Both the position numbers and the translations under genes were made by a program. The notes under the pieces were generated by a model. That model searched no databases and was not told the origin of the DNA. It saw nothing but the letters and a program-made list of their open reading frames with translations. A DNA stretch of 64,000 bases from Betaproteobacteria bacterium HGW-Betaproteobacteria-12. GTDB taxonomy: Bacteria > Pseudomonadota > Gammaproteobacteria > Burkholderiales > Rhodocyclaceae. Shown here piece after piece: positions 1 through 64,000 of this stretch; positions within the stretch are counted from its first letter, which is position 1; each line of letters starts with the position of its first letter. The DNA is taken from contig PHCU01000001.1 in assembly GCA_002842345.1 (NCBI GenBank), forward strand, positions 20,906 to 84,905, read 5' to 3'.

Positions 1-114
1 GCGCTCCGCCAGCCGGCCGGCCAGCAGCCACATGAGGGCGCCGATCAGCCAGCCACCGACGGCAAACAGGGCCGATGAAACAAGAGAAGAACCGGACAGG
101 AAGAGTTCAGGCAT
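1..114 (-). CDS. Partial membrane protein, N-terminus only
   Basis: An open frame of 38 codons runs off the left edge of the window. It starts at an ATG with a GAGGTGG ribosome-binding-like stretch a few bases upstream. The peptide begins MPELFLSG and has one clear membrane segment (about residues 17-33, FAVGGWLIGALMWLLAG) followed by Arg/Glu residues, so the N-terminus is probably membrane-anchored. The family cannot be told from this fragment. It lies upstream of, and divergent in function from, the acyl-CoA dehydrogenase cluster. Confidence 0.4.
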   Translation of the reverse strand, partial: MPELFLSGSSLVSSALFAVGGWLIGALMWLLAGRLAER

Positions 115-236
115 ACCGCACCACCTCAGACGCTACAGGCGACGAGCCATGAACCGGCCTTACCGCTCATCGGCAAAATCACCGTATGCCATTGCGTTTG
201 CAGATCCATGAGGCCTTCTCCTATCGCTCCACCCAA

Positions 237-1412
237 CTAGTACGCGGCGATCTTTTTGGTTTTCTTCTTGCCCTCGAACAAGCTACGGCCAATCAGGTAT
301 TTCATGATCTCGATCGAGCCGCCGGCAATCTTGACGATGCGTGCATCGGCATAGGCACGGGCGATCGGATATTCCCACATGTAGCCCCAGCCGCCGAACA
401 ACTGCAAACACTCATCGACGACCTTGCAGTGCAGGTTGGATAGCCACATCTTGGCCATGGCGGCATCCAGCGCATCCAGCTTGTTGTTCATGAACAGCTC
501 GATGCAGTGATCGGTAAACACCCGCCCGATGACCGCCTCGGTCTTTAGCTCGGCCAGCTTGAACTGGGTGTTCTGGAAATCGGAAATGGTCTTGCCGAAG
601 GCTTCGCGCTCGGCGGTGTAATCCACCGTGTAGGCAATCACCTCCTCGGCCACGGCAGCGGAGCGGATGGCCTGGGCCAGGCGCTCCTGGGCCAGCTTGG
701 TCATCATGATGGCGAAACCCTGCCCCTCCTTGCCGAGCATGCTGCTGGCCGGCACGCGCAGATCCTCGAAGAACAGTTCGGAGGTGTCCTGAGCCTTCAA
801 GCCGAGCTTGTCCAGGTTCTTGCCGCGCTTGAAGCCCGGCAGGCTGGCATCGACCAGGAACAGGGTGATGCCCTTGGCCCCCGCCGCACTGTCGGTCTTG
901 GTCGCCAGGACCAGCACATCGCACATCTGGCCATTGGAGATGAAGACCTTCTGGCCGTTGATGACGAAATCGTCGCCATCGCGCACGGCACGGGTACGAA
1001 TGTTCTTCAGATCGGAACCGGCATGCGGCTCGGTCATGCCGAGGGCGCCAATCGCCTCGCCGGAGACCATGCGCGGCAACCACTGACGTTTCTGCTCTTC
1101 GGTACCGAAGGACTTGATATAGGTCGCCACCAGATCGGTGTGGATGAGAAAGCCGGGACCGGTAAAGCCGCTCTTGGCCATTTCCTCGAAGACCACCACG
1201 TCGAAGAGATATTCGAGACCGAGACCGCCGTATTCTTCGTCGATCGTGCAGCAGAGCAGCCCGGCCTCGCCGGCCTTGTGCCACAGATCGCGCGGCACGA
1301 TCCCCTGCTCCTCCCACTGGTAGTGGTATGGCCGGATTTCCCGATCGATGAACTTCTTCACCGTATCGCGGAACATTTCATGTTCCTGTCCAAACAATTT
1401 TCGTTCGATCAT
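237..1412 (-). CDS. Acyl-CoA dehydrogenase (isovaleryl/long-chain-like)
   Basis: This FAD enzyme of 391 aa introduces the alpha,beta double bond into an acyl-CoA and passes electrons to ETF, which is encoded further along in this window. The family signatures are visible: ALGMTEPHAGSDL (FAD/substrate loop, about residue 123), VFISNG, and a C-terminal QLFGGWGYM. The loop that carries the catalytic Glu in medium-chain enzymes reads AGGS. The helix position used as base by isovaleryl/long-chain enzymes (AQERL) keeps its Glu, so it belongs to that subgroup. It is a single-gene unit with a copy of the 14-bp palindrome 82 bp upstream. The acyl substrate is unknown. Confidence 0.93.
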   Translation of the reverse strand: MIERKLFGQEHEMFRDTVKKFIDREIRPYHYQWEEQGIVPRDLWHKAGEAGLLCCTIDEEYGGLGLEYLFDVVVFEEMAKSGFTGPGFLIHTDLVATYIKSFGTEEQKRQWLPRMVSGEAIGALGMTEPHAGSDLKNIRTRAVRDGDDFVINGQKVFISNGQMCDVLVLATKTDSAAGAKGITLFLVDASLPGFKRGKNLDKLGLKAQDTSELFFEDLRVPASSMLGKEGQGFAIMMTKLAQERLAQAIRSAAVAEEVIAYTVDYTAEREAFGKTISDFQNTQFKLAELKTEAVIGRVFTDHCIELFMNNKLDALDAAMAKMWLSNLHCKVVDECLQLFGGWGYMWEYPIARAYADARIVKIAGGSIEIMKYLIGRSLFEGKKKTKKIAAY

Positions 1413-1745
1413 TGACGGTCTCTCAGTCAGGGTTGGTCATGCGAAAAGTCCGCACCGCGCTACGGCACGGGCCCGAACCACAATTCGTTGATCGTATGGT
1501 AGCGGACTTTATTCTAGTTTGCAATCGACTCGACGCACCTGACCTGCCGGCAAAATTCTTCCAAAAACAGAACGTAATTTATTGTTTACAAGATAATTTC
1601 GATAGACAAAGCGCTGCGAACAAGCATGACCAATGGCAACGCCTCGCAACTTATTTGCAACGGAAACATAAAATAAGCATCCATCACTACCGTTGCGCTT
1701 ACGCGCGGAGAACGAAGCAACGAAACCTTCGGGCGCCCTAATGCT
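1413..1745. other. Intergenic region, no supported gene
   Basis: This 333-bp gap separates the acyl-CoA dehydrogenase start from the DUF1329 gene end. The part from about 1500 to 1690 is clearly more AT-rich than its surroundings. The ORF at 1412-1741 has no recognisable domain and unconvincing composition. The only structured element I find is the palindrome copy at 1494-1507, so this is most likely the dehydrogenase promoter region. Confidence 0.6.
1494..1507. promoter_or_regulatory. Putative operator, 14-bp palindrome (motif A) upstream of acyl-CoA dehydrogenase
   Basis: Sequence GTATGGTAGCGGAC matches the inferred palindrome GTATGCTAGCATAC at 11 of 14 positions and lies 82 bp upstream of the dehydrogenase start. 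The same element recurs before seven other units in this window, which is the main support. The binding protein is not known. Confidence 0.45.
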
Positions 1746-3071
1746 TCAGCGCCCCATGCGGCGCAGGGCATCTGGCTGGAAATCGCTCATCCGCCCCTGG
1801 ATGCCGAAACGCCAGGGCTGCTTGTAGCGATTGTCCAGACCGGTGGTCACGTAGGCGCCATTGCTCAGGTCGTGCCAGATTTCCAGGCGGTACCAGGGGA
1901 CGCCGGCATCGTAGTACTGCACCAGGGCATGGACGCCGGTGCGCCACAGCATGCCCCGCGAATCGTAGGCATCGCTGAGCAGCACCGACCAGCTGTCCTC
2001 GTCGAGATAAAACACGCGCCGGGCGTAGACATGCGACTGGCCAGGCTTGAGCCGGGCCTCGACGACCCATACCCGGTGCAGTTCGTAACGCATCAGCTCG
2101 GGATTGACGGAACCCTTGTGGATGATCTGCTCGACCTCCAGTTTCTTGTCGCCGATGCGATAGCCGTTGTAGGCGACATACATCTCCTTCTTGCCGAGCA
2201 GGGTCCAGTCGTAGCGGTCGGGTGCTCCGTTGTAGCCGTCGTACTGATCGACGACGGCCAGACCGTCCGAGCCGTTCTGCACATTGTCGTAGGCCAGGTC
2301 GGGGGCGCGCCGGACCCGGCGCTGGCCGGCGTTGTAAATCCAGGCCTTGCGCGACTCGGCAACCTGGTCGACCGGTTCATGCACGAGATAGATGGTGCCG
2401 ACGAAATCCGGTGGCGAGGTGAAGTAGCCGAGATAGGAAAACAGCCGGTTCGGCATCGACTCGTCGAAATTGGCGTCGTAGATGCGCCGGTCGTGAAAGC
2501 CGATGCGCATGTAGTCGCCATTGTGGCGCACCGAAAAGGCATCGAACGACCGCTCGACGCCACCGCCGAGGTAACGCAACAGGTGATTCCAGATTGCCTC
2601 CAGACCGTTCTTCGGCTGGGGAAAGGGAATGCTGGAGCCGCCGAGATTCTGCACCGCAGAACCGGCCAGCGTGACCTTGCCGGCCTGCGCCCGGCTGCGC
2701 TCGATGACTTCGTCGGGATAGGCGGCGCTGCGCCGTGTCGGGTACACCGGCAGGCGAAAATCGGGATATTTGGCGAGCAGGGCCTGCAGCCCTGGCGACA
2801 GGCGCTCCCGATACTTCTCGGCATTGGCCGCGGTGATGACGAACAGCGGGACATCGTCCGGGAAGGGATCGACATGCGGCATGCCGGCAGCCCACCCTTT
2901 CGGGGGAGCAGACAACCCGCCCAGCCAGGGCGGGATCGTCCCTTCGGCATTGCCGGCCCGCTCGCCCCCCACCGGCGTCAGTTCGCCCATCTTGCCGCCG
3001 CCATCCGCAAAGGCGGCTGGCGAGAGCATCAAGGCCCAGCAGAGGAGCAGCGACTGCACCAGGCGGCGCAT
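1746..3071 (-). CDS. DUF1329 family envelope protein (second copy)
   Basis: A 441-aa exported protein with a signal peptide (LLLCWALMLSPAAFADG) and the DUF1329 fold, which is related to lipoprotein-sorting LolA/LolB-type proteins. It shares with the other copy at 6645 the blocks GNAEGTIPPWLGGL, YNAGQRRVRRAPDLAYDNV, DRYDW.LLGKKE and RYELHRVWVVEA. It is the last gene of the DUF1302-DUF1329-YCF48-RND-DUF1329 operon, 11 bp after the RND gene. DUF1329 proteins usually accompany DUF1302 outer-membrane proteins in clusters that degrade lipids, steroids or hydrophobic aromatics. A role in moving a hydrophobic substrate between membranes is inference. Confidence 0.9.
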   Translation of the reverse strand: MRRLVQSLLLCWALMLSPAAFADGGGKMGELTPVGGERAGNAEGTIPPWLGGLSAPPKGWAAGMPHVDPFPDDVPLFVITAANAEKYRERLSPGLQALLAKYPDFRLPVYPTRRSAAYPDEVIERSRAQAGKVTLAGSAVQNLGGSSIPFPQPKNGLEAIWNHLLRYLGGGVERSFDAFSVRHNGDYMRIGFHDRRIYDANFDESMPNRLFSYLGYFTSPPDFVGTIYLVHEPVDQVAESRKAWIYNAGQRRVRRAPDLAYDNVQNGSDGLAVVDQYDGYNGAPDRYDWTLLGKKEMYVAYNGYRIGDKKLEVEQIIHKGSVNPELMRYELHRVWVVEARLKPGQSHVYARRVFYLDEDSWSVLLSDAYDSRGMLWRTGVHALVQYYDAGVPWYRLEIWHDLSNGAYVTTGLDNRYKQPWRFGIQGRMSDFQPDALRRMGR

Positions 3072-3082
3072 GGGTCGCCTCC

Positions 3083-5509
3083 CTACTTCTTTTCGCCGCT
3101 GCTGCCGGCGCGGAAGCGATCGCCGACGATGAAGGCGGCGAAGGCCGGCAGCAACAGGATGGCGCCGAAGACATTGACCAGGAACATGAAGGCCAGCAGG
3201 ATGCCCATGTCAGCCTGGAACTTCAGGGTCGAGAACACCCAGGTCATCACCGACACCGTCATGGTCACCGCGGTAAAGAGCGAGGCGGTCCCACGCTGCT
3301 TCAACGCTTCGACGAAGGCTTCGCTGAGCGAATGATTGCGCTCCTTGATCTCGTGCGACATGCGTTCGAACAGGTAGATGCCGTAATCGACGCCGACGCC
3401 GACACCAAGCGCGATGACCGGCAGCGTATTCACTTTCACGCCGATGCCGAGCCAGGCCATGATCGCGTTGCACAGCAACGTCACCAGCGCCAGCGGCAGG
3501 ATGATGCACAGCGTGATGCGCAGCGAGCGGAAGGTCACCAGGCAGAGCAGGCCGACGGCAGCGAACAGGGTCACGTTGACCCACTTGTCGGACGACTCCA
3601 CCACCTCGTTGGTCGCCGCCATGACACCGACGTTGCCGGAGGCCAGGCGGAACTGCACCTTGTCATTGTCGTTCTCGGCCTTGAAGGCCTTTATCTGGCC
3701 GACGATATGGTTGATCGTCGTCGCTTGGTGGTCGGCCGTGTAGATGGAAATCGGGATCGCCGTGCACTTCGAGTTGCGATACTCGTTGCCCAGGCGGGTG
3801 GCAAAGCCAACCCCTTGGGCGATCTGCTCGACCGTTTCCGGCAACATCCGCCACTTGACCCAGCCTTCGGCGAAGTCCTGCGTCACGGCACTGACGAAGC
3901 TGGCCAGGCTGCGCACGCTGGTCACCCCGTCGGTCTGGCGCATGGTGAAGTCGAACTTCTCGACCAGTTCCTCGATATCGCGCTGGACGCAGGGGGAGTC
4001 ATCCCCCTTGGCCTCGGCGATGACCTGGATCACATCGACACCGATGGCGAAGTTGCTGGTCACCATGTCGACGTCCTGGTTGTAACGCGAACTGGCGTGC
4101 AGTTCCGGAACCCCCCGGCCGAGATCGCCGATCTTCAGATCGCGTGCCTGCCAGACGCCGACGGCGGTCAGGGTCGCAGCGATAGCCAGCGGCAACAGCG
4201 CGCCGCGCTTGGTCGCCAGCGCGCCCATGCGTTCCCACAGGGCATAGCCGGCGGTTTCGTTACCGCGAAACTTGCTGGCCTCGGCGGAGGTGAAGCGCAT
4301 GTAGGACAGCAGGATCGGCAGCAGCACCTTGTTGGTCAGGATCATGACGGTGACGCCGATGGTCGCCGTGATCGCCAGTTCGCGGACGATTTCGATCTCG
4401 ACCAGGCCGATCACCATGAAACCCAGGGCATTGGCCAGCAGGGCCGTGGCGCCGGGGATGAACAACTTGAGGAAACAGTTCCGCGAGGCGGTGACGCCGT
4501 CGGCGCCGGCCAGGGTCTCCAGCTTCCAGGCATTGGTCATCTGCACCGCATGCGACACGCCGATGGCAAAGATGAGGAATGGCACCAGGATGGACATCGG
4601 ATCGAGGCCCAGCCCGAACAGGGGCAGCAGGCCGAGCAGCCAGACCACCGGAATGATCGAGGCGACCAGCGCACACGCCGTCAGCATGAACGATCCCGAG
4701 TACCAGAGCAGCAGCGCAGCGGTGATCACGAAGGCCACCAGGAAGAAAATCACGACGCTGGATGCGCCCTTGGCGATATCCGAAGTCGACTTGGCAAAGC
4801 CGATGATGTGCACCGTCACCAGGCCGTTCTCGTACTTGTTGCGGATTTCTTCCAACTTGCCGCCGACGACACGCAGGTCGAGCCGCTCGCCGGCATTGCT
4901 GCCGCTGTTCTGCAGCGTCGCCACGACCATCGTTGCGGTCATGTCGGCAGAGACGATGCGCCCCACCCAGTCAGACTTCAGAATGTTCAGGCGGACCAGT
5001 TCCATTTCCTCCGGCTTGCCGGAGAAATCGGCCGGCACGAGATTGCCACTCTTGAAGCCCTCCTCGACCACCTCGTTGTAGCGCACATTGGGCGTAAACA
5101 GCGAAGTCAGCGAACTGCGCTCGACACCATCAACATAGAAGACGTCTTCGGTCACCTGCTTGACGACATCCATCACTTCCTTCTGGAAGATATCGCCCTT
5201 CTTGACCTTGATCGCCACCAGGACCTTGTCGGCCCCACCGAAATCCTCCTGATAGTCGAGGAAGGTCTTCATGTATTCGTGGTTCAGCGGGATCATTTTG
5301 GTGAACCCGGCGGTGACCTGCAGTTGCATGGCGAAATAGCCAAGAACGACGGTCAGCAGGATGCCGCCGATCAGCAAGGCACGGCGCCAATGGAATATCG
5401 CGTAGGCCACCTGTCCGATAAGGCCCCGGAACTCGTCGGGGCGAAACTCTCCGTGGATTTCCTGGTGTCCTGCGTCGGCCTTCCCGGCCTGGTTTTTATC
5501 TCGGGTCAA
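3083..5509 (-). CDS. RND/MMPL-family transporter
   Basis: An 808-aa inner-membrane protein with two RND half-repeats. Each has one N-terminal helix, a large periplasmic domain and a bundle of five helices (first about residues 230-400, second about 630-800), as in the HpnN/MMPL group that moves lipids or other hydrophobic molecules with proton energy. The second bundle carries GVGVGVDYGIYLFERM. The start is a TTG: an AGGAAGG site lies 9 bp before it and no ATG occurs until about residue 70. It lies between the YCF48-like gene and a DUF1329 gene. The direction of transport and cargo are unknown; export or envelope sorting of the hydrophobic growth substrate is a reasonable guess. Confidence 0.9.
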   Translation of the reverse strand: MTRDKNQAGKADAGHQEIHGEFRPDEFRGLIGQVAYAIFHWRRALLIGGILLTVVLGYFAMQLQVTAGFTKMIPLNHEYMKTFLDYQEDFGGADKVLVAIKVKKGDIFQKEVMDVVKQVTEDVFYVDGVERSSLTSLFTPNVRYNEVVEEGFKSGNLVPADFSGKPEEMELVRLNILKSDWVGRIVSADMTATMVVATLQNSGSNAGERLDLRVVGGKLEEIRNKYENGLVTVHIIGFAKSTSDIAKGASSVVIFFLVAFVITAALLLWYSGSFMLTACALVASIIPVVWLLGLLPLFGLGLDPMSILVPFLIFAIGVSHAVQMTNAWKLETLAGADGVTASRNCFLKLFIPGATALLANALGFMVIGLVEIEIVRELAITATIGVTVMILTNKVLLPILLSYMRFTSAEASKFRGNETAGYALWERMGALATKRGALLPLAIAATLTAVGVWQARDLKIGDLGRGVPELHASSRYNQDVDMVTSNFAIGVDVIQVIAEAKGDDSPCVQRDIEELVEKFDFTMRQTDGVTSVRSLASFVSAVTQDFAEGWVKWRMLPETVEQIAQGVGFATRLGNEYRNSKCTAIPISIYTADHQATTINHIVGQIKAFKAENDNDKVQFRLASGNVGVMAATNEVVESSDKWVNVTLFAAVGLLCLVTFRSLRITLCIILPLALVTLLCNAIMAWLGIGVKVNTLPVIALGVGVGVDYGIYLFERMSHEIKERNHSLSEAFVEALKQRGTASLFTAVTMTVSVMTWVFSTLKFQADMGILLAFMFLVNVFGAILLLPAFAAFIVGDRFRAGSSGEKK

Positions 5510-5568
5510 AGTCTTGATCCTTCCTGATACTCAGAGCGTAGCCGGACACGAATATCCGCTGTCGCCGT

Positions 5569-6519
5569 TCATTTTTCCTGCATCCGCAGGGTGCCGGTAG
5601 AGAGATAGCCCACGTACAGCACGCCACCGTCCTTGGTCAGGCGGCCGCGCGCCAGGGGCAAGCCTTCCGGCGCCTTGCCCAGGGTGAAGCTCTGGCCGTG
5701 ATCCTTGCTGATGGCAATCAGGCCGTTGTTGCCGACGAGCACAACCCGCCCTGTCGGATCGACCCAGCCGCCATTGATGGCACTGGTCGAGGGAATGACT
5801 ACGCTCGTCCAGCTGGCTCCGCCATCCGTCGAACGAAAGATCTTGCCGCGCATGCCGAAAACCAGCAGCGAGCCGTCAGGTGGTGCCACGGCGCCAAAAT
5901 ACGAACCTTCGTAAGGCGAGGAAAGCTCACTCCATGTAGTCCCTTCATCAGAAGACATGGCCAGGGTTCCTGTTTCGCCGACGAGGAGCAATTTGTCGCC
6001 GAATTCGATGACCTGGGAAATATGGCGGTCGAAGTCCTCACGGATGACCGGCGTCTTCTGCCAGGTCTTGCCCGCATCGGAGGATTCCAGATACATACCG
6101 AAGGCCCCCCAGGCGATGAGCTTGCCATTCTTGCGGGCCAGCAGGCCGAGGATGGCATCCGTACCGATTTCCGGTACCGGTACCATTTGCCAGGTCTGTC
6201 CGGCATCCTCGCTGCGCATCACTGTCCCGCCATGGCCGACGGCAACCGCCACGCTGGCCGAGTGGAAGGCCACCGAGGTCAGGGTGCGATTCGACGGCGT
6301 ACGCACCGCCGACCAACTTTGCCCTTCGTCGGAAGAATGCATGACAACGCCGCGCTCGCCGACCGCCACCATCTTGCCGCCCGCTTCGACAACATCGAAC
6401 AAGGCCGTCTTCTGCGCCTTGATCTGCAATGCGGTTTTGGCCGGCGTTGCCGCCAGGGAGGGCATGGCGGCGGAGGCAAATGAGATTGCCAGTGCCCCAA
6501 GCAGGGATTTGATCATCAT
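5569..6519 (-). CDS. YCF48/BNR-repeat exported protein
   Basis: A protein of about 316 aa with a signal peptide (MMIKSLLGALAISFASA) followed by repeated beta-propeller blades of the YCF48/BNR type. Motifs such as SSDEGQSW, SEDAGQTWQ, SSDAGKTWQ, SSDEGTTWSE and STDGGASWTS are spaced about 40-50 residues apart. The ORF in the track begins 22 codons earlier, but the signal peptide places the start at 6519 (or 6516). YCF48 proteins are named for a photosystem II assembly factor. In non-photosynthetic bacteria they recur beside RND, DUF1302 and DUF1329 genes, where they may act as periplasmic assembly or adaptor partners. That role is inferred from context only. Confidence 0.88.
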   Translation of the reverse strand: MMIKSLLGALAISFASAAMPSLAATPAKTALQIKAQKTALFDVVEAGGKMVAVGERGVVMHSSDEGQSWSAVRTPSNRTLTSVAFHSASVAVAVGHGGTVMRSEDAGQTWQMVPVPEIGTDAILGLLARKNGKLIAWGAFGMYLESSDAGKTWQKTPVIREDFDRHISQVIEFGDKLLLVGETGTLAMSSDEGTTWSELSSPYEGSYFGAVAPPDGSLLVFGMRGKIFRSTDGGASWTSVVIPSTSAINGGWVDPTGRVVLVGNNGLIAISKDHGQSFTLGKAPEGLPLARGRLTKDGGVLYVGYLSTGTLRMQEK

Positions 6520-6606
6520 GGACAGTCCGTGTGGAAGAGCGGATGGAAGCAGGAACTGCCTCCATTCTCGCAAAAGCTTATGCATTGGCTGAACGGGCGT
6601 GATTTA

Positions 6607-6639
6607 GCTGATCCCGCGATCTAATACCGCGGGATCAGC
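6607..6639. terminator. Strong hairpin after DUF1329 gene
   Basis: A perfect 12-bp inverted repeat (GCTGATCCCGCG, 9-base loop, CGCGGGATCAGC) begins a few bases past the stop of the upstream DUF1329 gene. No U-tract follows, so it may be a weak terminator or an mRNA-stabilising element. If it attenuates, it would lower expression of the three downstream genes of the operon. Confidence 0.6.
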
Positions 6640-6644
6640 AGTGA

Positions 6645-8000
6645 TCAGCGCTGACCCCGGCGGCGGATGGCGTCCACCTGGAAATCAGCCTGCTTGCCCT
6701 TCTGGTTCCACTGATAGACCGGCGTCTTCCGTTCGTTGGAGACTGAGGTCACGATGAAGTTGCCGTTGACCAGATCGGTATTGATGAACGGCGCCTGGAA
6801 CATCACGCCCGCATCATAGGCCTGGACCAGATGGTAGGCATACGAACGCCACAGGTTGCCACGGCCATCGTAGCCATCGGCCAGGGCAACTGTGTTGCTG
6901 TCCTCGTCGATGTAGAAGGTGCGCTTGGCCAGGACATGGGACATACCCGGCTTCAGCGTGGCCTCCACCACCCAGACCCGGTGCAGCTCATAGCGCTGCA
7001 GCTCCGACTTTACCGAGCCCTTGTCCAGCATATCTGCATACTTCAGCTTCGGATCCTGCAGCTTGTAGGCGTTGTAGGGAATGTAGATTTCCTTCTTGCC
7101 CAGCAGCTTCCAGTCATAACGGTCCTTGGCGCCCTGGAAACCCCAGTAGTCGTCGGTGGTCCGCATGCCTTCAGTGCCATCATCGACGTTGTCGTAGGCC
7201 AGGTCCGGCGCACGACGCACGCGGCGCTGGCCGGCGTTGTAGATGTGGGCGACGCGATTGGCGATGGTGTAGTCGACCGGATCCTTCACCAAGTAGATGG
7301 TACCGACCAGCGTCGCCGGCGCATCGTAGAGACCGAAGAAGGTGAACACGTTGTTCGGTTCACGCGGCTCCATGTTCTGCCCTTGCACCATGTCCTCGCA
7401 GAAGCCGACGCGATAGTAGTCGCCGTTGGCCCGGGTCGGCAGCCAGTCACGGCAGGCCTTGTAGCCGCCGAAGTATTTCGTGGTGTGGTTGTACATGGCC
7501 TCGGCGCCTGTCTTCGGGTTCGGGAAGGGCACGCCGGGAACGTCGTAGTTCTTGATGCTCAGGCCTTCGAGCTTGGCCTTGCCGGCCTGCGCCTTGGTCG
7601 CATCATAGACAGCCTGCGGGTTGGCGAAGGTGCGGTGTGTCGGGTAGACATTGACGGAGAAGGTCGGAAACTTCTTGATCATCGCCACCGTGCCGGCGGA
7701 GAGCTTGTCCTTGTGCTGCTCGACGTTCTGGGCATTGATGGTGAGGATCGGCTTTTCATCCTTGAACGGATTGATGTAGCCCATTTCCGGCTTCCAGCCG
7801 GCTGGCGGCTGGGTCAGCCCGCCGGTCCAGGCCGGAATGGTGCCCTCCTTATTGCCAGCCTTCTCGGCACCCGACGGGGTCAGATCCTTGCCGAGACGAT
7901 CGAGTTCGGCCGCGGACATTTCCGCAATTGCCGGTGCGATGCCGGCGACCATGAATGCCATCGACGTAGCGGCGGCGAGTAACTTAAATCGTTTGTTCAT
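6645..8000 (-). CDS. DUF1329 family envelope protein (first copy)
   Basis: A 451-aa protein with an N-terminal signal peptide (LLAAATSMAFMVAGIAPAIA) and the full DUF1329 domain. It has a good AGGAG site before the ATG and lies 24 bp downstream of the DUF1302 gene, so the two are translated from one message. DUF1302 plus DUF1329 is a common pair in clusters for steroids, fatty acids and other hydrophobic compounds. DUF1329 resembles periplasmic lipid carriers of the LolA/LolB type. Its paralogue at 1746 closes the same operon; keeping two copies suggests distinct partners or cargo. Precise function is unproven. Confidence 0.92.
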   Translation of the reverse strand: MNKRFKLLAAATSMAFMVAGIAPAIAEMSAAELDRLGKDLTPSGAEKAGNKEGTIPAWTGGLTQPPAGWKPEMGYINPFKDEKPILTINAQNVEQHKDKLSAGTVAMIKKFPTFSVNVYPTHRTFANPQAVYDATKAQAGKAKLEGLSIKNYDVPGVPFPNPKTGAEAMYNHTTKYFGGYKACRDWLPTRANGDYYRVGFCEDMVQGQNMEPREPNNVFTFFGLYDAPATLVGTIYLVKDPVDYTIANRVAHIYNAGQRRVRRAPDLAYDNVDDGTEGMRTTDDYWGFQGAKDRYDWKLLGKKEIYIPYNAYKLQDPKLKYADMLDKGSVKSELQRYELHRVWVVEATLKPGMSHVLAKRTFYIDEDSNTVALADGYDGRGNLWRSYAYHLVQAYDAGVMFQAPFINTDLVNGNFIVTSVSNERKTPVYQWNQKGKQADFQVDAIRRRGQR

Positions 8001-8024
8001 GTTTGTCTCCTTTATGGTGTTGTG

Positions 8025-9878
8025 TCAGAACGCGGCATTCAGGGTCACGTAATAGAAGCCACGGTCGCGCAGCGGATCGTATTTGGCATCCTTATTGAAG
8101 AAGGTTGCCCCGACGTCCACCGTATATTTCTTCTGGTAGCTGAATTTCGCGCCCAGGCCGAGCGCCATGCGGTCCTCGAGGAACTGGCTGTCGGCCGAGT
8201 TGCCCTTGACGTCATGCGACCAGAAAACGCTCGGGGTCACCGAAACACCGGAGAACACGTCGTTGTAGGTCACATCCAGCTTGGCCCGGTAACCCCAGGC
8301 GAAGTTGGTCACGTAACCATCCGTATCGCAGCCTGCCGCAGTAGTGTTCAGGCCCGAGGTGCAGGTATTGCCGCCGTAGCGTGCATCGCTGCCGGGTCCG
8401 AAGATGAAGGCACGGTTGTAGCGCAAGTCATTGGCACCGCCGATAGACAGGTTGTTCCACTGAAAACCGGCTTCGGCGATAAAGATGAACTGATCACCAC
8501 CGAGCAACCTGTTGCCGGCCTTGACGGCATTGACCTGCAACTGGTGAATGTTGGCGCGCTCATAACCCGGCAGGTAGCCATTGCCGCCATTAAGGCCTGC
8601 CGAGCTGACGGCACCGTTACCGTAGGGGCCGAACGGAATGGAAACCCCCGGAGCAATGGCCCCGGCTGCACCCAGACCTGAGAGGAGAAGATCGTTGCCG
8701 TCAATTTGCACCGCCACATCGCGGCGGGTGCTCACCTCACCGGCAACGGACCAGCCCAGAATATTGGTCGATGCACTCACACCAAAGGCCTTGATCGCCT
8801 CCGGATATTCCCACATCACATCGAACGGCATGCCATTTTGTGCCCTGCCATTGGCCAGATTGACGATCGAGACATTGGGGGTACGCGCGTGGTAACGCAT
8901 GCCGTAGATGCCGAACTCGGTATCCAGCGCATCGACGTTAAAGCGGTAGGCCAGACCGAATTGCCCGGAGTTACTCGGATCCTTGGCATCGATGGTATGA
9001 ACGTAGGCGCCCAGCGGCGTGGCGACGTTCTGGCTTTGCCCGGGAACCAGGGTGATGGCGTTGTCGCAGGCGCCCGGATCGCGAGAAATATTGCCGACCG
9101 CGACGGACCAGTAACTGCCACAACCCAGATCGAGCGGCGAGTTTTCATACTTGAGCTGGTAGAAGAACTCCAGGCTGCCGGCGTCGCCCAGGCTCTGGTT
9201 GGCGTAGGCAATCGGCACCGGCAGGAAGACTTCCTTCAACTGCGCGCCCGGTTTGTGGAAGGACGGGACGTCGATCGGGTTGATCTGGTTCAGGCCCTGG
9301 ACGAAGAGGCTCTCGCCCCAGTTCACCACCTGGTTGCCAAGACGGACCTGCAACGGCTTGCCGGCAATATCCCAGGTGTTATAGACATAGGCATCGAGGA
9401 GTGCGACGCCATCGTAGCGGGAGAGATTCTCAAAACCGCGGTCGGACAGCGGGGCGTTGCGGTAACCGTTGTTCTGGTTGCCATAATGTACGTCCTGGTG
9501 ATTCAGGGTGTAGTCATACCAGGCCTTGGCACGGATCAGCGCCCCCATGCTCCCCTTCTGCACCTGGAGTTCGGTGAACCACTTGACCTGGGTGGTGAAC
9601 TGATCGCCCTTCTTGTAGTTCACATTGCCTTCATCGACGGTATTCGGCGCCCGACCACCCGACAAACCGGCATGGGCGCCGCTGGCAGCTGAATAAAGAT
9701 CCTTGTCCGGATTATTGGCGCGCCAGGCAGTACCCAGCGAAACCGAGTTTTGCCAACTCCCTGTCCAACCATCGCCAAACTCGAAATCCACCGCATTTGC
9801 CTGGCCAGAAAAGGCCGCGGCCAATGCGGCAGCGACGCCACTGACCACCAGCCCCGTGCTACGTTTTTGAATATTCAT
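8025..9878 (-). CDS. DUF1302 family outer-membrane protein
   Basis: A protein of about 617 aa with a signal peptide (GVAAALAAAFSGQANA), then VDFEFGDGWTGSWQNSVSLG and many alternating beta strands up to a C-terminal aromatic residue (LNAAF), as expected for an outer-membrane barrel. The ORF track begins 31 codons earlier, but ATG 9878 has a GAGGAGA ribosome site and starts the signal peptide (MNIQKRS). It is the first gene of a five-gene envelope operon, with motif A 78 bp upstream. DUF1302 proteins are found with hydrophobic-substrate catabolism and probably form a channel or substrate sensor; this is inferred. Confidence 0.92.
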   Translation of the reverse strand: MNIQKRSTGLVVSGVAAALAAAFSGQANAVDFEFGDGWTGSWQNSVSLGTAWRANNPDKDLYSAASGAHAGLSGGRAPNTVDEGNVNYKKGDQFTTQVKWFTELQVQKGSMGALIRAKAWYDYTLNHQDVHYGNQNNGYRNAPLSDRGFENLSRYDGVALLDAYVYNTWDIAGKPLQVRLGNQVVNWGESLFVQGLNQINPIDVPSFHKPGAQLKEVFLPVPIAYANQSLGDAGSLEFFYQLKYENSPLDLGCGSYWSVAVGNISRDPGACDNAITLVPGQSQNVATPLGAYVHTIDAKDPSNSGQFGLAYRFNVDALDTEFGIYGMRYHARTPNVSIVNLANGRAQNGMPFDVMWEYPEAIKAFGVSASTNILGWSVAGEVSTRRDVAVQIDGNDLLLSGLGAAGAIAPGVSIPFGPYGNGAVSSAGLNGGNGYLPGYERANIHQLQVNAVKAGNRLLGGDQFIFIAEAGFQWNNLSIGGANDLRYNRAFIFGPGSDARYGGNTCTSGLNTTAAGCDTDGYVTNFAWGYRAKLDVTYNDVFSGVSVTPSVFWSHDVKGNSADSQFLEDRMALGLGAKFSYQKKYTVDVGATFFNKDAKYDPLRDRGFYYVTLNAAF

Positions 9879-9955
9879 GTAACGTCTCCTCTCAGAATCA
9901 TCTGTCAAGGCCGTGCCTGCTGGCGCAACCCCGCCCGAACCTCGGTGCAAAATAA

Positions 9956-9969
9956 GTATGCCTGCACAC
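9956..9969. promoter_or_regulatory. Putative operator, motif A upstream of DUF1302 operon
   Basis: Sequence GTATGCCTGCACAC matches the palindrome GTATGCTAGCATAC at 11 of 14 positions and stands 78 bp before the DUF1302 start. Its distance from the gene is almost the same as that of the copy before the first acyl-CoA dehydrogenase. Confidence 0.5.
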
Positions 9970-10042
9970 AATAAACATTGCTACCAATTTCTTGTTATTT
10001 CCCATCGAACAAGCGGCGGGGTGTGTTGCGTTTGCTGCGACT

Positions 10043-11209
10043 TCAATATGACTTGGGCAGATCGAGCACCTTCTCGGCGATAAAGCACATGATCAGTTGT
10101 TCGGTGATCGGCGCCAGGCGGGTCACGGTGACTTCGCGCAGCAGGCGTTCGACGTGGTATTCCTTGGCATAGCCGAACCCGCCGTGGGTCATCACCGCCT
10201 GTAGCGCCGAGTCGTAGCCGGCCCGAGCACCGAGGAACTTGGCCGTATTGGCTTCCGCACCGCAAGGCTTGTCGTTGTCGTACAGCCAGGCGGCCTTCAT
10301 CGCCATCAGCCAGGCGGCTTCTAGCGCCATCCAGCGTTCGGCCAGCGGATGCTGGATACCCTGGTTCTGGCCGATGGGCCTGTCGAAAACGGTCCGTTCC
10401 TTGGCATAGCGGGTCGCGCGGCGCAGGGCGTCCTGGCCGATGCCGATGGCTTCCACGGCGATCAGGATGCGCTCCGGGTTGAGGCTGTGCAGGACATACT
10501 TGAAGCCCTTGCCTTCCTCACCGACACGGTCGGACTCGGGAATGAACAGGTCATCGATGAAAATGGCGTTGGAGTCGACGGCCTTGCGTCCCATTTTCGG
10601 GATCTTCTTGACCTCGATCTTCGAACGATCCAGGTCGGTATAGAAAATGGTGATGCCGTCGGTCGGGCGCGCGCAATCCTCAAGCTTGGTCGTCCGGGTC
10701 AGCAACATGATCTTGTTGGCAACCTGGGCGGTCGAGGTCCAGACTTTCTGCCCACGTACGATGTAGCCGCCGGGAACACGCTCGGCAAAGGTCTTGATGG
10801 CGGTGGTGTTGAGGCCGGCATCCGGCTCGGTAAAGCCGAAGCAGCACTGGTCCTCGCCGCTGATCAGGCGCGGAATCCAGCGCTGCTTCTGCTCCGGCGT
10901 ACCGAAGACAACGATCGGGTGCGGCCCGAACAGGTTGATGTGCACCGTCGAGGTAGCGGCCATGCCGCCGCCATGCGAAGCCACCTCGTGCATCATCACC
11001 GCCGCCTCGGTCACCCCGAGGCCGGCGCCGCCATACTCGACCGGCATGGTGATGCCGAGCCAGCCGGCATCCGCCATGGCGCGATGGAACTCGCGGGGAA
11101 ACTCCCCGTCTTCGTCGCGCTGCAGCCAGTAGTCGTCGCCAAAACTGCGCATGACTGCCGCCACGCCGTCGCGAATGGCTTCATGATCCGAATTGCTAGA
11201 AAAATCCAT
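10043..11209 (-). CDS. Acyl-CoA dehydrogenase
   Basis: A 388-aa flavoprotein of the acyl-CoA dehydrogenase family with CFGFTEPDAGLNTTAI in the substrate loop, VWTSTAQ, and a C-terminal MTHGGFGYAKEYHVERLLREV. The usual catalytic YEG loop is replaced (RLAPITEQ). A Glu is kept in the helix motif NPERILIA, as in isovaleryl/long-chain-type members. It is the third gene of the maoC-citE-dehydrogenase unit, 43 bp after the lyase. The same three gene types (dehydrogenase, MaoC, CitE-type) occur together in itaconate/leucine breakdown loci such as Rv2498c-Rv2500c of M. tuberculosis. A branched or dicarboxylic acyl-CoA substrate is therefore suggested but not shown. Confidence 0.92.
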   Translation of the reverse strand: MDFSSNSDHEAIRDGVAAVMRSFGDDYWLQRDEDGEFPREFHRAMADAGWLGITMPVEYGGAGLGVTEAAVMMHEVASHGGGMAATSTVHINLFGPHPIVVFGTPEQKQRWIPRLISGEDQCCFGFTEPDAGLNTTAIKTFAERVPGGYIVRGQKVWTSTAQVANKIMLLTRTTKLEDCARPTDGITIFYTDLDRSKIEVKKIPKMGRKAVDSNAIFIDDLFIPESDRVGEEGKGFKYVLHSLNPERILIAVEAIGIGQDALRRATRYAKERTVFDRPIGQNQGIQHPLAERWMALEAAWLMAMKAAWLYDNDKPCGAEANTAKFLGARAGYDSALQAVMTHGGFGYAKEYHVERLLREVTVTRLAPITEQLIMCFIAEKVLDLPKSY

Positions 11210-11252
11210 GGTCTCTATTCCCTGCTTAGGTTTTGTCTGGGGCCACCAGCAC

Positions 11253-12128
11253 TCATGAAAGGCCGGCCTGGGCCAGGGTTTTCATCGCCTGCACCAGATG
11301 CGGACGGTCGTACATTTTTCCGTTGAGCCCCACCACGCCGGTTCCCGGCGCCTCGGCGAAGGCGGCGACGATTGCACGCGCGACGCCGATATCCTCTTCG
11401 CTCGGGGTGTAACAGCGATTGATGACATCGACCTGGTCGGGATGGATGGCAATGCGCCCGAGAAAGCCGCGCCGCCGGGACAGCAGGCAATCGCGCTCGA
11501 GGCCGGCGGCATCGCGGAAATCGCCGTACAGCGTATCGACCGCCTGGGCCTCGGCCGCGGCCGCGGCATACAGCGCACCGGAGCGCGCCTGCACGTAGGC
11601 GGCCGACAGTTCGCCGTCTTCCTCGCGGTTGCTGATCGAGCCGAGCGCCGCCGCCAGATCCTCGGCGCCCCAGGTTATCCCCACCAGGCGCGGTGGCTTG
11701 CTGGCATAGCTGTGCAGATTAAGCATGCCGGCGGCCGTTTCGGTGGCCACGACAACCACCTTGATCGACTGCGGCGACAGACCTGCCCGCACTTCCAGAA
11801 CATCCAGGTAGTGGCTCAGGCGAAGCACGTCGGCGGCACCATCGGCCTTCGGCAGGACGATGCCGTCGAGGCCCTCGCCGACCACCTGCGCCAGATCCGG
11901 CAAGGCATCGGCGGTGCTCAGCGGGTTGATCCGGACGAAGCCCTTCCAGCTCCGCTGCCCGCAGGTCGCCGCCAGATGCTCGGCGGCCATCCGGCGCGCC
12001 AGCGGACGACGGCTTTCGGCCACCGAGTCTTCAAGATCGAGGATCAGCGCATCGGCTGACGAGGCGACGGATTTCTGCAGCTTCTTCTCGCTGTCCGCCG
12101 GCACGAAAAGCATCGAACGTAGCTTCAT
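11253..12128 (-). CDS. CitE/HpcH-type acyl-CoA lyase
   Basis: A protein of about 291 aa of the HpcH/HpaI aldolase, citrate-lyase beta family. Visible signatures are RSMLFVPADSEKKL at the N-terminus, DALILDLEDSV (metal/phosphate region), RINPL, GIVLPKADGA, a conserved Glu in ATETAAGML and GITWGAEDLAAALG. Such enzymes cleave or form malyl-CoA-like thioesters with Mg2+. The true start is ATG 12128, which overlaps the stop of the MaoC gene (ATGA), so translation is coupled. Pairing with a MaoC hydratase matches citramalyl-CoA or beta-methylmalyl-CoA lyase systems, giving acetyl-CoA plus a 2-oxo acid. The exact substrate is not visible. Confidence 0.9.
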   Translation of the reverse strand: MKLRSMLFVPADSEKKLQKSVASSADALILDLEDSVAESRRPLARRMAAEHLAATCGQRSWKGFVRINPLSTADALPDLAQVVGEGLDGIVLPKADGAADVLRLSHYLDVLEVRAGLSPQSIKVVVVATETAAGMLNLHSYASKPPRLVGITWGAEDLAAALGSISNREEDGELSAAYVQARSGALYAAAAAEAQAVDTLYGDFRDAAGLERDCLLSRRRGFLGRIAIHPDQVDVINRCYTPSEEDIGVARAIVAAFAEAPGTGVVGLNGKMYDRPHLVQAMKTLAQAGLS

Positions 12129-12580
12129 GCCAGCGGCTTCCGCAGCATCAGCGCCTGACGAACACAGATGCACACCACTTCGTTGTGCTGGTTGAGCCCC
12201 TGGTGCCGGAAAGTGACAATCCCCTGCTCCGGGCGCGAGCGACTGTCGCGCTTGTCGACGACGGTCGTCACCGAGCGGATCGTGTCGCCGGCGAACACCG
12301 GCTTGGGAAACAGCACTTCGCTCATGCCCAGATTCGCCACCGTCGTCCCCAGGGTCGTATCCTGAACCGTCAGCCCGATGACCAAACCAAGCGTGAAGAT
12401 GCTGTTGAACAACGGACGACCGAACTCGGTCTGCTTGCAGTACTCCGCATCGATATGAATTTGCGCGGGGTTGTAGGTAGCGCCGCAGAACCAGATGTTC
12501 TCCGCCTCAACCAGCGTGCGCCGGATCTCGTGCTCGAAGACTTGCCCTGCTTCCAACTGATCGTAAAATTTGCCAGCCAT
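12125..12580 (-). CDS. MaoC-family acyl-CoA hydratase
   Basis: A hot-dog fold hydratase of about 151 aa that adds water to an enoyl-CoA. It has the subfamily motif NPAQIHID instead of the common D-x-N-P-x-H, followed by FNSIFTLGLVIGLTVQDTTLGTTVANLG. This is typical of the MaoC proteins encoded next to CitE-type lyases, such as itaconyl-CoA hydratase. The start is MAGKFYDQ; an upstream ATG three codons earlier is possible. It heads the maoC-citE-dehydrogenase operon. Its upstream region is unusual in carrying both motif A (12624) and a CymR-type operator (12675). Confidence 0.88.
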   Translation of the reverse strand: MAGKFYDQLEAGQVFEHEIRRTLVEAENIWFCGATYNPAQIHIDAEYCKQTEFGRPLFNSIFTLGLVIGLTVQDTTLGTTVANLGMSEVLFPKPVFAGDTIRSVTTVVDKRDSRSRPEQGIVTFRHQGLNQHNEVVCICVRQALMLRKPLA

Positions 12581-12623
12581 GCTTTGCATCCCGTAGTTGT
12601 CAAAAACAATCCGCTTGTTGATT

Positions 12624-12637
12624 GTATGCTAGCAAAC
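12624..12637. promoter_or_regulatory. Putative operator, motif A upstream of maoC unit
   Basis: GTATGCTAGCAAAC matches the palindrome GTATGCTAGCATAC at 13 of 14 positions. It is one of the two best copies in the window and lies 44 bp before the MaoC start. Confidence 0.6.
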
Positions 12638-12674
12638 CGAATTGTTAATTGCAACCGCTGCAACGATAATTAAC

Positions 12675-12696
12675 AAACCGACCGTTCCGTCTGTTT
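12675..12696. promoter_or_regulatory. CymR-type operator upstream of maoC unit
   Basis: The arms AAACCGAC and GTCTGTTT are separated by 6 bp. The published cumate operator has arms AAACAGAC and GTCTGTTT with the same 6-bp spacing, so 15 of 16 arm bases agree. It lies 95 bp before the MaoC start and about 40 bp beyond the motif A copy. Confidence 0.65.
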
Positions 12697-12756
12697 CTGA
12701 TAGTAAACACTCGGCTCGCGCCCTGTCAATCGTGCTGCGGATTTTTCCTTGCCAGC

Positions 12757-13917
12757 TCAGCGCAGGATCCGGCCCTGGCTGTTCAGGATAGTGATATCGA
12801 CGAACTGCGACCCTTGCCGAACGCCGGGCCGGTAAGCGACAAAGTAGCCGCCCAGATCGATCGGCGCCTGTTCCAGGGCCGTCACCAGATCGTCGGGCGC
12901 CGGATTCGCCCCTGAACGACGCAGCGCTTCGATGGTGATCCGCGCCGCAATGTAGCCCTCCAGACCGTAGTACGAAGGCTGCGCCTCGGGATTGAGCGCC
13001 TTTATCGCGCGCAGGTAGTCACCGGTAACCTTGACCGTGTCGTTCCACGGATAGGGCGTGACCTGGGAAATGATGACGCCCTTGGCCGCAGCGGCACCGA
13101 GTTCAGCGACAAGGAGATCGGCGCCGACCAGGGAGACAGTGGCAAACTGCATTGCCGCATTGATCTTCTTCAGGGCGCGGATGGCTGCGGCGGCAGGCTT
13201 GTGCGTGGCGAGCACCAGCACGAGTTGCGGTGCCGCATCGGCAACCTGTTTGATGATGTCGGGCGTAACGCCCTTGGCCGGATCGAAGCCGACGCTCGCC
13301 ACCGCTGAAAGCCGGTGCCGCTTCATGGCCTCGACAAATCCGTCCAGCCCGGCCCGACCAAACGAATCGTCCTGATAGACGACCCCGATCTTCGTCACCG
13401 CCAGCGGCACCGCGTGGTCGATGATGACCGCCACCTCCTTCTCCACCGAGGCGCGGGTACTGAAGGCGTAGCGCCCCGGTTGCAGATGAAGGGAACTGGT
13501 GCCGGTAGACAGGCCGATCAGGGGGATGCCGGCCGTGCGGAGCGCTTGCATCGCCTCGACGGTACCGGGCGAACCGAAGAATCCGACCAGCGAGAGGACT
13601 TTCTCCTCATTGATCAGCCGGCGCGTATTGGCCAGCATGCGCTCGGTTTCGTAGCCATCGTCGAGGCTGACGACTTCGATTTTTCGGCCATGGATACCGC
13701 CTTCGGCATTGACCCGGGCAAAGCAGGCCAGGGCGCCTTCGCGCAAGGCCTTGCCGTAGGCCGCCACCGGCCCGCTCAACGGCAAGGACATACCCAGCCG
13801 GATCGCTGCGCTCCCGTCGCTGCCCGGCGCGGCATTGGCCCGCTCGGGATAGCTGCCGAGACCAATCGTCATCGCGACGAAAACGACGAACACCAGCTCA
13901 CCCACCAATCTTCTCAT
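12757..13917 (-). CDS. ABC transporter substrate-binding protein (LivK-like)
   Basis: A 386-aa periplasmic binding protein of the branched-chain amino-acid type (type I fold). It has a signal peptide (LVFVVFVAMTIGLGSYPERANA), then IRLGMSLPLSGPVAAYGKAL and GIHGRKIEVVSLDDGYE, typical of LivK homologues that bind amino, aromatic or aliphatic acids. No permease or ATPase gene is next to it, so it either works with a transporter encoded elsewhere or acts as a sensor partner. It closes the operon that starts at the Old-Yellow-type reductase, 83 bp after the CoA-transferase. The ligand is probably a carboxylate related to the pathway, by context only. Confidence 0.9.
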   Translation of the reverse strand: MRRLVGELVFVVFVAMTIGLGSYPERANAAPGSDGSAAIRLGMSLPLSGPVAAYGKALREGALACFARVNAEGGIHGRKIEVVSLDDGYETERMLANTRRLINEEKVLSLVGFFGSPGTVEAMQALRTAGIPLIGLSTGTSSLHLQPGRYAFSTRASVEKEVAVIIDHAVPLAVTKIGVVYQDDSFGRAGLDGFVEAMKRHRLSAVASVGFDPAKGVTPDIIKQVADAAPQLVLVLATHKPAAAAIRALKKINAAMQFATVSLVGADLLVAELGAAAAKGVIISQVTPYPWNDTVKVTGDYLRAIKALNPEAQPSYYGLEGYIAARITIEALRRSGANPAPDDLVTALEQAPIDLGGYFVAYRPGVRQGSQFVDITILNSQGRILR

Positions 13918-14000
13918 TTTGACTCTCGTTGTTTACCCCGACCCTGGCCGGCCCGGAGCTTGTCCTGAGCGGGCCGCAAGCAGCCTTTCGTCAACCGCTT

Positions 14001-15254
14001 TTACAGGCCGGCCGCGATGCCCGCCCACTCGGCAGCAAGCCCTTCCCGGAACGGCGGGTCAGCCAGTTCGATCAGCTTCTCGGCACGCTGGTGCAACGAC
14101 AGTTTCGCCAGCTCGGCGCTGCCGTGCTCGGTGACCACGCGATCGAGCATGTAACGCGCCGCCCCGACCGCGCTGCCGGTGCCGAGTCGGGGAACAATGC
14201 GGCTGATCGTCCCCTTGCCGGCCGTTGACGACAGGCAGAAGATTGCCCGCCCGCCGGGCGCCAGCCGCGCCCCGGTAACGAAGGGCGGCATGCCGCCGAC
14301 GCCGGCGAGCAGCCGACCATCGAGGCAATCGCAATTGACCTGGCCGAAAAGATCGATCTCGACGGCGGCATTGATCGAAACGAAATTCGGAATCCGCGCG
14401 ATGCTGCAGATATCGTGGGTTTCCCCGACGCTGCGGAAGGCGAAGGCATCGTCTTCGGCCAGTCGCCGATAGAAGCTTTCGTCGCCAAGCGCCACGCCGG
14501 CGACGATCGAGCCGACACCCTGAATCGCCCCGGATTCGCGCAGGCCGAGAATCTCTTCGGTCACCATGCCGGAATGCAGGCGCAACTGGCGATGCTCGCG
14601 CAAGGAACGAACCACTGCACTCTGCATCTTGCCGATCCCCAGTTGCAGGGTATCGCCATCACGGACCATGGCGGCGACGTGGCGGCCGATGGCCAGCAGT
14701 TCCGGCCCCGGATCACCGCTCAGTTGCGTCACCAGCGGCGCGTCGATCTCACAGACGACATCGCAGTCGGCACGCGCGATGCTGAAGCTGCTTTGGGTAC
14801 GCGGCATGCGCGGATTGACATGGGCCACGCGGATGGCCGCCCGCGCCCAGACTGCCGGCAGAAAGTCATGACAGACCCCGAGGCTCATTCGCCCCGCGGC
14901 ATCCGGTGGACTGACCTGGGCCAGCGCCAGATCGATAGGCAAGGACTGCAGGTCCTGCCACACCCCGGTGTAATCGAGGGGTAGCAGGTCCACGCGCCCC
15001 TGGCGCATCGGCTCCCGCAAATTGGGCTGAATGAAGTAGGCGCGTTGCCGAGCCTGCGGATGCAGGCCGGGATAATCGCCGAAATTGATGCCGGGAAAAT
15101 GCACGCCGACGAAGCGTACCCCGGCCGCCTTGTCGGGATGGCGACAGAGGGCCTCGAAAAAAGCCAGCGATTCGCCGGAAGTGCCGGGGATGAAGACATT
15201 CATCCCCGGCCGCAGCATGGCGACAACCTGATCCAGGCACGCTTGCTTGTTCAT
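14001..15254 (-). CDS. Acetyl-CoA hydrolase/transferase family CoA-transferase
   Basis: A 417-aa class I CoA-transferase of the acetyl-CoA hydrolase/4-hydroxybutyrate CoA-transferase group. The start is ATG with a GGAG site. Family features are the N-terminal block NVFIPGTSGES, FIQPNLREPM, QVSPPDAAGRMSLG and the C-terminal active region, where GVGGMPPFVTGA and an IVPRLG segment are seen. It would activate a free acid by moving CoA from acetyl- or succinyl-CoA. Together with the nearby MaoC and CitE-type genes it recalls the ict-ich-ccl itaconate module of Pseudomonas, but other carboxylic acids are possible. Confidence 0.88.
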   Translation of the reverse strand: MNKQACLDQVVAMLRPGMNVFIPGTSGESLAFFEALCRHPDKAAGVRFVGVHFPGINFGDYPGLHPQARQRAYFIQPNLREPMRQGRVDLLPLDYTGVWQDLQSLPIDLALAQVSPPDAAGRMSLGVCHDFLPAVWARAAIRVAHVNPRMPRTQSSFSIARADCDVVCEIDAPLVTQLSGDPGPELLAIGRHVAAMVRDGDTLQLGIGKMQSAVVRSLREHRQLRLHSGMVTEEILGLRESGAIQGVGSIVAGVALGDESFYRRLAEDDAFAFRSVGETHDICSIARIPNFVSINAAVEIDLFGQVNCDCLDGRLLAGVGGMPPFVTGARLAPGGRAIFCLSSTAGKGTISRIVPRLGTGSAVGAARYMLDRVVTEHGSAELAKLSLHQRAEKLIELADPPFREGLAAEWAGIAAGL

Positions 15255-15293
15255 TCGGCAGATCTCCGTGGCATCGCTAGCTGATTCCGTGCC

Positions 15294-16496
15294 TCAGGCG
15301 CCGAGGCGGCCGATGATGGAGATGGCGCAGACATTCTGGTGCGGATGGCCGCCCAGATTCTGCGTCAGCCCGAGGTCGGCCTTGGCCAGCTGGCGTTCGC
15401 CGGCCCGGCCGAGCAACTGGAGGTAAACCTCGTAGACCATGCGCAGCCCCGAAGCGCCGATCGGATGGCCGAAGCACTTGAGCCCGCCGTCGATCTGGCA
15501 GGGAATGGCCCCGTCACGGTCGTAGCGGCCTTCGAGAATGTCGTAGGCGGCGCGGCCGGGACGGCTCAACTGCAGGCCCTCCATCAGCACCAGCTCGGTG
15601 ATCGAAAAGCAGTCGTGCACTTCGATCAGGTCCAGCGCTGCCGTCGGGTCGGCAATGCCGGCTTCCTGGTAGGCACGGGCAGCGGCGACCTCGGCGGTAC
15701 GGATCGAGGCACCGTCCCAGGTGCTGAACTGCGCCTCTTCGCCGTTGGACACCGACAACTGCAGCGACTTCACGGTGATCACATCCTTCTTGCCGAGCTT
15801 TTTGGCGATTTCCGGCGTCGTCACGATGGCGCAAGCCGCCCCGTCGCTGACCCCGGAGCAATCGAAGAGGCCGAGCGGCTCGGCGATGATCTTCGCCTTG
15901 AGCACGTCTTCCTCGGTGATCCGGTTACGCAGATGCGCCTTGGGATTCAGTACGGCGTTGTCGTGGCTTTTGACCGAGACGTGCGCCATCGCCCGTTTCA
16001 ACTCCTCGGGCGGGATCCCGTACTTGCTCTGGTAAGCCGTTGCCAGCTGGGCAAAGGCGCCGGGGGCCGAACCGTTGGGCAGCCACAGGTCGGTGACCGT
16101 GCCGCGGGTGCGGTGCGGCAGGCCGCCATAGCCGGTGTCCTTGAGCTTTTCGACGCCGAGGGCGAGCACGATGTCGTAAGCGCCGGAGGCGACTGCATAG
16201 ACGGCGCCGCGCAAGGCCTCGGTCCCCGTCGCACAGGCATTCTCGACCCGGGTCACGGCGATGTTCTGCAGGCGCAGGGCCTGGGCCAGCGGCCCCGCCG
16301 TCTTGCCGACGTTGTTTTCTTCGAGGCAGACGCCCAGCCAGGCCGCTTCGATCTGCTTGCGCTCGATGCCGGCATCGGCGATGGCCTCGGTAAAGGCCTC
16401 GAGCATCAGATCCTCGGCATTGTCCGACCAGCGCTCGCCAAACTTCGAGCAGCCCATACCTACGATCGCGACGCGATCACGAATTCCGCTAGCCAT
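15294..16496 (-). CDS. SCP2-type thiolase
   Basis: A thiolase-fold enzyme of about 400 aa. It shows the nucleophile region VENACATGTEAL, HDCFSITELVLMEGL and CFGHPIGASGLRM near the C-terminus, the SCP-x/SCP2 thiolase pattern. The ORF in the track starts 25 codons early; the gene starts at 16496 (MASGIRDRVAIVGMG), one base past the stop of the HMG-CoA-synthase/DUF35 fusion. Thiolases of this group often need a DUF35 partner, as in the archaeal acetoacetyl-CoA thiolase complex, in BbsAB and in steroid Ltp2. The close coupling suggests the two proteins form such a complex that cleaves a beta-keto or beta-hydroxy acyl-CoA. Confidence 0.9.
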   Translation of the reverse strand: MASGIRDRVAIVGMGCSKFGERWSDNAEDLMLEAFTEAIADAGIERKQIEAAWLGVCLEENNVGKTAGPLAQALRLQNIAVTRVENACATGTEALRGAVYAVASGAYDIVLALGVEKLKDTGYGGLPHRTRGTVTDLWLPNGSAPGAFAQLATAYQSKYGIPPEELKRAMAHVSVKSHDNAVLNPKAHLRNRITEEDVLKAKIIAEPLGLFDCSGVSDGAACAIVTTPEIAKKLGKKDVITVKSLQLSVSNGEEAQFSTWDGASIRTAEVAAARAYQEAGIADPTAALDLIEVHDCFSITELVLMEGLQLSRPGRAAYDILEGRYDRDGAIPCQIDGGLKCFGHPIGASGLRMVYEVYLQLLGRAGERQLAKADLGLTQNLGGHPHQNVCAISIIGRLGA

Positions 16497-16497
16497 T

Positions 16498-17949
16498 TCA
16501 GTTTTCCTTGTCCTGGGGCAGTACGGTCGCTTTCCAGAAGTACCGTTTGAAGCCCCGCTGAGAGTCCGCATCCTTGATCCGGAAGACCATGCGCAACGGC
16601 ACGCCGACCGCCAGTTCGTCCGGTTCGCAATCGGTGAATTCCATCATTACCCGCGCCCCGCTGGCGAATTCGACATGGCCGAAAAGGAAGGGCGGACAGG
16701 GTTTGTACGACAGCCAGTCGCAGGTAAAGGAGCGCACCTTGGCCGCTTCGTCGAGCAGCACATGCGACTGCTGCGTATCGACGGCCGTGCATTCCGGGTT
16801 GACGCAGACCCGCGATTTCGGGAACTGCACCGTGCCGCAGGCCGAGCACTTGCCGCCGGCGAAGCGATTGACCATCTCCTCGCCGCGCCAGGCGGCGGAA
16901 AGCGCCGTCTTGTTATCCATTTCGGCGCGCATGCCCCACTCGAGCGCCAGCTGGTTGGTGAAGGAGAGATACTTGAAGTAGTTGCTTTCGACCCGGCCCG
17001 GCGTCAGCCACGGCGCCGGCGTTGCGGCCCGGCCCTGCCCGACCGTTTCCAGGACGATGACGTCGCAGCCGCTGCCGAACTGGACGAGCACGATCTTGCG
17101 CCCGGCCGGCGCGCTTTCCAGTTCGCGGGCCAGCATCAGCAGCGGATGGGCGGCGCCGGTATCGCCACAGGTTTCGAACAGCGTGTCGGCAACCGCCTCC
17201 GGCCGGATGCCGGCCTTCTTCGCCACCACCTGATTGACCTTCATCAGTGCTGCCGGCATCAGGAAGGCGTCGACCTGATCGGCCTGCAGCCCGGCTTCGG
17301 CGAGCGCGCGGCGAATCACCGGCGGCACCAGCTTCAGGAAGCCCTCTTCGCGGACCCAACGCTCTTCCCAGCCGTAATCGCCGTCACGCCCGGAGGCCCG
17401 GAAGTGATCGACAAAATCGATGGTTTCGCTGGCCGAGCCGCGCAGCACGGCAAGCGGCTCCCCGTGACCGACGGCGATGGCTGCCGCGCCATCACCGGCC
17501 AGCAGTTCGCCAGTACTGGCCGGCGTCGGGATGCGGCGCTCGCTGGCGACGATCAGCGACGTCGCCCCGCTATCGCCACGCAGGGCGCGCAGCAGTGCGC
17601 TCGAGCCACAACGCAGGCTGCCAGCGGCATCCATGGACGACAGCTGCGCGTCCAGGCCAAGGGCGGCGGCGAGCACCGAAGCATTGAGCCGGTCGGCGAA
17701 GGGCAGCGTCGTCGAGGCCAGGGTCAGGTTGCCGACGCTGCCGACCGGGAAGCGACCGAGCACGCTGCGCCCGGCCTCGACCGCCATGGTCAGGACATCC
17801 TCGTCCCAGTTGATCATCGACCGCGTGCCCTTGGCATTAGATTTCAGGCCCGGGGCCATCCAGCGGTGGGCCGCCGCAACGGCCGCCCGATCCAGGCGCA
17901 GGCGGGGCAGATAGCCCCCGACGCCAATGATTCCAAATCCTTGTTCCAT
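16498..17949 (-). CDS. HMG-CoA-synthase-like/DUF35 (Zn ribbon-OB) fusion
   Basis: A protein of about 483 aa. Residues 1 to about 340 are a condensing-enzyme fold of the HMG-CoA synthase type: it starts FGIIGVGGYLPRLRLDR and has a likely nucleophile Cys in GSLRCGSSALLRAL. The last 120 residues are a DUF35 module, with a zinc ribbon (CSACG...CVNPEC) and an OB fold (GHVEFASGARVMMEFTDCEP). In archaea these parts are separate proteins that hold a thiolase and HMG-CoA synthase together. Here they are fused and lie one base before a thiolase gene. A catabolic role in cleaving or forming a branched acyl-CoA is likely, but direction and substrate are unknown. Confidence 0.88.
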   Translation of the reverse strand: MEQGFGIIGVGGYLPRLRLDRAAVAAAHRWMAPGLKSNAKGTRSMINWDEDVLTMAVEAGRSVLGRFPVGSVGNLTLASTTLPFADRLNASVLAAALGLDAQLSSMDAAGSLRCGSSALLRALRGDSGATSLIVASERRIPTPASTGELLAGDGAAAIAVGHGEPLAVLRGSASETIDFVDHFRASGRDGDYGWEERWVREEGFLKLVPPVIRRALAEAGLQADQVDAFLMPAALMKVNQVVAKKAGIRPEAVADTLFETCGDTGAAHPLLMLARELESAPAGRKIVLVQFGSGCDVIVLETVGQGRAATPAPWLTPGRVESNYFKYLSFTNQLALEWGMRAEMDNKTALSAAWRGEEMVNRFAGGKCSACGTVQFPKSRVCVNPECTAVDTQQSHVLLDEAAKVRSFTCDWLSYKPCPPFLFGHVEFASGARVMMEFTDCEPDELAVGVPLRMVFRIKDADSQRGFKRYFWKATVLPQDKEN

Positions 17950-17957
17950 ATATGTAG

Positions 17958-19061
17958 TCACTTCCCTAACGAAACGGATGGCCCCGACCAGTACTGCGGA
18001 CTGCACAGCATGTACTGACTGGGGAAAGGCAGGTTGACGCCGAGCTGCCGGGCCGCCTTCAAGGCCCAGCGCGGGTCGTAGAGCATGGCGCGACCGATGG
18101 CCACGCCGTCGACATGGCCGGCGGCGACAGCTGCCTCGGCCATAACCGGGTCATCGAGCAAGCCGACAACCCGGGTAAGCAGACCGGTCTGCGCCCTGAC
18201 TTGAGCGGCAAACTCGACGAGATATCCCGGTGCCGCCGGAATCCTGACCCCTTCGGCAATGGCACCGGCCGAGATGCAGACGAAATCAACGCCGGCGGCT
18301 TTCAGTGCCGCGCAGACAGCCAGCGTGTCGGCGAACTCGAGGCCGCCCTCATGCCAGTCGCGGCAATTTAGACGCACGCCCAGCGGCTTGTTCTCCGGCC
18401 AGGCAGCCCGCACCCGGGCGACGACTTCGAGCGGGAAACGCATCCGCTTGGCCAGCGAGCCGCCGAATTCATCGCTGCGCCGGTTGCTGACCGGCGACAG
18501 GAAGCTGTGCAGCAGATAGCCATGCGCCATGTGCAACTCAACATAGTCGAGGCCGGCGTGCCCCGCCCGCCGGGCGGCACTGGCGAAGGCCGCGGCAATG
18601 CGTTCCATGCCGGCGGTGTCGAGTTCCTGCGGCATTGCGCGGTTCTTGCCGAAAGCGATCGGCGACGGCCCGACGATATCCCAGCCGCCCGCATCACTCG
18701 CCAGACCTTCGCCGCCGCGCCACGGCTCGTGACAGGAAGCCTTGCGGCCGCCGTGATTGAGTTGCAGACCGATCCTGATCGGACTCAGTCGCCGCAGATA
18801 GCCGACCATTACCGCCAAGGCCACCGTCTGCTCGTCGTCATACAGCCCCAGGCAACCGCGGGTGATACGCCCTTCCGGCAGGACTGCCGTCGACTCGATG
18901 GTGATCGCCCCGGCACCGCCGATCGCCAGCGCACCGAGATGCTGCCAGTGCCAATCACCGACCTTGCCGTCCACGCCGCTGTACTGGCACATCGGCGCGA
19001 CGAAGACGCGATTGCTCAAATGCATTGACTTGATCTGCAGGGGAGAAAACAGCGTGCTCAT
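17958..19061 (-). CDS. Old Yellow Enzyme family NADH:flavin oxidoreductase
   Basis: A 367-aa FMN barrel enzyme of the YqjM-like subclass. It contains APMCQYSG, with the redox-tuning Cys of that subclass; ELHMAHGYLLHSFLSP, with the substrate-binding His; and SDEFGGSLAKRMRF. Such enzymes reduce activated C=C bonds of enones or enoyl esters. It is the first gene of a five-gene minus-strand unit (reductase, HMGCS-DUF35, thiolase, CoA-transferase, binding protein), with motif A 61 bp upstream. Reduction of a cyclic enone or dienoyl-CoA in terpene or alicyclic acid breakdown would fit; 2,4-dienoyl-CoA reductase is less likely, because the protein lacks the extra domains of FadH. Confidence 0.9.
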   Translation of the reverse strand: MSTLFSPLQIKSMHLSNRVFVAPMCQYSGVDGKVGDWHWQHLGALAIGGAGAITIESTAVLPEGRITRGCLGLYDDEQTVALAVMVGYLRRLSPIRIGLQLNHGGRKASCHEPWRGGEGLASDAGGWDIVGPSPIAFGKNRAMPQELDTAGMERIAAAFASAARRAGHAGLDYVELHMAHGYLLHSFLSPVSNRRSDEFGGSLAKRMRFPLEVVARVRAAWPENKPLGVRLNCRDWHEGGLEFADTLAVCAALKAAGVDFVCISAGAIAEGVRIPAAPGYLVEFAAQVRAQTGLLTRVVGLLDDPVMAEAAVAAGHVDGVAIGRAMLYDPRWALKAARQLGVNLPFPSQYMLCSPQYWSGPSVSLGK

Positions 19062-19121
19062 GCGAATCCGTTATCGAGGTTTCTCACGTTGATCGGCATC
19101 CCGGACCAATCCGGTTAATTT

Positions 19122-19135
19122 GTATGCTTGCGTAC
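19122..19135. promoter_or_regulatory. Putative operator, motif A between divergent OYE and SDR units
   Basis: GTATGCTTGCGTAC matches GTATGCTAGCATAC at 12 of 14 positions and is nearly self-complementary. It lies in the 241-bp divergent region, 61 bp from the reductase start and 168 bp from the SDR start, so it could serve either or both units. Confidence 0.55.
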
Positions 19136-19251
19136 GATACGTTAACGCCGTAACATAGTCAACGTAATTTACCGCCGCTATCAGGTTGTATCCCTTGATC
19201 TACCTGGATACCGCCAACTGGCACCGGCCAGATGGGGCACATTCGCATTCA

Positions 19252-19265
19252 CCAATTCATATTGG
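19252..19265. repeat. Small palindrome and direct repeat before SDR gene
   Basis: CCAAT-TCAT-ATTGG is a perfect inverted repeat, followed at once by two copies of GGCGCAT spaced 14 bp apart (19264-19284). They end about 20 bp before the SDR start, overlapping the expected leader. They might bind a second regulator, or they might be incidental. Confidence 0.3.
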
Positions 19266-19302
19266 CGCATATCAATAGGCGCATCAACGAGAGGAAGACT
19301 CC

Positions 19303-20232
19303 ATGAGCACACAAGGCAAATCGCAACTTCTCGCCGGCAAGGTCGCCCTGGTGACCGGCGCCGGTCGCGGCGTCGGTCGCGGCATCGCGCTGGAACTGGC
19401 AGCCGCCGGTGCCCGGGTCGTCGTCAACGACGTCGGCACCTCGCCGACTGGCGAAGGCAGCGATCTCTCGCCGGCCAATGAGGTGGTCGCCGAAATCCGG
19501 CGCAATGGCGGCGAGGCGGTGGCCGACTCGAACTCGGTCGCCGACTGGGATCAGGCCCATGCGATGGTGCAGAAGGCGATCGATGCCTTCGGCCGCATCG
19601 ATATCGTCATCAACAACGCCGGCATCCTGCGCGACACGATCTTCCATCGCATGACCAAGGAAGACTTCGACTCCGTCATCAACGTCAATCTGGCCGGCGT
19701 CTTCTATGTCAGCCGGGCCGCGGCACCGCACTTCAAGGCCCAGAACAGCGGCTGCTTCGTGCATATCACCTCGAGTTCGGGACTGGTCGGCAATTTCGGG
19801 CAGGCCAACTACTGCGCCGCCAAGCTCGGCGTCGTCGCCTTGTCCAAGGCCATCGCCATGGACATGCAGCGCTTCAACATCCGATCCAACGCCGTCGCTC
19901 CCTGGGCCTGGACCCGCATGGTGAGCACCATCCCGGCCGAGACCGAGGCCGAGAAAAAGCGTGTCGAAGGCCTGCAGAAACTGGTCCCGGAAAAAATCGC
20001 CCCGTTCATCGCCGCCCTCGCCAGCGACCAGGCCGCCGAGGTCAACGGCCAGGTATTCGGCGTGCGCAATAACGAGATCTACCTGTTCTCGCAGTCCCGC
20101 CCGATCCGCACCGCCCACACCGCCGATGGCTGGACGCCGGAAACGGTCATCGAACGGGTCTTCCCGATGTTCAAGAACGATTTCTATCCCCTGCATCGCT
20201 CCGGCGATGTGTTCACCTGGGATCCGGTATAA
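19303..20232 (+). CDS. SDR-family 3-hydroxyacyl-CoA dehydrogenase-like
   Basis: A 309-aa short-chain dehydrogenase of the peroxisomal multifunctional enzyme (HSD17B4) type. It has a TGAGRGVGRG nucleotide-binding loop, VNDVG with an inserted loop (TSPTGEGSDLSPA) typical of that group, the NNAG motif, catalytic Ser in HITSSSGL, and YCAAK. The C-terminal 60 residues extend past the core SDR fold. A GAGAGGAAG ribosome site precedes the ATG. It probably oxidises a 3-hydroxyacyl-CoA to the 3-keto form for the thiolases nearby. It heads a plus-strand unit with the phosphatase, molybdopterin and FadL genes. Confidence 0.9.
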   Translation: MSTQGKSQLLAGKVALVTGAGRGVGRGIALELAAAGARVVVNDVGTSPTGEGSDLSPANEVVAEIRRNGGEAVADSNSVADWDQAHAMVQKAIDAFGRIDIVINNAGILRDTIFHRMTKEDFDSVINVNLAGVFYVSRAAAPHFKAQNSGCFVHITSSSGLVGNFGQANYCAAKLGVVALSKAIAMDMQRFNIRSNAVAPWAWTRMVSTIPAETEAEKKRVEGLQKLVPEKIAPFIAALASDQAAEVNGQVFGVRNNEIYLFSQSRPIRTAHTADGWTPETVIERVFPMFKNDFYPLHRSGDVFTWDPV

Positions 20233-20249
20233 GTCCGGAGGCCGATCCC

Positions 20250-21038
20250 ATGTCCGCCACCACGCCGCTGCTGCAGGGTGCGCCGAACTTTCGCGACTTT
20301 GGCGGCTACCGGGGAAGCGACGGCCGCCTAGTGCGTGGCGGCCGCCTGTTTCGTTCCGAGGCCCTGGCCCGGTTGACCGATGCCGACCTGCAGCAGCTGG
20401 CCGGCCTGGATATCCGCTTGCTCTACGACCTGCGCGCCGCCGACGAGCGGACACGCGACCCGAATCGCTGGCCAGCCTCCCTGATCACCGAGGCCGTGGC
20501 TGGCCTCGAGTCGGATGAACTGGCGGCGGTGCGCTTCTCCGGCTGGCGCCAACGCCTCGGCGACCCGAGCTTCGATGCCGCCGCCGCCCGCCAGTGGATC
20601 CTGCATGCCTATGGCGAAATGCCGGCGCTGTTTGCCGGCCTCATCGCCACGCTGTTGCTCCGCCTCGGCGCGCCTGCCGCCCCGGCCACCCTGATCCATT
20701 GCACGGCTGGCAAGGATCGCACGGGTTTTGTCTGCGCCCTGCTGCTGGCTGCCCTCGGCGTCCATCGCGACGACATCTTCGCCAACTACCTGCTGACGCG
20801 CCAGCGCCGTCCACCGGAGGACTTGCTGAAGGTGTTGCTCGGTGACGAGCTGGCTCACCAATCAGCCGCGACCCGCGCCGCCCTGATGGTCATGGCCGAC
20901 GTCCGTGAAGACTATCTGGGCACGGCGCTGTCACGTATCGATGGGGATTTCGGCGGCATCGAACGCTACCTCGCCAAGGCCTGCCAGCTGGACGACCAAC
21001 GGCGCGACCAACTTTTCGCCGCCCTGCTTGCCGGCTGA
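20250..21038 (+). CDS. Tyrosine/serine phosphatase (DSP-like)
   Basis: A 262-aa protein of the bacterial tyrosine phosphatase family (Y_phosphatase3). It starts NFRDFGGYRGSDGRLVRGGRLFRS and has the catalytic P-loop IHCTAGKDRTGF (C-x5-R, about residues 150-160). The gene starts 17 bp after the SDR stop, so it is part of the same operon. Its substrate is unknown. Phosphatases of this family are often found beside fatty-acid and terpenoid degradation genes, and may act on phosphorylated lipids or proteins rather than on a pathway intermediate. Confidence 0.88.
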   Translation: MSATTPLLQGAPNFRDFGGYRGSDGRLVRGGRLFRSEALARLTDADLQQLAGLDIRLLYDLRAADERTRDPNRWPASLITEAVAGLESDELAAVRFSGWRQRLGDPSFDAAAARQWILHAYGEMPALFAGLIATLLLRLGAPAAPATLIHCTAGKDRTGFVCALLLAALGVHRDDIFANYLLTRQRRPPEDLLKVLLGDELAHQSAATRAALMVMADVREDYLGTALSRIDGDFGGIERYLAKACQLDDQRRDQLFAALLAG

Positions 21039-21084
21039 GCCGACGACGGCGCCACAACCTGCATCCCGACACGGAGAAGCAACG

Positions 21085-21795
21085 ATGAATGGCAAGAAAA
21101 AACCGCTGCCCCCGGGGCAGTTCGTCTATCCCAGCTTCGAGCGCTTCGGGCTGGGCTTGTTCGCCAAGCGCTTCCCGAACCAAACGGAGCGCATCGAGCT
21201 GAGCATCGGCGGCGATGTCGAGTCGACGCTGACCGTCGCCGGTGAGCTGAGCAGCTTGCCGCGCGTCGAGCAGGTTTCCGACTTCCACTGCGTCACGACC
21301 TGGTCCTGCCTGGATGTCCGCTGGAGCGGCGTACGCTTCTCGGATTTCTACGAGCAGATCGTCGCGCCGCGCGTCAAGCCGCGGGATGACGCGACCTTCG
21401 TCGTCTTTCGCGGCCAGGACGGCTACGCCTGCAGCATGCAGCTGGCCGACCTGCTGGCGCCGGACGTGTTGCTTGCCGACACCGTCGACGGCCACGACCT
21501 GGGCATCGAGCACGGCGCCCCGTTGCGTCTGGTCGCCCCGGCCCACTATGGCTACAAGAACGTCAAGCACATCGCCGCGATCGAGTTCTGGCGCGACCGC
21601 CGCGCCTACCGCTTCCCTTTTCCCTATCCGCAACTGATGGATCATCCGCGCGGCCGGGTGGCCTTCGAGGAACGCGCCCGCTATCTGCCGATATGGCTGG
21701 TCCGCCTGGTTTATCGCGCGCTGATGCCGGGCGCCCGCAGCAAGATGCGCAAGGCCCTGCTGGCCTATCGCAGCCGAGGCGGCAGCCGGGCCTGA
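21085..21795 (+). CDS. Sulfite-oxidase-like molybdopterin protein
   Basis: A protein of about 236 aa that matches the molybdopterin domain of the sulfite oxidase/YedY (MsrP) family. The likely Mo-ligating Cys is in FHCVTTWSCLDVRWSG, and LVAPAHYGYKNVKHI is the conserved block near the C-terminus. The ORF in the track starts far upstream inside the phosphatase gene; ATG 21085 (MNGKKKPLPPGQFVYP) gives the expected length. There is no signal peptide and no heme or dimerisation domain. It follows the phosphatase by 46 bp. The reaction is unknown; an orphan molybdoenzyme in an acyl-CoA operon is unusual. Confidence 0.85.
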   Translation: MNGKKKPLPPGQFVYPSFERFGLGLFAKRFPNQTERIELSIGGDVESTLTVAGELSSLPRVEQVSDFHCVTTWSCLDVRWSGVRFSDFYEQIVAPRVKPRDDATFVVFRGQDGYACSMQLADLLAPDVLLADTVDGHDLGIEHGAPLRLVAPAHYGYKNVKHIAAIEFWRDRRAYRFPFPYPQLMDHPRGRVAFEERARYLPIWLVRLVYRALMPGARSKMRKALLAYRSRGGSRA

Positions 21796-21841
21796 GCCGG
21801 CCGTTCGCGCCACTCCCTTCTCTGAAAAACAAAGGCACATC

Positions 21842-23092
21842 ATGCGCACTGCCGCACTGACCAAGGCAATCCTGCTCCCGGCAATCCTCGCCCCGGGGCT
21901 GGCGCTGGCCACCAACGGCTACTTCTCCCATGGCTTTGGCGTCAAATCGCAGGGCATGGCCGGAGCCGGCATCGCCCTCCCCCAGGACGGGCTTGCGGCG
22001 GCGATCAATCCGGCGGGAACGGCTTTCGTCGGTAACCGGGTCGACTTGGGGATGGTTCTGGTTCGGCCGCAACGCAGCGCTGAAATCAGCGGCAATCTGG
22101 CCGGCATGAACGGCGACTACGCCGGCAACGACACGCGGAATTTCCTGGTTCCGGAGATCGGCTACGTCGAACAACTGAGCCCACGGCTGGCCGCCGGGGT
22201 CGCCGTCTATGGCAATGGCGGCCTCAACACCGATTATGGGAACAATCCGTTCCGCGCCCTCGGGGCGACCGGCGCCGCCGGCGTCAATCTCGAACAACTG
22301 TTCATTTCGCCCTCGCTGGCCTGGAAGCTGGCCGACGAGCACGCCGTCGGTCTGGCGCTCAATATCGCCTACCAGCGCTTCGAGGTGGAGGGCATCGCCC
22401 CCTTTGCCGCCGCCTCGTCCTCACCGGGCAACTTCACCAATCGCGGGGTCGATAGCGCCCTCGGCTGGGGCATCCGCCTCGGCTATACCGGCAAACTGAG
22501 CGACGACCTGACCCTGGGCCTGACCTGGGCCTCGAAGACGCGTAGTGGTGAACTGGACAAATACAAGGGCCTGTTCGCCGAACACGGCGGCTTCGATATC
22601 CCGGCCAATTACGGCCTCGGCCTGTCCTGGGCGGCGACCCCGGCGCTGACGCTGGTTGCCGACGTCAAGCGCATCGAATACGGCGACGTCAAGGCGCTCG
22701 CCAACCCGATCGGCAACCTGTTCGCCGGCCATGCCTTCGGCAGCGCGAACGGCCCGGGGATGGGGTGGCGGGACATTACGGCGGTCAAGCTGGGCATCCA
22801 GTATCGGCTCGCCGAGTGGACTCTGCGTGCCGGCTACAGCCACTCCTCGCAGCCGGTTCCGTCCGACCAAACCTTGCTCAACATCCTGACGCCCAGCGTC
22901 GTCAAGGACCATGTCAGCGTGGGCGCCACCTGGCAGTCGAGCCGGAGCGGCGAGTTGAGTCTGGCCTACACCTATGCCCTGAAGAACACCGTGCACGGCC
23001 GCAATTCCATTCCCGGCGCCTTCGGCGGCGGCGAGGCCGATCTCACCCTGAAAGGCGACATCATCGGCATCGCCTACGGCTGGAAGTTCTGA
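21842..23092 (+). CDS. FadL/TodX-family outer-membrane transporter
   Basis: A 416-aa outer-membrane protein of the OmpP1/FadL/TodX family. It has a signal peptide ending LAPGLALA, then [36 protein letters not shown]. This N-terminal hatch segment, with its conserved NPA, plugs the barrel in FadL. It ends in an aromatic C-terminal residue (YGWKF), as barrel proteins do. It lets long-chain fatty acids or hydrophobic aromatics and terpenes cross the outer membrane. It is the last gene of the SDR-phosphatase-Mo unit, 46 bp after the molybdopterin gene. Confidence 0.93.
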
Positions 23093-23095
23093 CTA

Positions 23096-23112
23096 CCGGC
23101 CTCCGGGGCCGG
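23096..23112. terminator. Small hairpin between convergent fadL-like and etfA
   Basis: A perfect 6-bp GC stem (CCGGCC, 5-base loop, GGCCGG) begins right after the FadL stop codon, in the 54-bp gap between convergent genes. No T-run follows. It could end transcription from the plus side but is a weak candidate. Confidence 0.4.
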
Positions 23113-23146
23113 CCGCAGCCCGCCCCGGAACCAGACAAACACCTCT

Positions 23147-24079
23147 TCAACCCAAGGTGTTCAGCAACTCCGGAACCGCCTCGAACAGATCGGCGACCAG
23201 GCCATAGTCGGCGACCTGGAAGATCGGGGCGTCCGGATCCTTGTTGATGGCGACGATGACCTTCGACTCCTTCATGCCGGCCAGGTGCTGGATCGCCCCC
23301 GAGATACCAACCGCGATGTACAACTGCGGCGCGACGATCTTGCCGGTCTGGCCGACCTGGTAATCGTTCGGCACGAAGCCGGCATCGACGGCGGCACGGG
23401 ATGCGCCCATGGCGGCACCGAGCTTGTCGGCGAGCGGGTCGAGCACCCGGTGATAGTTCTCGCCACTGCCCAGGCCGCGACCACCGGAAACGATGACCTT
23501 GGCCGCCCCCAGTTCCGGGCGGGCGCTCTTGGTCAGCTCGCGGCCGACAAAGGCTGACTTGCCGCTGGCCGCCGCGGCCTCGATGGTCAGCACCGGCGCA
23601 TTGCCGGTGCAGCCGACCGCATCGAAGCCGGTCGTGCGAATGCTGATCACCTTGATCGGGTCCGCCGACTTGACGGTGGCCAGGGCATTGCCGGCGTAGA
23701 TCGGACGGACGAAGGTATCGGGCGCCTCGACGGCGACGATCTCGGAGATCTGGGCGACATCGAGCAGCGCCGCGACGCGCGGCAGAAAGTTCTTGCCGAA
23801 GGTCGTCGCCGGAGCAAGGATGTGACTGTAGTCACCGGCAATCGAGACGACCAGGGCGGCAACATCCTCCGCCAGTTGTTCCTTGAGGTGCTCGGCGTCG
23901 GCATGGCGGACGGCAGTGACGCCGTCGATGCGGGCGGCCGCTTCGGCAACGCTGCGGCAGGCGCTGCCGGCGACGAGGACATGAATCTCGCCCCCCACCT
24001 TGCTGGCGGCAGCGACGGTGTTGAGCGTGGCGCTCTTGAGCGCGGTGTTGTCGTGTTCGGCGATGACAAGCAGGGTCAT
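23147..24079 (-). CDS. etfA: Electron transfer flavoprotein alpha subunit
   Basis: A protein of about 310 aa. The C-terminal FAD domain is diagnostic: [71 protein letters not shown], followed by [20 protein letters not shown]. With EtfB it takes electrons from acyl-CoA dehydrogenases and delivers them to ETF:ubiquinone oxidoreductase, which is not in this window. The start is [11 protein letters not shown] at 24079 rather than the ORF start six codons earlier. It lies 14 bp after etfB and closes the thiolase-etfB-etfA unit, so this ETF pair is probably dedicated to the dehydrogenases encoded around it. Confidence 0.95.
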
Positions 24080-24093
24080 GGCGTAATGCTCCT

Positions 24094-24843
24094 TCAAATG
24101 ACTTTGGCTTCGTTCTTGAGCTTGGCGACCAGTTGCTGCACGTCGGCCACCATCACCCCGGCCTTGCGCGTCGCCGGTTCGACGACCCGCAGGGTGGTCA
24201 GGCGCGGCGTCACATCGACGGCCAGATCGGCCGGCTTGAGCGTATCGAGCGGCTTCTTCTTGGCTTTCATGATGTTCGGCAAGGTCGCGTAGCGCGGCTC
24301 GTTCAGGCGCAGGTCGGTGGTCACCACGGCCGGCAGCGCCAGCGACAGGGTTTCCAGGCCGCCATCGATTTCGCGCGTGACGTTGACGCGATCACCGGCG
24401 ACAGCCACCTTCGAGGCGAAAGTCGCCTGCCCCCAGCCGGCCAGCGCGGCCAGCATCTGGCCGGTCTGGTTGGCGTCGTCGTCGATCGCCTGCTTGCCGC
24501 AGATGACCAGCTGCGGCGCTTCCTTGTCACAGATCGCCTTGAGCAGCTTGGCAACGGCCAGCGGCTGCAACTCGACATCCGTCTCGACCAGGATGGCGCG
24601 GTCGGCACCGATGGCCAGCGCCGCACGCAGGGTTTCCTGGCAGGCGGCAACGCCGCAGGAGACGGCGATGACCTCGGTGGCGACACCGGCTTCCTTGAGG
24701 CGAACTGCTTCCTCGACCGCGATTTCGTCGAAGGGATTCATCGACATCTTGACGTTGGCGAGGTCCACGCCGGAACCATCCGCCTTGACGCGTGCCTTGA
24801 CGTTGTAGTCGATGACACGCTTGACCGGTACGACGATTTTCAT
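24094..24843 (-). CDS. etfB: Electron transfer flavoprotein beta subunit
   Basis: A 249-aa protein starting [20 protein letters not shown], the standard EtfB opening, with [16 protein letters not shown], the AMP-binding block [24 protein letters not shown], and a C-terminal [16 protein letters not shown]. The track ORF of 509 aa reads through upstream thiolase sequence in another frame. The true start is ATG 24843 behind a GGAG site. It partners EtfA and shares a transcript with the thiolase 53 bp upstream. Confidence 0.95.
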
Positions 24844-24896
24844 TGCTCTTGCTCCATCATCTGGGTTGCCTGATTGGCGAAACGGCCTGCTGCGGC

Positions 24897-26081
24897 CTAG
24901 ACGCGCTCGAAAATGGCGGCGATGCCCTGACCGCCCCCGATACACATGGTGACCAGCGCGTAGCGGCCGCCGGTCCGATGCAGTTCGTAGATCGCCTTGG
25001 TCGTGATGATCGCGCCGGTGGCGCCGACCGGATGACCGAGGGAAATCCCCGAACCATTGGGATTGACCTTGGCCGGATCGAAACCGAGCTCCTGGGCGAC
25101 GGCACAGGCCTGGGCGGCAAAGGCTTCGTTCGACTCGATGACGTCGATGTCCTGGATCCGCAGGCCGGTCCGCTCCAGCACCCGGCGACAGGCGGGAATC
25201 GGGCCGATGCCCATGTATTCCGGTTCGACCCCGGCGTGAGCGTAGTCGACCAGGCGGGCCATCGGCTTCAGGCCGTGCCGCTGTACGGCGCCGGCGCCGG
25301 CGAGGACAACTGCGGCCGCCCCGTCGTTGAGGCCCGAGGCGTTGCCCGCTGTCACCACGCCGTCCTTCTTGAACACTGCCTTCATCTTGGCCAGCTGCTC
25401 GAGCGTGACATCGGCGCGCACATGCTCGTCGACAGCAAACTGGATCGTTCCCTTGCGCGACGGCACTTCGACCGGAACGATCTGCTCGGCGAAGCGCCCC
25501 TCGGCGATGGCCCGGGCCGCACGCTGCTGGCTTTCCAGCGCCAGGGCGTCCTGCATTTCGCGCGTGATGCCGTAGCGCGCCGCAACATTCTCGGCAGTAA
25601 TGCCCATGTGGATCTTCTGCCACGGGTCATGCAGGATCCCGTTCATGTAATCGACGACGGCGGTATCACCCATGCGTGCGCCCCAGCGGGCGGCGGGCAT
25701 GATGTACGGCCCGCGGCTCATCGACTCGGCACCGCCGCCAATGGCAATATCGGCATCACCGAGCATGATGGTCTGGGCCGCCGAAATAATCGCCTGCAAA
25801 CCCGAACCACACAGGCGATTGACGTTGAATGCCGGAACCTCCTTGGGAACGCCGGCATCCATCGCCGCGACCCGACTCAGGTAGGCATCGCGCGGCTCGG
25901 TCGGGATGACGTTACCCATGACGACATGCCCGATCAGCTCCGGCGCGACGCGGCTACGCTCAAGCGCAGCCTTGACCGCGATGGTCGCCAGCTGGGTCAT
26001 CAGGGTGTCCTTCAGGGTGCCACCATAAGTACCAATGGCCGTGCGCGCGGCACCGACAACAAAAATCTCGTTCGCAGTCAT
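24897..26081 (-). CDS. Acetyl-CoA acyltransferase (thiolase II)
   Basis: A 394-aa classical thiolase with all active-site blocks. [11 protein letters not shown] carries the nucleophilic Cys, and [11 protein letters not shown] is the family signature. [17 protein letters not shown] and the C-terminal CIGGGQG carry the catalytic His and Cys. It cleaves 3-ketoacyl-CoA to acetyl-CoA plus a shortened acyl-CoA. It is the first gene of a unit with etfB and etfA, and motif A lies 27 bp upstream of its start. A GAGGA site precedes the ATG. Confidence 0.95.
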
Positions 26082-26107
26082 TGCAGGTCCTCATCGAAAA
26101 TGTGATG

Positions 26108-26121
26108 GTACGATACCATAC
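26108..26121. promoter_or_regulatory. Putative operator, motif A between thiolase and APH-like units
   Basis: GTACGATACCATAC matches GTATGCTAGCATAC at 11 of 14 positions. It is 27 bp from the thiolase start and 179 bp from the divergent kinase-like gene. A second TACGATA follows, giving a direct repeat at 10-bp spacing. Confidence 0.45.
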
Positions 26122-26267
26122 GATATTGCAAAGCAAAAGCATTGGTGGAAAATCGGCCCAGCCTTGCAACCGCTATAAATCGCCAAGTAAAGAAACAGAG
26201 CAGCCTGGCGACGCTCAGAACATCTGCGCCAATGCATGAATATTTTACGCTTCAATACTATATACTC

Positions 26268-26277
26268 TTAGTACTAC
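26268..26277. promoter_or_regulatory. Shared promoter-region element TTAGTACTAC (site 1)
   Basis: TTAGTACTAC contains the perfect palindrome TAGTACTA and lies 22 bp before the APH-like gene. The same 10 bases, preceded in both cases by TACT, occur upstream of the P450 gene at 39629. Two copies only, so this is a tentative regulatory element. Confidence 0.35.
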
Positions 26278-26299
26278 AAGCACCGATAAGGAGACAAGG

Positions 26300-27499
26300 A
26301 TGCAAGGTATCGACAAGGATCGACCGTCCGCTGAATGGATCGCTTCGCTGCGCCAGCGTTTCGTCACGGAAAAGGAAATCGATCACATACTGACCCGCAA
26401 GCTGGCGCGCCGCGCCGGCCCCGGCTACTCACCGATTCCCCTGGAAAAGCTGGTCGCCGGCGTCAAGGCGCTGCTCCTCGCCGAAATCGGCGACAGCTTC
26501 GAGATCAAGGATGCACGCTGGCTCTCCGGCGGTGCTTCGAAGCTGCAGATGGCCTTTGCCCTCGAATGGCATCGCCCTGGTGTCGGTTTCGAGAAGACGG
26601 CGATGGTCCTGCGTATGGAGCCTTCGGAATCGATCGTCGAGACCAGCCGGCTGCGTGAATTCCAACTGATCAAAGCATTTGATGGAATCGTGCCGGTGCC
26701 GCCAGTGTTCTGGTGCGACGCCGACGGCAAATACCTGCCCTACCCGGCCCTGATCTACGGTTTCGCCCCCGGCGTGACCAAGCCGAGCGACGCCAGCAGT
26801 GGCGTCTCCGGCCTCGGCACCAAGCTGCCGCAGGCTGTCCGCGAACGTTTGGCCCCCCAATTCGTCGAGCATCTGGCGGCCATTCATCGGCGCGATATCG
26901 GCAATGCCGGACTTACCGCCTTCGATGTCCCTGAAACCGGAACGACCCAGTGCGCCGAATGGGGCGTGAACTGGTGGGATCGCGTCTGGGAGGAAGATAG
27001 CGACGAGGATGTGCCGATGATTCGCGCTACCTCCGCCTGGCTGCACCGCAATCTGCCGGTGCTCGATCAGCCGTCGATCGTGCATTCCGATTACCGTACC
27101 GGCAATTTTCTGTACACCGAACACGATCTGCAAATATCCGCATGGCTGGACTGGGAGCTCGGCCGTATCGGTGACCGCCACCAGGATCTGGCCTGGACGA
27201 CCAGCAGTGCCTTCGGCTCTTACGCCGAGGATGGCAAGACCTTGCTCGTCTGCGGCCTGATCCCGGAAGCGGAGTTTCTCGCCGCCTACGAGAAGGCATC
27301 GGGCCTCAAGGTCGATGCCCAGACCATGCACTGGTACAAGGTGTACAACAACTACAGCATCGCCGTGCTGATTCTCGCCACCGGCTACCGGGCAGCACGC
27401 AACGGAAAAACGCACCAGGACGTACTGGTAACCTGGCTGATCGGGATCGGCTACATGCTCCTCGACGAAATCCGCGGCTTGATCGAGAAAGGAAACTGA
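26300..27499 (+). CDS. APH/ChoK-family phosphotransferase (ACAD10-like kinase domain)
   Basis: A 399-aa protein with the aminoglycoside/choline-kinase fold. SIVHSDYRTGNFLY is the catalytic loop (Asp-x4-Asn) and AWLDWELGRIGDRHQDLAW is the metal-binding part. Members of this group lie beside acyl-CoA dehydrogenase genes, or are fused to them as in ACAD10/11, where they phosphorylate 4-hydroxyacyl-CoAs before dephosphorylation and further beta-oxidation. A strong AAGGAGACAAGG ribosome site precedes the ATG. It is divergent from the thiolase-ETF unit. A role in handling a 4-hydroxy or tertiary alcohol group on an acyl-CoA is plausible but unproven. Confidence 0.82.
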   Translation: MQGIDKDRPSAEWIASLRQRFVTEKEIDHILTRKLARRAGPGYSPIPLEKLVAGVKALLLAEIGDSFEIKDARWLSGGASKLQMAFALEWHRPGVGFEKTAMVLRMEPSESIVETSRLREFQLIKAFDGIVPVPPVFWCDADGKYLPYPALIYGFAPGVTKPSDASSGVSGLGTKLPQAVRERLAPQFVEHLAAIHRRDIGNAGLTAFDVPETGTTQCAEWGVNWWDRVWEEDSDEDVPMIRATSAWLHRNLPVLDQPSIVHSDYRTGNFLYTEHDLQISAWLDWELGRIGDRHQDLAWTTSSAFGSYAEDGKTLLVCGLIPEAEFLAAYEKASGLKVDAQTMHWYKVYNNYSIAVLILATGYRAARNGKTHQDVLVTWLIGIGYMLLDEIRGLIEKGN

Positions 27500-27500
27500 C

Positions 27501-28052
27501 ATGCAGATGCGCCCCGAAATCCAGATCACCAGCGTGATCAAGGCCGTCAAGGATGTGCTGATCCCGGCCATCGACCCGAACAACAAGCTGGCCGTCGAAC
27601 AGGCACAACTGGTCGTCGGTCTGCTCAGCCTGCTGGCCAGCCAGTTGCCCGTGCAGTTCCGCTTCGACCGCGATGAACTGGCACGCCTGCTGGCAACCGC
27701 CGAATCGCTCACCGCGATCCCGGCCGACGACACCAACCTGGCGACCGCCATCGGCGAACTTGCCGCCAGCCGGACAGCCGGCGCCAGCATCCTCGAGCAT
27801 TGCCGGGTCGATCCTGCCATCCTGGTCAACAGCGTGCGCGAACTGCGCCAAAAAGTCGGCGCCGTGGTATCCGCAGCGGCGGGCACCAGCGATGTTGCGA
27901 CGCAGTTGCGGATCGAGAAAATCATTCTCGACCTGTCGAAGGAGCAACTCCTGCGCGACCGCTCACTGATGAAACCGCAGGGCTGGGAACCTGATCCAGC
28001 GGCCCTTCCTGCCATCGCGGAACTGCTCGCCGGGACACCTCGGGGAGCCTGA
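27501..28052 (+). CDS. Hypothetical helical protein next to kinase
   Basis: A 183-aa protein with no family I recognise. It begins one base after the stop of the APH-like gene, so the two are surely co-translated. The sequence is rich in Leu/Ala and reads as helices throughout (for example AVEQAQLVVGLLSLLASQL and LRIEKIILDLSKEQLL), with no signal peptide or membrane segment. It may be a small partner or regulatory subunit of the kinase. Nothing in the sequence points to a catalytic role. Confidence 0.75.
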   Translation: MQMRPEIQITSVIKAVKDVLIPAIDPNNKLAVEQAQLVVGLLSLLASQLPVQFRFDRDELARLLATAESLTAIPADDTNLATAIGELAASRTAGASILEHCRVDPAILVNSVRELRQKVGAVVSAAAGTSDVATQLRIEKIILDLSKEQLLRDRSLMKPQGWEPDPAALPAIAELLAGTPRGA

Positions 28053-28062
28053 TACGGCATGC

Positions 28063-28095
28063 GGCCGGAAAGCCCCTGCGGGGAGCGATCCGGCC
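28063..28095. terminator. Nested hairpin between convergent units
   Basis: GGCCGGA and TCCGGCC form an outer stem enclosing a second small CCCC-TGC-GGGG stem. It begins 11 bp after the stop of the hypothetical gene and before the convergent cytochrome-oxidase-like genes. It has no clear T-run but is well placed to end the plus-strand transcript. Confidence 0.45.
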
Positions 28096-28245
28096 CGCTG
28101 AATCGAAACGCCGAAGCGGCGATCAGTCGTCGCATGCCTCCAGCACCGAGGCCTCGACATTGGAATTCCGGCGCTTTCCCTGCAGTCCGGTCTGGTATAG
28201 CGCCTTGCGGAATCCAGACCCGGCCCCGGCGGGATCAGTTGGCAC

Positions 28246-28518
28246 TCAGAGTTTGCCGATATCGGAAAAATAGATCGCCAATAACACGCTCGTCAGGAGC
28301 ACCAGCCATCCTTCCAGCAGCCGCCGCCAGACTGGCGGCGCATGGCGCATCTCCATGAAGTCGAGGACCACCAGTCGCCCCTTGATGTAACCGATCACCA
28401 GCGTCAGGGCGCCTGCGTACAGACCGAAACCATGCTGGCCGCTGATACTGAAGGCGGCCACGGTAGCCACCAGCAGAATCCAGGCGCTGCGGTCGAACGC
28501 GTTCTTCAGAATATTCAT
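28246..28518 (-). CDS. Cytochrome c oxidase subunit IV/NorF-like protein
   Basis: A membrane protein of about 90 aa with three predicted helices (AWILLVATVAAFSIS, LYAGALTLVIGYIKGRLVVLDFMEM and LLEGWLVLLTSVLLAIYF). The middle segment with KGRLVVLDFMEMRHAP is typical of prokaryotic cytochrome c oxidase subunit IV and NorF. The ORF in the track starts far upstream; ATG 28518 (MNILKNAFDRSAW) is the natural start, 7 bp after the subunit III gene. It likely helps assemble or stabilise a heme-copper oxidase, but no catalytic subunit is encoded nearby. Confidence 0.8.
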   Translation of the reverse strand: MNILKNAFDRSAWILLVATVAAFSISGQHGFGLYAGALTLVIGYIKGRLVVLDFMEMRHAPPVWRRLLEGWLVLLTSVLLAIYFSDIGKL

Positions 28519-28525
28519 CGCAGGT

Positions 28526-29116
28526 TTACCGCAGCAGATAAAACAGGGGAAACAGGAAGATCCAGAGCAGATCGACCATGTGCCAGAAGGAGGCCCCCGT
28601 CTCCAGGCCACGCAGGTTGCCGGCATGGTATTTACCCGCCCGGGCATTGCGCAGCAGCACGCTCAAAATGACCGTGCCACCGACCACGTGCGCCAGATGA
28701 ATCATCGTCAGGCAAAAGTAGAACATGTAGAAATCGTTGCTGGTCAGCGTGATGCCGACAGCGAACTTGGCCGCATACTCGAAGTACTTGACCACCATGA
28801 AGGCCAGGGCCAGGCCAATGGCGACACCGAGGTAGCTGACGATCTGCCTGCGGCGATTCGTCCGCGCCGCCGCAATGGCACGGACGACGCCCCAGGAGCT
28901 CAGGATCAGCAACAGCGTGTTGAGCACGCCGAGATTGCGATCCAGTGTCGCTTGGCCGCGGTTGAACAATTCGACATCGCCATTGCGGTAAAACATGTAG
29001 GCGATGAAGAAGGCACTGAACGTCATCAACTCGGCCATGATGAAGATCCACACATCACGGTCGCCGGGCAAATGGCGACTGGCAGCTACAGGGACGGTCA
29101 GGGAAACAGTGGCCAT
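28526..29116 (-). CDS. Cytochrome c oxidase subunit III family (NorE-like)
   Basis: A protein of about 196 aa with five predicted helices. Diagnostic parts are PGDRDVWIFIMAELMTFSAFFIAYMFYR at the N-terminus, YFCLTMIHLAHVVGGTVIL and ETGASFWHMVDLLWIFLFPLFYLLR at the end, the heme-copper oxidase subunit III signature in its short NorE form. The start is MATVSLTVPV at 29116. It is followed by the NorF-like gene and preceded by a six-helix membrane protein. NorE/NorF are accessory to nitric oxide reductase, but norCB is absent here, so another oxidase or a redox partner of the pathway is possible. Confidence 0.87.
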   Translation of the reverse strand: MATVSLTVPVAASRHLPGDRDVWIFIMAELMTFSAFFIAYMFYRNGDVELFNRGQATLDRNLGVLNTLLLILSSWGVVRAIAAARTNRRRQIVSYLGVAIGLALAFMVVKYFEYAAKFAVGITLTSNDFYMFYFCLTMIHLAHVVGGTVILSVLLRNARAGKYHAGNLRGLETGASFWHMVDLLWIFLFPLFYLLR

Positions 29117-29141
29117 GATCGGTTCGAATGCCGCCGGGCGC

Positions 29142-29873
29142 TCACGCCGGACACAAGGCTCCGGCTTCCACTTCCCGCATTCGCCGGCGAATGGCCTTGA
29201 CCATATACAGCGAAGTAACCAGGCACCAGACCAGCCATGCGGCATATGGGATATAGAAGCTCAGCAAGCCGTTCCACGCAAACGGCCCAGTCTTCAGATA
29301 CAGGGTCAGGCTGGCCGGCGCGAAACTCAGCCCGCACCAGATGCTCAGGAAGCAGACCCAGCGGGGAAAGAGCGGCGTCTCCCGCTTGTCGGCAAGGCCG
29401 ATCAGCGCCATGGCCACCATCTGTACGGTAGTGATGCACCACTGCAGTTCCAGCGATTCCCAGCCAATATCGTGCAGGGTCTGGATAATCGCCGCATCGC
29501 GCTCCGGACGGAAACAGGCGACCGCCCAGCACAGCATGCCGAAGCTGACGACAAACACGGTCAACGCCCCGGCGATCAATTGCAGATAGGTCATCAGGCG
29601 CGAGTGCTTCTCGATCTGCCGCATGTGTTCGCTGATCTGGGCAGACCAAGGCAGGTAGAGAGAGATGAAGATCAGACTGACCACCCAGCCGAGACGCAAG
29701 TCGGATAGGTTTTCCCGATAGTAGGCCGCAATTTCCTCGGCCCCGAATGCAGGGGAAATCGGTCTCGGCAGGTTGTGCCCGTAGATACCGAATGTCACCA
29801 GGAAAATCAACACGAACAGCGGCCCGCACCAGGCGCTGATCAATTGATAGTTAAGATTGCTCCGCTCGTCCAT
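29142..29873 (-). CDS. Six-helix membrane protein of unknown function
   Basis: A 243-aa protein with about six hydrophobic segments (for example SAWCGPLFVLIFLVTFGIYG, LGWVVSLIFISLYLPW, LQLIAGALTVFVVSFGMLCWAVACF and LLSFYIPYAAWLVWCLVTSLYMV). I do not recognise the family. It lies 25 bp before the NorE-like gene and 54 bp after a MarR-type regulator gene, so it forms one unit with the oxidase-like subunits. It shows no obvious heme- or copper-ligand pattern, and its C-terminus is basic. It may be an integral partner of the orphan NorE/NorF pair. Confidence 0.8.
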   Translation of the reverse strand: MDERSNLNYQLISAWCGPLFVLIFLVTFGIYGHNLPRPISPAFGAEEIAAYYRENLSDLRLGWVVSLIFISLYLPWSAQISEHMRQIEKHSRLMTYLQLIAGALTVFVVSFGMLCWAVACFRPERDAAIIQTLHDIGWESLELQWCITTVQMVAMALIGLADKRETPLFPRWVCFLSIWCGLSFAPASLTLYLKTGPFAWNGLLSFYIPYAAWLVWCLVTSLYMVKAIRRRMREVEAGALCPA

Positions 29874-29927
29874 CGCTAGTTCTCCTGTGATTTGCTTACG
29901 TGTTCGGGTACTGCTTGGGGTAATGGG

Positions 29928-30455
29928 CTATTCGTGCCCCGGCAACGGAAAATTGCCTTTATCCAGGGAAAGAATCGCTTTCTGCATCAGCCTCCCCAGA
30001 CTCTCGAACTCCTCCGGGGTCAAGCCGGCAAAAGCCTGCTGCAACGGCCCCATCATCTTCGGCACGGTCGCACAGGCGACCTGCCGGCCATGCGGGGTGA
30101 TCCGTATGACCAGACGCCGCGCGTCCATCGCATCGGCGGCTCGTGAAACCAGTTCTTCTCCGACCAATTGATCAAGGATCCGGGTCATGTTGGCCTTGCT
30201 GGTGCCGACCAGCCCGGTCAGTTCCCCGGGCGAAGCCTCGCCGTTCTCTGCCGCCATGAGCAGGCAGAGAACGTGAAAGATGTTTTCGCTCAAACCGGCC
30301 TTGCGGAACACTGGCTCGAAATAGCCGGTCAGGTTGGCAGCGAGGATGCGTATCAGACGAACCATCACCGTTGGCGGCATAGGCAAATCCGGAAGCGCTT
30401 CCGCCATGGAAGGCGTGCTGCGGCTCACTGAAGCAAGTTTTTGGGCACCGATCAT
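29928..30455 (-). CDS. MarR-family transcriptional regulator
   Basis: A 175-aa winged-helix regulator. The HTH is seen in ASPGELTGLVGTSKANMTRILDQLVGEELVSRAADAMDARRLVIRITPHGRQV, which includes the family's DxR wing (DARR). It precedes the membrane-protein and NorE/NorF-like genes by 54 bp and probably controls them and itself. The ATG used in the track sits only 6 bp downstream of an inverted repeat, with no clear ribosome site between them, so either the message is nearly leaderless or translation starts at an internal Met (MAEALPDLP, 30407). The ligand is unknown; MarR proteins often sense phenolic or aromatic acids. Confidence 0.88.
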   Translation of the reverse strand: MIGAQKLASVSRSTPSMAEALPDLPMPPTVMVRLIRILAANLTGYFEPVFRKAGLSENIFHVLCLLMAAENGEASPGELTGLVGTSKANMTRILDQLVGEELVSRAADAMDARRLVIRITPHGRQVACATVPKMMGPLQQAFAGLTPEEFESLGRLMQKAILSLDKGNFPLPGHE

Positions 30456-30461
30456 AATATG

Positions 30462-30484
30462 TTCACATATGGTTTATATGTAAA
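30462..30484. promoter_or_regulatory. Likely MarR operator
   Basis: TTCACATAT-GGTTT-ATATGTAAA is an inverted repeat with 9-bp arms and one mismatch, next to the start of the MarR gene. Its AT-rich composition and position are typical of an autoregulated MarR site. Confidence 0.55.
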
Positions 30485-30709
30485 CTATATGCCTTGATCC
30501 AAAAATGCAAGAAAAAAGTGGGAATGTATTGACCTGCCAATACAGACAGTTGCCTTGCCGAGGCTGTCAATGCTGTACACGCGATCGTCGTCAGCTCACC
30601 GACTTCCGTGCTCTAATTCCGTATGCCAACAAATCGCACACCCGTAGGCAGCGCAGCCACCCCCCACCCTGGCACGTGCTCCCTGTCTGCTACGACCTTG
30701 CCCTGTGAC

Positions 30710-31258
30710 ATGCCAGACGCGGCTGTAAAGGATTTCACCGAAACCTGCCTGGAGGGGGAAGAGCTTTTCCGGGGCCGGCTACTGTCGCTACATCGAGACC
30801 GCGTACGACTACCGGATGGCGGTGAGGCAGTACGCGAATACGTGGTCCATCGCGATGCAGCAGTGGTCATCCCACTGCTGGACGAGCGGACGGTGCTGAT
30901 GGTGCGCCAGTACCGCTACGCTGCCGGCAAACACACCCTGGAGTTTCCTGCGGGCAAGATCGACGACGGCGAAACGCCCGAGCAGGCGGCTCGTCGCGAA
31001 CTGCTCGAGGAAACCGGCTACCGGTGCGACGGACTCAAGCAGCAATTCGCGTTGCGCTTGCCCGTCGCCTACGCCTCCGCCAGTGCCACGATCTTCCTGG
31101 CTACCGGCCTGCATTTCGCCGGCCACCCTGGCGAACCGGGGGAGTTCATTGAACCAATCCCGCTAGCCATAACCGACGCCCTGGAGAAGATTGCCACCGG
31201 CGAGATCTGCGACATGAAGGACGTCATCGCTCTCTACGCCCTGACCTTCCGGCGCTAA
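30710..31258 (+). CDS. NUDIX hydrolase (ADP-ribose pyrophosphatase-like)
   Basis: A protein of about 182 aa with a complete Nudix box, GKIDDGETPEQAARRELLEETGYR (G-x5-E-x7-RE-x2-EE-x-G), at about residues 85-110. It also has the preceding VRQYRYAAGKHTLEFPAG block of the ADP-ribose/sugar-nucleotide pyrophosphatase group. It would hydrolyse ADP-ribose or a related nucleoside diphosphate as a housekeeping function. The track ORF starts at 30623; MPDAAVKDF at 30710 matches the usual N-terminus, although its ribosome site is weak. It is not obviously tied to the pathway. Confidence 0.87.
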   Translation: MPDAAVKDFTETCLEGEELFRGRLLSLHRDRVRLPDGGEAVREYVVHRDAAVVIPLLDERTVLMVRQYRYAAGKHTLEFPAGKIDDGETPEQAARRELLEETGYRCDGLKQQFALRLPVAYASASATIFLATGLHFAGHPGEPGEFIEPIPLAITDALEKIATGEICDMKDVIALYALTFRR

Positions 31259-31301
31259 GGCCGGAAGCTATGGCGGCAACGGGGCCAGGCATACCCCGGC
31301 A

Positions 31302-31472
31302 TCACCAACGCCAGAAGTTTCGGTCGCTCAGAACGACGACAAATGACCGCGCTGCCTCGCTATGCGCAGAGACCGACTGGCGATTGTGGTCTCCACCGTC
31401 AGTGGTCAAGGAAATCTTCTCGGGTAGCAAGATCAACGTACCCAACAGCACCAGACAGGTTTTGATCATCAT
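31302..31472 (-). CDS. Small secreted/membrane peptide (56 aa), not in ORF track
   Basis: An ORF of 56 codons starts ATGATG behind a clear AAAGGAG site at ideal spacing. The peptide opens MMIKTCLVLLGTLILLPEK, a compact hydrophobic helix like a signal or membrane anchor, followed by a polar tail with Ser, His and Asp ending FWRW. It lies about 100 bp downstream of the SDR gene on the same strand and converges with the NUDIX gene. No family is recognised. The ribosome site and N-terminal helix are the support; it could still be a chance ORF. Confidence 0.45.
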   Translation of the reverse strand: MMIKTCLVLLGTLILLPEKISLTTDGGDHNRQSVSAHSEAARSFVVVLSDRNFWRW

Positions 31473-31575
31473 CGCAATCTCCTTTGGCGGATGTGATGCC
31501 TCGGTTGTCTCTGAACTACGAACGGCATTCTTGAGTGCCGTTATTGTTTTACCTTCGTTCCCGTACCCTGTTCGT

Positions 31576-32457
31576 TCAGGCTTGCTTCGGACCTTCGGTC
31601 AGCAGCTTCGGCGGGCTATCCAGGTGGAAGCCGTTGAACGCCCGGGCTTTCTGGTGCGGCTTCAGTTCGATCCAGCAACTGCGGGCATTCGGCGCCCCGC
31701 CATCGACCCGGATGCAGGAGCCGGTAATGAACGACGCTCCCGGCGACAGCAGGAAGACAATCGCCGCCGAAACTTCGGAGACGGTGCCGTAGCGCTGCAT
31801 CGGGATGGTCGGTGGAAACTTCAGGATTTCGCGCTGAGCTTCCGGTGTGTAGGTGTCGAATCCGCTGCTGGCGACGCCGCCGACAGCGACGGCATTGATC
31901 CGGACGCCGGCCGGTGCCCATTCCGAGGCGGCGCTTTCGGTCAGATTCAGCATGCCGCCGCGCGAGGCGCCGGAATGCGCGTAGTTGGGCCAACCGTTCC
32001 AGATGTCGGCGGTAATGTTGACGATGTTGCCGCCATGCGCCTCCATCCAGCGGTTGTAGGTTTCGCGCATGAAGATGAAGCCGCCGGTCAGGTTGTTGCG
32101 CACCACCGCTTCGAATCCCTTGGTACTGATGTCCTTCAGGGCCTTGCGGTACTGCCCGCCAGCGTTGTTGACCAGCCCGTCGATCCGGCCATGGACGGCT
32201 AGGACCGCATCAATGGTTGCGCAGACCTGCTCCTCCTCGCGGATATCACAGACATGGGTGCTGACCTTGCCGCCTTCGGCCTCGATCTCGCCCTTGACGG
32301 TAGCCAGCTTGTCCGGGTCGCGTCCGACGATGGCGACTGTGGCTCCAAGCGCCGACAGTTCGTGCGCCGTGCAACGGCCGATGCCGCTGCCGCCGCCGGT
32401 GATGATGACAACCTGGCCGGCGAACAGGCCATCCTTGAATACCGAGTTATAGGGCAC
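31576..32457 (-). CDS. SDR-family oxidoreductase (dienoyl-CoA reductase-like)
   Basis: A short-chain dehydrogenase of about 293 aa, with the nucleotide loop ITGGGSGIGRCTAHELSALG, NNAGGQYRKAL and a C-terminal LLSPGASFITGSCIRVDGG. The expected YxxxK is not seen; the region reads NYAHSGASRGGMLNLTES, with Arg where Lys is usual. This recalls the 2,4-dienoyl-CoA reductase side of the family. The best start is GTG 32457, which has a GGAG site 8 bp upstream; the ORF track extends 30 codons further without support. It is divergent from the GAF-GGDEF-EAL gene. It probably acts on an unsaturated or hydroxyacyl-CoA. Confidence 0.85.
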   Translation of the reverse strand: MPYNSVFKDGLFAGQVVIITGGGSGIGRCTAHELSALGATVAIVGRDPDKLATVKGEIEAEGGKVSTHVCDIREEEQVCATIDAVLAVHGRIDGLVNNAGGQYRKALKDISTKGFEAVVRNNLTGGFIFMRETYNRWMEAHGGNIVNITADIWNGWPNYAHSGASRGGMLNLTESAASEWAPAGVRINAVAVGGVASSGFDTYTPEAQREILKFPPTIPMQRYGTVSEVSAAIVFLLSPGASFITGSCIRVDGGAPNARSCWIELKPHQKARAFNGFHLDSPPKLLTEGPKQA

Positions 32458-32670
32458 TGTCGTCTCCGTTGAATTATTGGTGCCGCTGCCTGGTAAATCA
32501 CTGGGGTGGCACATATAGTATCTTAACCATATCATATGCCTTTGCATCTATCCAGTGCATCAGTAAGTCACCGGAACAAAAGGTTCAATCCGGATCGCGC
32601 AAAAGGCGTCAGGAGCGCTTGTTGCAGTGGTCTATACTCAAATCAAGTGCAGCTTCAGCCTGGAAAACCC

Positions 32671-34620
32671 ATGACTCCTCCTCGAGACAAGCGGGAAGAT
32701 GACACCGACAGCCCCCCGTCGAGCGACGAGGAGGGGAGCCGGTCGCACTGTCTGATGCGCGCCCTGAGAACCCTGAGTGCCGGAAACCGGATGCTGTTGC
32801 GGGCAGCGGACGAACAGGAACTGCTTCGCGGCATGTGTCGGGTGATCGTTGATGAGGGCGGTTATTGCTCTTCCGCTGTCGGCTATGCCCGACACGATGC
32901 GTCGAAATCCATGCCGGTGGTCGCCTATGCCCTGCCGAATGAGCACCATGAGGGGGAAGAGGCGTTTTTCGAGACGCTACAACTGACCTGGGCGGATACC
33001 GCGCTCGGCCACAGCGCCATGGCGATCGCCATCCGCACCGGCCAGCCCTGCATCGGCCGCAACCTGCTGACTGACCCCGACCACGCGCCCTGGCGCGAAG
33101 ACGCCTTGCGTTTCGGTTACGCCTCGCACACCGCCTTCCCGCTCCGCGTCGAAGACGAGGTGATCGGTGCGCTCGGCATCGCCGCGACGGAACCGGATGC
33201 CTTCGACGAAGCGGAAGTCAGGCTGTTGGGCGAGCTGGCCGACGACCTGGCCTACGGCATCGCCAACCTGCGGACGCGAATCAAGCATCGCGAGGCGGCG
33301 GCGACGGTCCAGCGCATGGCCTATTTCGATACGCTGACCGGCCTGGCCAATCGCAGCCTGCTGCGCGAGCAGATCCAGGCGGCGATCGCCGGCGCCCGCC
33401 AGCGGCAACATCCGTTGGGCTTGCTGGCCCTTTCCGTCAGCCATGTCCAGGAAATCAACGACACGCTGGGCTATCAGCAAGGCGACCAGCTGTTGCAGGC
33501 CTTCGGGGAACGCCTGCGCCTGGCGGTCAGCGAGTCCGAAACGGTGGCCCGGGTCGGTGACACCGAGTTTGCCGTGCTGTTGCCCAAAGGCGATGCCAAC
33601 CACGCGATGCAAACGGCAAAGCGGCTGATCGCCGCACTCTACGAGCCGATCGAAGTTTCCGGATTACGCATTTACGCCCGCAGCACCATCGGTATCAGCT
33701 TGTTTCCGGGACACGGCAGCGACGCCGATTCGCTGCTCCGCCGCGCCCGGGTGGCGATGGCCAATGCCAAACAGGGCGGGCACGCCTTCGGTGTGTTCAC
33801 CGCCAGCCTGGACCAGGAATGCAGCCACCGCCTGGCGATGATGGGCGACCTGCGCGGGGCGATCGAACACAACGAACTGGTGCTGCATTACCAACCCAAG
33901 GTCCATATCGCCTCCGCCCACCTCTGCGGCGCGGAAGCCTTGGTCCGCTGGCAGCACCCCGCCCAGGGCATGGTATCCACCAACGAATTCGTCAAGCTCG
34001 CCGAATCGTCCGGTCTGATCACCCCGCTCACCTACTGGGTACTCGAGACCGCCTTCCGGCAGCGCTACATCTGGCACGAAGCGGGACTGGAGCGCCCCTT
34101 GGCGGTCAATCTGTCGGCGCACGATCTGAAGGACCGCAAGCTGATCGGCAAGATCAAGGGGTTGTTCGACACCTGGGGAGCCCAGCCGGAGTGGATCCAG
34201 TTCGAACTCACCGAAAGCGCGCTGATGGATGACCCCGTCGGTGCCCTGGAGATGCTCAAGCGCCTGAAAGAGCTGGGCGTCGCACTGTCCATCGATGATT
34301 TCGGGACCGGCTATTCGAGCCTGAGTTACCTGCAGAAGTTGCCCGTCGATACGATCAAGATCGACCAGTCCTTCGTCAGCAGTATGGTGGACAGTGCCGA
34401 TTCGGCGGTGATCGTGCGGTCGACCGTGGAATTGGGGCATAACCTGAATCTCGAAGTGGTCGCCGAAGGCGTCGATAGCCAGGCGGTGTGGGATCGTCTG
34501 GCGGACCTGGGTTGCGATATCGTCCAGGGTTATTACGTGGGCATGCCGATGTCGGCCGAGCAGTTCACCGAATGGCAGGGCAACTCGCCCTGGACATCCG
34601 GAATGACGACACCGCATTGA
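32671..34620 (+). CDS. GAF-GGDEF-EAL signalling protein, likely c-di-GMP phosphodiesterase
   Basis: A soluble protein of about 649 aa. Residues 40-190 look like a GAF sensor. About 210-370 is a GGDEF domain that starts YFDTLTGLANRSLL but has GDTEF instead of GGDEF, so cyclase activity is unlikely. About 385-640 is an EAL domain with its key residues: GAEALVRWQHP, NLSAHDL, ELTES, IDDFGTGYSSL, KIDQSFV and VVAEGVD. It should therefore hydrolyse c-di-GMP, perhaps gated by a small ligand at GAF and by GTP at the degenerate GGDEF. The start MTPPRDKRED at 32671 is preferred to the longer track ORF. Its link with the catabolic genes is unknown. Confidence 0.92.
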   Translation: MTPPRDKREDDTDSPPSSDEEGSRSHCLMRALRTLSAGNRMLLRAADEQELLRGMCRVIVDEGGYCSSAVGYARHDASKSMPVVAYALPNEHHEGEEAFFETLQLTWADTALGHSAMAIAIRTGQPCIGRNLLTDPDHAPWREDALRFGYASHTAFPLRVEDEVIGALGIAATEPDAFDEAEVRLLGELADDLAYGIANLRTRIKHREAAATVQRMAYFDTLTGLANRSLLREQIQAAIAGARQRQHPLGLLALSVSHVQEINDTLGYQQGDQLLQAFGERLRLAVSESETVARVGDTEFAVLLPKGDANHAMQTAKRLIAALYEPIEVSGLRIYARSTIGISLFPGHGSDADSLLRRARVAMANAKQGGHAFGVFTASLDQECSHRLAMMGDLRGAIEHNELVLHYQPKVHIASAHLCGAEALVRWQHPAQGMVSTNEFVKLAESSGLITPLTYWVLETAFRQRYIWHEAGLERPLAVNLSAHDLKDRKLIGKIKGLFDTWGAQPEWIQFELTESALMDDPVGALEMLKRLKELGVALSIDDFGTGYSSLSYLQKLPVDTIKIDQSFVSSMVDSADSAVIVRSTVELGHNLNLEVVAEGVDSQAVWDRLADLGCDIVQGYYVGMPMSAEQFTEWQGNSPWTSGMTTPH

Positions 34621-34658
34621 GCCGTTTTACCGGCAAGTCCGGCAGCTAGACAAAATAC

Positions 34659-34672
34659 GTCCGCTAGCGTAT
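34659..34672. promoter_or_regulatory. Putative operator, motif A upstream of third acyl-CoA dehydrogenase
   Basis: GTCCGCTAGCGTAT keeps the central GCTAGC of the palindrome but matches GTATGCTAGCATAC at only 10 of 14 positions. It lies 115 bp before the dehydrogenase start. It is the weakest copy. Confidence 0.35.
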
Positions 34673-34786
34673 TAATGTTGCCGGATCATAGCCGCGCCGC
34701 CGGGCTTTGCCCGGTCGGAGCAGCCCGCCCCCCGACCACGACAAACGGGAAGCATGGACTTCCCGCCTCCCAAAAATGGAGACTCA

Positions 34787-35932
34787 ATGCTGCCCCACCG
34801 CCCAATCTACGACCCGGAACACGCACTTTTTCGCGATACCGTGCGCCGCTTTGCGGCTGACGAAATTGCCCCCCATTTCCAACGCTGGGAGGCGGATGGC
34901 ATCGTCGACCGCAGCTACTGGGCCAAGGGCGGCGCCACCGGCCTGCTCTGCCCTCTCGTTCCCGAGGCCTACGGCGGCATCGGCGCCGACTTCCGCTTTA
35001 ATGCCGTGATCCTGGAAGAGCTCTGGTACGCCGGCTTTGCCGGCCCGGCCGCCGACTTTTCGGTGCATAGCGACGTCTGTTGCGGTTATCTGCTGTCCTA
35101 CGGCAGCGAGGAACAAAAGCAGAAATGGCTGCCGCGCATGGTTTCCGGCGAGACCATCTGCGCCATCGCCATGACCGAACCGGGTACTGGCAGCGACCTG
35201 CGCGGCATCCGTACCAAGGCTTTGCGTGATGGCGACGAGTACGTCATCAACGGCCAGAAGACCTTCATCTCCAATGGCCAGATGTGCGACCTGGTCATCG
35301 TCGTCACCCGCACCGCCCGCGAGGAAGGCTCGCAAAGCTTTAGCCTGATTCTGGTCGAAACCGACCGCCCCGGCTTCCGCCGCGGCCGCAACCTCGACAA
35401 GCTGGGCCACCACTCGGCCGATACGTCGGAGATGTTTTTCGACGATGTACGCGTGCCGGTCGGCAATTTGCTCGGCACGGAAGGCCGGGCCATGGCCCAA
35501 CTGATGAGCGAACTGTCGCAGGAACGGCTGACCATCGCCATCCAGTCGCTCGCCTCGGCGCAAAAGGCCTTCGACATTACCTGCGATTACGTCAAGGAAC
35601 GCACGGCTTTCGGCAAGCCGATCGGCGACATGCAGAACACCCGCTTCAAGTTGGCCGACCTCAAGGCTGATCTGGCCGTCGGCTGGTCCTTCATCGACCA
35701 GTGCCTGGCCAAACACGTCGAAGGCAAGCTGGACAGCACCGATGCCTCGATCGCCAAACTGTGGATTACCGAGATGCATGGCCGCCTGGTCGACCAGTGC
35801 CTGCAGTTCTTCGGTGGCTACGGTTTCATGCGCGAGTACGAAATCTGTCGCCTCTTTGCCGACGCCCGGGTGCTGCGCATCTACGGCGGCACTTCGGAAA
35901 TCATGCGCGAACTCGTCTCGCGCAGCCTCTGA
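34787..35932 (+). CDS. Acyl-CoA dehydrogenase
   Basis: A flavoenzyme of about 381 aa. It resembles the one at 237-1412 in length and motifs: AIAMTEPGTGSDLRGIRT, TFISNGQMCDLVIVVTRT and QFFGGYGFMREYEICRLFADARV, ending IYGGTSEIMRELVSRSL. As in the other two, the YEG loop has no Glu (YGGTSE), while the helix Glu is kept (SQERLTIAI). The start is ATG 34787 behind a GGAGA site; the track ORF begins 11 codons earlier. It is a single-gene unit on the plus strand. Three dehydrogenases sharing one window imply several rounds of, or branched, beta-oxidation. Confidence 0.94.
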   Translation: MLPHRPIYDPEHALFRDTVRRFAADEIAPHFQRWEADGIVDRSYWAKGGATGLLCPLVPEAYGGIGADFRFNAVILEELWYAGFAGPAADFSVHSDVCCGYLLSYGSEEQKQKWLPRMVSGETICAIAMTEPGTGSDLRGIRTKALRDGDEYVINGQKTFISNGQMCDLVIVVTRTAREEGSQSFSLILVETDRPGFRRGRNLDKLGHHSADTSEMFFDDVRVPVGNLLGTEGRAMAQLMSELSQERLTIAIQSLASAQKAFDITCDYVKERTAFGKPIGDMQNTRFKLADLKADLAVGWSFIDQCLAKHVEGKLDSTDASIAKLWITEMHGRLVDQCLQFFGGYGFMREYEICRLFADARVLRIYGGTSEIMRELVSRSL

Positions 35933-35950
35933 AGCCGGGCCTCTACCGGG

Positions 35951-36511
35951 CTAATCCTGCTGCTGGAAACGTTGCGGATTGCTGCGCACGATCTCGCCAT
36001 CGCTGCGCAGCGCGTGGCAACCGTCGACCGGCGACGGAGTCTTCAGGCTGGCGGCAAAGCGGCCATCCCTGCCCTTGGCCAGGGGATCGCCCCACAGTGC
36101 CTGATAGGCCGTGGTAGCAATCGGAGACAGCAATTCGGTCAGGTGCGAACAACCGGCAACGCCGCGGAACAGCGACTTGACGTGACGCACGAAGCCGCGG
36201 CCGATCTGCAGGCCAATCAGCTGCCGGTAGCTGTCGCCGATGGCGCCGCAGATGCCGTACGGCGCATGCATCGTCCGGGCGCGCACATCCCGGATCGTCA
36301 GGCCGCGATCGACCGTCAGGCACAGGAGCATTTCATGGATCGCCGCGCCGGGCGCCAGCGCCCCACGCTCCGACAACTCCAGCGGAAACGGCTTGCTATC
36401 GACCAGATGGCCTTCGATATCGAGCAGGCCGTCCGCACGTTCATAGGCGGTGCAACTGATGTGGCGCGTATGCACCAGGCGCCGGTTGCCAACGGGCAGG
36501 CCGGCGTTCAT
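35951..36511 (-). CDS. DUF2889 domain protein
   Basis: A protein of about 186 aa with the DUF2889 pattern: RRLVHTRHISCTAYERADGLLDIEGHLVDSKPF, then IHEMLLCLTVDRGLTIRDVRARTMHAPYGIC and a C-terminal GCSHLTELLSPIATTAYQAL. The function of the family is not established. It is common in beta- and gammaproteobacteria that degrade fatty or aromatic acids. The N-terminus is taken at 36511 (MNAGLPVGNRRL), which aligns with the usual family start; an ATG 15 codons upstream is the alternative. It is convergent with the acyl-CoA dehydrogenase gene, and a near-perfect motif A lies upstream. Confidence 0.82.
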   Translation of the reverse strand: MNAGLPVGNRRLVHTRHISCTAYERADGLLDIEGHLVDSKPFPLELSERGALAPGAAIHEMLLCLTVDRGLTIRDVRARTMHAPYGICGAIGDSYRQLIGLQIGRGFVRHVKSLFRGVAGCSHLTELLSPIATTAYQALWGDPLAKGRDGRFAASLKTPSPVDGCHALRSDGEIVRSNPQRFQQQD

Positions 36512-36666
36512 GGCAAAACCGGAAAGCGGCGCCCCGATTCGGCCGCGATACGGCAAGCGAGCAGTGCGTTATGGATCATTACAGTATCTCCTGCCTGATG
36601 GGTGTCGGTTAAGCCGGACAGGAGCTTCGTGACCCCGAGGCGCCGGGACGGCAAACACGACATTCC

Positions 36667-36680
36667 GTATGCTAGCACAC
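36667..36680. promoter_or_regulatory. Putative operator, motif A upstream of DUF2889 gene
   Basis: GTATGCTAGCACAC matches GTATGCTAGCATAC at 13 of 14 positions, equal best in the window. It is 156 bp upstream of the chosen DUF2889 start and just downstream of the LAL gene end. Confidence 0.6.
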
Positions 36681-36700
36681 CACAAACAGCCGGCATCCGT

Positions 36701-39490
36701 TCAGGGCAACAGGTTCAGCACCCGCGCCCTGGCCAGTGCCGCCGAACGGCTCGACACCCCCAGCTTGGCGTAGAGCTTCTGCAAATGCCCCTTGACGGTA
36801 GTTAGCGTGACATTGATGCGGTCGGCCAGCTGCTGGTTGGTCAAGCCTGCGGCGAGCAAGCCGAGCAGCTCCATTTGCCGCGCGGTCAGCGTTTCGAGCA
36901 ATTGCGAGTCCATGTTCAGAGCGACCAGTTTTTCTTGCAGCTGCGGATTGCTAATCGGCAGCTCGCGGCAGATGCTGGCGAAAAATTTTCGCTCGACCTC
37001 CAGGGCAAACCCCCAGGCCGACGGCTTGGTGTCCTCGACCAGGTCGGCAATCGCCCCGGCACGGTCGCGGAACGGGCGGACGATGCCGCGGCGTGCGGCA
37101 AGGTTCACGGCCCGGGTCAGATGGCGATTGGCGGCCGCTACGTTGTGCGCCTGACCGGCAATCACCGCTTCGCTCAGCGCCAGTTCGACCAGCCGTGCGG
37201 CACGGCCGTCGGCCTTGGCCAGCCGGGTTTCCTGGGCGATCAGTTGGTCGGCGCGCTTGTGCCGTCCGAGAGCAATGCACAACTCGATTTCGGTGGCCGC
37301 AAACAGATCGCGACAGCGGGCAACGTCGGCCCATTCGGGCAGGCTTCCCAGCCGCTCCAGCTCGTCGGCACTCAATCCGAGGCGCGCCGCCTCCATCTCC
37401 GCCTCGTCGAGCCGGCCAAGCCGGATCAGGCGCTGGACCAGATAGCAGTTGAGCATGAACGACAGGCGGGGCGGGTAGCAGGCGGCGAAATCTCGCAACT
37501 CGCGCAGGGAAATCGCATCGCCATCCTGCCCGTTCCACAGCTTGATCGCGGCATCGAGGCCGCAGGCTGCCGCATCGACGAAACCGTGAAACTTGGATAG
37601 GCGCAATGCGGGCACCAGCAGCCGCTCGGCTTCCTGATCAAGCCCCATGTCGACGGCGGCAGCGGCGGCGATCAGGGCGATGGTTCCGCCAATACCGGCG
37701 TTCTCACCCAAGGCCTGGCGGGCCGCGGCCTGGGCCGTCATCAGTTCCTGATAGACGCTGGCCGAGTCCCCCTCAAGCAACGTAATCAGTCCATTGAGTG
37801 CGGCAATCCAGCCATCGGTATAGGCCCCCTTGATCTGGAAGGCCGCTCCCTGGGCCCCTTGCAGGGCCAGCCGGGCATCGCGCAACTGGTAAGCACTGAT
37901 ATGGTAAATGCCCTTGGTACAGTCTGCCGCCGTGGCATTGAACGGGTCATCCGCGCCGCCGCAGGCCAGCCAGTGGCTGGCATTGCGGAAGGCCTCTTCA
38001 AGGTGATCGGTAAAGATGCCGACGCAGGCACTGATAATGTCCACCCGGCGCTGAAAGTCCTCGATCCGCGCCGGATCTTCCTTGCCTCGACCCAAGCGGA
38101 CCCATTCCGCCAGCCGCTCGTTCTGCTGCCGGCCCTGCTCGTAACGGCGGTTGAGCACCAGCGCCCAGGTGTACCAGTACTCCGCCTCCCAATCGAGATG
38201 CAGTCCGCGGGCATGCAGCGCCTCGACCCAGTCGATGTACTGCATCAGGTCGCCGCGGTCGCCGACGAAGGTCTGCGCCGTGTGTTCGAGAATCTTCGCC
38301 GCCGTCGCGATGTCACCGGAAGCGATGGCGTAATCGATGGCATCGCGCCAATAGCCACCTTGTTCGCACCACGCCGCGGCCCGTTGCAGGACCGCTTGCT
38401 GGCGGGCGGGATCGAGCGAAAACCGGGATTCGCCGAGCAGAAACTCGCGAAATAGACCATGCAGGCGATACCAGGTCCGATTGCGATCGAGCGGAATGAT
38501 GAACACGTTGCGGCGCAGCAGCAGGCCCAGATACTGTTCCGCCTCGGCATTGCCGGTCGCATGACGGCAAAGCTCGCTGCTGAAGGTACGCAGATGGGCG
38601 ATGCTCAGCAGGAATTGCCGGATCTCGTAGGGAAAACCGGACAGCACCTGCTGATTGAGCAGCGCCGCGATATCCTCGTCCGATCCGGAGAAGCGCTCCA
38701 GCGCCTCGAGCGGCCGGTCAGTCGCCGAGAGGATGATCTGGGCCATGCGCACCGCCGCCGGCCAGCCTTCGGTCTGCCGCTGCACTGACTCGATGCCGGC
38801 AGTACCGATGGCGGCAGACAGGTCGGCGCCGAGCATTTCGCCGACTTCGCCGACATCGAGGCTCAGTTCGCGGTAGCCGACCTGGCGAACCAGCCCGGCC
38901 AGCTTGGCGCGCGCCAGACTGAACGGCAACTCCGCCATGCTGGAAAAAACGAAGCGAGCCGTCAGCGGCGTCTTGAAGACCAGGGCTTCCAGGAATTCGC
39001 CAACAGCTGGGTCGGTACAGTAATTCAGGTTGTCGATGAAGACCGTGAAGGGCGCACCGAAATCCACCGCCGCCTTGATCAGGGCCTCGATCCGGCCATA
39101 GACGGGCTGGTCGCCGCGCAACAGGGCCTGCGTCGGATGCAGGCCGACACTCGGCCCGTAGGCCATTTCCTCAAGCAGGCCAAGCAGGCGCTCGAGACTG
39201 CTGTCGCGTTCGTCCAGGGCGGCCCAGAAACATTGCTCGCCGCCGGCCTGCAGTTGAGCGCACAGGCTGGCCATCAGCACGGTCTTGCCATAGCCGACCG
39301 GCGCGACAACGCTGACCAGTTTGTGGCGGATGCCTCCCCCGCCGAGCAGGTCATCCAGCACCGGCGTCCGCACTGGCTGGAACATGAATTCCGGCGGATC
39401 GGTGTTGCGGACGCTGCGCTGCTGAATCTTGGCGGCCGGCATGGCCATCATTGCGTAGTTCACCAGCCGCCCCCGTGCCTGTCGTAACAA
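36701..39490 (-). CDS. LuxR-family LAL (MalT/AlkS-like) transcriptional activator
   Basis: A 929-aa regulator with an N-terminal ATPase (Walker A VAPVGYGKTVLMASL at about residues 60-75; Walker B FTVFIDNLNY), a long helical TPR-like central region for ligand sensing, and a C-terminal LuxR HTH (LTARQMELLGLLAAGLTNQQLADRINVTLTTVKGHLQKLYAKLGV). LAL proteins such as MalT and AlkS bind ATP plus an inducer to switch genes on. It is divergent from the P450, rubredoxin, reductase and ferredoxin cluster, so it is the obvious activator of that unit, as AlkS is for alkane hydroxylation. The inducer is probably the hydrophobic growth substrate. Confidence 0.93.
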   Translation of the reverse strand: MLRQARGRLVNYAMMAMPAAKIQQRSVRNTDPPEFMFQPVRTPVLDDLLGGGGIRHKLVSVVAPVGYGKTVLMASLCAQLQAGGEQCFWAALDERDSSLERLLGLLEEMAYGPSVGLHPTQALLRGDQPVYGRIEALIKAAVDFGAPFTVFIDNLNYCTDPAVGEFLEALVFKTPLTARFVFSSMAELPFSLARAKLAGLVRQVGYRELSLDVGEVGEMLGADLSAAIGTAGIESVQRQTEGWPAAVRMAQIILSATDRPLEALERFSGSDEDIAALLNQQVLSGFPYEIRQFLLSIAHLRTFSSELCRHATGNAEAEQYLGLLLRRNVFIIPLDRNRTWYRLHGLFREFLLGESRFSLDPARQQAVLQRAAAWCEQGGYWRDAIDYAIASGDIATAAKILEHTAQTFVGDRGDLMQYIDWVEALHARGLHLDWEAEYWYTWALVLNRRYEQGRQQNERLAEWVRLGRGKEDPARIEDFQRRVDIISACVGIFTDHLEEAFRNASHWLACGGADDPFNATAADCTKGIYHISAYQLRDARLALQGAQGAAFQIKGAYTDGWIAALNGLITLLEGDSASVYQELMTAQAAARQALGENAGIGGTIALIAAAAAVDMGLDQEAERLLVPALRLSKFHGFVDAAACGLDAAIKLWNGQDGDAISLRELRDFAACYPPRLSFMLNCYLVQRLIRLGRLDEAEMEAARLGLSADELERLGSLPEWADVARCRDLFAATEIELCIALGRHKRADQLIAQETRLAKADGRAARLVELALSEAVIAGQAHNVAAANRHLTRAVNLAARRGIVRPFRDRAGAIADLVEDTKPSAWGFALEVERKFFASICRELPISNPQLQEKLVALNMDSQLLETLTARQMELLGLLAAGLTNQQLADRINVTLTTVKGHLQKLYAKLGVSSRSAALARARVLNLLP

Positions 39491-39628
39491 CCCGAAACGC
39501 TCAGCAACTCTGCTCCTTCAAATGACCCACGGCTTGCAACCGCAACAACTGCGAGCCTGCCGAGGGCAAACGGAACAAGCCATCGGCACTAGCTGCAGCG
39601 GCCTGTCAGATTGCCGCAAAACAGTACT

Positions 39629-39638
39629 TTAGTACTAC
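39629..39638. promoter_or_regulatory. Shared promoter-region element TTAGTACTAC (site 2)
   Basis: The same TTAGTACTAC found before the APH-like gene, here within GTACTTTAGTACTAC, which is nearly palindromic. It lies 125 bp before the P450 start in the divergent region next to the LAL gene, so a LAL binding site is a possible reading. Confidence 0.38.
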
Positions 39639-39762
39639 TTAATGGCAAATGCAGCTACCTATACTCGATTCCCAGAGAGTCGACGGCATCCGCCTGTCGC
39701 TTTCGCCAGCCTCACCTGAAGGCCGGACTGGCGCATAGACCATTATTAAAAGGAGACGTTTC

Positions 39763-41046
39763 ATGAGTGATCTCAAAATCCCCACAGAGCTGGTTGCCCC
39801 CATCTTCAATCCTGCCAGCTACGCCGATCGCCAGCGGATGGAGAAAATGCTCGCCAACCTGCGCCACAACTACCCCCTGTCGCAGGCGGAAGTCCCCGGC
39901 TACGACCCGCACTGGATCGTCACCAAGTACAAGGATGTCCGCGAAATCACCCGCCAGGACAACATCTTCCACAGCGGCGATCGCTCCAAGACGCCGGCCT
40001 CCCTGATCGCCGAGCAGATGATGCGCGACTACAGCGGCGGCAAACCCCACATCTTCCGCACCCTGGTGCACATGGACCCGCCGGACCATACGGCGCACCG
40101 CGACCTGGTCAAGGATGCCTTCATGCCGCAGAACATCGCGGCACTCGAGACCTCGATCCGCGAGATGGCCCGCCGCTATGTCGACCAGATGGCCGGCATG
40201 GACTCCACCTGCGATTTCGCCGGCGACATCGCCATGAACTACCCCCTGGAAGTGGTATGCACGCTGATTGGCCTACCCAAGGAAGACCACGCGATCATGC
40301 TGCGCCTGACCCAGTGGTTCCTCAGCTACGCCGACCCCGATCTGTGCCGCCCCGGCTCGGTGCTGAGCGACCCCGAGGAACAGATCAAGACCTGGCAGAT
40401 CGTCTATGACGAGTTCAAGAGCTACTACAGCTCGGTGATCAAGGATCGCCAGGCCTGTCCGCGCCACGACCTGGCCAGCACCATCTCCAACGGCAAGGTC
40501 AACGGCTGCCCGATGGACGAACGCTCGATGATTTCCTATTTCGTCATCGCCTCCACCGCCGGTCACGACACGACTGCCGCCACCATCGCCAACTCGATGT
40601 GGACGCTGGCCACCAAGCCCGAACTGCTGGCCCGCCTCAAGGCCGAACCGGCGCTGATTCCCAATTTCGTCGAGGAAGCCATCCGGTGGACGACGCCGGC
40701 CATGTGCTTCATCCGCTCCGCCGCCGAGGATTACGAGTTGTCCGGCCGTCAGATCAAGAAGGGTGACCTGCTCTACATCTCCTATCTCTCGGCCAACCGT
40801 GATGAGGAAATGTTCGAGGACCCCTATGAGTTCCGGCTCGACCGCACGCCGAACCGCCACATCGGCTTCGGCTATGGCGCTCATATCTGTGTCGGCCAGC
40901 ATCTTGCCCGCCTCGAAATGCGCCTGCTCTGGGAGGAACTGATCCCCCGCCTCGAATCGGTCGAGATGGCCGGTGAAGGCAAATGGCAAGAGTCCGAGTT
41001 CGTCTGCGGGCCGAAGTACGTGCCCATCCGCTTCAAGATGAAGTGA
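39763..41046 (+). CDS. Cytochrome P450, CYP108 (P450terp)-like
   Basis: A soluble 427-aa bacterial P450. The oxygen-binding helix is TAGHDTTAATIANSMW, the ExxR motif is EEAIRW, and the heme loop FGYGAHICVGQHLARLEM contains the thiolate Cys. The N-terminal region (YDPHWIVTKYKDVREI) and C-terminus (ANRDEEMF, PNRHIGFGYGAH, GPKYVPIRF) resemble P450terp as I remember it more than the CYP153 alkane hydroxylases. P450terp hydroxylates the ring methyl of alpha-terpineol. It is followed by its electron-transfer proteins. A p-menthane or related hydrocarbon is a likely substrate, by analogy. Confidence 0.93.
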   Translation: MSDLKIPTELVAPIFNPASYADRQRMEKMLANLRHNYPLSQAEVPGYDPHWIVTKYKDVREITRQDNIFHSGDRSKTPASLIAEQMMRDYSGGKPHIFRTLVHMDPPDHTAHRDLVKDAFMPQNIAALETSIREMARRYVDQMAGMDSTCDFAGDIAMNYPLEVVCTLIGLPKEDHAIMLRLTQWFLSYADPDLCRPGSVLSDPEEQIKTWQIVYDEFKSYYSSVIKDRQACPRHDLASTISNGKVNGCPMDERSMISYFVIASTAGHDTTAATIANSMWTLATKPELLARLKAEPALIPNFVEEAIRWTTPAMCFIRSAAEDYELSGRQIKKGDLLYISYLSANRDEEMFEDPYEFRLDRTPNRHIGFGYGAHICVGQHLARLEMRLLWEELIPRLESVEMAGEGKWQESEFVCGPKYVPIRFKMK

Positions 41047-41059
41047 AGAGGAAATTCAT

Positions 41060-41239
41060 ATGAGCACAACCCCCTACCGCAAGTGGCAATGCCTGGCCTG
41101 TGGCGACATCTACGACGAGGCCCTGGGCAGTCCGCCGGACGGCATCCCGGCCGGCACCCGCTTCGAGGCGTTGCCGGATGACTGGCTGTGTCCCAACTGC
41201 GGCGCCCTGAAGGCCTCCTTCGTACCGATGGATGACTGA
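41060..41239 (+). CDS. Rubredoxin (59 aa), not in ORF track
   Basis: A 59-codon gene starts 13 bp after the P450 stop with a GAGGAAA ribosome site. The peptide has both iron knuckles, CLACGDIYDEALGSP and DDWLCPNCGALKASF (C-x2-CG and CP-x-CG), and the usual PPDGIPAGTRFEALPDDW segment, so it is a one-iron rubredoxin. It would carry single electrons. Finding it between a P450 and its ferredoxin/reductase is unusual, because P450s normally use 2Fe-2S partners. It could feed a second oxygenase or serve as an alternative donor. Confidence 0.93.
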   Translation: MSTTPYRKWQCLACGDIYDEALGSPPDGIPAGTRFEALPDDWLCPNCGALKASFVPMDD

Positions 41240-41324
41240 CCGCCAGGCGACGACGGCACGAGCGACAGCCTTTTCGCCAGCCCGCACCGTCATCGCCAAT
41301 CTACCCCCCGGAGAACAACACCCC

Positions 41325-42554
41325 ATGAATCAACAGAACCGCGAACACGTGGTCGTCATCGGCGCCGGTCACGGCGGCGGCCTGACCGTCGCCTTCCTGC
41401 GCCAATACGGCTTTGCCGGCGACATCACCCTGATCGGCGATGAAACCGTCCTGCCCTACCAGCGACCGCCGCTATCGAAGGCCTGGCTGAAGGGCGAGGT
41501 CACTCAGGAAAGCCTGGCCCTGCGCCCCCCTGCCTTCTACCTTGAACAGAATATTGACCTGCATCTCGGCGTCCGCGCCGAACGCATCGATGTCGATGCC
41601 GGTCACGTCGTCCTCGCCAGCGGTCAGGAAATTCCCTACGACCATCTGGTCCTGGCCACCGGTGCGCACGCCCGCACCCTGCCCATCCCTGGCGTGCACT
41701 TCACCAACGTGATGACGCTGCGTACCCTGGTCGATGCAGAACACATCCGTGGCGCCCTCGGACCGAGCAAGAAACTGGTCATCATCGGCGGCGGCTACGT
41801 CGGCCTCGAATGCGCCGCCACGGCACGCGCCCTGGGCGCCGAAGTCACCGTGCTCGAACGCGCACCGCGACTGCTCGAACGCGTCGCCAGCGCCCCGGTT
41901 TCCGCCTTTCTGCAGCGCTTTCACGAAAGCCAGGGCGTTGCCTTCCGGCTCAACGCCGGCATCGAGGCCATTCTCGGCAACACCCACGCCGAGTCGGTGC
42001 TGCTCAACGATGGCACCGAGTTGTCATGCGATGCGGTACTGGTCGGCGTCGGCGCCATGCCGACCGCCTCGATGGCCCAGGCGATCGGCCTGCGCTGCGA
42101 CGACGGCATTCTGGTCGATGCCGATTGCCGCAGCTCCGATCCGCACATCTTCGCCATCGGCGACGTCGCCAAGCGGCCTCATCCGCTGTACGACCGCGTG
42201 CTGCGCCTGGAAAGCGTGCCGAGTTGCATGGAACAGGCCAAGCGGGTGGCCGCTTGCATTACCGGGCGCGAACCGGCGGCGGCCGAAGTGCCGTGGTTCT
42301 GGTCGGACCAGTACGATCTCAAGCTGCAGATCGCCGGACTACCCTTCGCGGTCGACGAAACCGTCGTGCGCGGCAACCCGGATGAAGCCAAGTTCGCCGT
42401 TTTCCACCTAAGCGCCGGCAGGGTCGTCACCGTCGAGGCGATCAACGCCCCGCCCGAGTTCTTTGCCGGCAAAAAGCTGATCGCCTCCGGAAAGCCGGTC
42501 CCGCGCGAAAAGCTCGCCGATACGGCCATTCCCCTCAACGAGCTGGCGGCATAG
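41325..42554 (+). CDS. FAD-dependent ferredoxin/rubredoxin reductase
   Basis: A protein of about 409 aa of the putidaredoxin/terpredoxin reductase class. It has an N-terminal FAD dinucleotide fold (HVVVIGAGHGGGLTVAFLRQYG), VLPYQRPPLSKAWLKG, a second nucleotide fold for NADH (KLVIIGGGYVGLECAATARALGAEVTVLE), HIFAIGDVAKRPHP and a C-terminal reductase domain. It passes electrons from NADH to the 2Fe-2S ferredoxin, and perhaps to the rubredoxin. The true start is MNQQNREHVV at 41325, with a GGAG site; the track ORF extends upstream into the rubredoxin gene. Confidence 0.93.
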   Translation: MNQQNREHVVVIGAGHGGGLTVAFLRQYGFAGDITLIGDETVLPYQRPPLSKAWLKGEVTQESLALRPPAFYLEQNIDLHLGVRAERIDVDAGHVVLASGQEIPYDHLVLATGAHARTLPIPGVHFTNVMTLRTLVDAEHIRGALGPSKKLVIIGGGYVGLECAATARALGAEVTVLERAPRLLERVASAPVSAFLQRFHESQGVAFRLNAGIEAILGNTHAESVLLNDGTELSCDAVLVGVGAMPTASMAQAIGLRCDDGILVDADCRSSDPHIFAIGDVAKRPHPLYDRVLRLESVPSCMEQAKRVAACITGREPAAAEVPWFWSDQYDLKLQIAGLPFAVDETVVRGNPDEAKFAVFHLSAGRVVTVEAINAPPEFFAGKKLIASGKPVPREKLADTAIPLNELAA

Positions 42555-42582
42555 GCCAGCCATTCACCCCACCGAGGCTCTC

Positions 42583-42903
42583 ATGATCAAGATCACCTTC
42601 ATCGAACATGGCGGCACGCCCCACACCATCGACATTCCGGAAGGGATGTCGCTGATGCAGGCGGCGGTCAATCACAACATTCCGGGCATCGATGCCGACT
42701 GCGGCGGCTCCATGACCTGCGGCACCTGCCGCGTCTGCATTCCGCCCGACGCCCAGGGAATAGCCGGGGAACAGTCCTCACTGGAACAGCAGATGCTGGA
42801 ATTTTCCGGGCTGGGCGGGGGTGGCATCCGGTTGAGCTGCCAACTCATTGCCAAAGCGGAATTCAACGGTCTGCAACTGCAAATTCCGGAAGCGCAGCTT
42901 TAA
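42583..42903 (+). CDS. 2Fe-2S ferredoxin, adrenodoxin/terpredoxin type
   Basis: A 106-aa ferredoxin with the cluster motif DADCGGSMTCGTCRVC (C-x5-C-x2-C) and a fourth Cys in RLSCQL, the pattern of putidaredoxin, terpredoxin and adrenodoxin. It is the last gene of the P450-rubredoxin-reductase-ferredoxin unit, 28 bp after the reductase, and is the natural direct donor to the P450. Confidence 0.94.
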   Translation: MIKITFIEHGGTPHTIDIPEGMSLMQAAVNHNIPGIDADCGGSMTCGTCRVCIPPDAQGIAGEQSSLEQQMLEFSGLGGGGIRLSCQLIAKAEFNGLQLQIPEAQL

Positions 42904-42965
42904 CGTCCACGAATATTCAACGATCACATAGCCTTGCCATTTAAATCGTCTGCATCAATAATATA

Positions 42966-42976
42966 TTCGTTACGAA
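42966..42976. promoter_or_regulatory. Palindrome TTCGTTACGAA before universal stress gene
   Basis: A perfect 5+1+5 inverted repeat sits in an AT-rich 95-bp gap, 22 bp before the universal stress protein start. It may be an operator or may overlap the promoter. No regulator can be named. Confidence 0.35.
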
Positions 42977-42998
42977 CGATTACGGAATTGATTGATCA

Positions 42999-43400
42999 AT
43001 GTACAAACATATTCTTGTCCCTACCGATGGATCCAGTCGCTCGGAGCGTGCCACCAAGGCCGGCGTAGAACTTGCCAAGGCTTTGGGAGCCCGGATTACT
43101 GGTCTCTATGTGACCGATCCGACCTATGTACGCGAACTCGACGAGGGGCTCAACGAGCACTCCGACAAGATTCTGGATGCGTTTGCTCAAGAGGCCAAAT
43201 CAGCCGGAATTCCCTACGAATGCATCGCCATCCGGGGCGAATCGCCACACGCCGCGATCATTGATTATGCGGAGAAGAAAGGCTGCGACGTCATTGTCAT
43301 GGGAACCCATGGTCGCTCGCGGGTTGGCAAGCTGCTGCTGGGCAGCACTGCGGCCTCGTTGCTTGCCGACTGCGACATTCCGGTACTTATCTATCGTTGA
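42999..43400 (+). CDS. Universal stress protein, UspA family
   Basis: A 133-aa protein starting MYKHILVPTDGSSRSERATKAGVELAKALGARITGLYV, with the ATP-binding C-terminal GTHGRSRVGKLLLGSTAASLLADCDIPVLIYR (G-2x-G-9x-G-S/T). It is an ATP-binding UspA domain protein of the cytoplasm, thought to help under growth arrest or stress. It follows the ferredoxin by 95 bp, with its own AT-rich leader, so it is probably transcribed separately. No direct pathway role is visible. Confidence 0.92.
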   Translation: MYKHILVPTDGSSRSERATKAGVELAKALGARITGLYVTDPTYVRELDEGLNEHSDKILDAFAQEAKSAGIPYECIAIRGESPHAAIIDYAEKKGCDVIVMGTHGRSRVGKLLLGSTAASLLADCDIPVLIYR

Positions 43401-43487
43401 TTGACCGACTTCCTGCGCGAATCCTTCGGCGAGGACAAGTTCCTGACCTAGCGGTGGTATGTCGACTACGTTAGGCAAATGACCCAA
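43401..43487 (+). pseudogene. Possible short coding remnant
   Basis: In frame after the Usp stop, the sequence reads a protein-like stretch (TDFLRESFGEDKFLT, a stop, then RWYVDYVRQMTQR) with normal codon bias. No start or family can be given. It may be the end of a lost gene at the edge of the accessory block that follows. Low certainty. Confidence 0.2.
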
Positions 43488-43505
43488 CGTGTTGTGGGGG
43501 GCACC

Positions 43506-44450
43506 TCACATTTTCAGAGTAGGAGCTTTCAGGTCCATTTGTCTCGCCCAAGGCACGTTGCTAAAGTGGTCGGCCAGGTAATCTATCAGTGCCTGAACCC
43601 GAGCGGGGCGACGCCGTCCAGGAGGGGTCACGATGTGAAGTGCGATGGGTTCGACCTGCCAGTCGTCCATCACCGTTTCCAGCTCGCCCGATTGCAGGTC
43701 TTGCCAGGCTAAAAACTCGGGTTGCAAGGCCAAGCCCAATCCAGACTTCAAGGCGGGAGCAAGACCTTCGGCGTTATTCACCCTAAGTGACGTGCTCACT
43801 GGGTGGACAAATTCGCCATTGTGCTCATGCCGGAAACGCCAGTTCGCGCCGTCGCGGGAATAGGCATATTGCAAGGTGCGATGATGCAATAAATCTTGCG
43901 GGTGGCGGGGTCGGCCGTAGCGTTCGAAGTAGGCCGGAGCTCCTACCAATAGGATGCGGACGGTACACAGACGGCGTGCAAGTAGGCTTGAGTCGGCCAG
44001 ACTGGAGATGCGCAGGGCCATGTCGAAACGATTGGCCACCAAGTCAGTCAACTCATCGCCGAATTCGATATCGAGCGATATCTCTGGATGTTTCATCATA
44101 AAGGCTGGCAACACCGGCCCCAGATGCGAGAGTCCAAAGGACATTGGGGCGGCAACCCGCACTGGGCCGCACAGACTTGCAGATTGTTCGGCCAATTCCG
44201 CTTCAATCGCTTCTGCTGCTTCTAGTACTCGGGAGGCTCCTTCCAGCGCAGTCAGGCCGCTGGCAGTTAATGACATACGCCGCGAGGTACGATGGAAAAG
44301 CGTGATTTTCATGCGCTTTTCAAGGCGAGATATGGCTTTAGATACGGTGGCTTGCGACAAAGAGAGTTCTTCCGCAGCGCGGGCGAATGAACCCGCCTCG
44401 GCAACTTTGGCAAATATCGCCCAGCCTTCCAGGTCCGGTAGCTTGCTCAT
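43506..44450 (-). CDS. LysR-family transcriptional regulator
   Basis: A 314-aa protein with the LysR N-terminal HTH (FAKVAEAGSFARAAEELSLSQATVSKAISRLEKRMKITLFHRTSRRMSLT) and an inducer-binding domain with PVRVAAPMSFG. It is divergent from the pirin gene, the usual arrangement for a LysR regulator and its target. Base composition here is less GC-rich than in the catabolic blocks on either side. The controlled genes are probably the pirin to MFS series. The effector is unknown. Confidence 0.92.
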   Translation of the reverse strand: MSKLPDLEGWAIFAKVAEAGSFARAAEELSLSQATVSKAISRLEKRMKITLFHRTSRRMSLTASGLTALEGASRVLEAAEAIEAELAEQSASLCGPVRVAAPMSFGLSHLGPVLPAFMMKHPEISLDIEFGDELTDLVANRFDMALRISSLADSSLLARRLCTVRILLVGAPAYFERYGRPRHPQDLLHHRTLQYAYSRDGANWRFRHEHNGEFVHPVSTSLRVNNAEGLAPALKSGLGLALQPEFLAWQDLQSGELETVMDDWQVEPIALHIVTPPGRRRPARVQALIDYLADHFSNVPWARQMDLKAPTLKM

Positions 44451-44583
44451 TATGTTGAAACTCCTCCGTTACGACGCGGTCATCACACAAACGGAAAGGA
44501 TGATATTCCATGGGTTCTATTCTTGCGATTTTTGAGTGGACCTATAGTGACTCTACTTTTGTTTATCAAGCGGAGGAGTGACG

Positions 44584-45288
44584 ATGATCGAGTGCCGTCC
44601 TTTCGACAGTCTGGGTGGGGCCAATCACGGTTGGCTTGATGCCAAGCATCACTTTTCCTTCGCCGAATATCATGATCCAAAACGTGTGCACTGGGGTGCG
44701 CTACGTGTATGGAACGACGATGCCATCCAGCCGGGTACGGGTTTTCCTCCGCACTCACACGCGGACATGGAGATCATCACCTACGTGCGCGAGGGTGCGA
44801 TCACCCACCAGGACAATCTGGGCAACAAAGGACGCACGAAAGCCGGCGATGTGCAGGTGATGAGTGCGGGAACGGGGATTCGCCATTCCGAGTACAACCT
44901 GGAACCGGGCATTACCCGCATTTTCCAGATCTGGATTTTCCCTGACCGACAGGGTGAGCCGCCTAGCTGGGGTTCCAAACCGTTCCCGAAAAACGATCGC
45001 TCAGGTCGGTTCGTGGTGTTAGCCAGTGGGATAGCGGGCGATGAGGATGCCTTGCCCATTCGTACCAACGCCCGGGTGCTGGGCGCTACCTTGAAGGCTG
45101 GAGAGACTGTCGAATATCGCTTTTCCGGCAAGGATCGCCATGGCTACCTCGTTCCGGCAACCGGGCAGGTGGAGGTCAACGGCATTGCGCTGCAAGCGCG
45201 TGATGGTGCTGCCATCAGCGATGAGGTGCTGCTTCGTATTACTGCAGTGGCGGACAGTGAATTGGTCCTGGTGGATGCCGCTGGTTGA
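44584..45288 (+). CDS. Pirin family protein
   Basis: A bicupin of about 234 aa. The N-terminal cupin has the metal-binding pattern FPPHSHADMEIITYVREGAITHQDNLGN, and GDVQVMSAGTGIRHSEYN follows. Some pirins have quercetin 2,3-dioxygenase activity; others act as redox-sensing regulators. The track ORF uses GTG 44578, but the CGGAGGA ribosome site directly touches that codon. ATG 44584, 6 bp after the site, is the better start. It is the first gene of the LysR-linked accessory series. Confidence 0.92.
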   Translation: MIECRPFDSLGGANHGWLDAKHHFSFAEYHDPKRVHWGALRVWNDDAIQPGTGFPPHSHADMEIITYVREGAITHQDNLGNKGRTKAGDVQVMSAGTGIRHSEYNLEPGITRIFQIWIFPDRQGEPPSWGSKPFPKNDRSGRFVVLASGIAGDEDALPIRTNARVLGATLKAGETVEYRFSGKDRHGYLVPATGQVEVNGIALQARDGAAISDEVLLRITAVADSELVLVDAAG

Positions 45289-45424
45289 ACCATCGTCAAG
45301 GCACGAGGGAGTTTTCGCGGCATCCCGAGTGCCTGGTTCGTGCTGGTGGCCTTGCTGCTTCCGGTAGAAACCGATGCCGTATCCGCCGCAAAAATCATAT
45401 TCAAACCCCCGAAGGAGATTCGCC

Positions 45425-46105
45425 ATGTCCAAGTATCTTGAGGTTCTGACTCCGCAAAACAGCCAGATCATATTCATTGACCAGCAACCGCAAATGGCCT
45501 TCGGCGTACAGTCGATTGACCGCCAGGTCCTGAAGAACAATGTCGTGGGGCTGGCCAAGGCCGCCAAGACGTTCAACATTCCGACGACCATCACCACGGT
45601 CGAAACCGACGGTTTCTCCGGCAACACCTACCCCGAACTATTGGCAGTCTTCCCCGAGCACAAAATCCTCGAGCGCACCTCAATGAATTCCTGGGACGAC
45701 CAGAATGTGCGTGATTCGCTTGCCGCCAATGGACGCAAGAAGGTGATCGTTTCGGGGCTGTGGACCGAAGTCTGCAACACCACTTTCGCGCTCTGTGCCG
45801 CGCTGGAAGGTGGCTACGAGATTTACATGGTGGCCGATGCTTCGGGCGGCACCTCGGTCGAAGCTCACAAGTATGCGATGGACCGTATGGTCCAGGCCGG
45901 CATCGTACCAATGACCTGGCAGCAGGTTCTGCTCGAGTGGCAGCGTGATTGGGCGCACAAGGATACTTACGACGACGTGATAGCCATTGTGAGGGAGCAT
46001 TCAGGTGCCTACGGCATGGGGGTCGACTACGCCTACACCATGGTCCATAAGGCTCCCGAGCGTGTGGTGCATGGCGAGCGTATCGGGCCGAACCCAGCCA
46101 AGTAA
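45425..46105 (+). CDS. Isochorismatase-family hydrolase (YcaC-like)
   Basis: A cysteine hydrolase of about 226 aa. The catalytic Asp is in IIFIDQQPQMAFGV, and the nucleophile Cys lies in KKVIVSGLWTEVCNTTFALCAALEGGYEIYMVADASGGT, the isochorismatase/YcaC fold. Substrates in this family include amides, ureas and isochorismate; the one here is unknown. The start MSKYLEVLTP at 45425 has a GGAG site; the track ORF reads upstream. It follows the pirin gene on the same strand. Confidence 0.92.
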   Translation: MSKYLEVLTPQNSQIIFIDQQPQMAFGVQSIDRQVLKNNVVGLAKAAKTFNIPTTITTVETDGFSGNTYPELLAVFPEHKILERTSMNSWDDQNVRDSLAANGRKKVIVSGLWTEVCNTTFALCAALEGGYEIYMVADASGGTSVEAHKYAMDRMVQAGIVPMTWQQVLLEWQRDWAHKDTYDDVIAIVREHSGAYGMGVDYAYTMVHKAPERVVHGERIGPNPAK

Positions 46106-46189
46106 GCAGGCGCGTTCTCAACCCGTCGTAAAAACCGCCGTGCGGTGTGCCTCAATCGTTGGGCAGCCGTACGGCATCAATGTCTTGGT

Positions 46190-46218
46190 CAACCGGATTC
46201 GATTTCTCGATCCGGTTG
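46190..46218. terminator. Long hairpin before xapX-like gene
   Basis: CAACCGGAT pairs perfectly with ATCCGGTTG, and inside them TCGA pairs with TCGA around a short TTTC loop, leaving one bulged T. This makes a stem of about 12 bp. It lies 85 bp past the isochorismatase stop and 38 bp before the XapX start. It may be a partial terminator or processing site inside the unit. Confidence 0.45.
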
Positions 46219-46256
46219 CCGGCCATCGCTGCGGCACCCGCTTTGAGAGGTGAAAA

Positions 46257-46538
46257 ATGAAGGTCTATGCCCTTTCCCTTGCCGTCGGCTTGCTGGTCGG
46301 CGTCATCTATAGCTTGTTCAATGTACGTTCTCCGGCGCCGCCACTGATTGCACTGCTCGGTTTGCTTGGCATGCTCATCGGCGAGCAAATTATTCCTGTT
46401 GGCAAGCAATGGCTCGCCGGAACGGCATTCTCAACCGCTTGTGACAAAACACATGCCACCAGCCATGTATTCGGGCAGTTGCCTGGACGCCATCAAGCGG
46501 AACAACAGGCTCAAGCCTCGGAGGAGAAGCAAGCATGA
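46257..46538 (+). CDS. XapX domain small membrane protein
   Basis: A 93-aa protein with two hydrophobic segments (YALSLAVGLLVGVIYSLF and PPLIALLGLLGMLIGEQIIP), matching the XapX domain. A polar C-terminal tail follows (HQAEQQAQASEEKQA). A GAGAGG ribosome site precedes the ATG, and the gene overlaps the amidohydrolase start by ATGA, so the two are translationally coupled. XapX is commonly seen with isochorismatase and amidohydrolase genes but has no assigned function. Confidence 0.85.
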   Translation: MKVYALSLAVGLLVGVIYSLFNVRSPAPPLIALLGLLGMLIGEQIIPVGKQWLAGTAFSTACDKTHATSHVFGQLPGRHQAEQQAQASEEKQA

Positions 46539-48433
46539 GCACCTCAAACATTGCTGATGTGATCCTGCATCACGGAAAAATTACCACGCTGAACCCAAGC
46601 CAGCCGATAGCCAGTGCCGTTGCCATCAAGGACGGCAAATTCCTGTCCATTGGCGAAGGAGCTGAAATCATGTCGTTGGCCGGTTCCCAGACCAAGGTCA
46701 TCGATCTCAAGGGGCGCAGTGTGCTGCCCGGTCTTGTGGACAACCACACGCATGTGATTCGTGGCGGCTTGAATTACAACATGGAGTTACGTTGGGATGG
46801 CGTGCGCTCGTTGGCCGACGCTATGGAGATGCTCAGGCGTCAGGTCGCCATAACCCCCGTGCCACAATGGGTGCGTGTGGTCGGCGGTTTTACCGAGCAC
46901 CAGTTCGTCGAAAAGCGGTTACCCACCATTGATGAAATCAACGCGATCGCACCAGATACCCCGGTATTCCTGTTACACCTGTATGACCGCGCTCTGCTCA
47001 ACGGCGCTGCCCTGCGTGCCGTGGGCTACACGAAGGACACGCCTGAACCCATCGGTGGCGAAATCACTCGCGACGCCAACGGCAACCCCACTGGCCTGCT
47101 GCTGGCTAAGCCTAACGCCAGCATTCTTTACGCCACCTTGGCCAAGGGTCCCAAGCTTCCGTTCGACTATCAGGTTAGCTCCACCCGCCACTTCATGCGG
47201 GAACTCAATCGCCTGGGGGTGACCGGCGTGATTGACGCCGGCGGCGGCTTCCAGAACTATCCCGATGACTATGCGGTGATCCAGAAACTGGCCGACGAGG
47301 GCCAAATGACGGTGCGCCTGGCCTATAACTTGTTCACCCAGAAGCCCAAAGAGGAAAAGGAAGATTTCCTCAAGTGGACCTCCTCGGTGACCTACAAGCA
47401 GGGCGATGACTACTTCCGCCACAACGGCGCCGGCGAGATGCTGGTGTTCTCGGCAGCCGACTTCGAGGATTTTCGCCAGCCGCGTCCGGACATGCCGCCG
47501 GAGATGGAAGGCGAGTTGGAGGAGGTTGTCCGCATTCTGGCTCAGAACAAGTGGCCATGGCGCCTGCACGCGACCTACGATGAGACCATCTCGCGCGCCC
47601 TCGACGTATTCGAGAAGGTCAACCAAGATATCCCGCTTACCGGCATCAACTGGTTCTTCGACCATGCCGAGACCATTTCCGACAAGTCCATCGACCGTGT
47701 TGCGGCACTCGGCGGCGGCATTGCCGTGCAGCACCGCATGGCCTACCAGGGCGAGTATTTCGTGGAACGCTACGGTGCTCGTGCAGCCGAGGCGACGCCG
47801 CCCGTGGCACGTATCCTGGAAAAGGGTGTGAAGGTCTCGGCCGGCACCGATGCCACCCGCGTGGCCTCCTACAACCCGTGGGTTTCGCTATCGTGGATGG
47901 TTACCGGCAAGACGGTTGGTGGTCTGAGCTTGTATCCGCGGCGAAACCTGCTGGACCGCGAGACCGCGCTGCGCATGTGGACCGAGAGCGTCGCTTGGTT
48001 CTCCAATGAAGAAGGCAAGCGCGGGCGTATCCAGGAAGGCCAGTTCGCTGACCTGATCGTGCCAAACAAGGACTACTTTGGCGTTCCCGAGGATGAGATA
48101 TCTTTCCTGACCTCCGATCTCACGGTGGTGGGGGGACGCGTAGTCTATGGTGCGGGAGACTTCGCACACCTGGACGATAACCAACTCCCGCCGGCCATGC
48201 CCGACTGGTCGCCGACGCGCACCTTCAAGGGCTACGGAGCTTGGGGGGAGCCCGATGGAGCCGGCAAAAACTCACTGGCACCGGTTCGCTACCAGGCTGT
48301 TGCTTCGTGCGACTGCGCTAGCTCTTGCGGCCTGCATGGGCATGATCATGCCCGCGCCTGGGCATCCAGTGTCCCGGCATCGGACCTCAAGGGCTTTTTC
48401 GGTGCCCTGGGTTGCTCCTGCTGGGCCGTGTAA
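46535..48433 (+). CDS. YtcJ-like amidohydrolase with Cys/His-rich tail
   Basis: A 632-aa metal-dependent hydrolase of the amidohydrolase_3 group. It starts with the usual beta-sandwich (ADVILHHGKITTLNPSQPIASAVAIKDGKFLSIG), then VDNHTHVIRGG (metal-binding H-x-H), LHATYDETI, WFFDHAETI and SAGTDATR near the end of the barrel. It is exceptional in its last 30-40 residues (CDCASSCGLHGHDHARAW, then GCSCWAV), which could bind another metal ion. The substrate is unknown. It is coupled to XapX and is probably transcribed with the MFS gene downstream. Confidence 0.9.
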   Translation: MSTSNIADVILHHGKITTLNPSQPIASAVAIKDGKFLSIGEGAEIMSLAGSQTKVIDLKGRSVLPGLVDNHTHVIRGGLNYNMELRWDGVRSLADAMEMLRRQVAITPVPQWVRVVGGFTEHQFVEKRLPTIDEINAIAPDTPVFLLHLYDRALLNGAALRAVGYTKDTPEPIGGEITRDANGNPTGLLLAKPNASILYATLAKGPKLPFDYQVSSTRHFMRELNRLGVTGVIDAGGGFQNYPDDYAVIQKLADEGQMTVRLAYNLFTQKPKEEKEDFLKWTSSVTYKQGDDYFRHNGAGEMLVFSAADFEDFRQPRPDMPPEMEGELEEVVRILAQNKWPWRLHATYDETISRALDVFEKVNQDIPLTGINWFFDHAETISDKSIDRVAALGGGIAVQHRMAYQGEYFVERYGARAAEATPPVARILEKGVKVSAGTDATRVASYNPWVSLSWMVTGKTVGGLSLYPRRNLLDRETALRMWTESVAWFSNEEGKRGRIQEGQFADLIVPNKDYFGVPEDEISFLTSDLTVVGGRVVYGAGDFAHLDDNQLPPAMPDWSPTRTFKGYGAWGEPDGAGKNSLAPVRYQAVASCDCASSCGLHGHDHARAWASSVPASDLKGFFGALGCSCWAV

Positions 48434-48455
48434 GCCATCCAAGGACAAAGAAGGT

Positions 48456-48587
48456 ATGCATCGGGTGTTCATGCCGTTGGATCGTCGGCTAATGGTCGTG
48501 GTTCAGCCGATACTTGGCACTTCGGTCATCGGCCTCATTGTCTACCTGGGGTTGTGTGGGCCTTGCTTGCAGGCTAGCTTGGCCTGA
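48456..48587 (+). CDS. Possible 43-aa membrane peptide, not in ORF track
   Basis: A short ORF starts ATG after an AAGAAGG stretch, between the amidohydrolase and MFS genes. The peptide MHRVFMPLDRRLMVVVQPILG, followed by a hydrophobic TSVIGLIVYLGLCGPCL, could form one membrane helix. It fills a gap in an otherwise tight operon, but no family is recognised. Confidence 0.35.
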   Translation: MHRVFMPLDRRLMVVVQPILGTSVIGLIVYLGLCGPCLQASLA

Positions 48588-48613
48588 CTGGATATTAAAG
48601 AGCAAGAGGCGCC

Positions 48614-50212
48614 ATGAGCCGAGAATCACCTCAATCCGCTTTAGCGTCTGCCGGCAGCTTCGCTCCATTGCGGCAGACGCTTTTTAGGGTCCTGTGGATC
48701 GCGACTGTCATTGGCAACATCGGCAGTTTCATTCGCGATGTCGCCAGCGCATGGATCATGACGGATCTGTCGCCATCGCCAGCGGCAGTCGCGTTGGTAC
48801 AGGCCGCCGCGACGTTGCCGATTTTCCTGCTCGCCATTCCCGCCGGGGTTCTTTCCGATATCCTGGACCGGCGCAAACTCCTGATTGGCACCCAGATTCT
48901 GTTGTTCTGCACCAGCATGAGTCTGATGCTGTTGTCGGCCACTGGTATGCAATCGGTCGCCTCTTTGGTGGCCCTGACTTTTCTCGGTGGCATTGGCGCG
49001 GCACTGATGGGACCGACTTGGCAAGCCATTGTGCCTGAGCTGATCGAGAAAAAAGACATCAAGAGCGCTGTTGCGCTCAATTCATTGGGCATCAACATTG
49101 CCCGGTCGGTCGGTCCCGCTCTGGGCGGCCTGATTCTGGCCAACTTGGGCGCGGCCTTCGCCTATGGGGTAGATGTAATTTCCTATATTTTTGTCATTTG
49201 TGCGCTTCTGTGGTGGCGACGGCCAATCACCGAACAGGACGTCCTTGCCGAGCGCTTTTCTGGTGCGTTCCGAGCGGGGCTACGCTATGCCCGCGCCAGT
49301 CGTGAACTGCATGTCGTGTTGTTGCGCGCTTTCCTGTTCTTTGCGTTGGCCAGTGCTGTCTGGGCCTTGCTACCCCTTGTGGCCCGACAGTTGCTCGGCG
49401 GCGGTGCGGGATTTTACGGCATCCTGCTTGGGGCGGTTGGCCTGGGAGCAATCGGTGGGGCTATCGTCATGCCCAAGTTACGTCAGCTTCTGAGCCCCGA
49501 CGGCTTATTGTTGGCTGCCGCCATCGTAACGGCAGCTGTGATGGCCTTACTGTCGTTCGTTCCACCGCAATGGGTGGCCGTGACGGCATTACTGTTTCTG
49601 GGTGCCGCCTGGATCACCGCACTGACGACGCTCAACGGGGTGGCCCAAGCTATCTTGCCCAACTGGGTGCGTGGCCGGTCGCTAGCGGTGTACCTGACCG
49701 TGTTCAATGGGGCGATGACCGCCGGCAGTCTGACTTGGGGCGCTATCGCAGAGTGGCGTGGCGTGCCTTTCACGTTGCTCGCTGGTGCACTTGGACTGTT
49801 GCTGGTTGGCCTATTCGCACATCGGGTCAAGTTGCCTCAGGGCGAGGCTGACCTCATTGCGTCCAATCACTGGCCTGAACCGCTGACCGTTGAGCCGGTC
49901 GACCACGACCGCGGCCCCGTGTTGATCCTGATTGAGTACCGAATCGACGCAGCCGACCGTGCCGCCTTTTTGGCAGCAGTCACGCATCTTTCTGCTGAAC
50001 GCCGACGTGACGGTGCGTATGCCTGGGGGCTGAGCGAGGATTCGGCTGATCCGGGCCTGATGCTCGAATGGTTCCAGGTGGAATCGTGGGCCGAGCACCT
50101 TCGGCAGCACCGTCGTGTATCAAAGGCGGACGCTGATCTTCAGAAGGAAGTGCTGCGTTTCCACAAGGGCACACAGCCGCCGGTAGTGAGACACTTGTTA
50201 GCTGTCGGCTAG
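48614..50212 (+). CDS. MFS transporter with C-terminal soluble domain (MFS_3 type)
   Basis: A 532-aa protein with about 12 membrane segments. After the first helices, GVLSDILDRRKLLIGTQI matches the G-x3-D-x2-R-R loop of the major facilitator family; GPTWQAIVPELIEKKDIKSAVALNSLGINIARSVGPALGG marks the enterobactin-exporter-like MFS_3 group. The last 110 residues (GPVLILIEYRIDAADRAAFLAAVTHLSAERRRDGAYAW) form a dimeric alpha-beta barrel-like domain often seen in this group. It most likely exports a small compound. It closes the LysR-linked series and is convergent with the TetR gene. Confidence 0.91.
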   Translation: MSRESPQSALASAGSFAPLRQTLFRVLWIATVIGNIGSFIRDVASAWIMTDLSPSPAAVALVQAAATLPIFLLAIPAGVLSDILDRRKLLIGTQILLFCTSMSLMLLSATGMQSVASLVALTFLGGIGAALMGPTWQAIVPELIEKKDIKSAVALNSLGINIARSVGPALGGLILANLGAAFAYGVDVISYIFVICALLWWRRPITEQDVLAERFSGAFRAGLRYARASRELHVVLLRAFLFFALASAVWALLPLVARQLLGGGAGFYGILLGAVGLGAIGGAIVMPKLRQLLSPDGLLLAAAIVTAAVMALLSFVPPQWVAVTALLFLGAAWITALTTLNGVAQAILPNWVRGRSLAVYLTVFNGAMTAGSLTWGAIAEWRGVPFTLLAGALGLLLVGLFAHRVKLPQGEADLIASNHWPEPLTVEPVDHDRGPVLILIEYRIDAADRAAFLAAVTHLSAERRRDGAYAWGLSEDSADPGLMLEWFQVESWAEHLRQHRRVSKADADLQKEVLRFHKGTQPPVVRHLLAVG

Positions 50213-50310
50213 CAGAAAAATTTATGTATTGACTGTAAGCGCTCAATAAACCACGAACTGACCAGCTGACCATCGCGGGTGGAAGATTGGGGCGATGACC
50301 AACGCTCCGA

Positions 50311-50952
50311 TCAATCGACCGCCACCAACGCCTCTTCAGCGCGCCGCATGTCGATGTGCCCGGCAATCATTGCCGGAATTTGCTGCTCCAATCCCGTGCC
50401 CTTCCGGCAACCCAGCATCAGGTCGAGCAAACCATGCGTGAAGGCCCAAGTGTCACGGGCCGCCACCAGCGGGTCAATCCCGGAGCGCAACTTGCCCATT
50501 TCGCGAGCCTTCAGGTACAGGCACTCCATTTTCTCCAGGAACACCTGTACCGGTTGCCCGAGTTCGATCTGAACCACTGCAAATTCATCGACGTACTCGC
50601 AACGGGAAAGCATGATTTCGAAGACCGCGCGGACGCCCTCGCACTCTTCGATGACGCGAAAAAATTCGTTGATCGCGCTTTCTATGGCATCCAGCGGATT
50701 CTCGTAGCCATCACCAAAAAAGATGGCATCGGTACGTTCGACCATCGGCGCAAAGACTCCCTCGCGCATGGCGTAAAAAAGTTCAGCCTTGTCCTTGAAG
50801 TGCCAGTAGATAGCCCCCCGGCTGACCCCAGCCGCCTCGGCGATCCTTTCCAGGGATGAGCGGCTGACGCCGCGGGCGAAGAACACCGTACGCGCAGCCT
50901 GAATGATCGAGCGACGTGTTACCTCGGCTTCCTCCTTGGTTTTTCTCGCCAT
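50311..50952 (-). CDS. TetR/AcrR-family regulator
   Basis: A 213-aa regulator of the AcrR/TtgR type. The HTH is ARTVFFARGVSRSSLERIAEAAGVSRGAIYWHFKDKAELFYAMREGV, and the ligand domain of the TetR_C_2 type includes LSRCEYVDEFAVVQ. An AAGGAG site precedes the ATG. It is downstream of a hypothetical ORF and a TetR remnant that carries a near-identical N-terminus. Because motif A lies upstream of that trio, this protein is a candidate to bind the palindrome found before the beta-oxidation units; that is inference. AcrR-type proteins usually repress efflux genes, so the adjacent MFS is another possible target. Confidence 0.92.
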   Translation of the reverse strand: MARKTKEEAEVTRRSIIQAARTVFFARGVSRSSLERIAEAAGVSRGAIYWHFKDKAELFYAMREGVFAPMVERTDAIFFGDGYENPLDAIESAINEFFRVIEECEGVRAVFEIMLSRCEYVDEFAVVQIELGQPVQVFLEKMECLYLKAREMGKLRSGIDPLVAARDTWAFTHGLLDLMLGCRKGTGLEQQIPAMIAGHIDMRRAEEALVAVD

Positions 50953-50999
50953 AGATCTCCTTAAAACGGCATGTGCCCCACCTGTATTGGGCGCCAGTG

Positions 51000-51308
51000 C
51001 TATAGCCCGATGGCTGGATTTTCGGTGACGCCGTCGATCGCATCGATCACCAGCTGGCGCAACTTGTCGTCGCCTACTGAAGCCAACGCTTCTTCACAAT
51101 ATTTCCAGTTTGCGAGCCTGATCGTCGCCCCGGTCCGAATCGCCGCCGCGAAGCGGATTACCGCAAGGCGTTTGTGGCGCCGTTGTACGCTGTGTTCCAA
51201 GAGCGCGATTGCCGAGGTACGCGCTTGATATCTATCGTCTTCGGTGGCCTCGGCGACAATCGATTTTCGGATGCTGCGCTTCAGTTGACGAATTTCGCAA
51301 GGCGTCAT
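51000..51308 (-). CDS. Hypothetical protein (102 aa)
   Basis: A 102-aa ORF starting MTPCEIRQLKRSIRKSIVAEATEDDRYQARTSAIALLEHSVQRRHKRLAVIRFAAAIRTG, with a basic, helical N-terminal half and an acidic end (ALASVGDDKLRQLVIDAIDGVTENPAIGL). It is in the same frame as the TetR remnant just upstream, separated by one TGA and five codons, so it could be either a separate small gene or the continuation of a disrupted reading frame. No family is recognised, and its ribosome site is weak. Confidence 0.5.
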   Translation of the reverse strand: MTPCEIRQLKRSIRKSIVAEATEDDRYQARTSAIALLEHSVQRRHKRLAVIRFAAAIRTGATIRLANWKYCEEALASVGDDKLRQLVIDAIDGVTENPAIGL

Positions 51309-51323
51309 GGTCGGCTCGCCACA

Positions 51324-51479
51324 TCAAGGTACCGATACGGTGGTGGTCACAACCCCTGCAAGCTCGGCAATCTTTTCCAGCGAAGCACGACCGACGCCGC
51401 GCTCGAAGAAAACGGCACGCGCCGCAGCGATAAGCAAACGGCGCGTGCTCTCCGCGTCTTCCTGGGGTTTTCTGGCCAT
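51324..51479 (-). pseudogene. TetR-family N-terminal remnant
   Basis: Fifty-one codons start at an ATG with a strong AAAGGAGG site and read MARKPQEDAESTRRLLIAAARAVFFERGVGRASLEKIAELAGV. This is closely similar to the N-terminus of the intact TetR at 50311-50952 (MARKTKEEAEVTRRSIIQAARTVFFARGVSRSSLERIAEAAGV). Where the recognition helix should follow (SRGAIYWHF) it diverges to VTTTVSVP and stops. It is best explained as a duplicated regulator broken by an internal deletion. A functional micro-repressor is unlikely, because the recognition helix is missing. Confidence 0.7.
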
Positions 51480-51545
51480 ACGCCTCCTTTGAATGGTTGC
51501 AAACCTGGATAGGCAGCACGAAACCGCCAGCAACCATTACATATG

Positions 51546-51559
51546 GTATGTTACCACAC
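51546..51559. promoter_or_regulatory. Putative operator, motif A inside a larger palindrome at the TetR region
   Basis: GTATGTTACCACAC matches GTATGCTAGCATAC at 11 of 14 positions. It lies within ATATGGT-N10-ACCATAT, an inverted repeat with perfect 7-bp arms (51541-51564). It stands 67 bp before the TetR-remnant start, as expected for an autoregulated TetR promoter. Confidence 0.5.
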
Positions 51560-51565
51560 CATATA

Positions 51566-52600
51566 TCAAGGAGTACGCAAGCCACGCTCCCTGGCCATGG
51601 TGATGGCGGTATCTTCGATCATGTCTTCCTGCCCGCCGACCATGCCGCGCCGGCCCAGCTCGACCAGGATGTCGCGCGCCGGCACGCCGTACTTGACGGA
51701 AGCGCGCTTGGCGAACAGCAGGAAGGAGCCATAGACGCCGGCGTAGCCCAGGGTCAGCGCGTCGCGGTCGATGCGGATCGGGAAGTCCATGATCGGCACC
51801 ACCAGGTCTTCGGCGACGTCGGTGATCTTCGCCACATCCACCCCGGTCTCGATGCCCATCAGGCTGCACACGGCGATCAGCACTTCCATCGGCGTATTCC
51901 CCGCCCCGGCACCCAGCCCGGCGGCCGCGGCGTCGATGCGGGTGGCGCCGACTTCGATGGCGGCGATGGAGTTGGCGACGCCCATGGCCAGGTTGTGGTG
52001 GCCGTGGAAGCCGAGTTCGGTTTCCGGCTTCAGCGCCGCGCGCACCGCACCGAGGCGTTCCTTGACGCCGTCCGGCAGCAGATGGCCGGCCGAGTCGGTG
52101 ATGTAGATGCAGTTGGCGCCGTAGCTTTCCATCAGCTTGGCCTGCTTGACCAGGCCTTCCGGGCTGTTCATGTGGCTCATCATCAGGAAGCCGACGGTGT
52201 CCATGTCCAGCTTGCGGGCCATGGTGATGTGCTGTTCGGAGACATCAGCCTCGGTGCAGTGGGTGGCGACGCGGATAGTGTTGACGCCCAACTCGCGGGC
52301 CATCTTCAGGTGATCGACGGTGCCGATGCCGGGCAGCAGCAGGGCCGAGACCTTGGCCTGCTGCATCTTCGGGATCACGGCGCCCAGATATTCCTCGTCG
52401 GTATAGGCCGGGAAGCCGTAATTGACCGAGGAGCCGCCCAGGCCATCGCCGTGGGTGACTTCGATCAGCGGCACGCCGGCCGCATCGAGGCCGGTGGCGA
52501 TGCTGACCATCTGCTCGAGAGTCATCAGGTGACGCTTGGGATGCATGCCATCGCGCAGGGTCATGTCGTGGACGGTAATTTTCTTGCCTTTGACGGTCAT
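51566..52600 (-). CDS. dmpG: 4-hydroxy-2-oxovalerate aldolase
   Basis: A protein of about 344 aa of the DmpG/BphI/MhpE (HMGL-like) family. It opens [26 protein letters not shown] (catalytic Arg and Asp in TLRDGMH) and has [39 protein letters not shown], with the metal-binding His pair. It splits 4-hydroxy-2-oxovalerate to pyruvate and acetaldehyde with Mn2+, and channels acetaldehyde into the dehydrogenase encoded just upstream. The start is MTVKGKK at 52600. It is the third gene of the minus-strand hydratase-dehydrogenase-aldolase unit (CmtG step). Confidence 0.97.
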
Positions 52601-52616
52601 CTTGGTTTCTCCGTTT

Positions 52617-53564
52617 TCAGTGAGCGCCGCAGCCGGCCAGATTGGGGATACCGCTACTCGCCTTCGGTTCAAGGACCAGACGGCCGGCGAGGATCTCTTC
52701 GGCAAACATCTCGGCAGTACGCGCGCCGGCGGCAGTCATGATGTCGAGGTTGCCGGCATAGGTCGGCAGGAAGTCGCCGAGACCCTGCACTTCGAGGTAG
52801 ACCGAGACGCGGTTGCCGTCGAACACCGGGCCGTTGACCAGGCGGTAGCCGGGCACGTATTTCTGGACTTCGGCGATCATGCTCAGGATCGAGTCGGTGA
52901 TCCGCGCCTGGTCCGGCGTCGTTTCGGTCAGGCAGTGCACGGTGTCGCGCATGATCAGCGGCGGTTCGGCCGGGTTGATGATGATGATCGCCTTGCCCTG
53001 CTCGGCGCCGCCGACCTGCTCGATGGCGCTCGCCGTGGTGCGGGTGAATTCGTCGATGTTCTTGCGCGTGCCGGGGCCGGCGCTCTTCGAGCTGATGGTG
53101 GCGACGATCTCGCCGTACCTGACCTTCTGCACGCGGGAGATGGCGGCGACCATGGGGATGGTGGCCTGCCCGCCGCAGGTCACCATGTTGACGTTCATGG
53201 CCTTGCGCCCGACCAGTTCCCGGAGGTTGACCGGTGGCACGCAGAAGGGGCCGATGGCGGCCGGCGTCAGGTCAATCATCAGCACGCCCAGGGCGTTGAG
53301 CTTGCGGCTGTTCTCGGCATGGACGTAGGCAGAGGTGGCGTCGAAGGCGATCTGCACGCCATCGGCGAGGACGTGCGGCAGCAGGCCGTCGACGCCGTCT
53401 GACGCGACCTTGAGACCGAGCTCGGCGGCGCGCTTCAGGCCCTCCGATTCGGGGTCGATGCCGATCATCCAGACCGGGTCGAGGACGGGGCTGCGCTTGA
53501 GTTTGTAGAGCAGGTCGGTGCCGATGTTGCCGGGACCGATCAGCGCGCATTTGATTTTTTTCAT
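52617..53564 (-). CDS. Acetaldehyde dehydrogenase (acylating)
   Basis: A 315-aa enzyme of the DmpF/BphJ/MhpF family. It starts [23 protein letters not shown] (NAD-binding loop) and has the catalytic Cys in [19 protein letters not shown], plus the conserved [18 protein letters not shown]. It converts acetaldehyde, CoA and NAD+ to acetyl-CoA, and pairs physically with the aldolase encoded 16 bp downstream. It lies 30 bp after the hydratase gene. It corresponds to the last step (CmtH) of the p-cumate-type pathway. Confidence 0.97.
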
Positions 53565-53594
53565 CTCATTCTCCGTAGGGATGGGGAAGCAGGC

Positions 53595-54407
53595 TCAGGC
53601 GAACAGGGCGCTGACCGTGCCCAGGCCGTCGATGCGGACATCGAAGCGGGCCGCTTCGCTGACCGCGACCATCGGCCCGAGGGCGCCGGTCAGGACGATG
53701 TCGCCGGCCTGCAGCGGGCGGCCGCAGCGGACCATGACGTCGGCCAGCCAGATCGCGGCGTTCAAGGGGCTGCCCAGGCAGGCCCGGCCGTTGCCGAGTG
53801 AAACGACCTCGTCACCGCGGCGCATTTCCATGGCGCAGGCGGTGAGATCGACATCGCCCAAGCGTACCGGCCGGCCGCCAAGGACGAACAGGCCGCTGGA
53901 GGCGTTGTCCGCCACCGTATCGACGAATTTGATGTTCCAGTTGGCGATGCGGCTGTCGACGATCTCGATGGCCGGCAGCGCATATTCCGTGGCACCGATA
54001 ATGTCGGCGTAGGTATGGCGTTCATGGGTCAGGTCGCGGCCGAGGACCAGCGCCACCTCGGCTTCGACCTTGGGCTGGATCAGCCGGCTGAGCGCCACCG
54101 GTTCGCCGTCGCCGACCGCCATGTCGGCGAACAGCATGCCGAAGTCGGGCTGATCGACGCCGAGTTGCGCCTGCACAGCCAGCGAGGTCAGGCCGATCTT
54201 GCGGCCGACCAGGCGGCGACCTTCGGCCAGCCAGGCCAGAGTATTGAGTTCCTGGACGGCATAGACAGCCTCGGCCGAGGTCGCCGCCAGGCGGTCGCGC
54301 AGCGGGGCGATTGGCTGCCGGCCGGCGTGGGCCGCCTTGAGCAGGGCAGCAGCGGATTCGGCGCTGAGCACCGCGTTTTGCTCCCCGGTGTTAACTGGAG
54401 TGGTCAT
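53595..54407 (-). CDS. 2-hydroxypenta-2,4-dienoate hydratase (2-keto-4-pentenoate hydratase)
   Basis: A protein of about 270 aa of the MhpD/DmpE/BphH family, with [46 protein letters not shown] (metal-binding Glu residues) and [13 protein letters not shown]. It adds water to 2-hydroxypenta-2,4-dienoate to give 4-hydroxy-2-oxovalerate for the aldolase downstream. The start is [11 protein letters not shown] at 54407, with an AGGAAAC site; the track ORF extends 55 codons upstream. It is the first gene of the minus-strand unit, with a CymR-type site 94 bp upstream (CmtF step). Confidence 0.95.
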
Positions 54408-54500
54408 AGTGTTTCCTTTCTTGGACGCAGCCGCCGTGACGTGGCATGAAGAGAGCGAGGACCGCTCGCCAGCCGTTGTGCAAACTCGAATAAAGTCTAG

Positions 54501-54522
54501 ATACAAACCGGCCGGTCTGTCC
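54501..54522. promoter_or_regulatory. CymR-type operator, hydratase side
   Basis: The arms ATACAAAC and GTCTGTCC, with a 6-bp spacer, agree with the cumate operator arms at 12 of 16 positions, with correct spacing. It includes the palindrome ACCGGCCGGT. It lies 94 bp upstream of the hydratase start. It is weaker than the other two sites. Confidence 0.45.
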
Positions 54523-54761
54523 ACAATTTTCAATATTCGCTGTTTCGAGCCAGCTGCATGGCCCCGGAACAATGATCGGACAGCCCCTCTTTATCCGCCG
54601 CCTCGAATGCAATGCCAGCACCAACAAAAGAAATTATTAGATAGTTAATTCAATTAATTAAGCAACGAAACCATCCGCCCAAATGGTCTCGAACCAGCGA
54701 GCCGCAAAAAAATCTCCTCAGCCCCGTTGACCTCGCTCCGCTTTGCCATTAAATTTCACAC

Positions 54762-54783
54762 CAACAGACCGTACTGTCTGTTT
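54762..54783. promoter_or_regulatory. CymR-type operator, Rieske side
   Basis: The arms CAACAGAC and GTCTGTTT with spacer CGTACT match the cumate operator (AAACAGAC, 6 bp, GTCTGTTT) at 15 of 16 arm positions. The inner GTAC makes the whole element almost a perfect palindrome. It is 157 bp before the dioxygenase start. Confidence 0.75.
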
Positions 54784-54939
54784 GTTTATACGAACAGCGA
54801 CAAGACTGAGCATCCGCAGAAAGCGACGACACGACGCAATCGGTGGGTATTGCATGACGCACGCGACAGAGAACACCTCCCGAACAACCGTCCCAACGGA
54901 CCAGGGAGAACTTTTTGGGCAAAACCAAAGGAGGACTAG

Positions 54940-56214
54940 ATGGGTGCATCAAATAACGACGTACTCGTGAGCAATGATGAGAAGCAAGGGCTTTTCAGGG
55001 TTGCTCGCAAGGCCTTTACCGATTCGGAGATCATCAAGGCCGAATACGAAGAGGTGTTCAACAAGTGCTGGCTGTATGTCGGCCATGAATCGGAAGTCGC
55101 CAAGAAAGGCGATTTCGTGCGGCGCATCGTCGCCAAGCGCAATCTCATTTTCAATCGCGACTCGACCGGCAAGGTCAATGCGTTCTTCAACACCTGCCCC
55201 CACCGCGGCGCCGAAGTCTGTCGCGAAGCCAAGGGCAACTCCAAGCACTTCACCTGCATGTACCACGGCTGGATTTTCAGCGCCGATGGCGAGCTGAAGA
55301 ACCTGCCGGGCAGCGAGCGCTACAGCGCCGATTTCAAGGAGCAGAAACGCGGCAATCTGGTGCCGGTGCCCCGCTTCGAAAACTACCGCGGCGTGTGCTT
55401 CGTCAATTTCGACCCGAATGCCTGCTCGCTGATCGACTACCTCGGCAACGCCAGGGAATATCTCGATCTGGTTCTCGACCAATCCTCCGACGGCATGACC
55501 ATCGTCAGCGGCCAACAGGATTACGCCATCCGGGCCAACTGGAAGCTGCTGGTTGAAAACAGCAACGACGGTTATCACGCGGCGATGACCCACGCCACCT
55601 ACCTCGACTACCTGGCCAACACGCACGCCAAGGGCAACGAGGTGGCGCTGAAGGGCGTCGGTCGCGAACTCGGCGGCGGTCATGCCGTCGTCGAATACAC
55701 CGCACCGTGGGGGCGCCCGATCGCCAACTGGATTCCGGTCTGGGGCGAGGAAGGCAAGGTGGAAATGGATCGCATCCATGCCCGCCTGGAGCAGGAGCAC
55801 GGCAAGGCCAAGGCCGATCGCATCTGCTTCAAGAACCGCAACCTGCTGATTTTCCCGAATCTGGTCATCAACGACATCATGGCCGTGACCTTCCGCACCT
55901 TCTACCCGCTGGCGCCGAACTACATGAACGTCAGCGGTTGGGCGCTGGCGCCGACCAACGAAACCGAGTGGGCACGCAAGTACCGCCTCAACAACTTCCT
56001 GGAATTCCTCGGCCCGGGCGGCTTTGCCACTCCCGACGACGTCGAGGCCCTCGAATCCTGCCAGGCGGGCTATGCCAACTCCCTGGAAAGCGGAGCCGAG
56101 TGGAACGACATCTCGAAGGGGATGGGGATGGATGCCATGTACGACGATGAAATCCAGATGCGTTCGTTCTGGAAAGAGTGGAATCGTCGCGTTCAAGACG
56201 TTGTTGCCAAATAA
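54940..56214 (+). CDS. Rieske ring-hydroxylating dioxygenase, alpha subunit (CmtAb-like)
   Basis: A 424-aa oxygenase subunit. The Rieske centre is [11 protein letters not shown]...FTCMYHGW (C-x-H...C-x2-H, about residues 85-110). The mononuclear iron site is in [16 protein letters not shown] (bridging Asp and two His, about residue 207). It adds O2 across the ring of an aromatic acid to make a cis-dihydrodiol, using electrons from the reductase and Rieske ferredoxin encoded downstream. The length and surrounding genes point to p-cumate 2,3-dioxygenase (CmtAb) or a close relative. It is the first gene of the nine-gene plus-strand unit. Substrate not proven. Confidence 0.95.
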
Positions 56215-56225
56215 GGAGAGCCGAC

Positions 56226-56711
56226 ATGAGTTTGCCGACTCGTAGTGAAGTTGAGGATTTTCTGTTTTTCGAGGCCGACCTGCTCGACAACTGGCAACTG
56301 AAGGACTGGTTGAAGTTGTACACCCAGGACTGCGAATACCAGGTTCCGTCCACCGACCTGCCCAAGGGCGCCGATCCGGAGCACAACCTGTTCTATATCG
56401 CCGACGATTTCACGCGCCTGGAACAGCGCGTGATCCGCCTGGGCAAGAAGACGATGTGGTCCGAGTATCCGCGCTCCAAGCTCCGTCACCTGGTCAGCAA
56501 TGTCCGCGTGCTGGGCATGGAAGGAGATGACATCACGGTCAAGGCCAACTTCGCGGTTTATCGCACCAAGTGGGAAAACACCGACCTCTACGTGGGTAGC
56601 TACGACTACATCCTGCGCCGGGAGGCCGATGGCCTGAAGATCCGCAAGAAGCGTTGCACGCTCGATCTCGACGGCCTGCGTCCGCAAGGCCGCGTCAGCA
56701 TCCTGCTGTAA
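56226..56711 (+). CDS. Rieske ring-hydroxylating dioxygenase, beta subunit (CmtAc-like)
   Basis: A protein of about 161 aa of the SnoaL/NTF2-like ring-hydroxylating beta family. It begins SEVEDFLFFEADLLDNWQLKDWLKLYTQDCEYQVPSTD, and the middle RHLVSNVRVLG and C-terminal IRKKRCTLDLDGL are typical. It supports the alpha subunit in an alpha3beta3 oxygenase and has no redox centre. The start ATG 56226 lies behind an AAGGAGAG site, 11 bp after the alpha stop. It pairs with the alpha subunit as CmtAc does with CmtAb. Confidence 0.94.
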   Translation: MSLPTRSEVEDFLFFEADLLDNWQLKDWLKLYTQDCEYQVPSTDLPKGADPEHNLFYIADDFTRLEQRVIRLGKKTMWSEYPRSKLRHLVSNVRVLGMEGDDITVKANFAVYRTKWENTDLYVGSYDYILRREADGLKIRKKRCTLDLDGLRPQGRVSILL

Positions 56712-56726
56712 GTCCTGGTGCCATGA

Positions 56727-56750
56727 GGGGCTGGCGGCATCGCCAGTCCC
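56727..56750. terminator. Intra-operon hairpin after beta subunit gene
   Basis: A 10-bp stem (GGGGCTGGCG with CGCCAGTCCC, one G-T pair) around a 4-base GCAT loop starts 15 bp after the beta-subunit stop. No T-run follows. It is probably an mRNA-stability or attenuation element, lowering downstream expression or protecting the alpha-beta message. Confidence 0.5.
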
Positions 56751-56788
56751 TCGTTCGCCGAAACCTGATCTCGCTGGGAAACTTGCCC

Positions 56789-57691
56789 GTGAAACTTCCA
56801 TTCCGCTACGAAAAACTCGGCTATGCCGCGCTCAATGTCACGAATCTCGATCGCTCGGTCGCCTTCTATCGGGATCTGTTAGGCCTGGACCTGGTCGAGC
56901 AAACCGACACCGTCGCCTATCTCCGTTGCTCGTCGGACCATCACAACCTGATGCTCTACAAGGCCGAAACCGCCGGCCTGAAACGCGTGGCCAACAAGCT
57001 GGCATCGCCGGAGGACCTGACCAGGGCCTACGAACACTATCTCGCCGAAGGCCTCCACCCGGCCTGGATCAGCATGGAGGAATGCCATGCCCTGAAGCAG
57101 GGCCCGACCTTCCGCGTCCGCGAGCCGCAATCCGGCGTCCTCTTCGAGTGTTACGAGCAGATGACCCACATGGCACTGCCCTTCAAGGCGGCGCTGACCA
57201 AGATTGCCCGCATCGGGCACGTCGTCGTCGGCTCGGCGCATTACGAGCGGGCCGTTCATAACCTGAACACCATATTCAACTTCGCCATATCCGACTACGT
57301 CGAAGGCAAGTTCTCGTGGATGCGCTGCTTCCCGAACCCGCTGCACCACACCTTCGCGATCGGCAACAGCGACCGCAACCACCTGCACCATGTCAACTTC
57401 ATGGTCACCGACATCGACGACATCGGCAAGGCGCTGAATCGCATGCAGAAGGCCGGCATCGAGGTCGTCTTCGGGCCAGGCCGCCACCTGCCCTCGACCT
57501 CGATCTTCCTGTATTTCCTCGACCCGGACGGCCTGACCATCGAATTCAGCTTCGGCATGGAAGAACTGCCGGAAGCCACCGCCCGCCAGCCGCGCATGCT
57601 CGAGATGCATCCCAACACGATGGACATCTGGGGCAGCTCGCCGAAGGAACGCTTCGGCAAGGGCGGGGAAATCGAGGCAGACCATGGCTGA
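56789..57691 (+). CDS. Extradiol ring-cleavage dioxygenase (CmtC-like, VOC fold)
   Basis: A type I extradiol dioxygenase of about 300 aa. The N-terminal module starts YEKLGYAALNVTNLDRSVAFYRDLLGLDLVE. The catalytic module carries the three iron ligands: His in ARIGHVVVGS, His in NRNHLHHVNFMVTDIDDI and Glu in DGLTIEFSFGMEEL. It opens a catechol-type ring next to one hydroxyl. The likely start is GTG 56789, giving the usual length; the track ORF begins 45 codons earlier inside the beta-subunit gene. By position it is 2,3-dihydroxy-p-cumate 3,4-dioxygenase or similar. Its end overlaps the SDR start by 8 bp. Confidence 0.92.
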   Translation: MKLPFRYEKLGYAALNVTNLDRSVAFYRDLLGLDLVEQTDTVAYLRCSSDHHNLMLYKAETAGLKRVANKLASPEDLTRAYEHYLAEGLHPAWISMEECHALKQGPTFRVREPQSGVLFECYEQMTHMALPFKAALTKIARIGHVVVGSAHYERAVHNLNTIFNFAISDYVEGKFSWMRCFPNPLHHTFAIGNSDRNHLHHVNFMVTDIDDIGKALNRMQKAGIEVVFGPGRHLPSTSIFLYFLDPDGLTIEFSFGMEELPEATARQPRMLEMHPNTMDIWGSSPKERFGKGGEIEADHG

Positions 57692-58454
57692 GGCAAAAAA
57701 ACGCCTGAACGGCCAGGTGGCTGTCGTCACCGGTGCCGCCCACGGCATCGGCCTGGCCATCTCCCATCAACTGGCAGCCGAGGGCGCCCGGGTGGTAATG
57801 GCCGATGTTCTCGACGAGGCGATCAACGCCTCGGCCGCCGCAGTCAAGGCAGCGAGCGGCATGGATACGCTCGCCTGGGTCGGCGATCTGTCGCAGGAAG
57901 AAACCGTGGCCGAACTGCTCGCGGCGACGCGCCGCACCTTCGGCCCGGCCGCCATCCTGATCAACAACGCCGGCGGCGGCGTCATCCGTCCCTTCCTCGA
58001 GCACACCCCGGAAACGCTGCGCGCCACCATTGACCGTAACCTGTGGACCGCGCTTTGGTGCTGCCGGATGTTCATCCCCGGCATGCTCGACATGGCCTAT
58101 GGCCGTATCGTCAATATCGGTGCCGATTCGGTGCGCAACGGCCTGTGGCAACACGCTGCCTACAACGCCGCCAAGGGCGGGGTGCACGGACTGACCAGCG
58201 GCCTGGCCCGGGAATTTGCCGGCAACGGGATCACCGTCAACACCGTCGCGCCCTGTGCCGTACGTACTGCCGCCCTCGATCATGTCGAGAAGGTCAATCC
58301 GGCATTCGCCAGCCAGGTACTGGGTGTCATCCCGCTGGGGCGCGCCGGCGAAGTCGACGAGATCGCCAGCATGACGGTGTACCTGGCCGGGCCGGAGGCT
58401 TCCTTCGTCACCGGCCAGGTGATCAGCGTCAACGGCGGCAGCACGATGCTCTAG
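57684..58454 (+). CDS. cis-dihydrodiol dehydrogenase, SDR family (CmtB-like)
   Basis: A 256-aa SDR with VVTGAAHGIGLAISHQLAAEGARVV, the NNAGGG motif, catalytic Ser in NIGADSVRNG, Tyr and Lys in AAYNAAKGGVHGL, and a C-terminal PEASFVTGQVISVNGG. It would oxidise the cis-dihydrodiol made by the Rieske oxygenase back to a catechol with NAD+. It overlaps the extradiol gene by 8 bp, a sign of coupling. It corresponds to 2,3-dihydroxy-2,3-dihydro-p-cumate dehydrogenase in the cmt series. Confidence 0.92.
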   Translation: MAEAKKRLNGQVAVVTGAAHGIGLAISHQLAAEGARVVMADVLDEAINASAAAVKAASGMDTLAWVGDLSQEETVAELLAATRRTFGPAAILINNAGGGVIRPFLEHTPETLRATIDRNLWTALWCCRMFIPGMLDMAYGRIVNIGADSVRNGLWQHAAYNAAKGGVHGLTSGLAREFAGNGITVNTVAPCAVRTAALDHVEKVNPAFASQVLGVIPLGRAGEVDEIASMTVYLAGPEASFVTGQVISVNGGSTML

Positions 58455-58537
58455 ACACGATGACAACGCGAACTCCCCAGCCCACCCCCAGCCCCGCGGC
58501 AAGCGTGGCGCCCCCCTCCCCCGGGCGAGATGAGCGG

Positions 58538-59206
58538 ATGACCGGCAACACGCACAAGAAAACCCAGCTGGAACGCAGCCAGGAGACCCGCGAACGGATC
58601 ACGGCCGCCGCCATCACGGTACTGCGCCGCAAGGGCTTCGCCGGCTTCCGGGTGGCCGACGTGGCGACCGAAGCCGGGGTTTCGCGGGGGGCGCAGACGC
58701 ACCATTTCCCGTCGAAGCGCGAACTGGTGCTGGCCGTTTTCGCCACCGTCTTCAACCAGGCGAGCGAAGCCAGCCGGGCACGGATTGCCGGCATCCAGCC
58801 GAGCGACGACGTGATCGACGCCATTCTGGTCGACGCCGCCGAGTTCTTTCTGAGCCCGGATTTCCCGATGGGTCTGGACATGCTGGGTGCCGCAGAACGC
58901 GACCCAGAGCTGCGCGACGCCGTCAGCGAGTCGGCGCGCGCGACGCGTTCGCTGGTCGAACAGATGTGGGTCAATCTGCTGGTCGCCCGCGGTTTGCCGC
59001 GACCCGATGCAGAAGACCTGCTATGGCTGATTTTCAGCGCCATTCGCGGATTGTCGGTGCGCATGCTCTGGCAGTTCGACAACGATCGCTTCGAACGCCT
59101 GAAGCGCATCACTTACCGTGCCGCCTGCGATCTCTACGAAAAGAAGCAGTCCGGCATCCACCTGAAGATTGCTGAACAAGCACCCAAGCGAGGAATACTG
59201 CAATGA
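58538..59206 (+). CDS. TetR-family regulator, CymR-like (inside operon)
   Basis: A regulator of about 222 aa with the HTH ITAAAITVLRRKGFAGFRVADVATEAGVSRGAQTHHFPSKRELVLAVF. The C-terminal domain (EFFLSPDFPMGLDMLGAAERDPELRDAV, then LLWLIFSAIRGLSVRMLWQFDNDRFERLKRITY) closely parallels the TetR at 63110 and CymR as I remember it. The start is taken at 58538 (MTGNTHKK); ATG 58460 would add a Pro/Ala/Ser-rich stretch. Its stop overlaps the hydrolase start (ATGA). It likely binds the AAACAGAC-type operators and responds to a pathway acid. Confidence 0.9.
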   Translation: MTGNTHKKTQLERSQETRERITAAAITVLRRKGFAGFRVADVATEAGVSRGAQTHHFPSKRELVLAVFATVFNQASEASRARIAGIQPSDDVIDAILVDAAEFFLSPDFPMGLDMLGAAERDPELRDAVSESARATRSLVEQMWVNLLVARGLPRPDAEDLLWLIFSAIRGLSVRMLWQFDNDRFERLKRITYRAACDLYEKKQSGIHLKIAEQAPKRGILQ

Positions 59207-60084
59207 GTCTGTGGCTCGATATGCTCGGTACGGAGATCCGCTTCGTCCAAACCCGGAATTTCGGACGCATCCGGATCGCCGAAGCCGGTGACCGCAAGGC
59301 CGAAACCATCCTCTTCCAGCATGGCATCAACGGCCACCTCGAGGCCTACGCCAAGAACCTGATCGCGCTCTCCCGCGAATTCCATGTGGTCGCCTTCGAC
59401 TACGTCGGCCACGGGCTCTCCGACAAGCCGCCGCTCGAGTACACCCCGCCGCTGCTCGCCGAGCAACTCGGCGAACTGATGGATGCGCTCGATCTCGAAG
59501 CGGCCCATCTCTCCGGCGAATCGCTAGGCGGCTGGGTTTCCGCGCTGTTCGCCATCAAGTATCCACACCGGGTCAAGCGCCTGATGCTCAACACCGCCGG
59601 CGGGCTGCCGGTGGTTTCGGCCAAGGGCAAAGCGGATCTGCAGAACCTGATCAGCCTCAACGAGCGCAACGTCAACAACGTACCGACCGAGCAGAGCGTG
59701 AAGGCCCGGCTGGAGTGGCTGATGCACGAGAACAACCGACATCTGGTCAACGAGGAACTGATCGCCCTGCGCTTGGGCATCTACCTGCGTCCGGAAACAC
59801 GCGCCGTGGCACCGACGATCAACCGCATCATCAACCGCCACGACGAGTTCCTGATTCCGGTCGAGCAGCTGAGCTGCCCTACCCTCTTCCTGTGGACCGT
59901 GGACAACCCGATTCATGACCTGGAGACAGCCCGCGCCGCGGCGGCTCGCGTTCCCGGCAGCCAGCTCTACATCATGAAGGGTGACGCGGCCCACTGGCCG
60001 CAGTATGAAGTCCCGGAAGAATTCGACGCCGTGACCTGCGAATTCTTCCACACCGGCAAGGTCAACGGCGCCGAAAGCGCCTGA
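59203..60084 (+). CDS. meta-cleavage product C-C hydrolase, alpha/beta fold (CmtE-like)
   Basis: A 293-aa hydrolase with the nucleophile elbow SGESLGGWVSALFA (Ser, about residue 107), the acid residue in LFLWTVDNPIHDLETA, and the His in GDAAHWPQYEVPEEF. DYVGHGLSDKP marks the family near the N-terminus. It belongs to the BphD/MhpC/CmtE group, which cleaves the ring-fission product into 2-hydroxypenta-2,4-dienoate and a carboxylic acid (isobutyrate in the p-cumate pathway). It overlaps the TetR stop by 4 bp. Its first product feeds the divergent hydratase-dehydrogenase-aldolase unit. Confidence 0.93.
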   Translation: MSLWLDMLGTEIRFVQTRNFGRIRIAEAGDRKAETILFQHGINGHLEAYAKNLIALSREFHVVAFDYVGHGLSDKPPLEYTPPLLAEQLGELMDALDLEAAHLSGESLGGWVSALFAIKYPHRVKRLMLNTAGGLPVVSAKGKADLQNLISLNERNVNNVPTEQSVKARLEWLMHENNRHLVNEELIALRLGIYLRPETRAVAPTINRIINRHDEFLIPVEQLSCPTLFLWTVDNPIHDLETARAAAARVPGSQLYIMKGDAAHWPQYEVPEEFDAVTCEFFHTGKVNGAESA

Positions 60085-60094
60085 CGGAGCGGCA

Positions 60095-61135
60095 ATGATG
60101 AGCGGAGCCTGCTGCCCTGGCGTGGATATCCACACCCACGTCGTTCCGGAAAACTTCCCGGTCTTCGCGGGCAACGGCAGCACCGTGGCCTGGCCGAGCA
60201 TGGCAGCAGCCCAAGCCTGTCACCGCCACGTGATGATTTCGGGCAAGGTCTTTCGCACCGTCCCGGACAAGAGCTGGGATAGCGGCAAACGCATTGTCGA
60301 CATGGACCTCCTGGGCATCGAACGCCAGGTTCTGTCGCCAATGCCGGAATTGCTCTCCTACTGGCTGGATGCCGGTGATGCGGCGCTCCTGACGCGCCAT
60401 CTCAACGAGACCATCGCCGGCATGGTGCACGCTCATCCCGGGCGCTTTTCCGGCCTCGGTGCCGTACCACTGCAGGATGTCGGGCTGGCGATCGGCGAAC
60501 TGGAGCATGCAGTTGGCCGACTCGGGCTGGCCGGCATCGAGATCGGCACCAACGTCAACGGTGCTCCAATCGGTGCGCCGGAATTCGAACCCTTTTTCGC
60601 CGCTGCCGCCAGCCTGGGGGCGGCGATTTTCATCCATCCGCTGCGTCCCTGCGGCATGGAGCGACTGCTCGGCCCCACCCTGCTCGAACAGGTTCTCGCC
60701 TTCCCATGCGAAACCGGCCTGGCCGCTGCCTCGCTGCTGACCGGCGGCACGCTGGCGCGGCATCCGTCGCTGCGCATCGCGCTCAGCCATGGCGGCGGCT
60801 CCTTCCCGGCGCTGGCGGCACGGCTGAACCACGCCTGGAACATTTTCCCGGCCTTGCAAGAAGTGATGCGTGAGGCGCCGCTGGAACTGGCCAGGCGCTT
60901 CTACTTCGACAGCCTGGTTTACCACCCGGAACTGCTGCGTCAGCAGATCGCGCTGTTCGGCAAAAGCCAAACCATGATCGGCAGCGATTACCCGTTCGTA
61001 ATCGAAGAAAAAGCCCCCCGGCAACGCATTCTCGAACTGGGTTTCGATGCCGAAACACAGGATTTGCTGTGCCGTGGCAATGCCCTGCGCTGGCTTGGCC
61101 AGCCAACGGCAAACAACGACTGGAGCAAGAAATGA
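60095..61135 (+). CDS. Amidohydrolase-2 decarboxylase (ACMSD-like)
   Basis: A 346-aa metal-dependent decarboxylase of the ACMSD group. The metal residues are HTH in GVDIHTHVVPENFP, His in AIFIHPLRP, His in ALSHGGGSFP and Asp in MIGSDYPF. ACMSD decarboxylates 2-amino-3-carboxymuconate semialdehyde, which differs from the p-cumate ring-fission product mainly in having amino instead of hydroxy. This protein is therefore a good candidate for the 3-carboxyl decarboxylation (CmtD step), and no other decarboxylase is seen in the cluster. It lies between the hydrolase (10 bp) and reductase (4-bp overlap). Confidence 0.88.
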   Translation: MMSGACCPGVDIHTHVVPENFPVFAGNGSTVAWPSMAAAQACHRHVMISGKVFRTVPDKSWDSGKRIVDMDLLGIERQVLSPMPELLSYWLDAGDAALLTRHLNETIAGMVHAHPGRFSGLGAVPLQDVGLAIGELEHAVGRLGLAGIEIGTNVNGAPIGAPEFEPFFAAAASLGAAIFIHPLRPCGMERLLGPTLLEQVLAFPCETGLAAASLLTGGTLARHPSLRIALSHGGGSFPALAARLNHAWNIFPALQEVMREAPLELARRFYFDSLVYHPELLRQQIALFGKSQTMIGSDYPFVIEEKAPRQRILELGFDAETQDLLCRGNALRWLGQPTANNDWSKK

Positions 61136-62151
61136 CTGAAAGTTTTCGGATCAGCCTGAGCGGCAGCGAGACTACTTACACCGGCAACACGGGCGATACG
61201 CTGTTGCGTGCCGGACTGCGCCAGGGTCTGGGGTTGGCTTACGAATGCAATGTCGGCGCCTGCGGCTCCTGCAAGTTCGACCTGATCGCCGGCGAGGTCG
61301 ACGACCTGTTCCCGGAAGCCAGCGGCTTGCGCCCCAAGGAGCGCGAGAAAGGCAAGCGCCTGGCCTGCCAGTGCGTACCGCGCAGCGATTGCACGATCAA
61401 GATACGCAGCGGCGACGAATACCTCAGCGCCATTCCCCCGGCCCGCTTCAAAGCCCGCTTCATCGACAGGAAAGCACTGACCCCCGACATTTCGCTCTTC
61501 ACCTTCGCCAGCGACGGGCCGGCCGAATTCCTCGCCGGCCAGTACGCCATGATCGGTATTCCCGCGCTCAGCCAGGCCCGTGCCTACTCGATGTCGAACA
61601 TCGCCAACGAAGAAGGGATCTGGCAATTCATCATTCGCCGCGTTCCCGAGGGCAAGGTCACGGCTTATCTGTTCGACCGCCTGCGGCTTGGCGATCAACT
61701 CGATCTCGACGGCCCTTACGGCATCGCCTATCTGCGTACCGACGTCACCCGACCGATTGTCGGCATTGCCGGCGGCTCCGGCCTGGCGCCGGTCCTCTCG
61801 GTGCTGCAGGGTGCCGCGCGCAGTCGATGTGCCAACGGCGCCCGGCCGGCCATGCTCTATGGGGGGAGAACCCCGACTGACATTCCCGATGTTCGGCAAA
61901 TGGCCACCGAGGCCGGCATTGAAGTCGACTTCCATCCGGTTATTTCGGCGCCGGTCAACGGCGTGAGCGTGGAATGGCGTGGCGACATCGGCTTCGTCCA
62001 CGAATTCATCGCGAAGAAGCTGGCTGCGCCGCTACCCGGTTACGAATATTACCTGGCCGGCCCGCCACCGATGATCGAAGCGGCCGTGCGCCTGCTGGTC
62101 GCCGAGCACAAGGTGCCGACGACGCAGATTCACTTCGATCGATTCTTTTAA
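61132..62151 (+). CDS. Rieske dioxygenase reductase (2Fe-2S/FAD/NAD)
   Basis: A reductase of about 339 aa. The N-terminal plant-type ferredoxin domain has ECNVGACGSCKFDL (C-x4-C-x2-C) and a fourth Cys in LACQC. The flavin domain has RAYSMSN, and the pyridine-nucleotide domain has VGIAGGSGLAPVLSVL and a C-terminal LAGPPPMIEAA. It takes electrons from NAD(P)H to the Rieske ferredoxin encoded next. The start is MTESFRIS at 61132, overlapping the decarboxylase stop (ATGA); the track ORF begins 21 codons earlier. It fits the CmtAa role. Confidence 0.93.
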   Translation: MTESFRISLSGSETTYTGNTGDTLLRAGLRQGLGLAYECNVGACGSCKFDLIAGEVDDLFPEASGLRPKEREKGKRLACQCVPRSDCTIKIRSGDEYLSAIPPARFKARFIDRKALTPDISLFTFASDGPAEFLAGQYAMIGIPALSQARAYSMSNIANEEGIWQFIIRRVPEGKVTAYLFDRLRLGDQLDLDGPYGIAYLRTDVTRPIVGIAGGSGLAPVLSVLQGAARSRCANGARPAMLYGGRTPTDIPDVRQMATEAGIEVDFHPVISAPVNGVSVEWRGDIGFVHEFIAKKLAAPLPGYEYYLAGPPPMIEAAVRLLVAEHKVPTTQIHFDRFF

Positions 62152-62176
62152 GACTGACCCCGAGGAGGAAAATCAA

Positions 62177-62485
62177 TTGGCAATTCTGAATCTGTGCAAG
62201 GCCGAGGACGTTGCTCCCGGCGAATCGCTGCTCGTCGAACTGGACGACTGCCCGCCCCTCGCCGTCTTCAACGTCGCCGGCGAATTCTTCGTCATCAACG
62301 ACACCTGCAGCCACGGCGATGCGTCGCTCTGTGATGGCGAAATCGAGGATGGCGAAGTCGAGTGCCCTTGGCATAACGCCAAGTTCTGTATCAAGACCGG
62401 CAAGGCACTGACCTTTCCGGCCGTTGAGCCCCAGAAGACCTACAAGACCCGTGTCGAAGACGGCACCGTAAGTATCGATGTTTAA
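62177..62485 (+). CDS. Rieske-type ferredoxin of dioxygenase system
   Basis: A 102-aa ferredoxin with a full Rieske binding pattern, CSHGDASLCDGEIEDGEVECPWHNAKF (C-x-H...C-x2-H), followed by KTGKALTFPAVEP. It carries electrons from the reductase to the oxygenase alpha subunit (CmtAd role). It starts at a TTG, supported by GAGGAGG 8 bp upstream and by the standard N-terminus. It ends the plus-strand unit. Confidence 0.95.
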   Translation: MAILNLCKAEDVAPGESLLVELDDCPPLAVFNVAGEFFVINDTCSHGDASLCDGEIEDGEVECPWHNAKFCIKTGKALTFPAVEPQKTYKTRVEDGTVSIDV

Positions 62486-62522
62486 ACATCGCGTGCTCGG
62501 GCTTGACTGAACCGTATTGAGA

Positions 62523-62548
62523 TCGCCGGCCAAACTCTTGGCCGGCGA
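62523..62548. terminator. Strong bidirectional hairpin after Rieske ferredoxin gene
   Basis: A perfect 11-bp stem (TCGCCGGCCAA and TTGGCCGGCGA) with a 4-base ACTC loop lies between the convergent ferredoxin and hemerythrin genes. There is no T-run, but stem strength and placement make it the best terminator candidate in the window, usable from both sides. Confidence 0.7.
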
Positions 62549-62555
62549 GAGCAGC

Positions 62556-63011
62556 TCACTCCAGCGGTTTCTGGCGTTTGAACACCAACGGCACTCCAGC
62601 GTGGCTGCGCTTGGTCATCCATGTCGCCAACGCCGAATCCATGTAATCGGCGTGGGCGGGAAACCACTCCAAGAGGGCGACAGCCAGCTGCCTGACGACC
62701 TCGACATTGCCTCTGGCCAGCATCTCCCTGACCTCATGAACAGAAGCCAGCACCTTGTCGTGCTCGGCAACATGGCAATCCTTGGCGGGAAAGTCATTCT
62801 CTGCCATCCAGCAGCTCTCTTCGGCAAAATGCGTCACGGCGTGCACAGCGAAGGCCTGAAGCGCATCCATCAGTTCCATATCATCGACCGTCAGCAGGGC
62901 ATCGACCAGTCTGACGAATTCGCGATGGGTTGCATCCATCGGCGCATAACCAAGCAGATAGCGATCATTCCAGACAAAGCCATCCGGCTCCGGCGAGTCA
63001 GTTTCGTTCAT
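62556..63011 (-). CDS. Bacteriohemerythrin
   Basis: A hemerythrin-fold protein of about 151 aa. The di-iron ligands are visible along its helices: His in APMDATHREFVRLVD, His/Glu in AVHAVTHFAEESCWM, His in CHVAEHDKVL, and His/Asp in FPAHADYMDSAL. It binds O2 reversibly and is soluble, with no fused sensor domain. The start is MNETDSPEPDG at 63011, with a GAGGAG site. A possible role beside a ring-hydroxylating dioxygenase is oxygen storage or delivery when oxygen is scarce; the sequence does not prove it. Confidence 0.92.
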   Translation of the reverse strand: MNETDSPEPDGFVWNDRYLLGYAPMDATHREFVRLVDALLTVDDMELMDALQAFAVHAVTHFAEESCWMAENDFPAKDCHVAEHDKVLASVHEVREMLARGNVEVVRQLAVALLEWFPAHADYMDSALATWMTKRSHAGVPLVFKRQKPLE

Positions 63012-63109
63012 TCGACACTCCTCGGCACAACATATAAACCGAACATACGGCTTGTAATTTAGCAACAGTCCGACCAGGCCGAATCATCAAAGCCCGGTAG
63101 CAGGCGATA

Positions 63110-63745
63110 TCAGCGCTTGGGCAGAACTTTCTTTTTGCGGTCGAACAACTCGAACGCGGCCTGATAGGTAATCAGCTTGACCCGCTCGAAGCGCTCCTTG
63201 TCAAACTGCCACAGCAGGCGCACGGAAAGGCCGCGAATCGAACTGAAGACCAGCCACAGCACATCTTCTGCATCCTCTCTGGACAAACCACGAGTCAGCA
63301 GCAAGCCAATCCACATGTCTTCGACGAGATGACGATTCGAGCGGGCGACTTTCTGCACCGCATCACGCAATTCCGGATCACGTCCGGCCGCACCCAGAAT
63401 GTCCAGACCGATGGAAAAGTTCTGCCCGAGAAAGAAGTCCGAGGCATCGGCGATCATTTCGGCAATCACATCGTCTTCCGGCTTGACTGCCGCAATCCGC
63501 AAACGGCTGGCTTCGGTCGCCTGATCAAAAACACGGGCGACAGCACACAAGACCAGATCGACCTTGGTGGGGAAGTGGTGAGTCTGGGCCCCACGCGACA
63601 CGCCGGCCTCTTCCGTAACGTCCGCTACGCGAAAACCCGCGTACCCCTTGCTCCGGAGTATCTCAACAGCGGCGCTGATGACGCGCTCCTGAGTTTCGGA
63701 ACTCCTCTCGGCTTGAGTTCTGCGCTTGGGCTTAGCTGACAGCAT
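63110..63745 (-). CDS. cymR: TetR-family regulator, CymR homologue
   Basis: A protein of about 211 aa starting MLSAKPKRRTQAERSSETQERVISAAVEILRSKGYAGFRVADVTEEAGVSRGAQTHHFPTK. Its C-terminal part has FFLGQNFSIGLDILGAAGRDPELRDAV and LLTRGLSREDAEDVLWLVFSSIRGLSVRLLWQFDKERFERV. From memory this is very close along its length to Pseudomonas putida CymR, the p-cumate-responsive repressor. With the CymR-type operators at 12675, 54501 and 54762 it should repress the pathway until the aromatic acid binds. The start at 63745 matches CymR length; the track ORF is 9 codons longer. Confidence 0.92.
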   Translation of the reverse strand: MLSAKPKRRTQAERSSETQERVISAAVEILRSKGYAGFRVADVTEEAGVSRGAQTHHFPTKVDLVLCAVARVFDQATEASRLRIAAVKPEDDVIAEMIADASDFFLGQNFSIGLDILGAAGRDPELRDAVQKVARSNRHLVEDMWIGLLLTRGLSREDAEDVLWLVFSSIRGLSVRLLWQFDKERFERVKLITYQAAFELFDRKKKVLPKR

Positions 63746-63772
63746 TTGTCGGACCTGCATCAATGTGGGCAA

Positions 63773-64000
63773 TGCCGCAATAATACCAAGACTGGGGAAG
63801 GAACTCCCCGCCCTCGGAGCCCCGAGCGATATTCATCAATACCAAATGGAAGCCAGTCCATCCAGGGCAAAAAATTGCCGATTCGGGAACTACTCGCCCC
63901 GAATCGGCCAAGCCACTAGCACATACGCAAGAGTAACAACATGCCAGCAGAGGAGAGAGCCAAAACCGCATGACGCATATCCCATTTGCTGAAAACAGGA
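63773..64000. other. Intergenic end of window, no supported gene
   Basis: The last 228 bases hold only short ORFs without a domain, ribosome site or good composition. I see no CymR-type repeat upstream of the last TetR gene within the window, so its own control cannot be judged. Confidence 0.5.

Follow-up and report, generated by a model that had tools for sequence, protein, structure and literature searches.

Which enzyme removes the ring carboxyl group in an aromatic-acid pathway that resembles p-cumate degradation when CmtD, the decarboxylase of that pathway, is not found? We have explored this question in a 64,000-nucleotide stretch of a betaproteobacterial contig (PHCU01000001.1; hereafter the window), where the preliminary description had proposed that an ACMSD-type amidohydrolase takes the place of CmtD. 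Using comparisons of sequence, predicted fold, gene order and gene content, we consider it very probable that this amidohydrolase would act as the decarboxylase of the ring-fission product in CmtD's place.

The gene set and the search for CmtD

The locus at 51566-62485 encodes a complete route from 2,3-dioxygenation of a benzoate-type acid through meta-cleavage to the lower pathway (Table 1): dioxygenase, diol dehydrogenase, extradiol enzyme, decarboxylase, C-C hydrolase and the hydratase, aldolase and acetaldehyde dehydrogenase, with the decarboxylation step falling to the amidohydrolase. The genes from dioxygenase to ferredoxin (54940-62485) are co-directional on the plus strand and the hydratase, acetaldehyde dehydrogenase and aldolase unit (54407-51566) is divergent. 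The amidohydrolase reading frame is complete, from ATG to TGA (346 amino acids), and it lies close between its neighbours in the operon, as only 10 bp separate it from the alpha/beta hydrolase gene and its stop codon overlaps the ATG of the ferredoxin reductase at 61132. This is no chance reading frame, since orthologues with 66-70% identity are found within the corresponding operon of three further records, namely Thauera linaloolentis, Massilia sp. 9I and a MAG contig.

Table 1. Features of the locus and the evidence for each.
Feature	Coordinates	Strand	Evidence
4-hydroxy-2-oxovalerate aldolase (CmtG role)	51566..52600	-	51-58% identity to genes annotated dmpG in plasmid records
Acetaldehyde dehydrogenase, acylating (CmtH role)	52617..53564	-	TIGR03215, 468 bits, above cut-off
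2-oxopent-4-enoate hydratase (CmtF role)	53595..54407	-	NCBIfam 2-keto-4-pentenoate hydratase, above cut-off
Predicted CymR-type operator ACCAACAGAC-CGTACT-GTCTGTTTGT	54760..54785	+	154 bp before dioxygenase ATG; 1 mismatch in 20
Rieske ring-hydroxylating dioxygenase alpha subunit (RHD-alpha), benzoate-dioxygenase-like	54940..56214	+	PF00355 and PF00848; best NCBIfam benA, 275 bits, below cut-off
Ring-hydroxylating dioxygenase beta subunit	56226..56711	+	PF00866
Type I (VOC) extradiol dioxygenase, HpaD-like, probable GTG start	56789..57691	+	PF00903, two domains; HpaD 142 bits, below cut-off
Short-chain dehydrogenase, presumed cis-dihydrodiol dehydrogenase (CmtB role)	57684..58454	+	PF13561
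TetR-family regulator inside operon (CymR-like position)	58538..59206	+	PF00440; 62% identity to TetR at 63110-63772
Alpha/beta hydrolase, presumed C-C hydrolase (CmtE role)	59203..60084	+	PF00561; best PDB match HsaD/BphD; nucleophile motif GESLG
ACMSD-type amidohydrolase, proposed ring-fission-product decarboxylase	60095..61135	+	PF04909; ACMSD best PDB match; active-site residues; AlphaFold model and Foldseek; synteny; exchange with CmtD
Ferredoxin reductase component (CmtAa role)	61132..62151	+	PF00111, PF00970 and PF00175
Rieske ferredoxin component (CmtAd role)	62177..62485	+	PF00355
Second TetR regulator, operon flank	63110..63772	-	62% identity to operon-internal TetR; 58-65% to TetR genes of sister operons

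With the cmt operon of the p-cumate pathway (P. putida F1, B. xenovorans LB400) the locus shares the dioxygenase components, diol dehydrogenase, extradiol enzyme, hydrolase, hydratase, aldolase, acetaldehyde dehydrogenase and an embedded TetR regulator. The HCOMODA decarboxylase CmtD holds the same pathway position there as the amidohydrolase in the window, but CmtD is a class II aldolase of about 243 amino acids and the two families are unrelated. In these and the following comparisons, homologues identified by context stood in for authentic CmtD, CmtC, DhbA and OpaD. CmtD-type proteins fall in PF00596 (Aldolase_II), to which the amidohydrolase, a PF04909 protein, does not belong, and the CmtD-family enzyme DhbB is likewise called a class II aldolase (PMC6362003); the earlier statement that CmtD belongs to another protein family was thus correct. 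The extradiol dioxygenase has about 25% identity to the DhbA/OpaC-like type (the DhbA-like proteins being identified by context), and therefore the pathway is cmt-like in its logic, and probably in its regulation, rather than a plain copy of cmt.

A CmtD homologue elsewhere in the genome would, according to the preliminary description, have refuted the proposal. None was found by family and protein searches of this genome, a draft that is 95% complete with 6.9% contamination, in which a CmtD gene could have been missed. The single PF00596 class II aldolase of the genome, at C122, was considered as a candidate CmtD and rejected: it has 27% identity (18.8 bits) to the CmtD-type query, and directly before it an MtnA-like gene ends. 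As this preceding stretch appears to carry the C-terminal motif of MtnA, we assign the aldolase to methylthioadenosine (methionine) salvage.

Sequence, fold and active site of the amidohydrolase

Against Pfam, the protein matches PF04909 (Amidohydro_2) alone, with 133.5 bits (cut-off 26.4), and no model in the NCBIfam scan names it. Its best relative in the PDB by sequence is human ACMSD (207 bits, E 4e-60); the score against the bacterial enzyme of P. fluorescens (PfACMSD) is lower, at about 152 bits. Other decarboxylases of the PDB follow at 82-87 bits (5-carboxyvanillate), 70 bits (gamma-resorcylate) and 53 bits (2,3-dihydroxybenzoate), and LigY, with 23 bits, is among the most distant matches. 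The AlphaFold model, built with ten orthologues as input (pTM 0.84), has ACMSD as its best Foldseek match (TM 0.86-0.89), compared with TM 0.68-0.80 for the gamma-resorcylate, 5-carboxyvanillate and isoorotate decarboxylases. Closest match and predicted fold together place the protein in the ACMSD-type branch of the Amidohydro_2 decarboxylases, in agreement with its first assignment as an ACMSD-type amidohydrolase.

These comparisons bear on two other functions that the superfamily could provide. One would be decarboxylation of the aromatic acid before ring cleavage, converting a 2,3-dihydroxybenzoate-type compound to catechol, so that the extradiol enzyme would cleave plain catechol. The 2,3-dihydroxybenzoate and gamma-resorcylate decarboxylases do belong to the same superfamily, and the extradiol enzyme of the operon resembles catechol 2,3-dioxygenases (TIGR03211, 109 bits, below cut-off); against this, both the sequence and the fold of the amidohydrolase are much closer to ACMSD. 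Furthermore, its metal motif is H-x-H and it has an arginine at position 51 (PfACMSD numbering), where threonine and an E-x-H motif are found in an annotated gamma-resorcylate decarboxylase (L079). The second would be C-C hydrolysis of the ring-fission product, in the manner of the meta-cleavage product hydrolase LigY, also a member of the superfamily. The distance of LigY among the PDB matches and the alpha/beta hydrolase that the operon already encodes, nearest HsaD/BphD and with its nucleophile motif, make us regard this function as very improbable.

The active site also agrees with a decarboxylase of the ACMSD branch. In the alignment with PfACMSD, the zinc ligands H13, H15, H181 and D298 correspond to H9, H11, H177 and D294, the catalytic H232 to H228, and the carboxylate-binding R54 and R243 to R51 and R239, the roles of these residues in ACMSD being known (PMC11650718). 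The H-x-H motif, third histidine, aspartate, His228, Arg51 and Arg239 of the branch are therefore all in place, and the statement that the metal residues are complete holds, with the catalytic histidine in addition. Two other positions differ: Trp194 of PfACMSD is replaced by glutamine (Q199) and Arg247 by phenylalanine (F251). Both residues are kept in human ACMSD, in PfACMSD and in three plasmid ACMSDs with a nearby 3-hydroxyanthranilate dioxygenase gene, and the W194A mutation lowers the kcat of PfACMSD 26-fold (PMC11650718). The pocket of the amidohydrolase thus differs from that of ACMSD, and the protein lacks the residue pair of ACMSD in the strict sense. In the tree, it falls in a cluster of 22 ring-cleavage-linked amidohydrolases (support 94/95), separate from the ACMSD clade (97/92).

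These differences argue against a genuine ACMSD of a 3-hydroxyanthranilate or 2-nitrobenzoate route, a role that could have been expected from the closest family with solved structures and from the match at every zinc and carboxylate residue. The human enzyme and NbaD of P. fluorescens share with the amidohydrolase the fold, the zinc ligands, the catalytic histidine and both carboxylate-binding arginines; unlike it, they act on a 2-amino substrate and keep W194 and R247, and the plasmid ACMSDs examined adjoin 3-hydroxyanthranilate dioxygenases, a gene that the operon does not have. A search of the window's genome for that dioxygenase (PF06052) gave no match, and neither did the control genomes. 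With the two lost residues and the separate clades, we regard a genuine ACMSD as hardly credible. The Trp194/Arg247 difference offers a simple hypothesis for the choice between hydroxy and amino substrates.

The decarboxylase that we propose would work as follows. The extradiol dioxygenase would cleave a 2,3-dihydroxybenzoate-type catechol, at a predicted position (the enzyme not being of the DhbA/OpaC-like type), to a 2-hydroxy-3-carboxy-6-oxo-dienoate. The amidohydrolase, a presumed mononuclear zinc enzyme of the ACMSD fold, would then take off the 3-carboxyl group. By analogy with ACMSD, R54 and, contributed by the partner subunit, R243 would bind the two substrate carboxylates, H232 would activate the water bound to the zinc (ligands H13, H15, H181 and D298), and the 3-carboxylate would leave as CO2. 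Finally, the alpha/beta hydrolase would split the side-chain acid from the decarboxylated product. The amidohydrolase would in this way fill the step carried out elsewhere by CmtD and DhbB, of the class II aldolase family.

Exchange with CmtD-type aldolases

A further argument for a replacement comes from sister operons. The orthologous operon is present with a CmtD-type class II aldolase on plasmids of Sphingopyxis macrogoltabida and Novosphingobium resinovorum, with identities to the window of 57% and 55%, respectively, for RHD-alpha and 51% and 47% for the extradiol enzyme, and no amidohydrolase lies within the 25 kb read in either case. The Sphingopyxis aldolase is 51-58% identical to the aldolases of dhb-like clusters in Caballeronia, Cupriavidus and Tistrella. 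Since the step is occupied in these operons by the family of DhbB, which acts after ring cleavage, they also argue against decarboxylation before cleavage, which we judge to be improbable. The same exchange recurs with other ring-cleavage enzymes: next to DhbA-like VOC enzymes, the amidohydrolase is found in Pseudosulfitobacter (L018), L058 and G542 and the aldolase in Tistrella, Cupriavidus and Caballeronia, and next to LigB-type dioxygenases, the amidohydrolase is found in Mycobacterium paragordonae (L078) and the aldolase in Streptomyces (L073). A further genome (G213) also has the operon of the window with its amidohydrolase, in divergent orientation. The claim of a non-orthologous replacement of CmtD is supported by these operons, in which a CmtD-type aldolase stands where the window has the amidohydrolase, although the principle itself has a precedent.

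This precedent is OpaD of Pseudomonas PTH10, an ACMSD-like enzyme shown by assay and deletion to decarboxylate 3-carboxy-2-hydroxymuconate semialdehyde (CHMS), with 30% identity to NbaD and 28% to PraH; its authors set it against DhbB, a class II aldolase (PMC6362003). OpaD therefore already established that an ACMSD-type enzyme can take the place of a class II aldolase at a CHMS-type step, and it acts where the window enzyme is proposed to act, after extradiol cleavage and ahead of the lower meta pathway. The OpaD system, compared here by its description, differs in serving an o-phthalate/2,3-dihydroxybenzoate pathway with an HMS dehydrogenase, a 4-oxalocrotonate branch, TRAP-type transport and an aldehyde substrate, while the window combines an HsaD/BphD-like hydrolase with a CymR-type operator and another type of extradiol enzyme. 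PraH, with which OpaD was compared (PMC6362003), also decarboxylates a 2-hydroxy ring-fission product; from its description, it differs from the window enzyme in the place of the carboxyl group and in belonging to the protocatechuate 2,3-cleavage pathway. Literature searches of titles and abstracts returned nothing relevant on amidohydrolase decarboxylases in cumate pathways, and a search for ACMSD with meta-cleavage found none. What is new in the present case would be the resemblance of the setting to cmt, with a CymR-type operator, an HsaD/BphD-like hydrolase and a substrate that is probably a ketone, and the breadth of the clade of such enzymes.

The distribution across genomes follows the same direction. 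In a sample of 369 class-level genomes, with RHD-alpha counted at about 50% identity or more, the amidohydrolase was present in all six genomes with RHD-alpha and in 7 of the other 363 (Fisher p 1.5e-6 with the query genome dropped and genera collapsed, a partial correction for shared ancestry), and a CmtD-type protein was present in 1/369. Besides the window's genome, 11 of 12 RHD-alpha genomes have the amidohydrolase at 40% identity or more; one of them (G908) has a CmtD-type aldolase as well, two (G150 and G262) have the amidohydrolase outside about 10 kb of the dioxygenase, and the twelfth genome (G1066) is without a close homologue.

Based on these data, we put forward, at roughly even odds, a broader proposal: the ACMSD-fold clade marked by the loss of Trp194 and Arg247 would be distinct and widespread, would supply the decarboxylase most often used in cmt-like benzoate 2,3-dioxygenase pathways and would have been exchanged with CmtD several times independently, and its branch in the window would turn over ketones formed by ring fission of p-alkylbenzoates, with control of the CymR type. 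Two unrelated families can serve one and the same obligatory step of the aromatic-acid pathway in operons that are orthologous in their other genes, and annotation by CmtD alone would miss many such pathways, leaving the gene as 'amidohydrolase'.

Three further observations concern these loci. The MAG contig with the operon (L001, JALHFX010000098.1) is labelled Propionibacterium; in the tree, its amidohydrolase joins the Thauera protein with support 100/100, and the contig is probably a mis-binned betaproteobacterial contig. In nine records (L004-L009, L014-L016), amidohydrolases with 50-57% identity adjoin a VOC dioxygenase, and in most cases a fumarylacetoacetate hydrolase-family protein and an MhpA-like FAD monooxygenase are encoded as well; this may be a different route of carboxylated-catechol cleavage. 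Paired VOC genes also recur next to the amidohydrolase or the CmtD-type aldolase (L018 22406-24147, L058 13195-14928, L075 8195-9924).

Predicted CymR-type sites and the possible substrate

The predicted operator before the dioxygenase gene is, by sequence match, of the cmt type: it follows the published CymR operator, ACAAACAGAC-N6-GTCTGTTTGT (PMC5224996), and 0 such sites are expected by chance. Related sites precede the operon in Thauera, L001 and L048, and a weaker one in L003. A scan of 1.28 Mb of fetched sequence, allowing up to four mismatches, placed every site at a member locus of this operon family, apart from one elsewhere in the window. The putative operator is a new link of the operon to the p-cumate regulon. 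For the substrate, the HsaD/BphD-like hydrolase suggests a ketone ring-fission product, and we give p-cumate or another p-alkylbenzoate an even chance of being the natural substrate.

A second CymR-type site of the window (12673-12698, 2 mismatches) precedes a minus-strand row of MaoC, HpcH/HpaI lyase, acyl-CoA dehydrogenase, DUF1302, DUF1329 and RND-type transporter genes. In Thauera, a two-mismatch site (12491) likewise stands before DUF1302/DUF1329-like genes, right after the operon, and the recurrence of such predicted sites in both suggests a shared regulon. Finally, the window encodes, at 39763-42903, a cytochrome P450 whose closest match is P450terp (386 bits), together with a ferredoxin reductase and a 2Fe-2S ferredoxin of its own. 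Acyl-CoA dehydrogenase and thiolase genes abound in this region, which is probably a terpenoid degradation island. Together, the CymR-type sites linked to DUF1302/DUF1329 genes and the P450terp-like cytochrome would point to a terpenoid or alkylbenzoate substrate.
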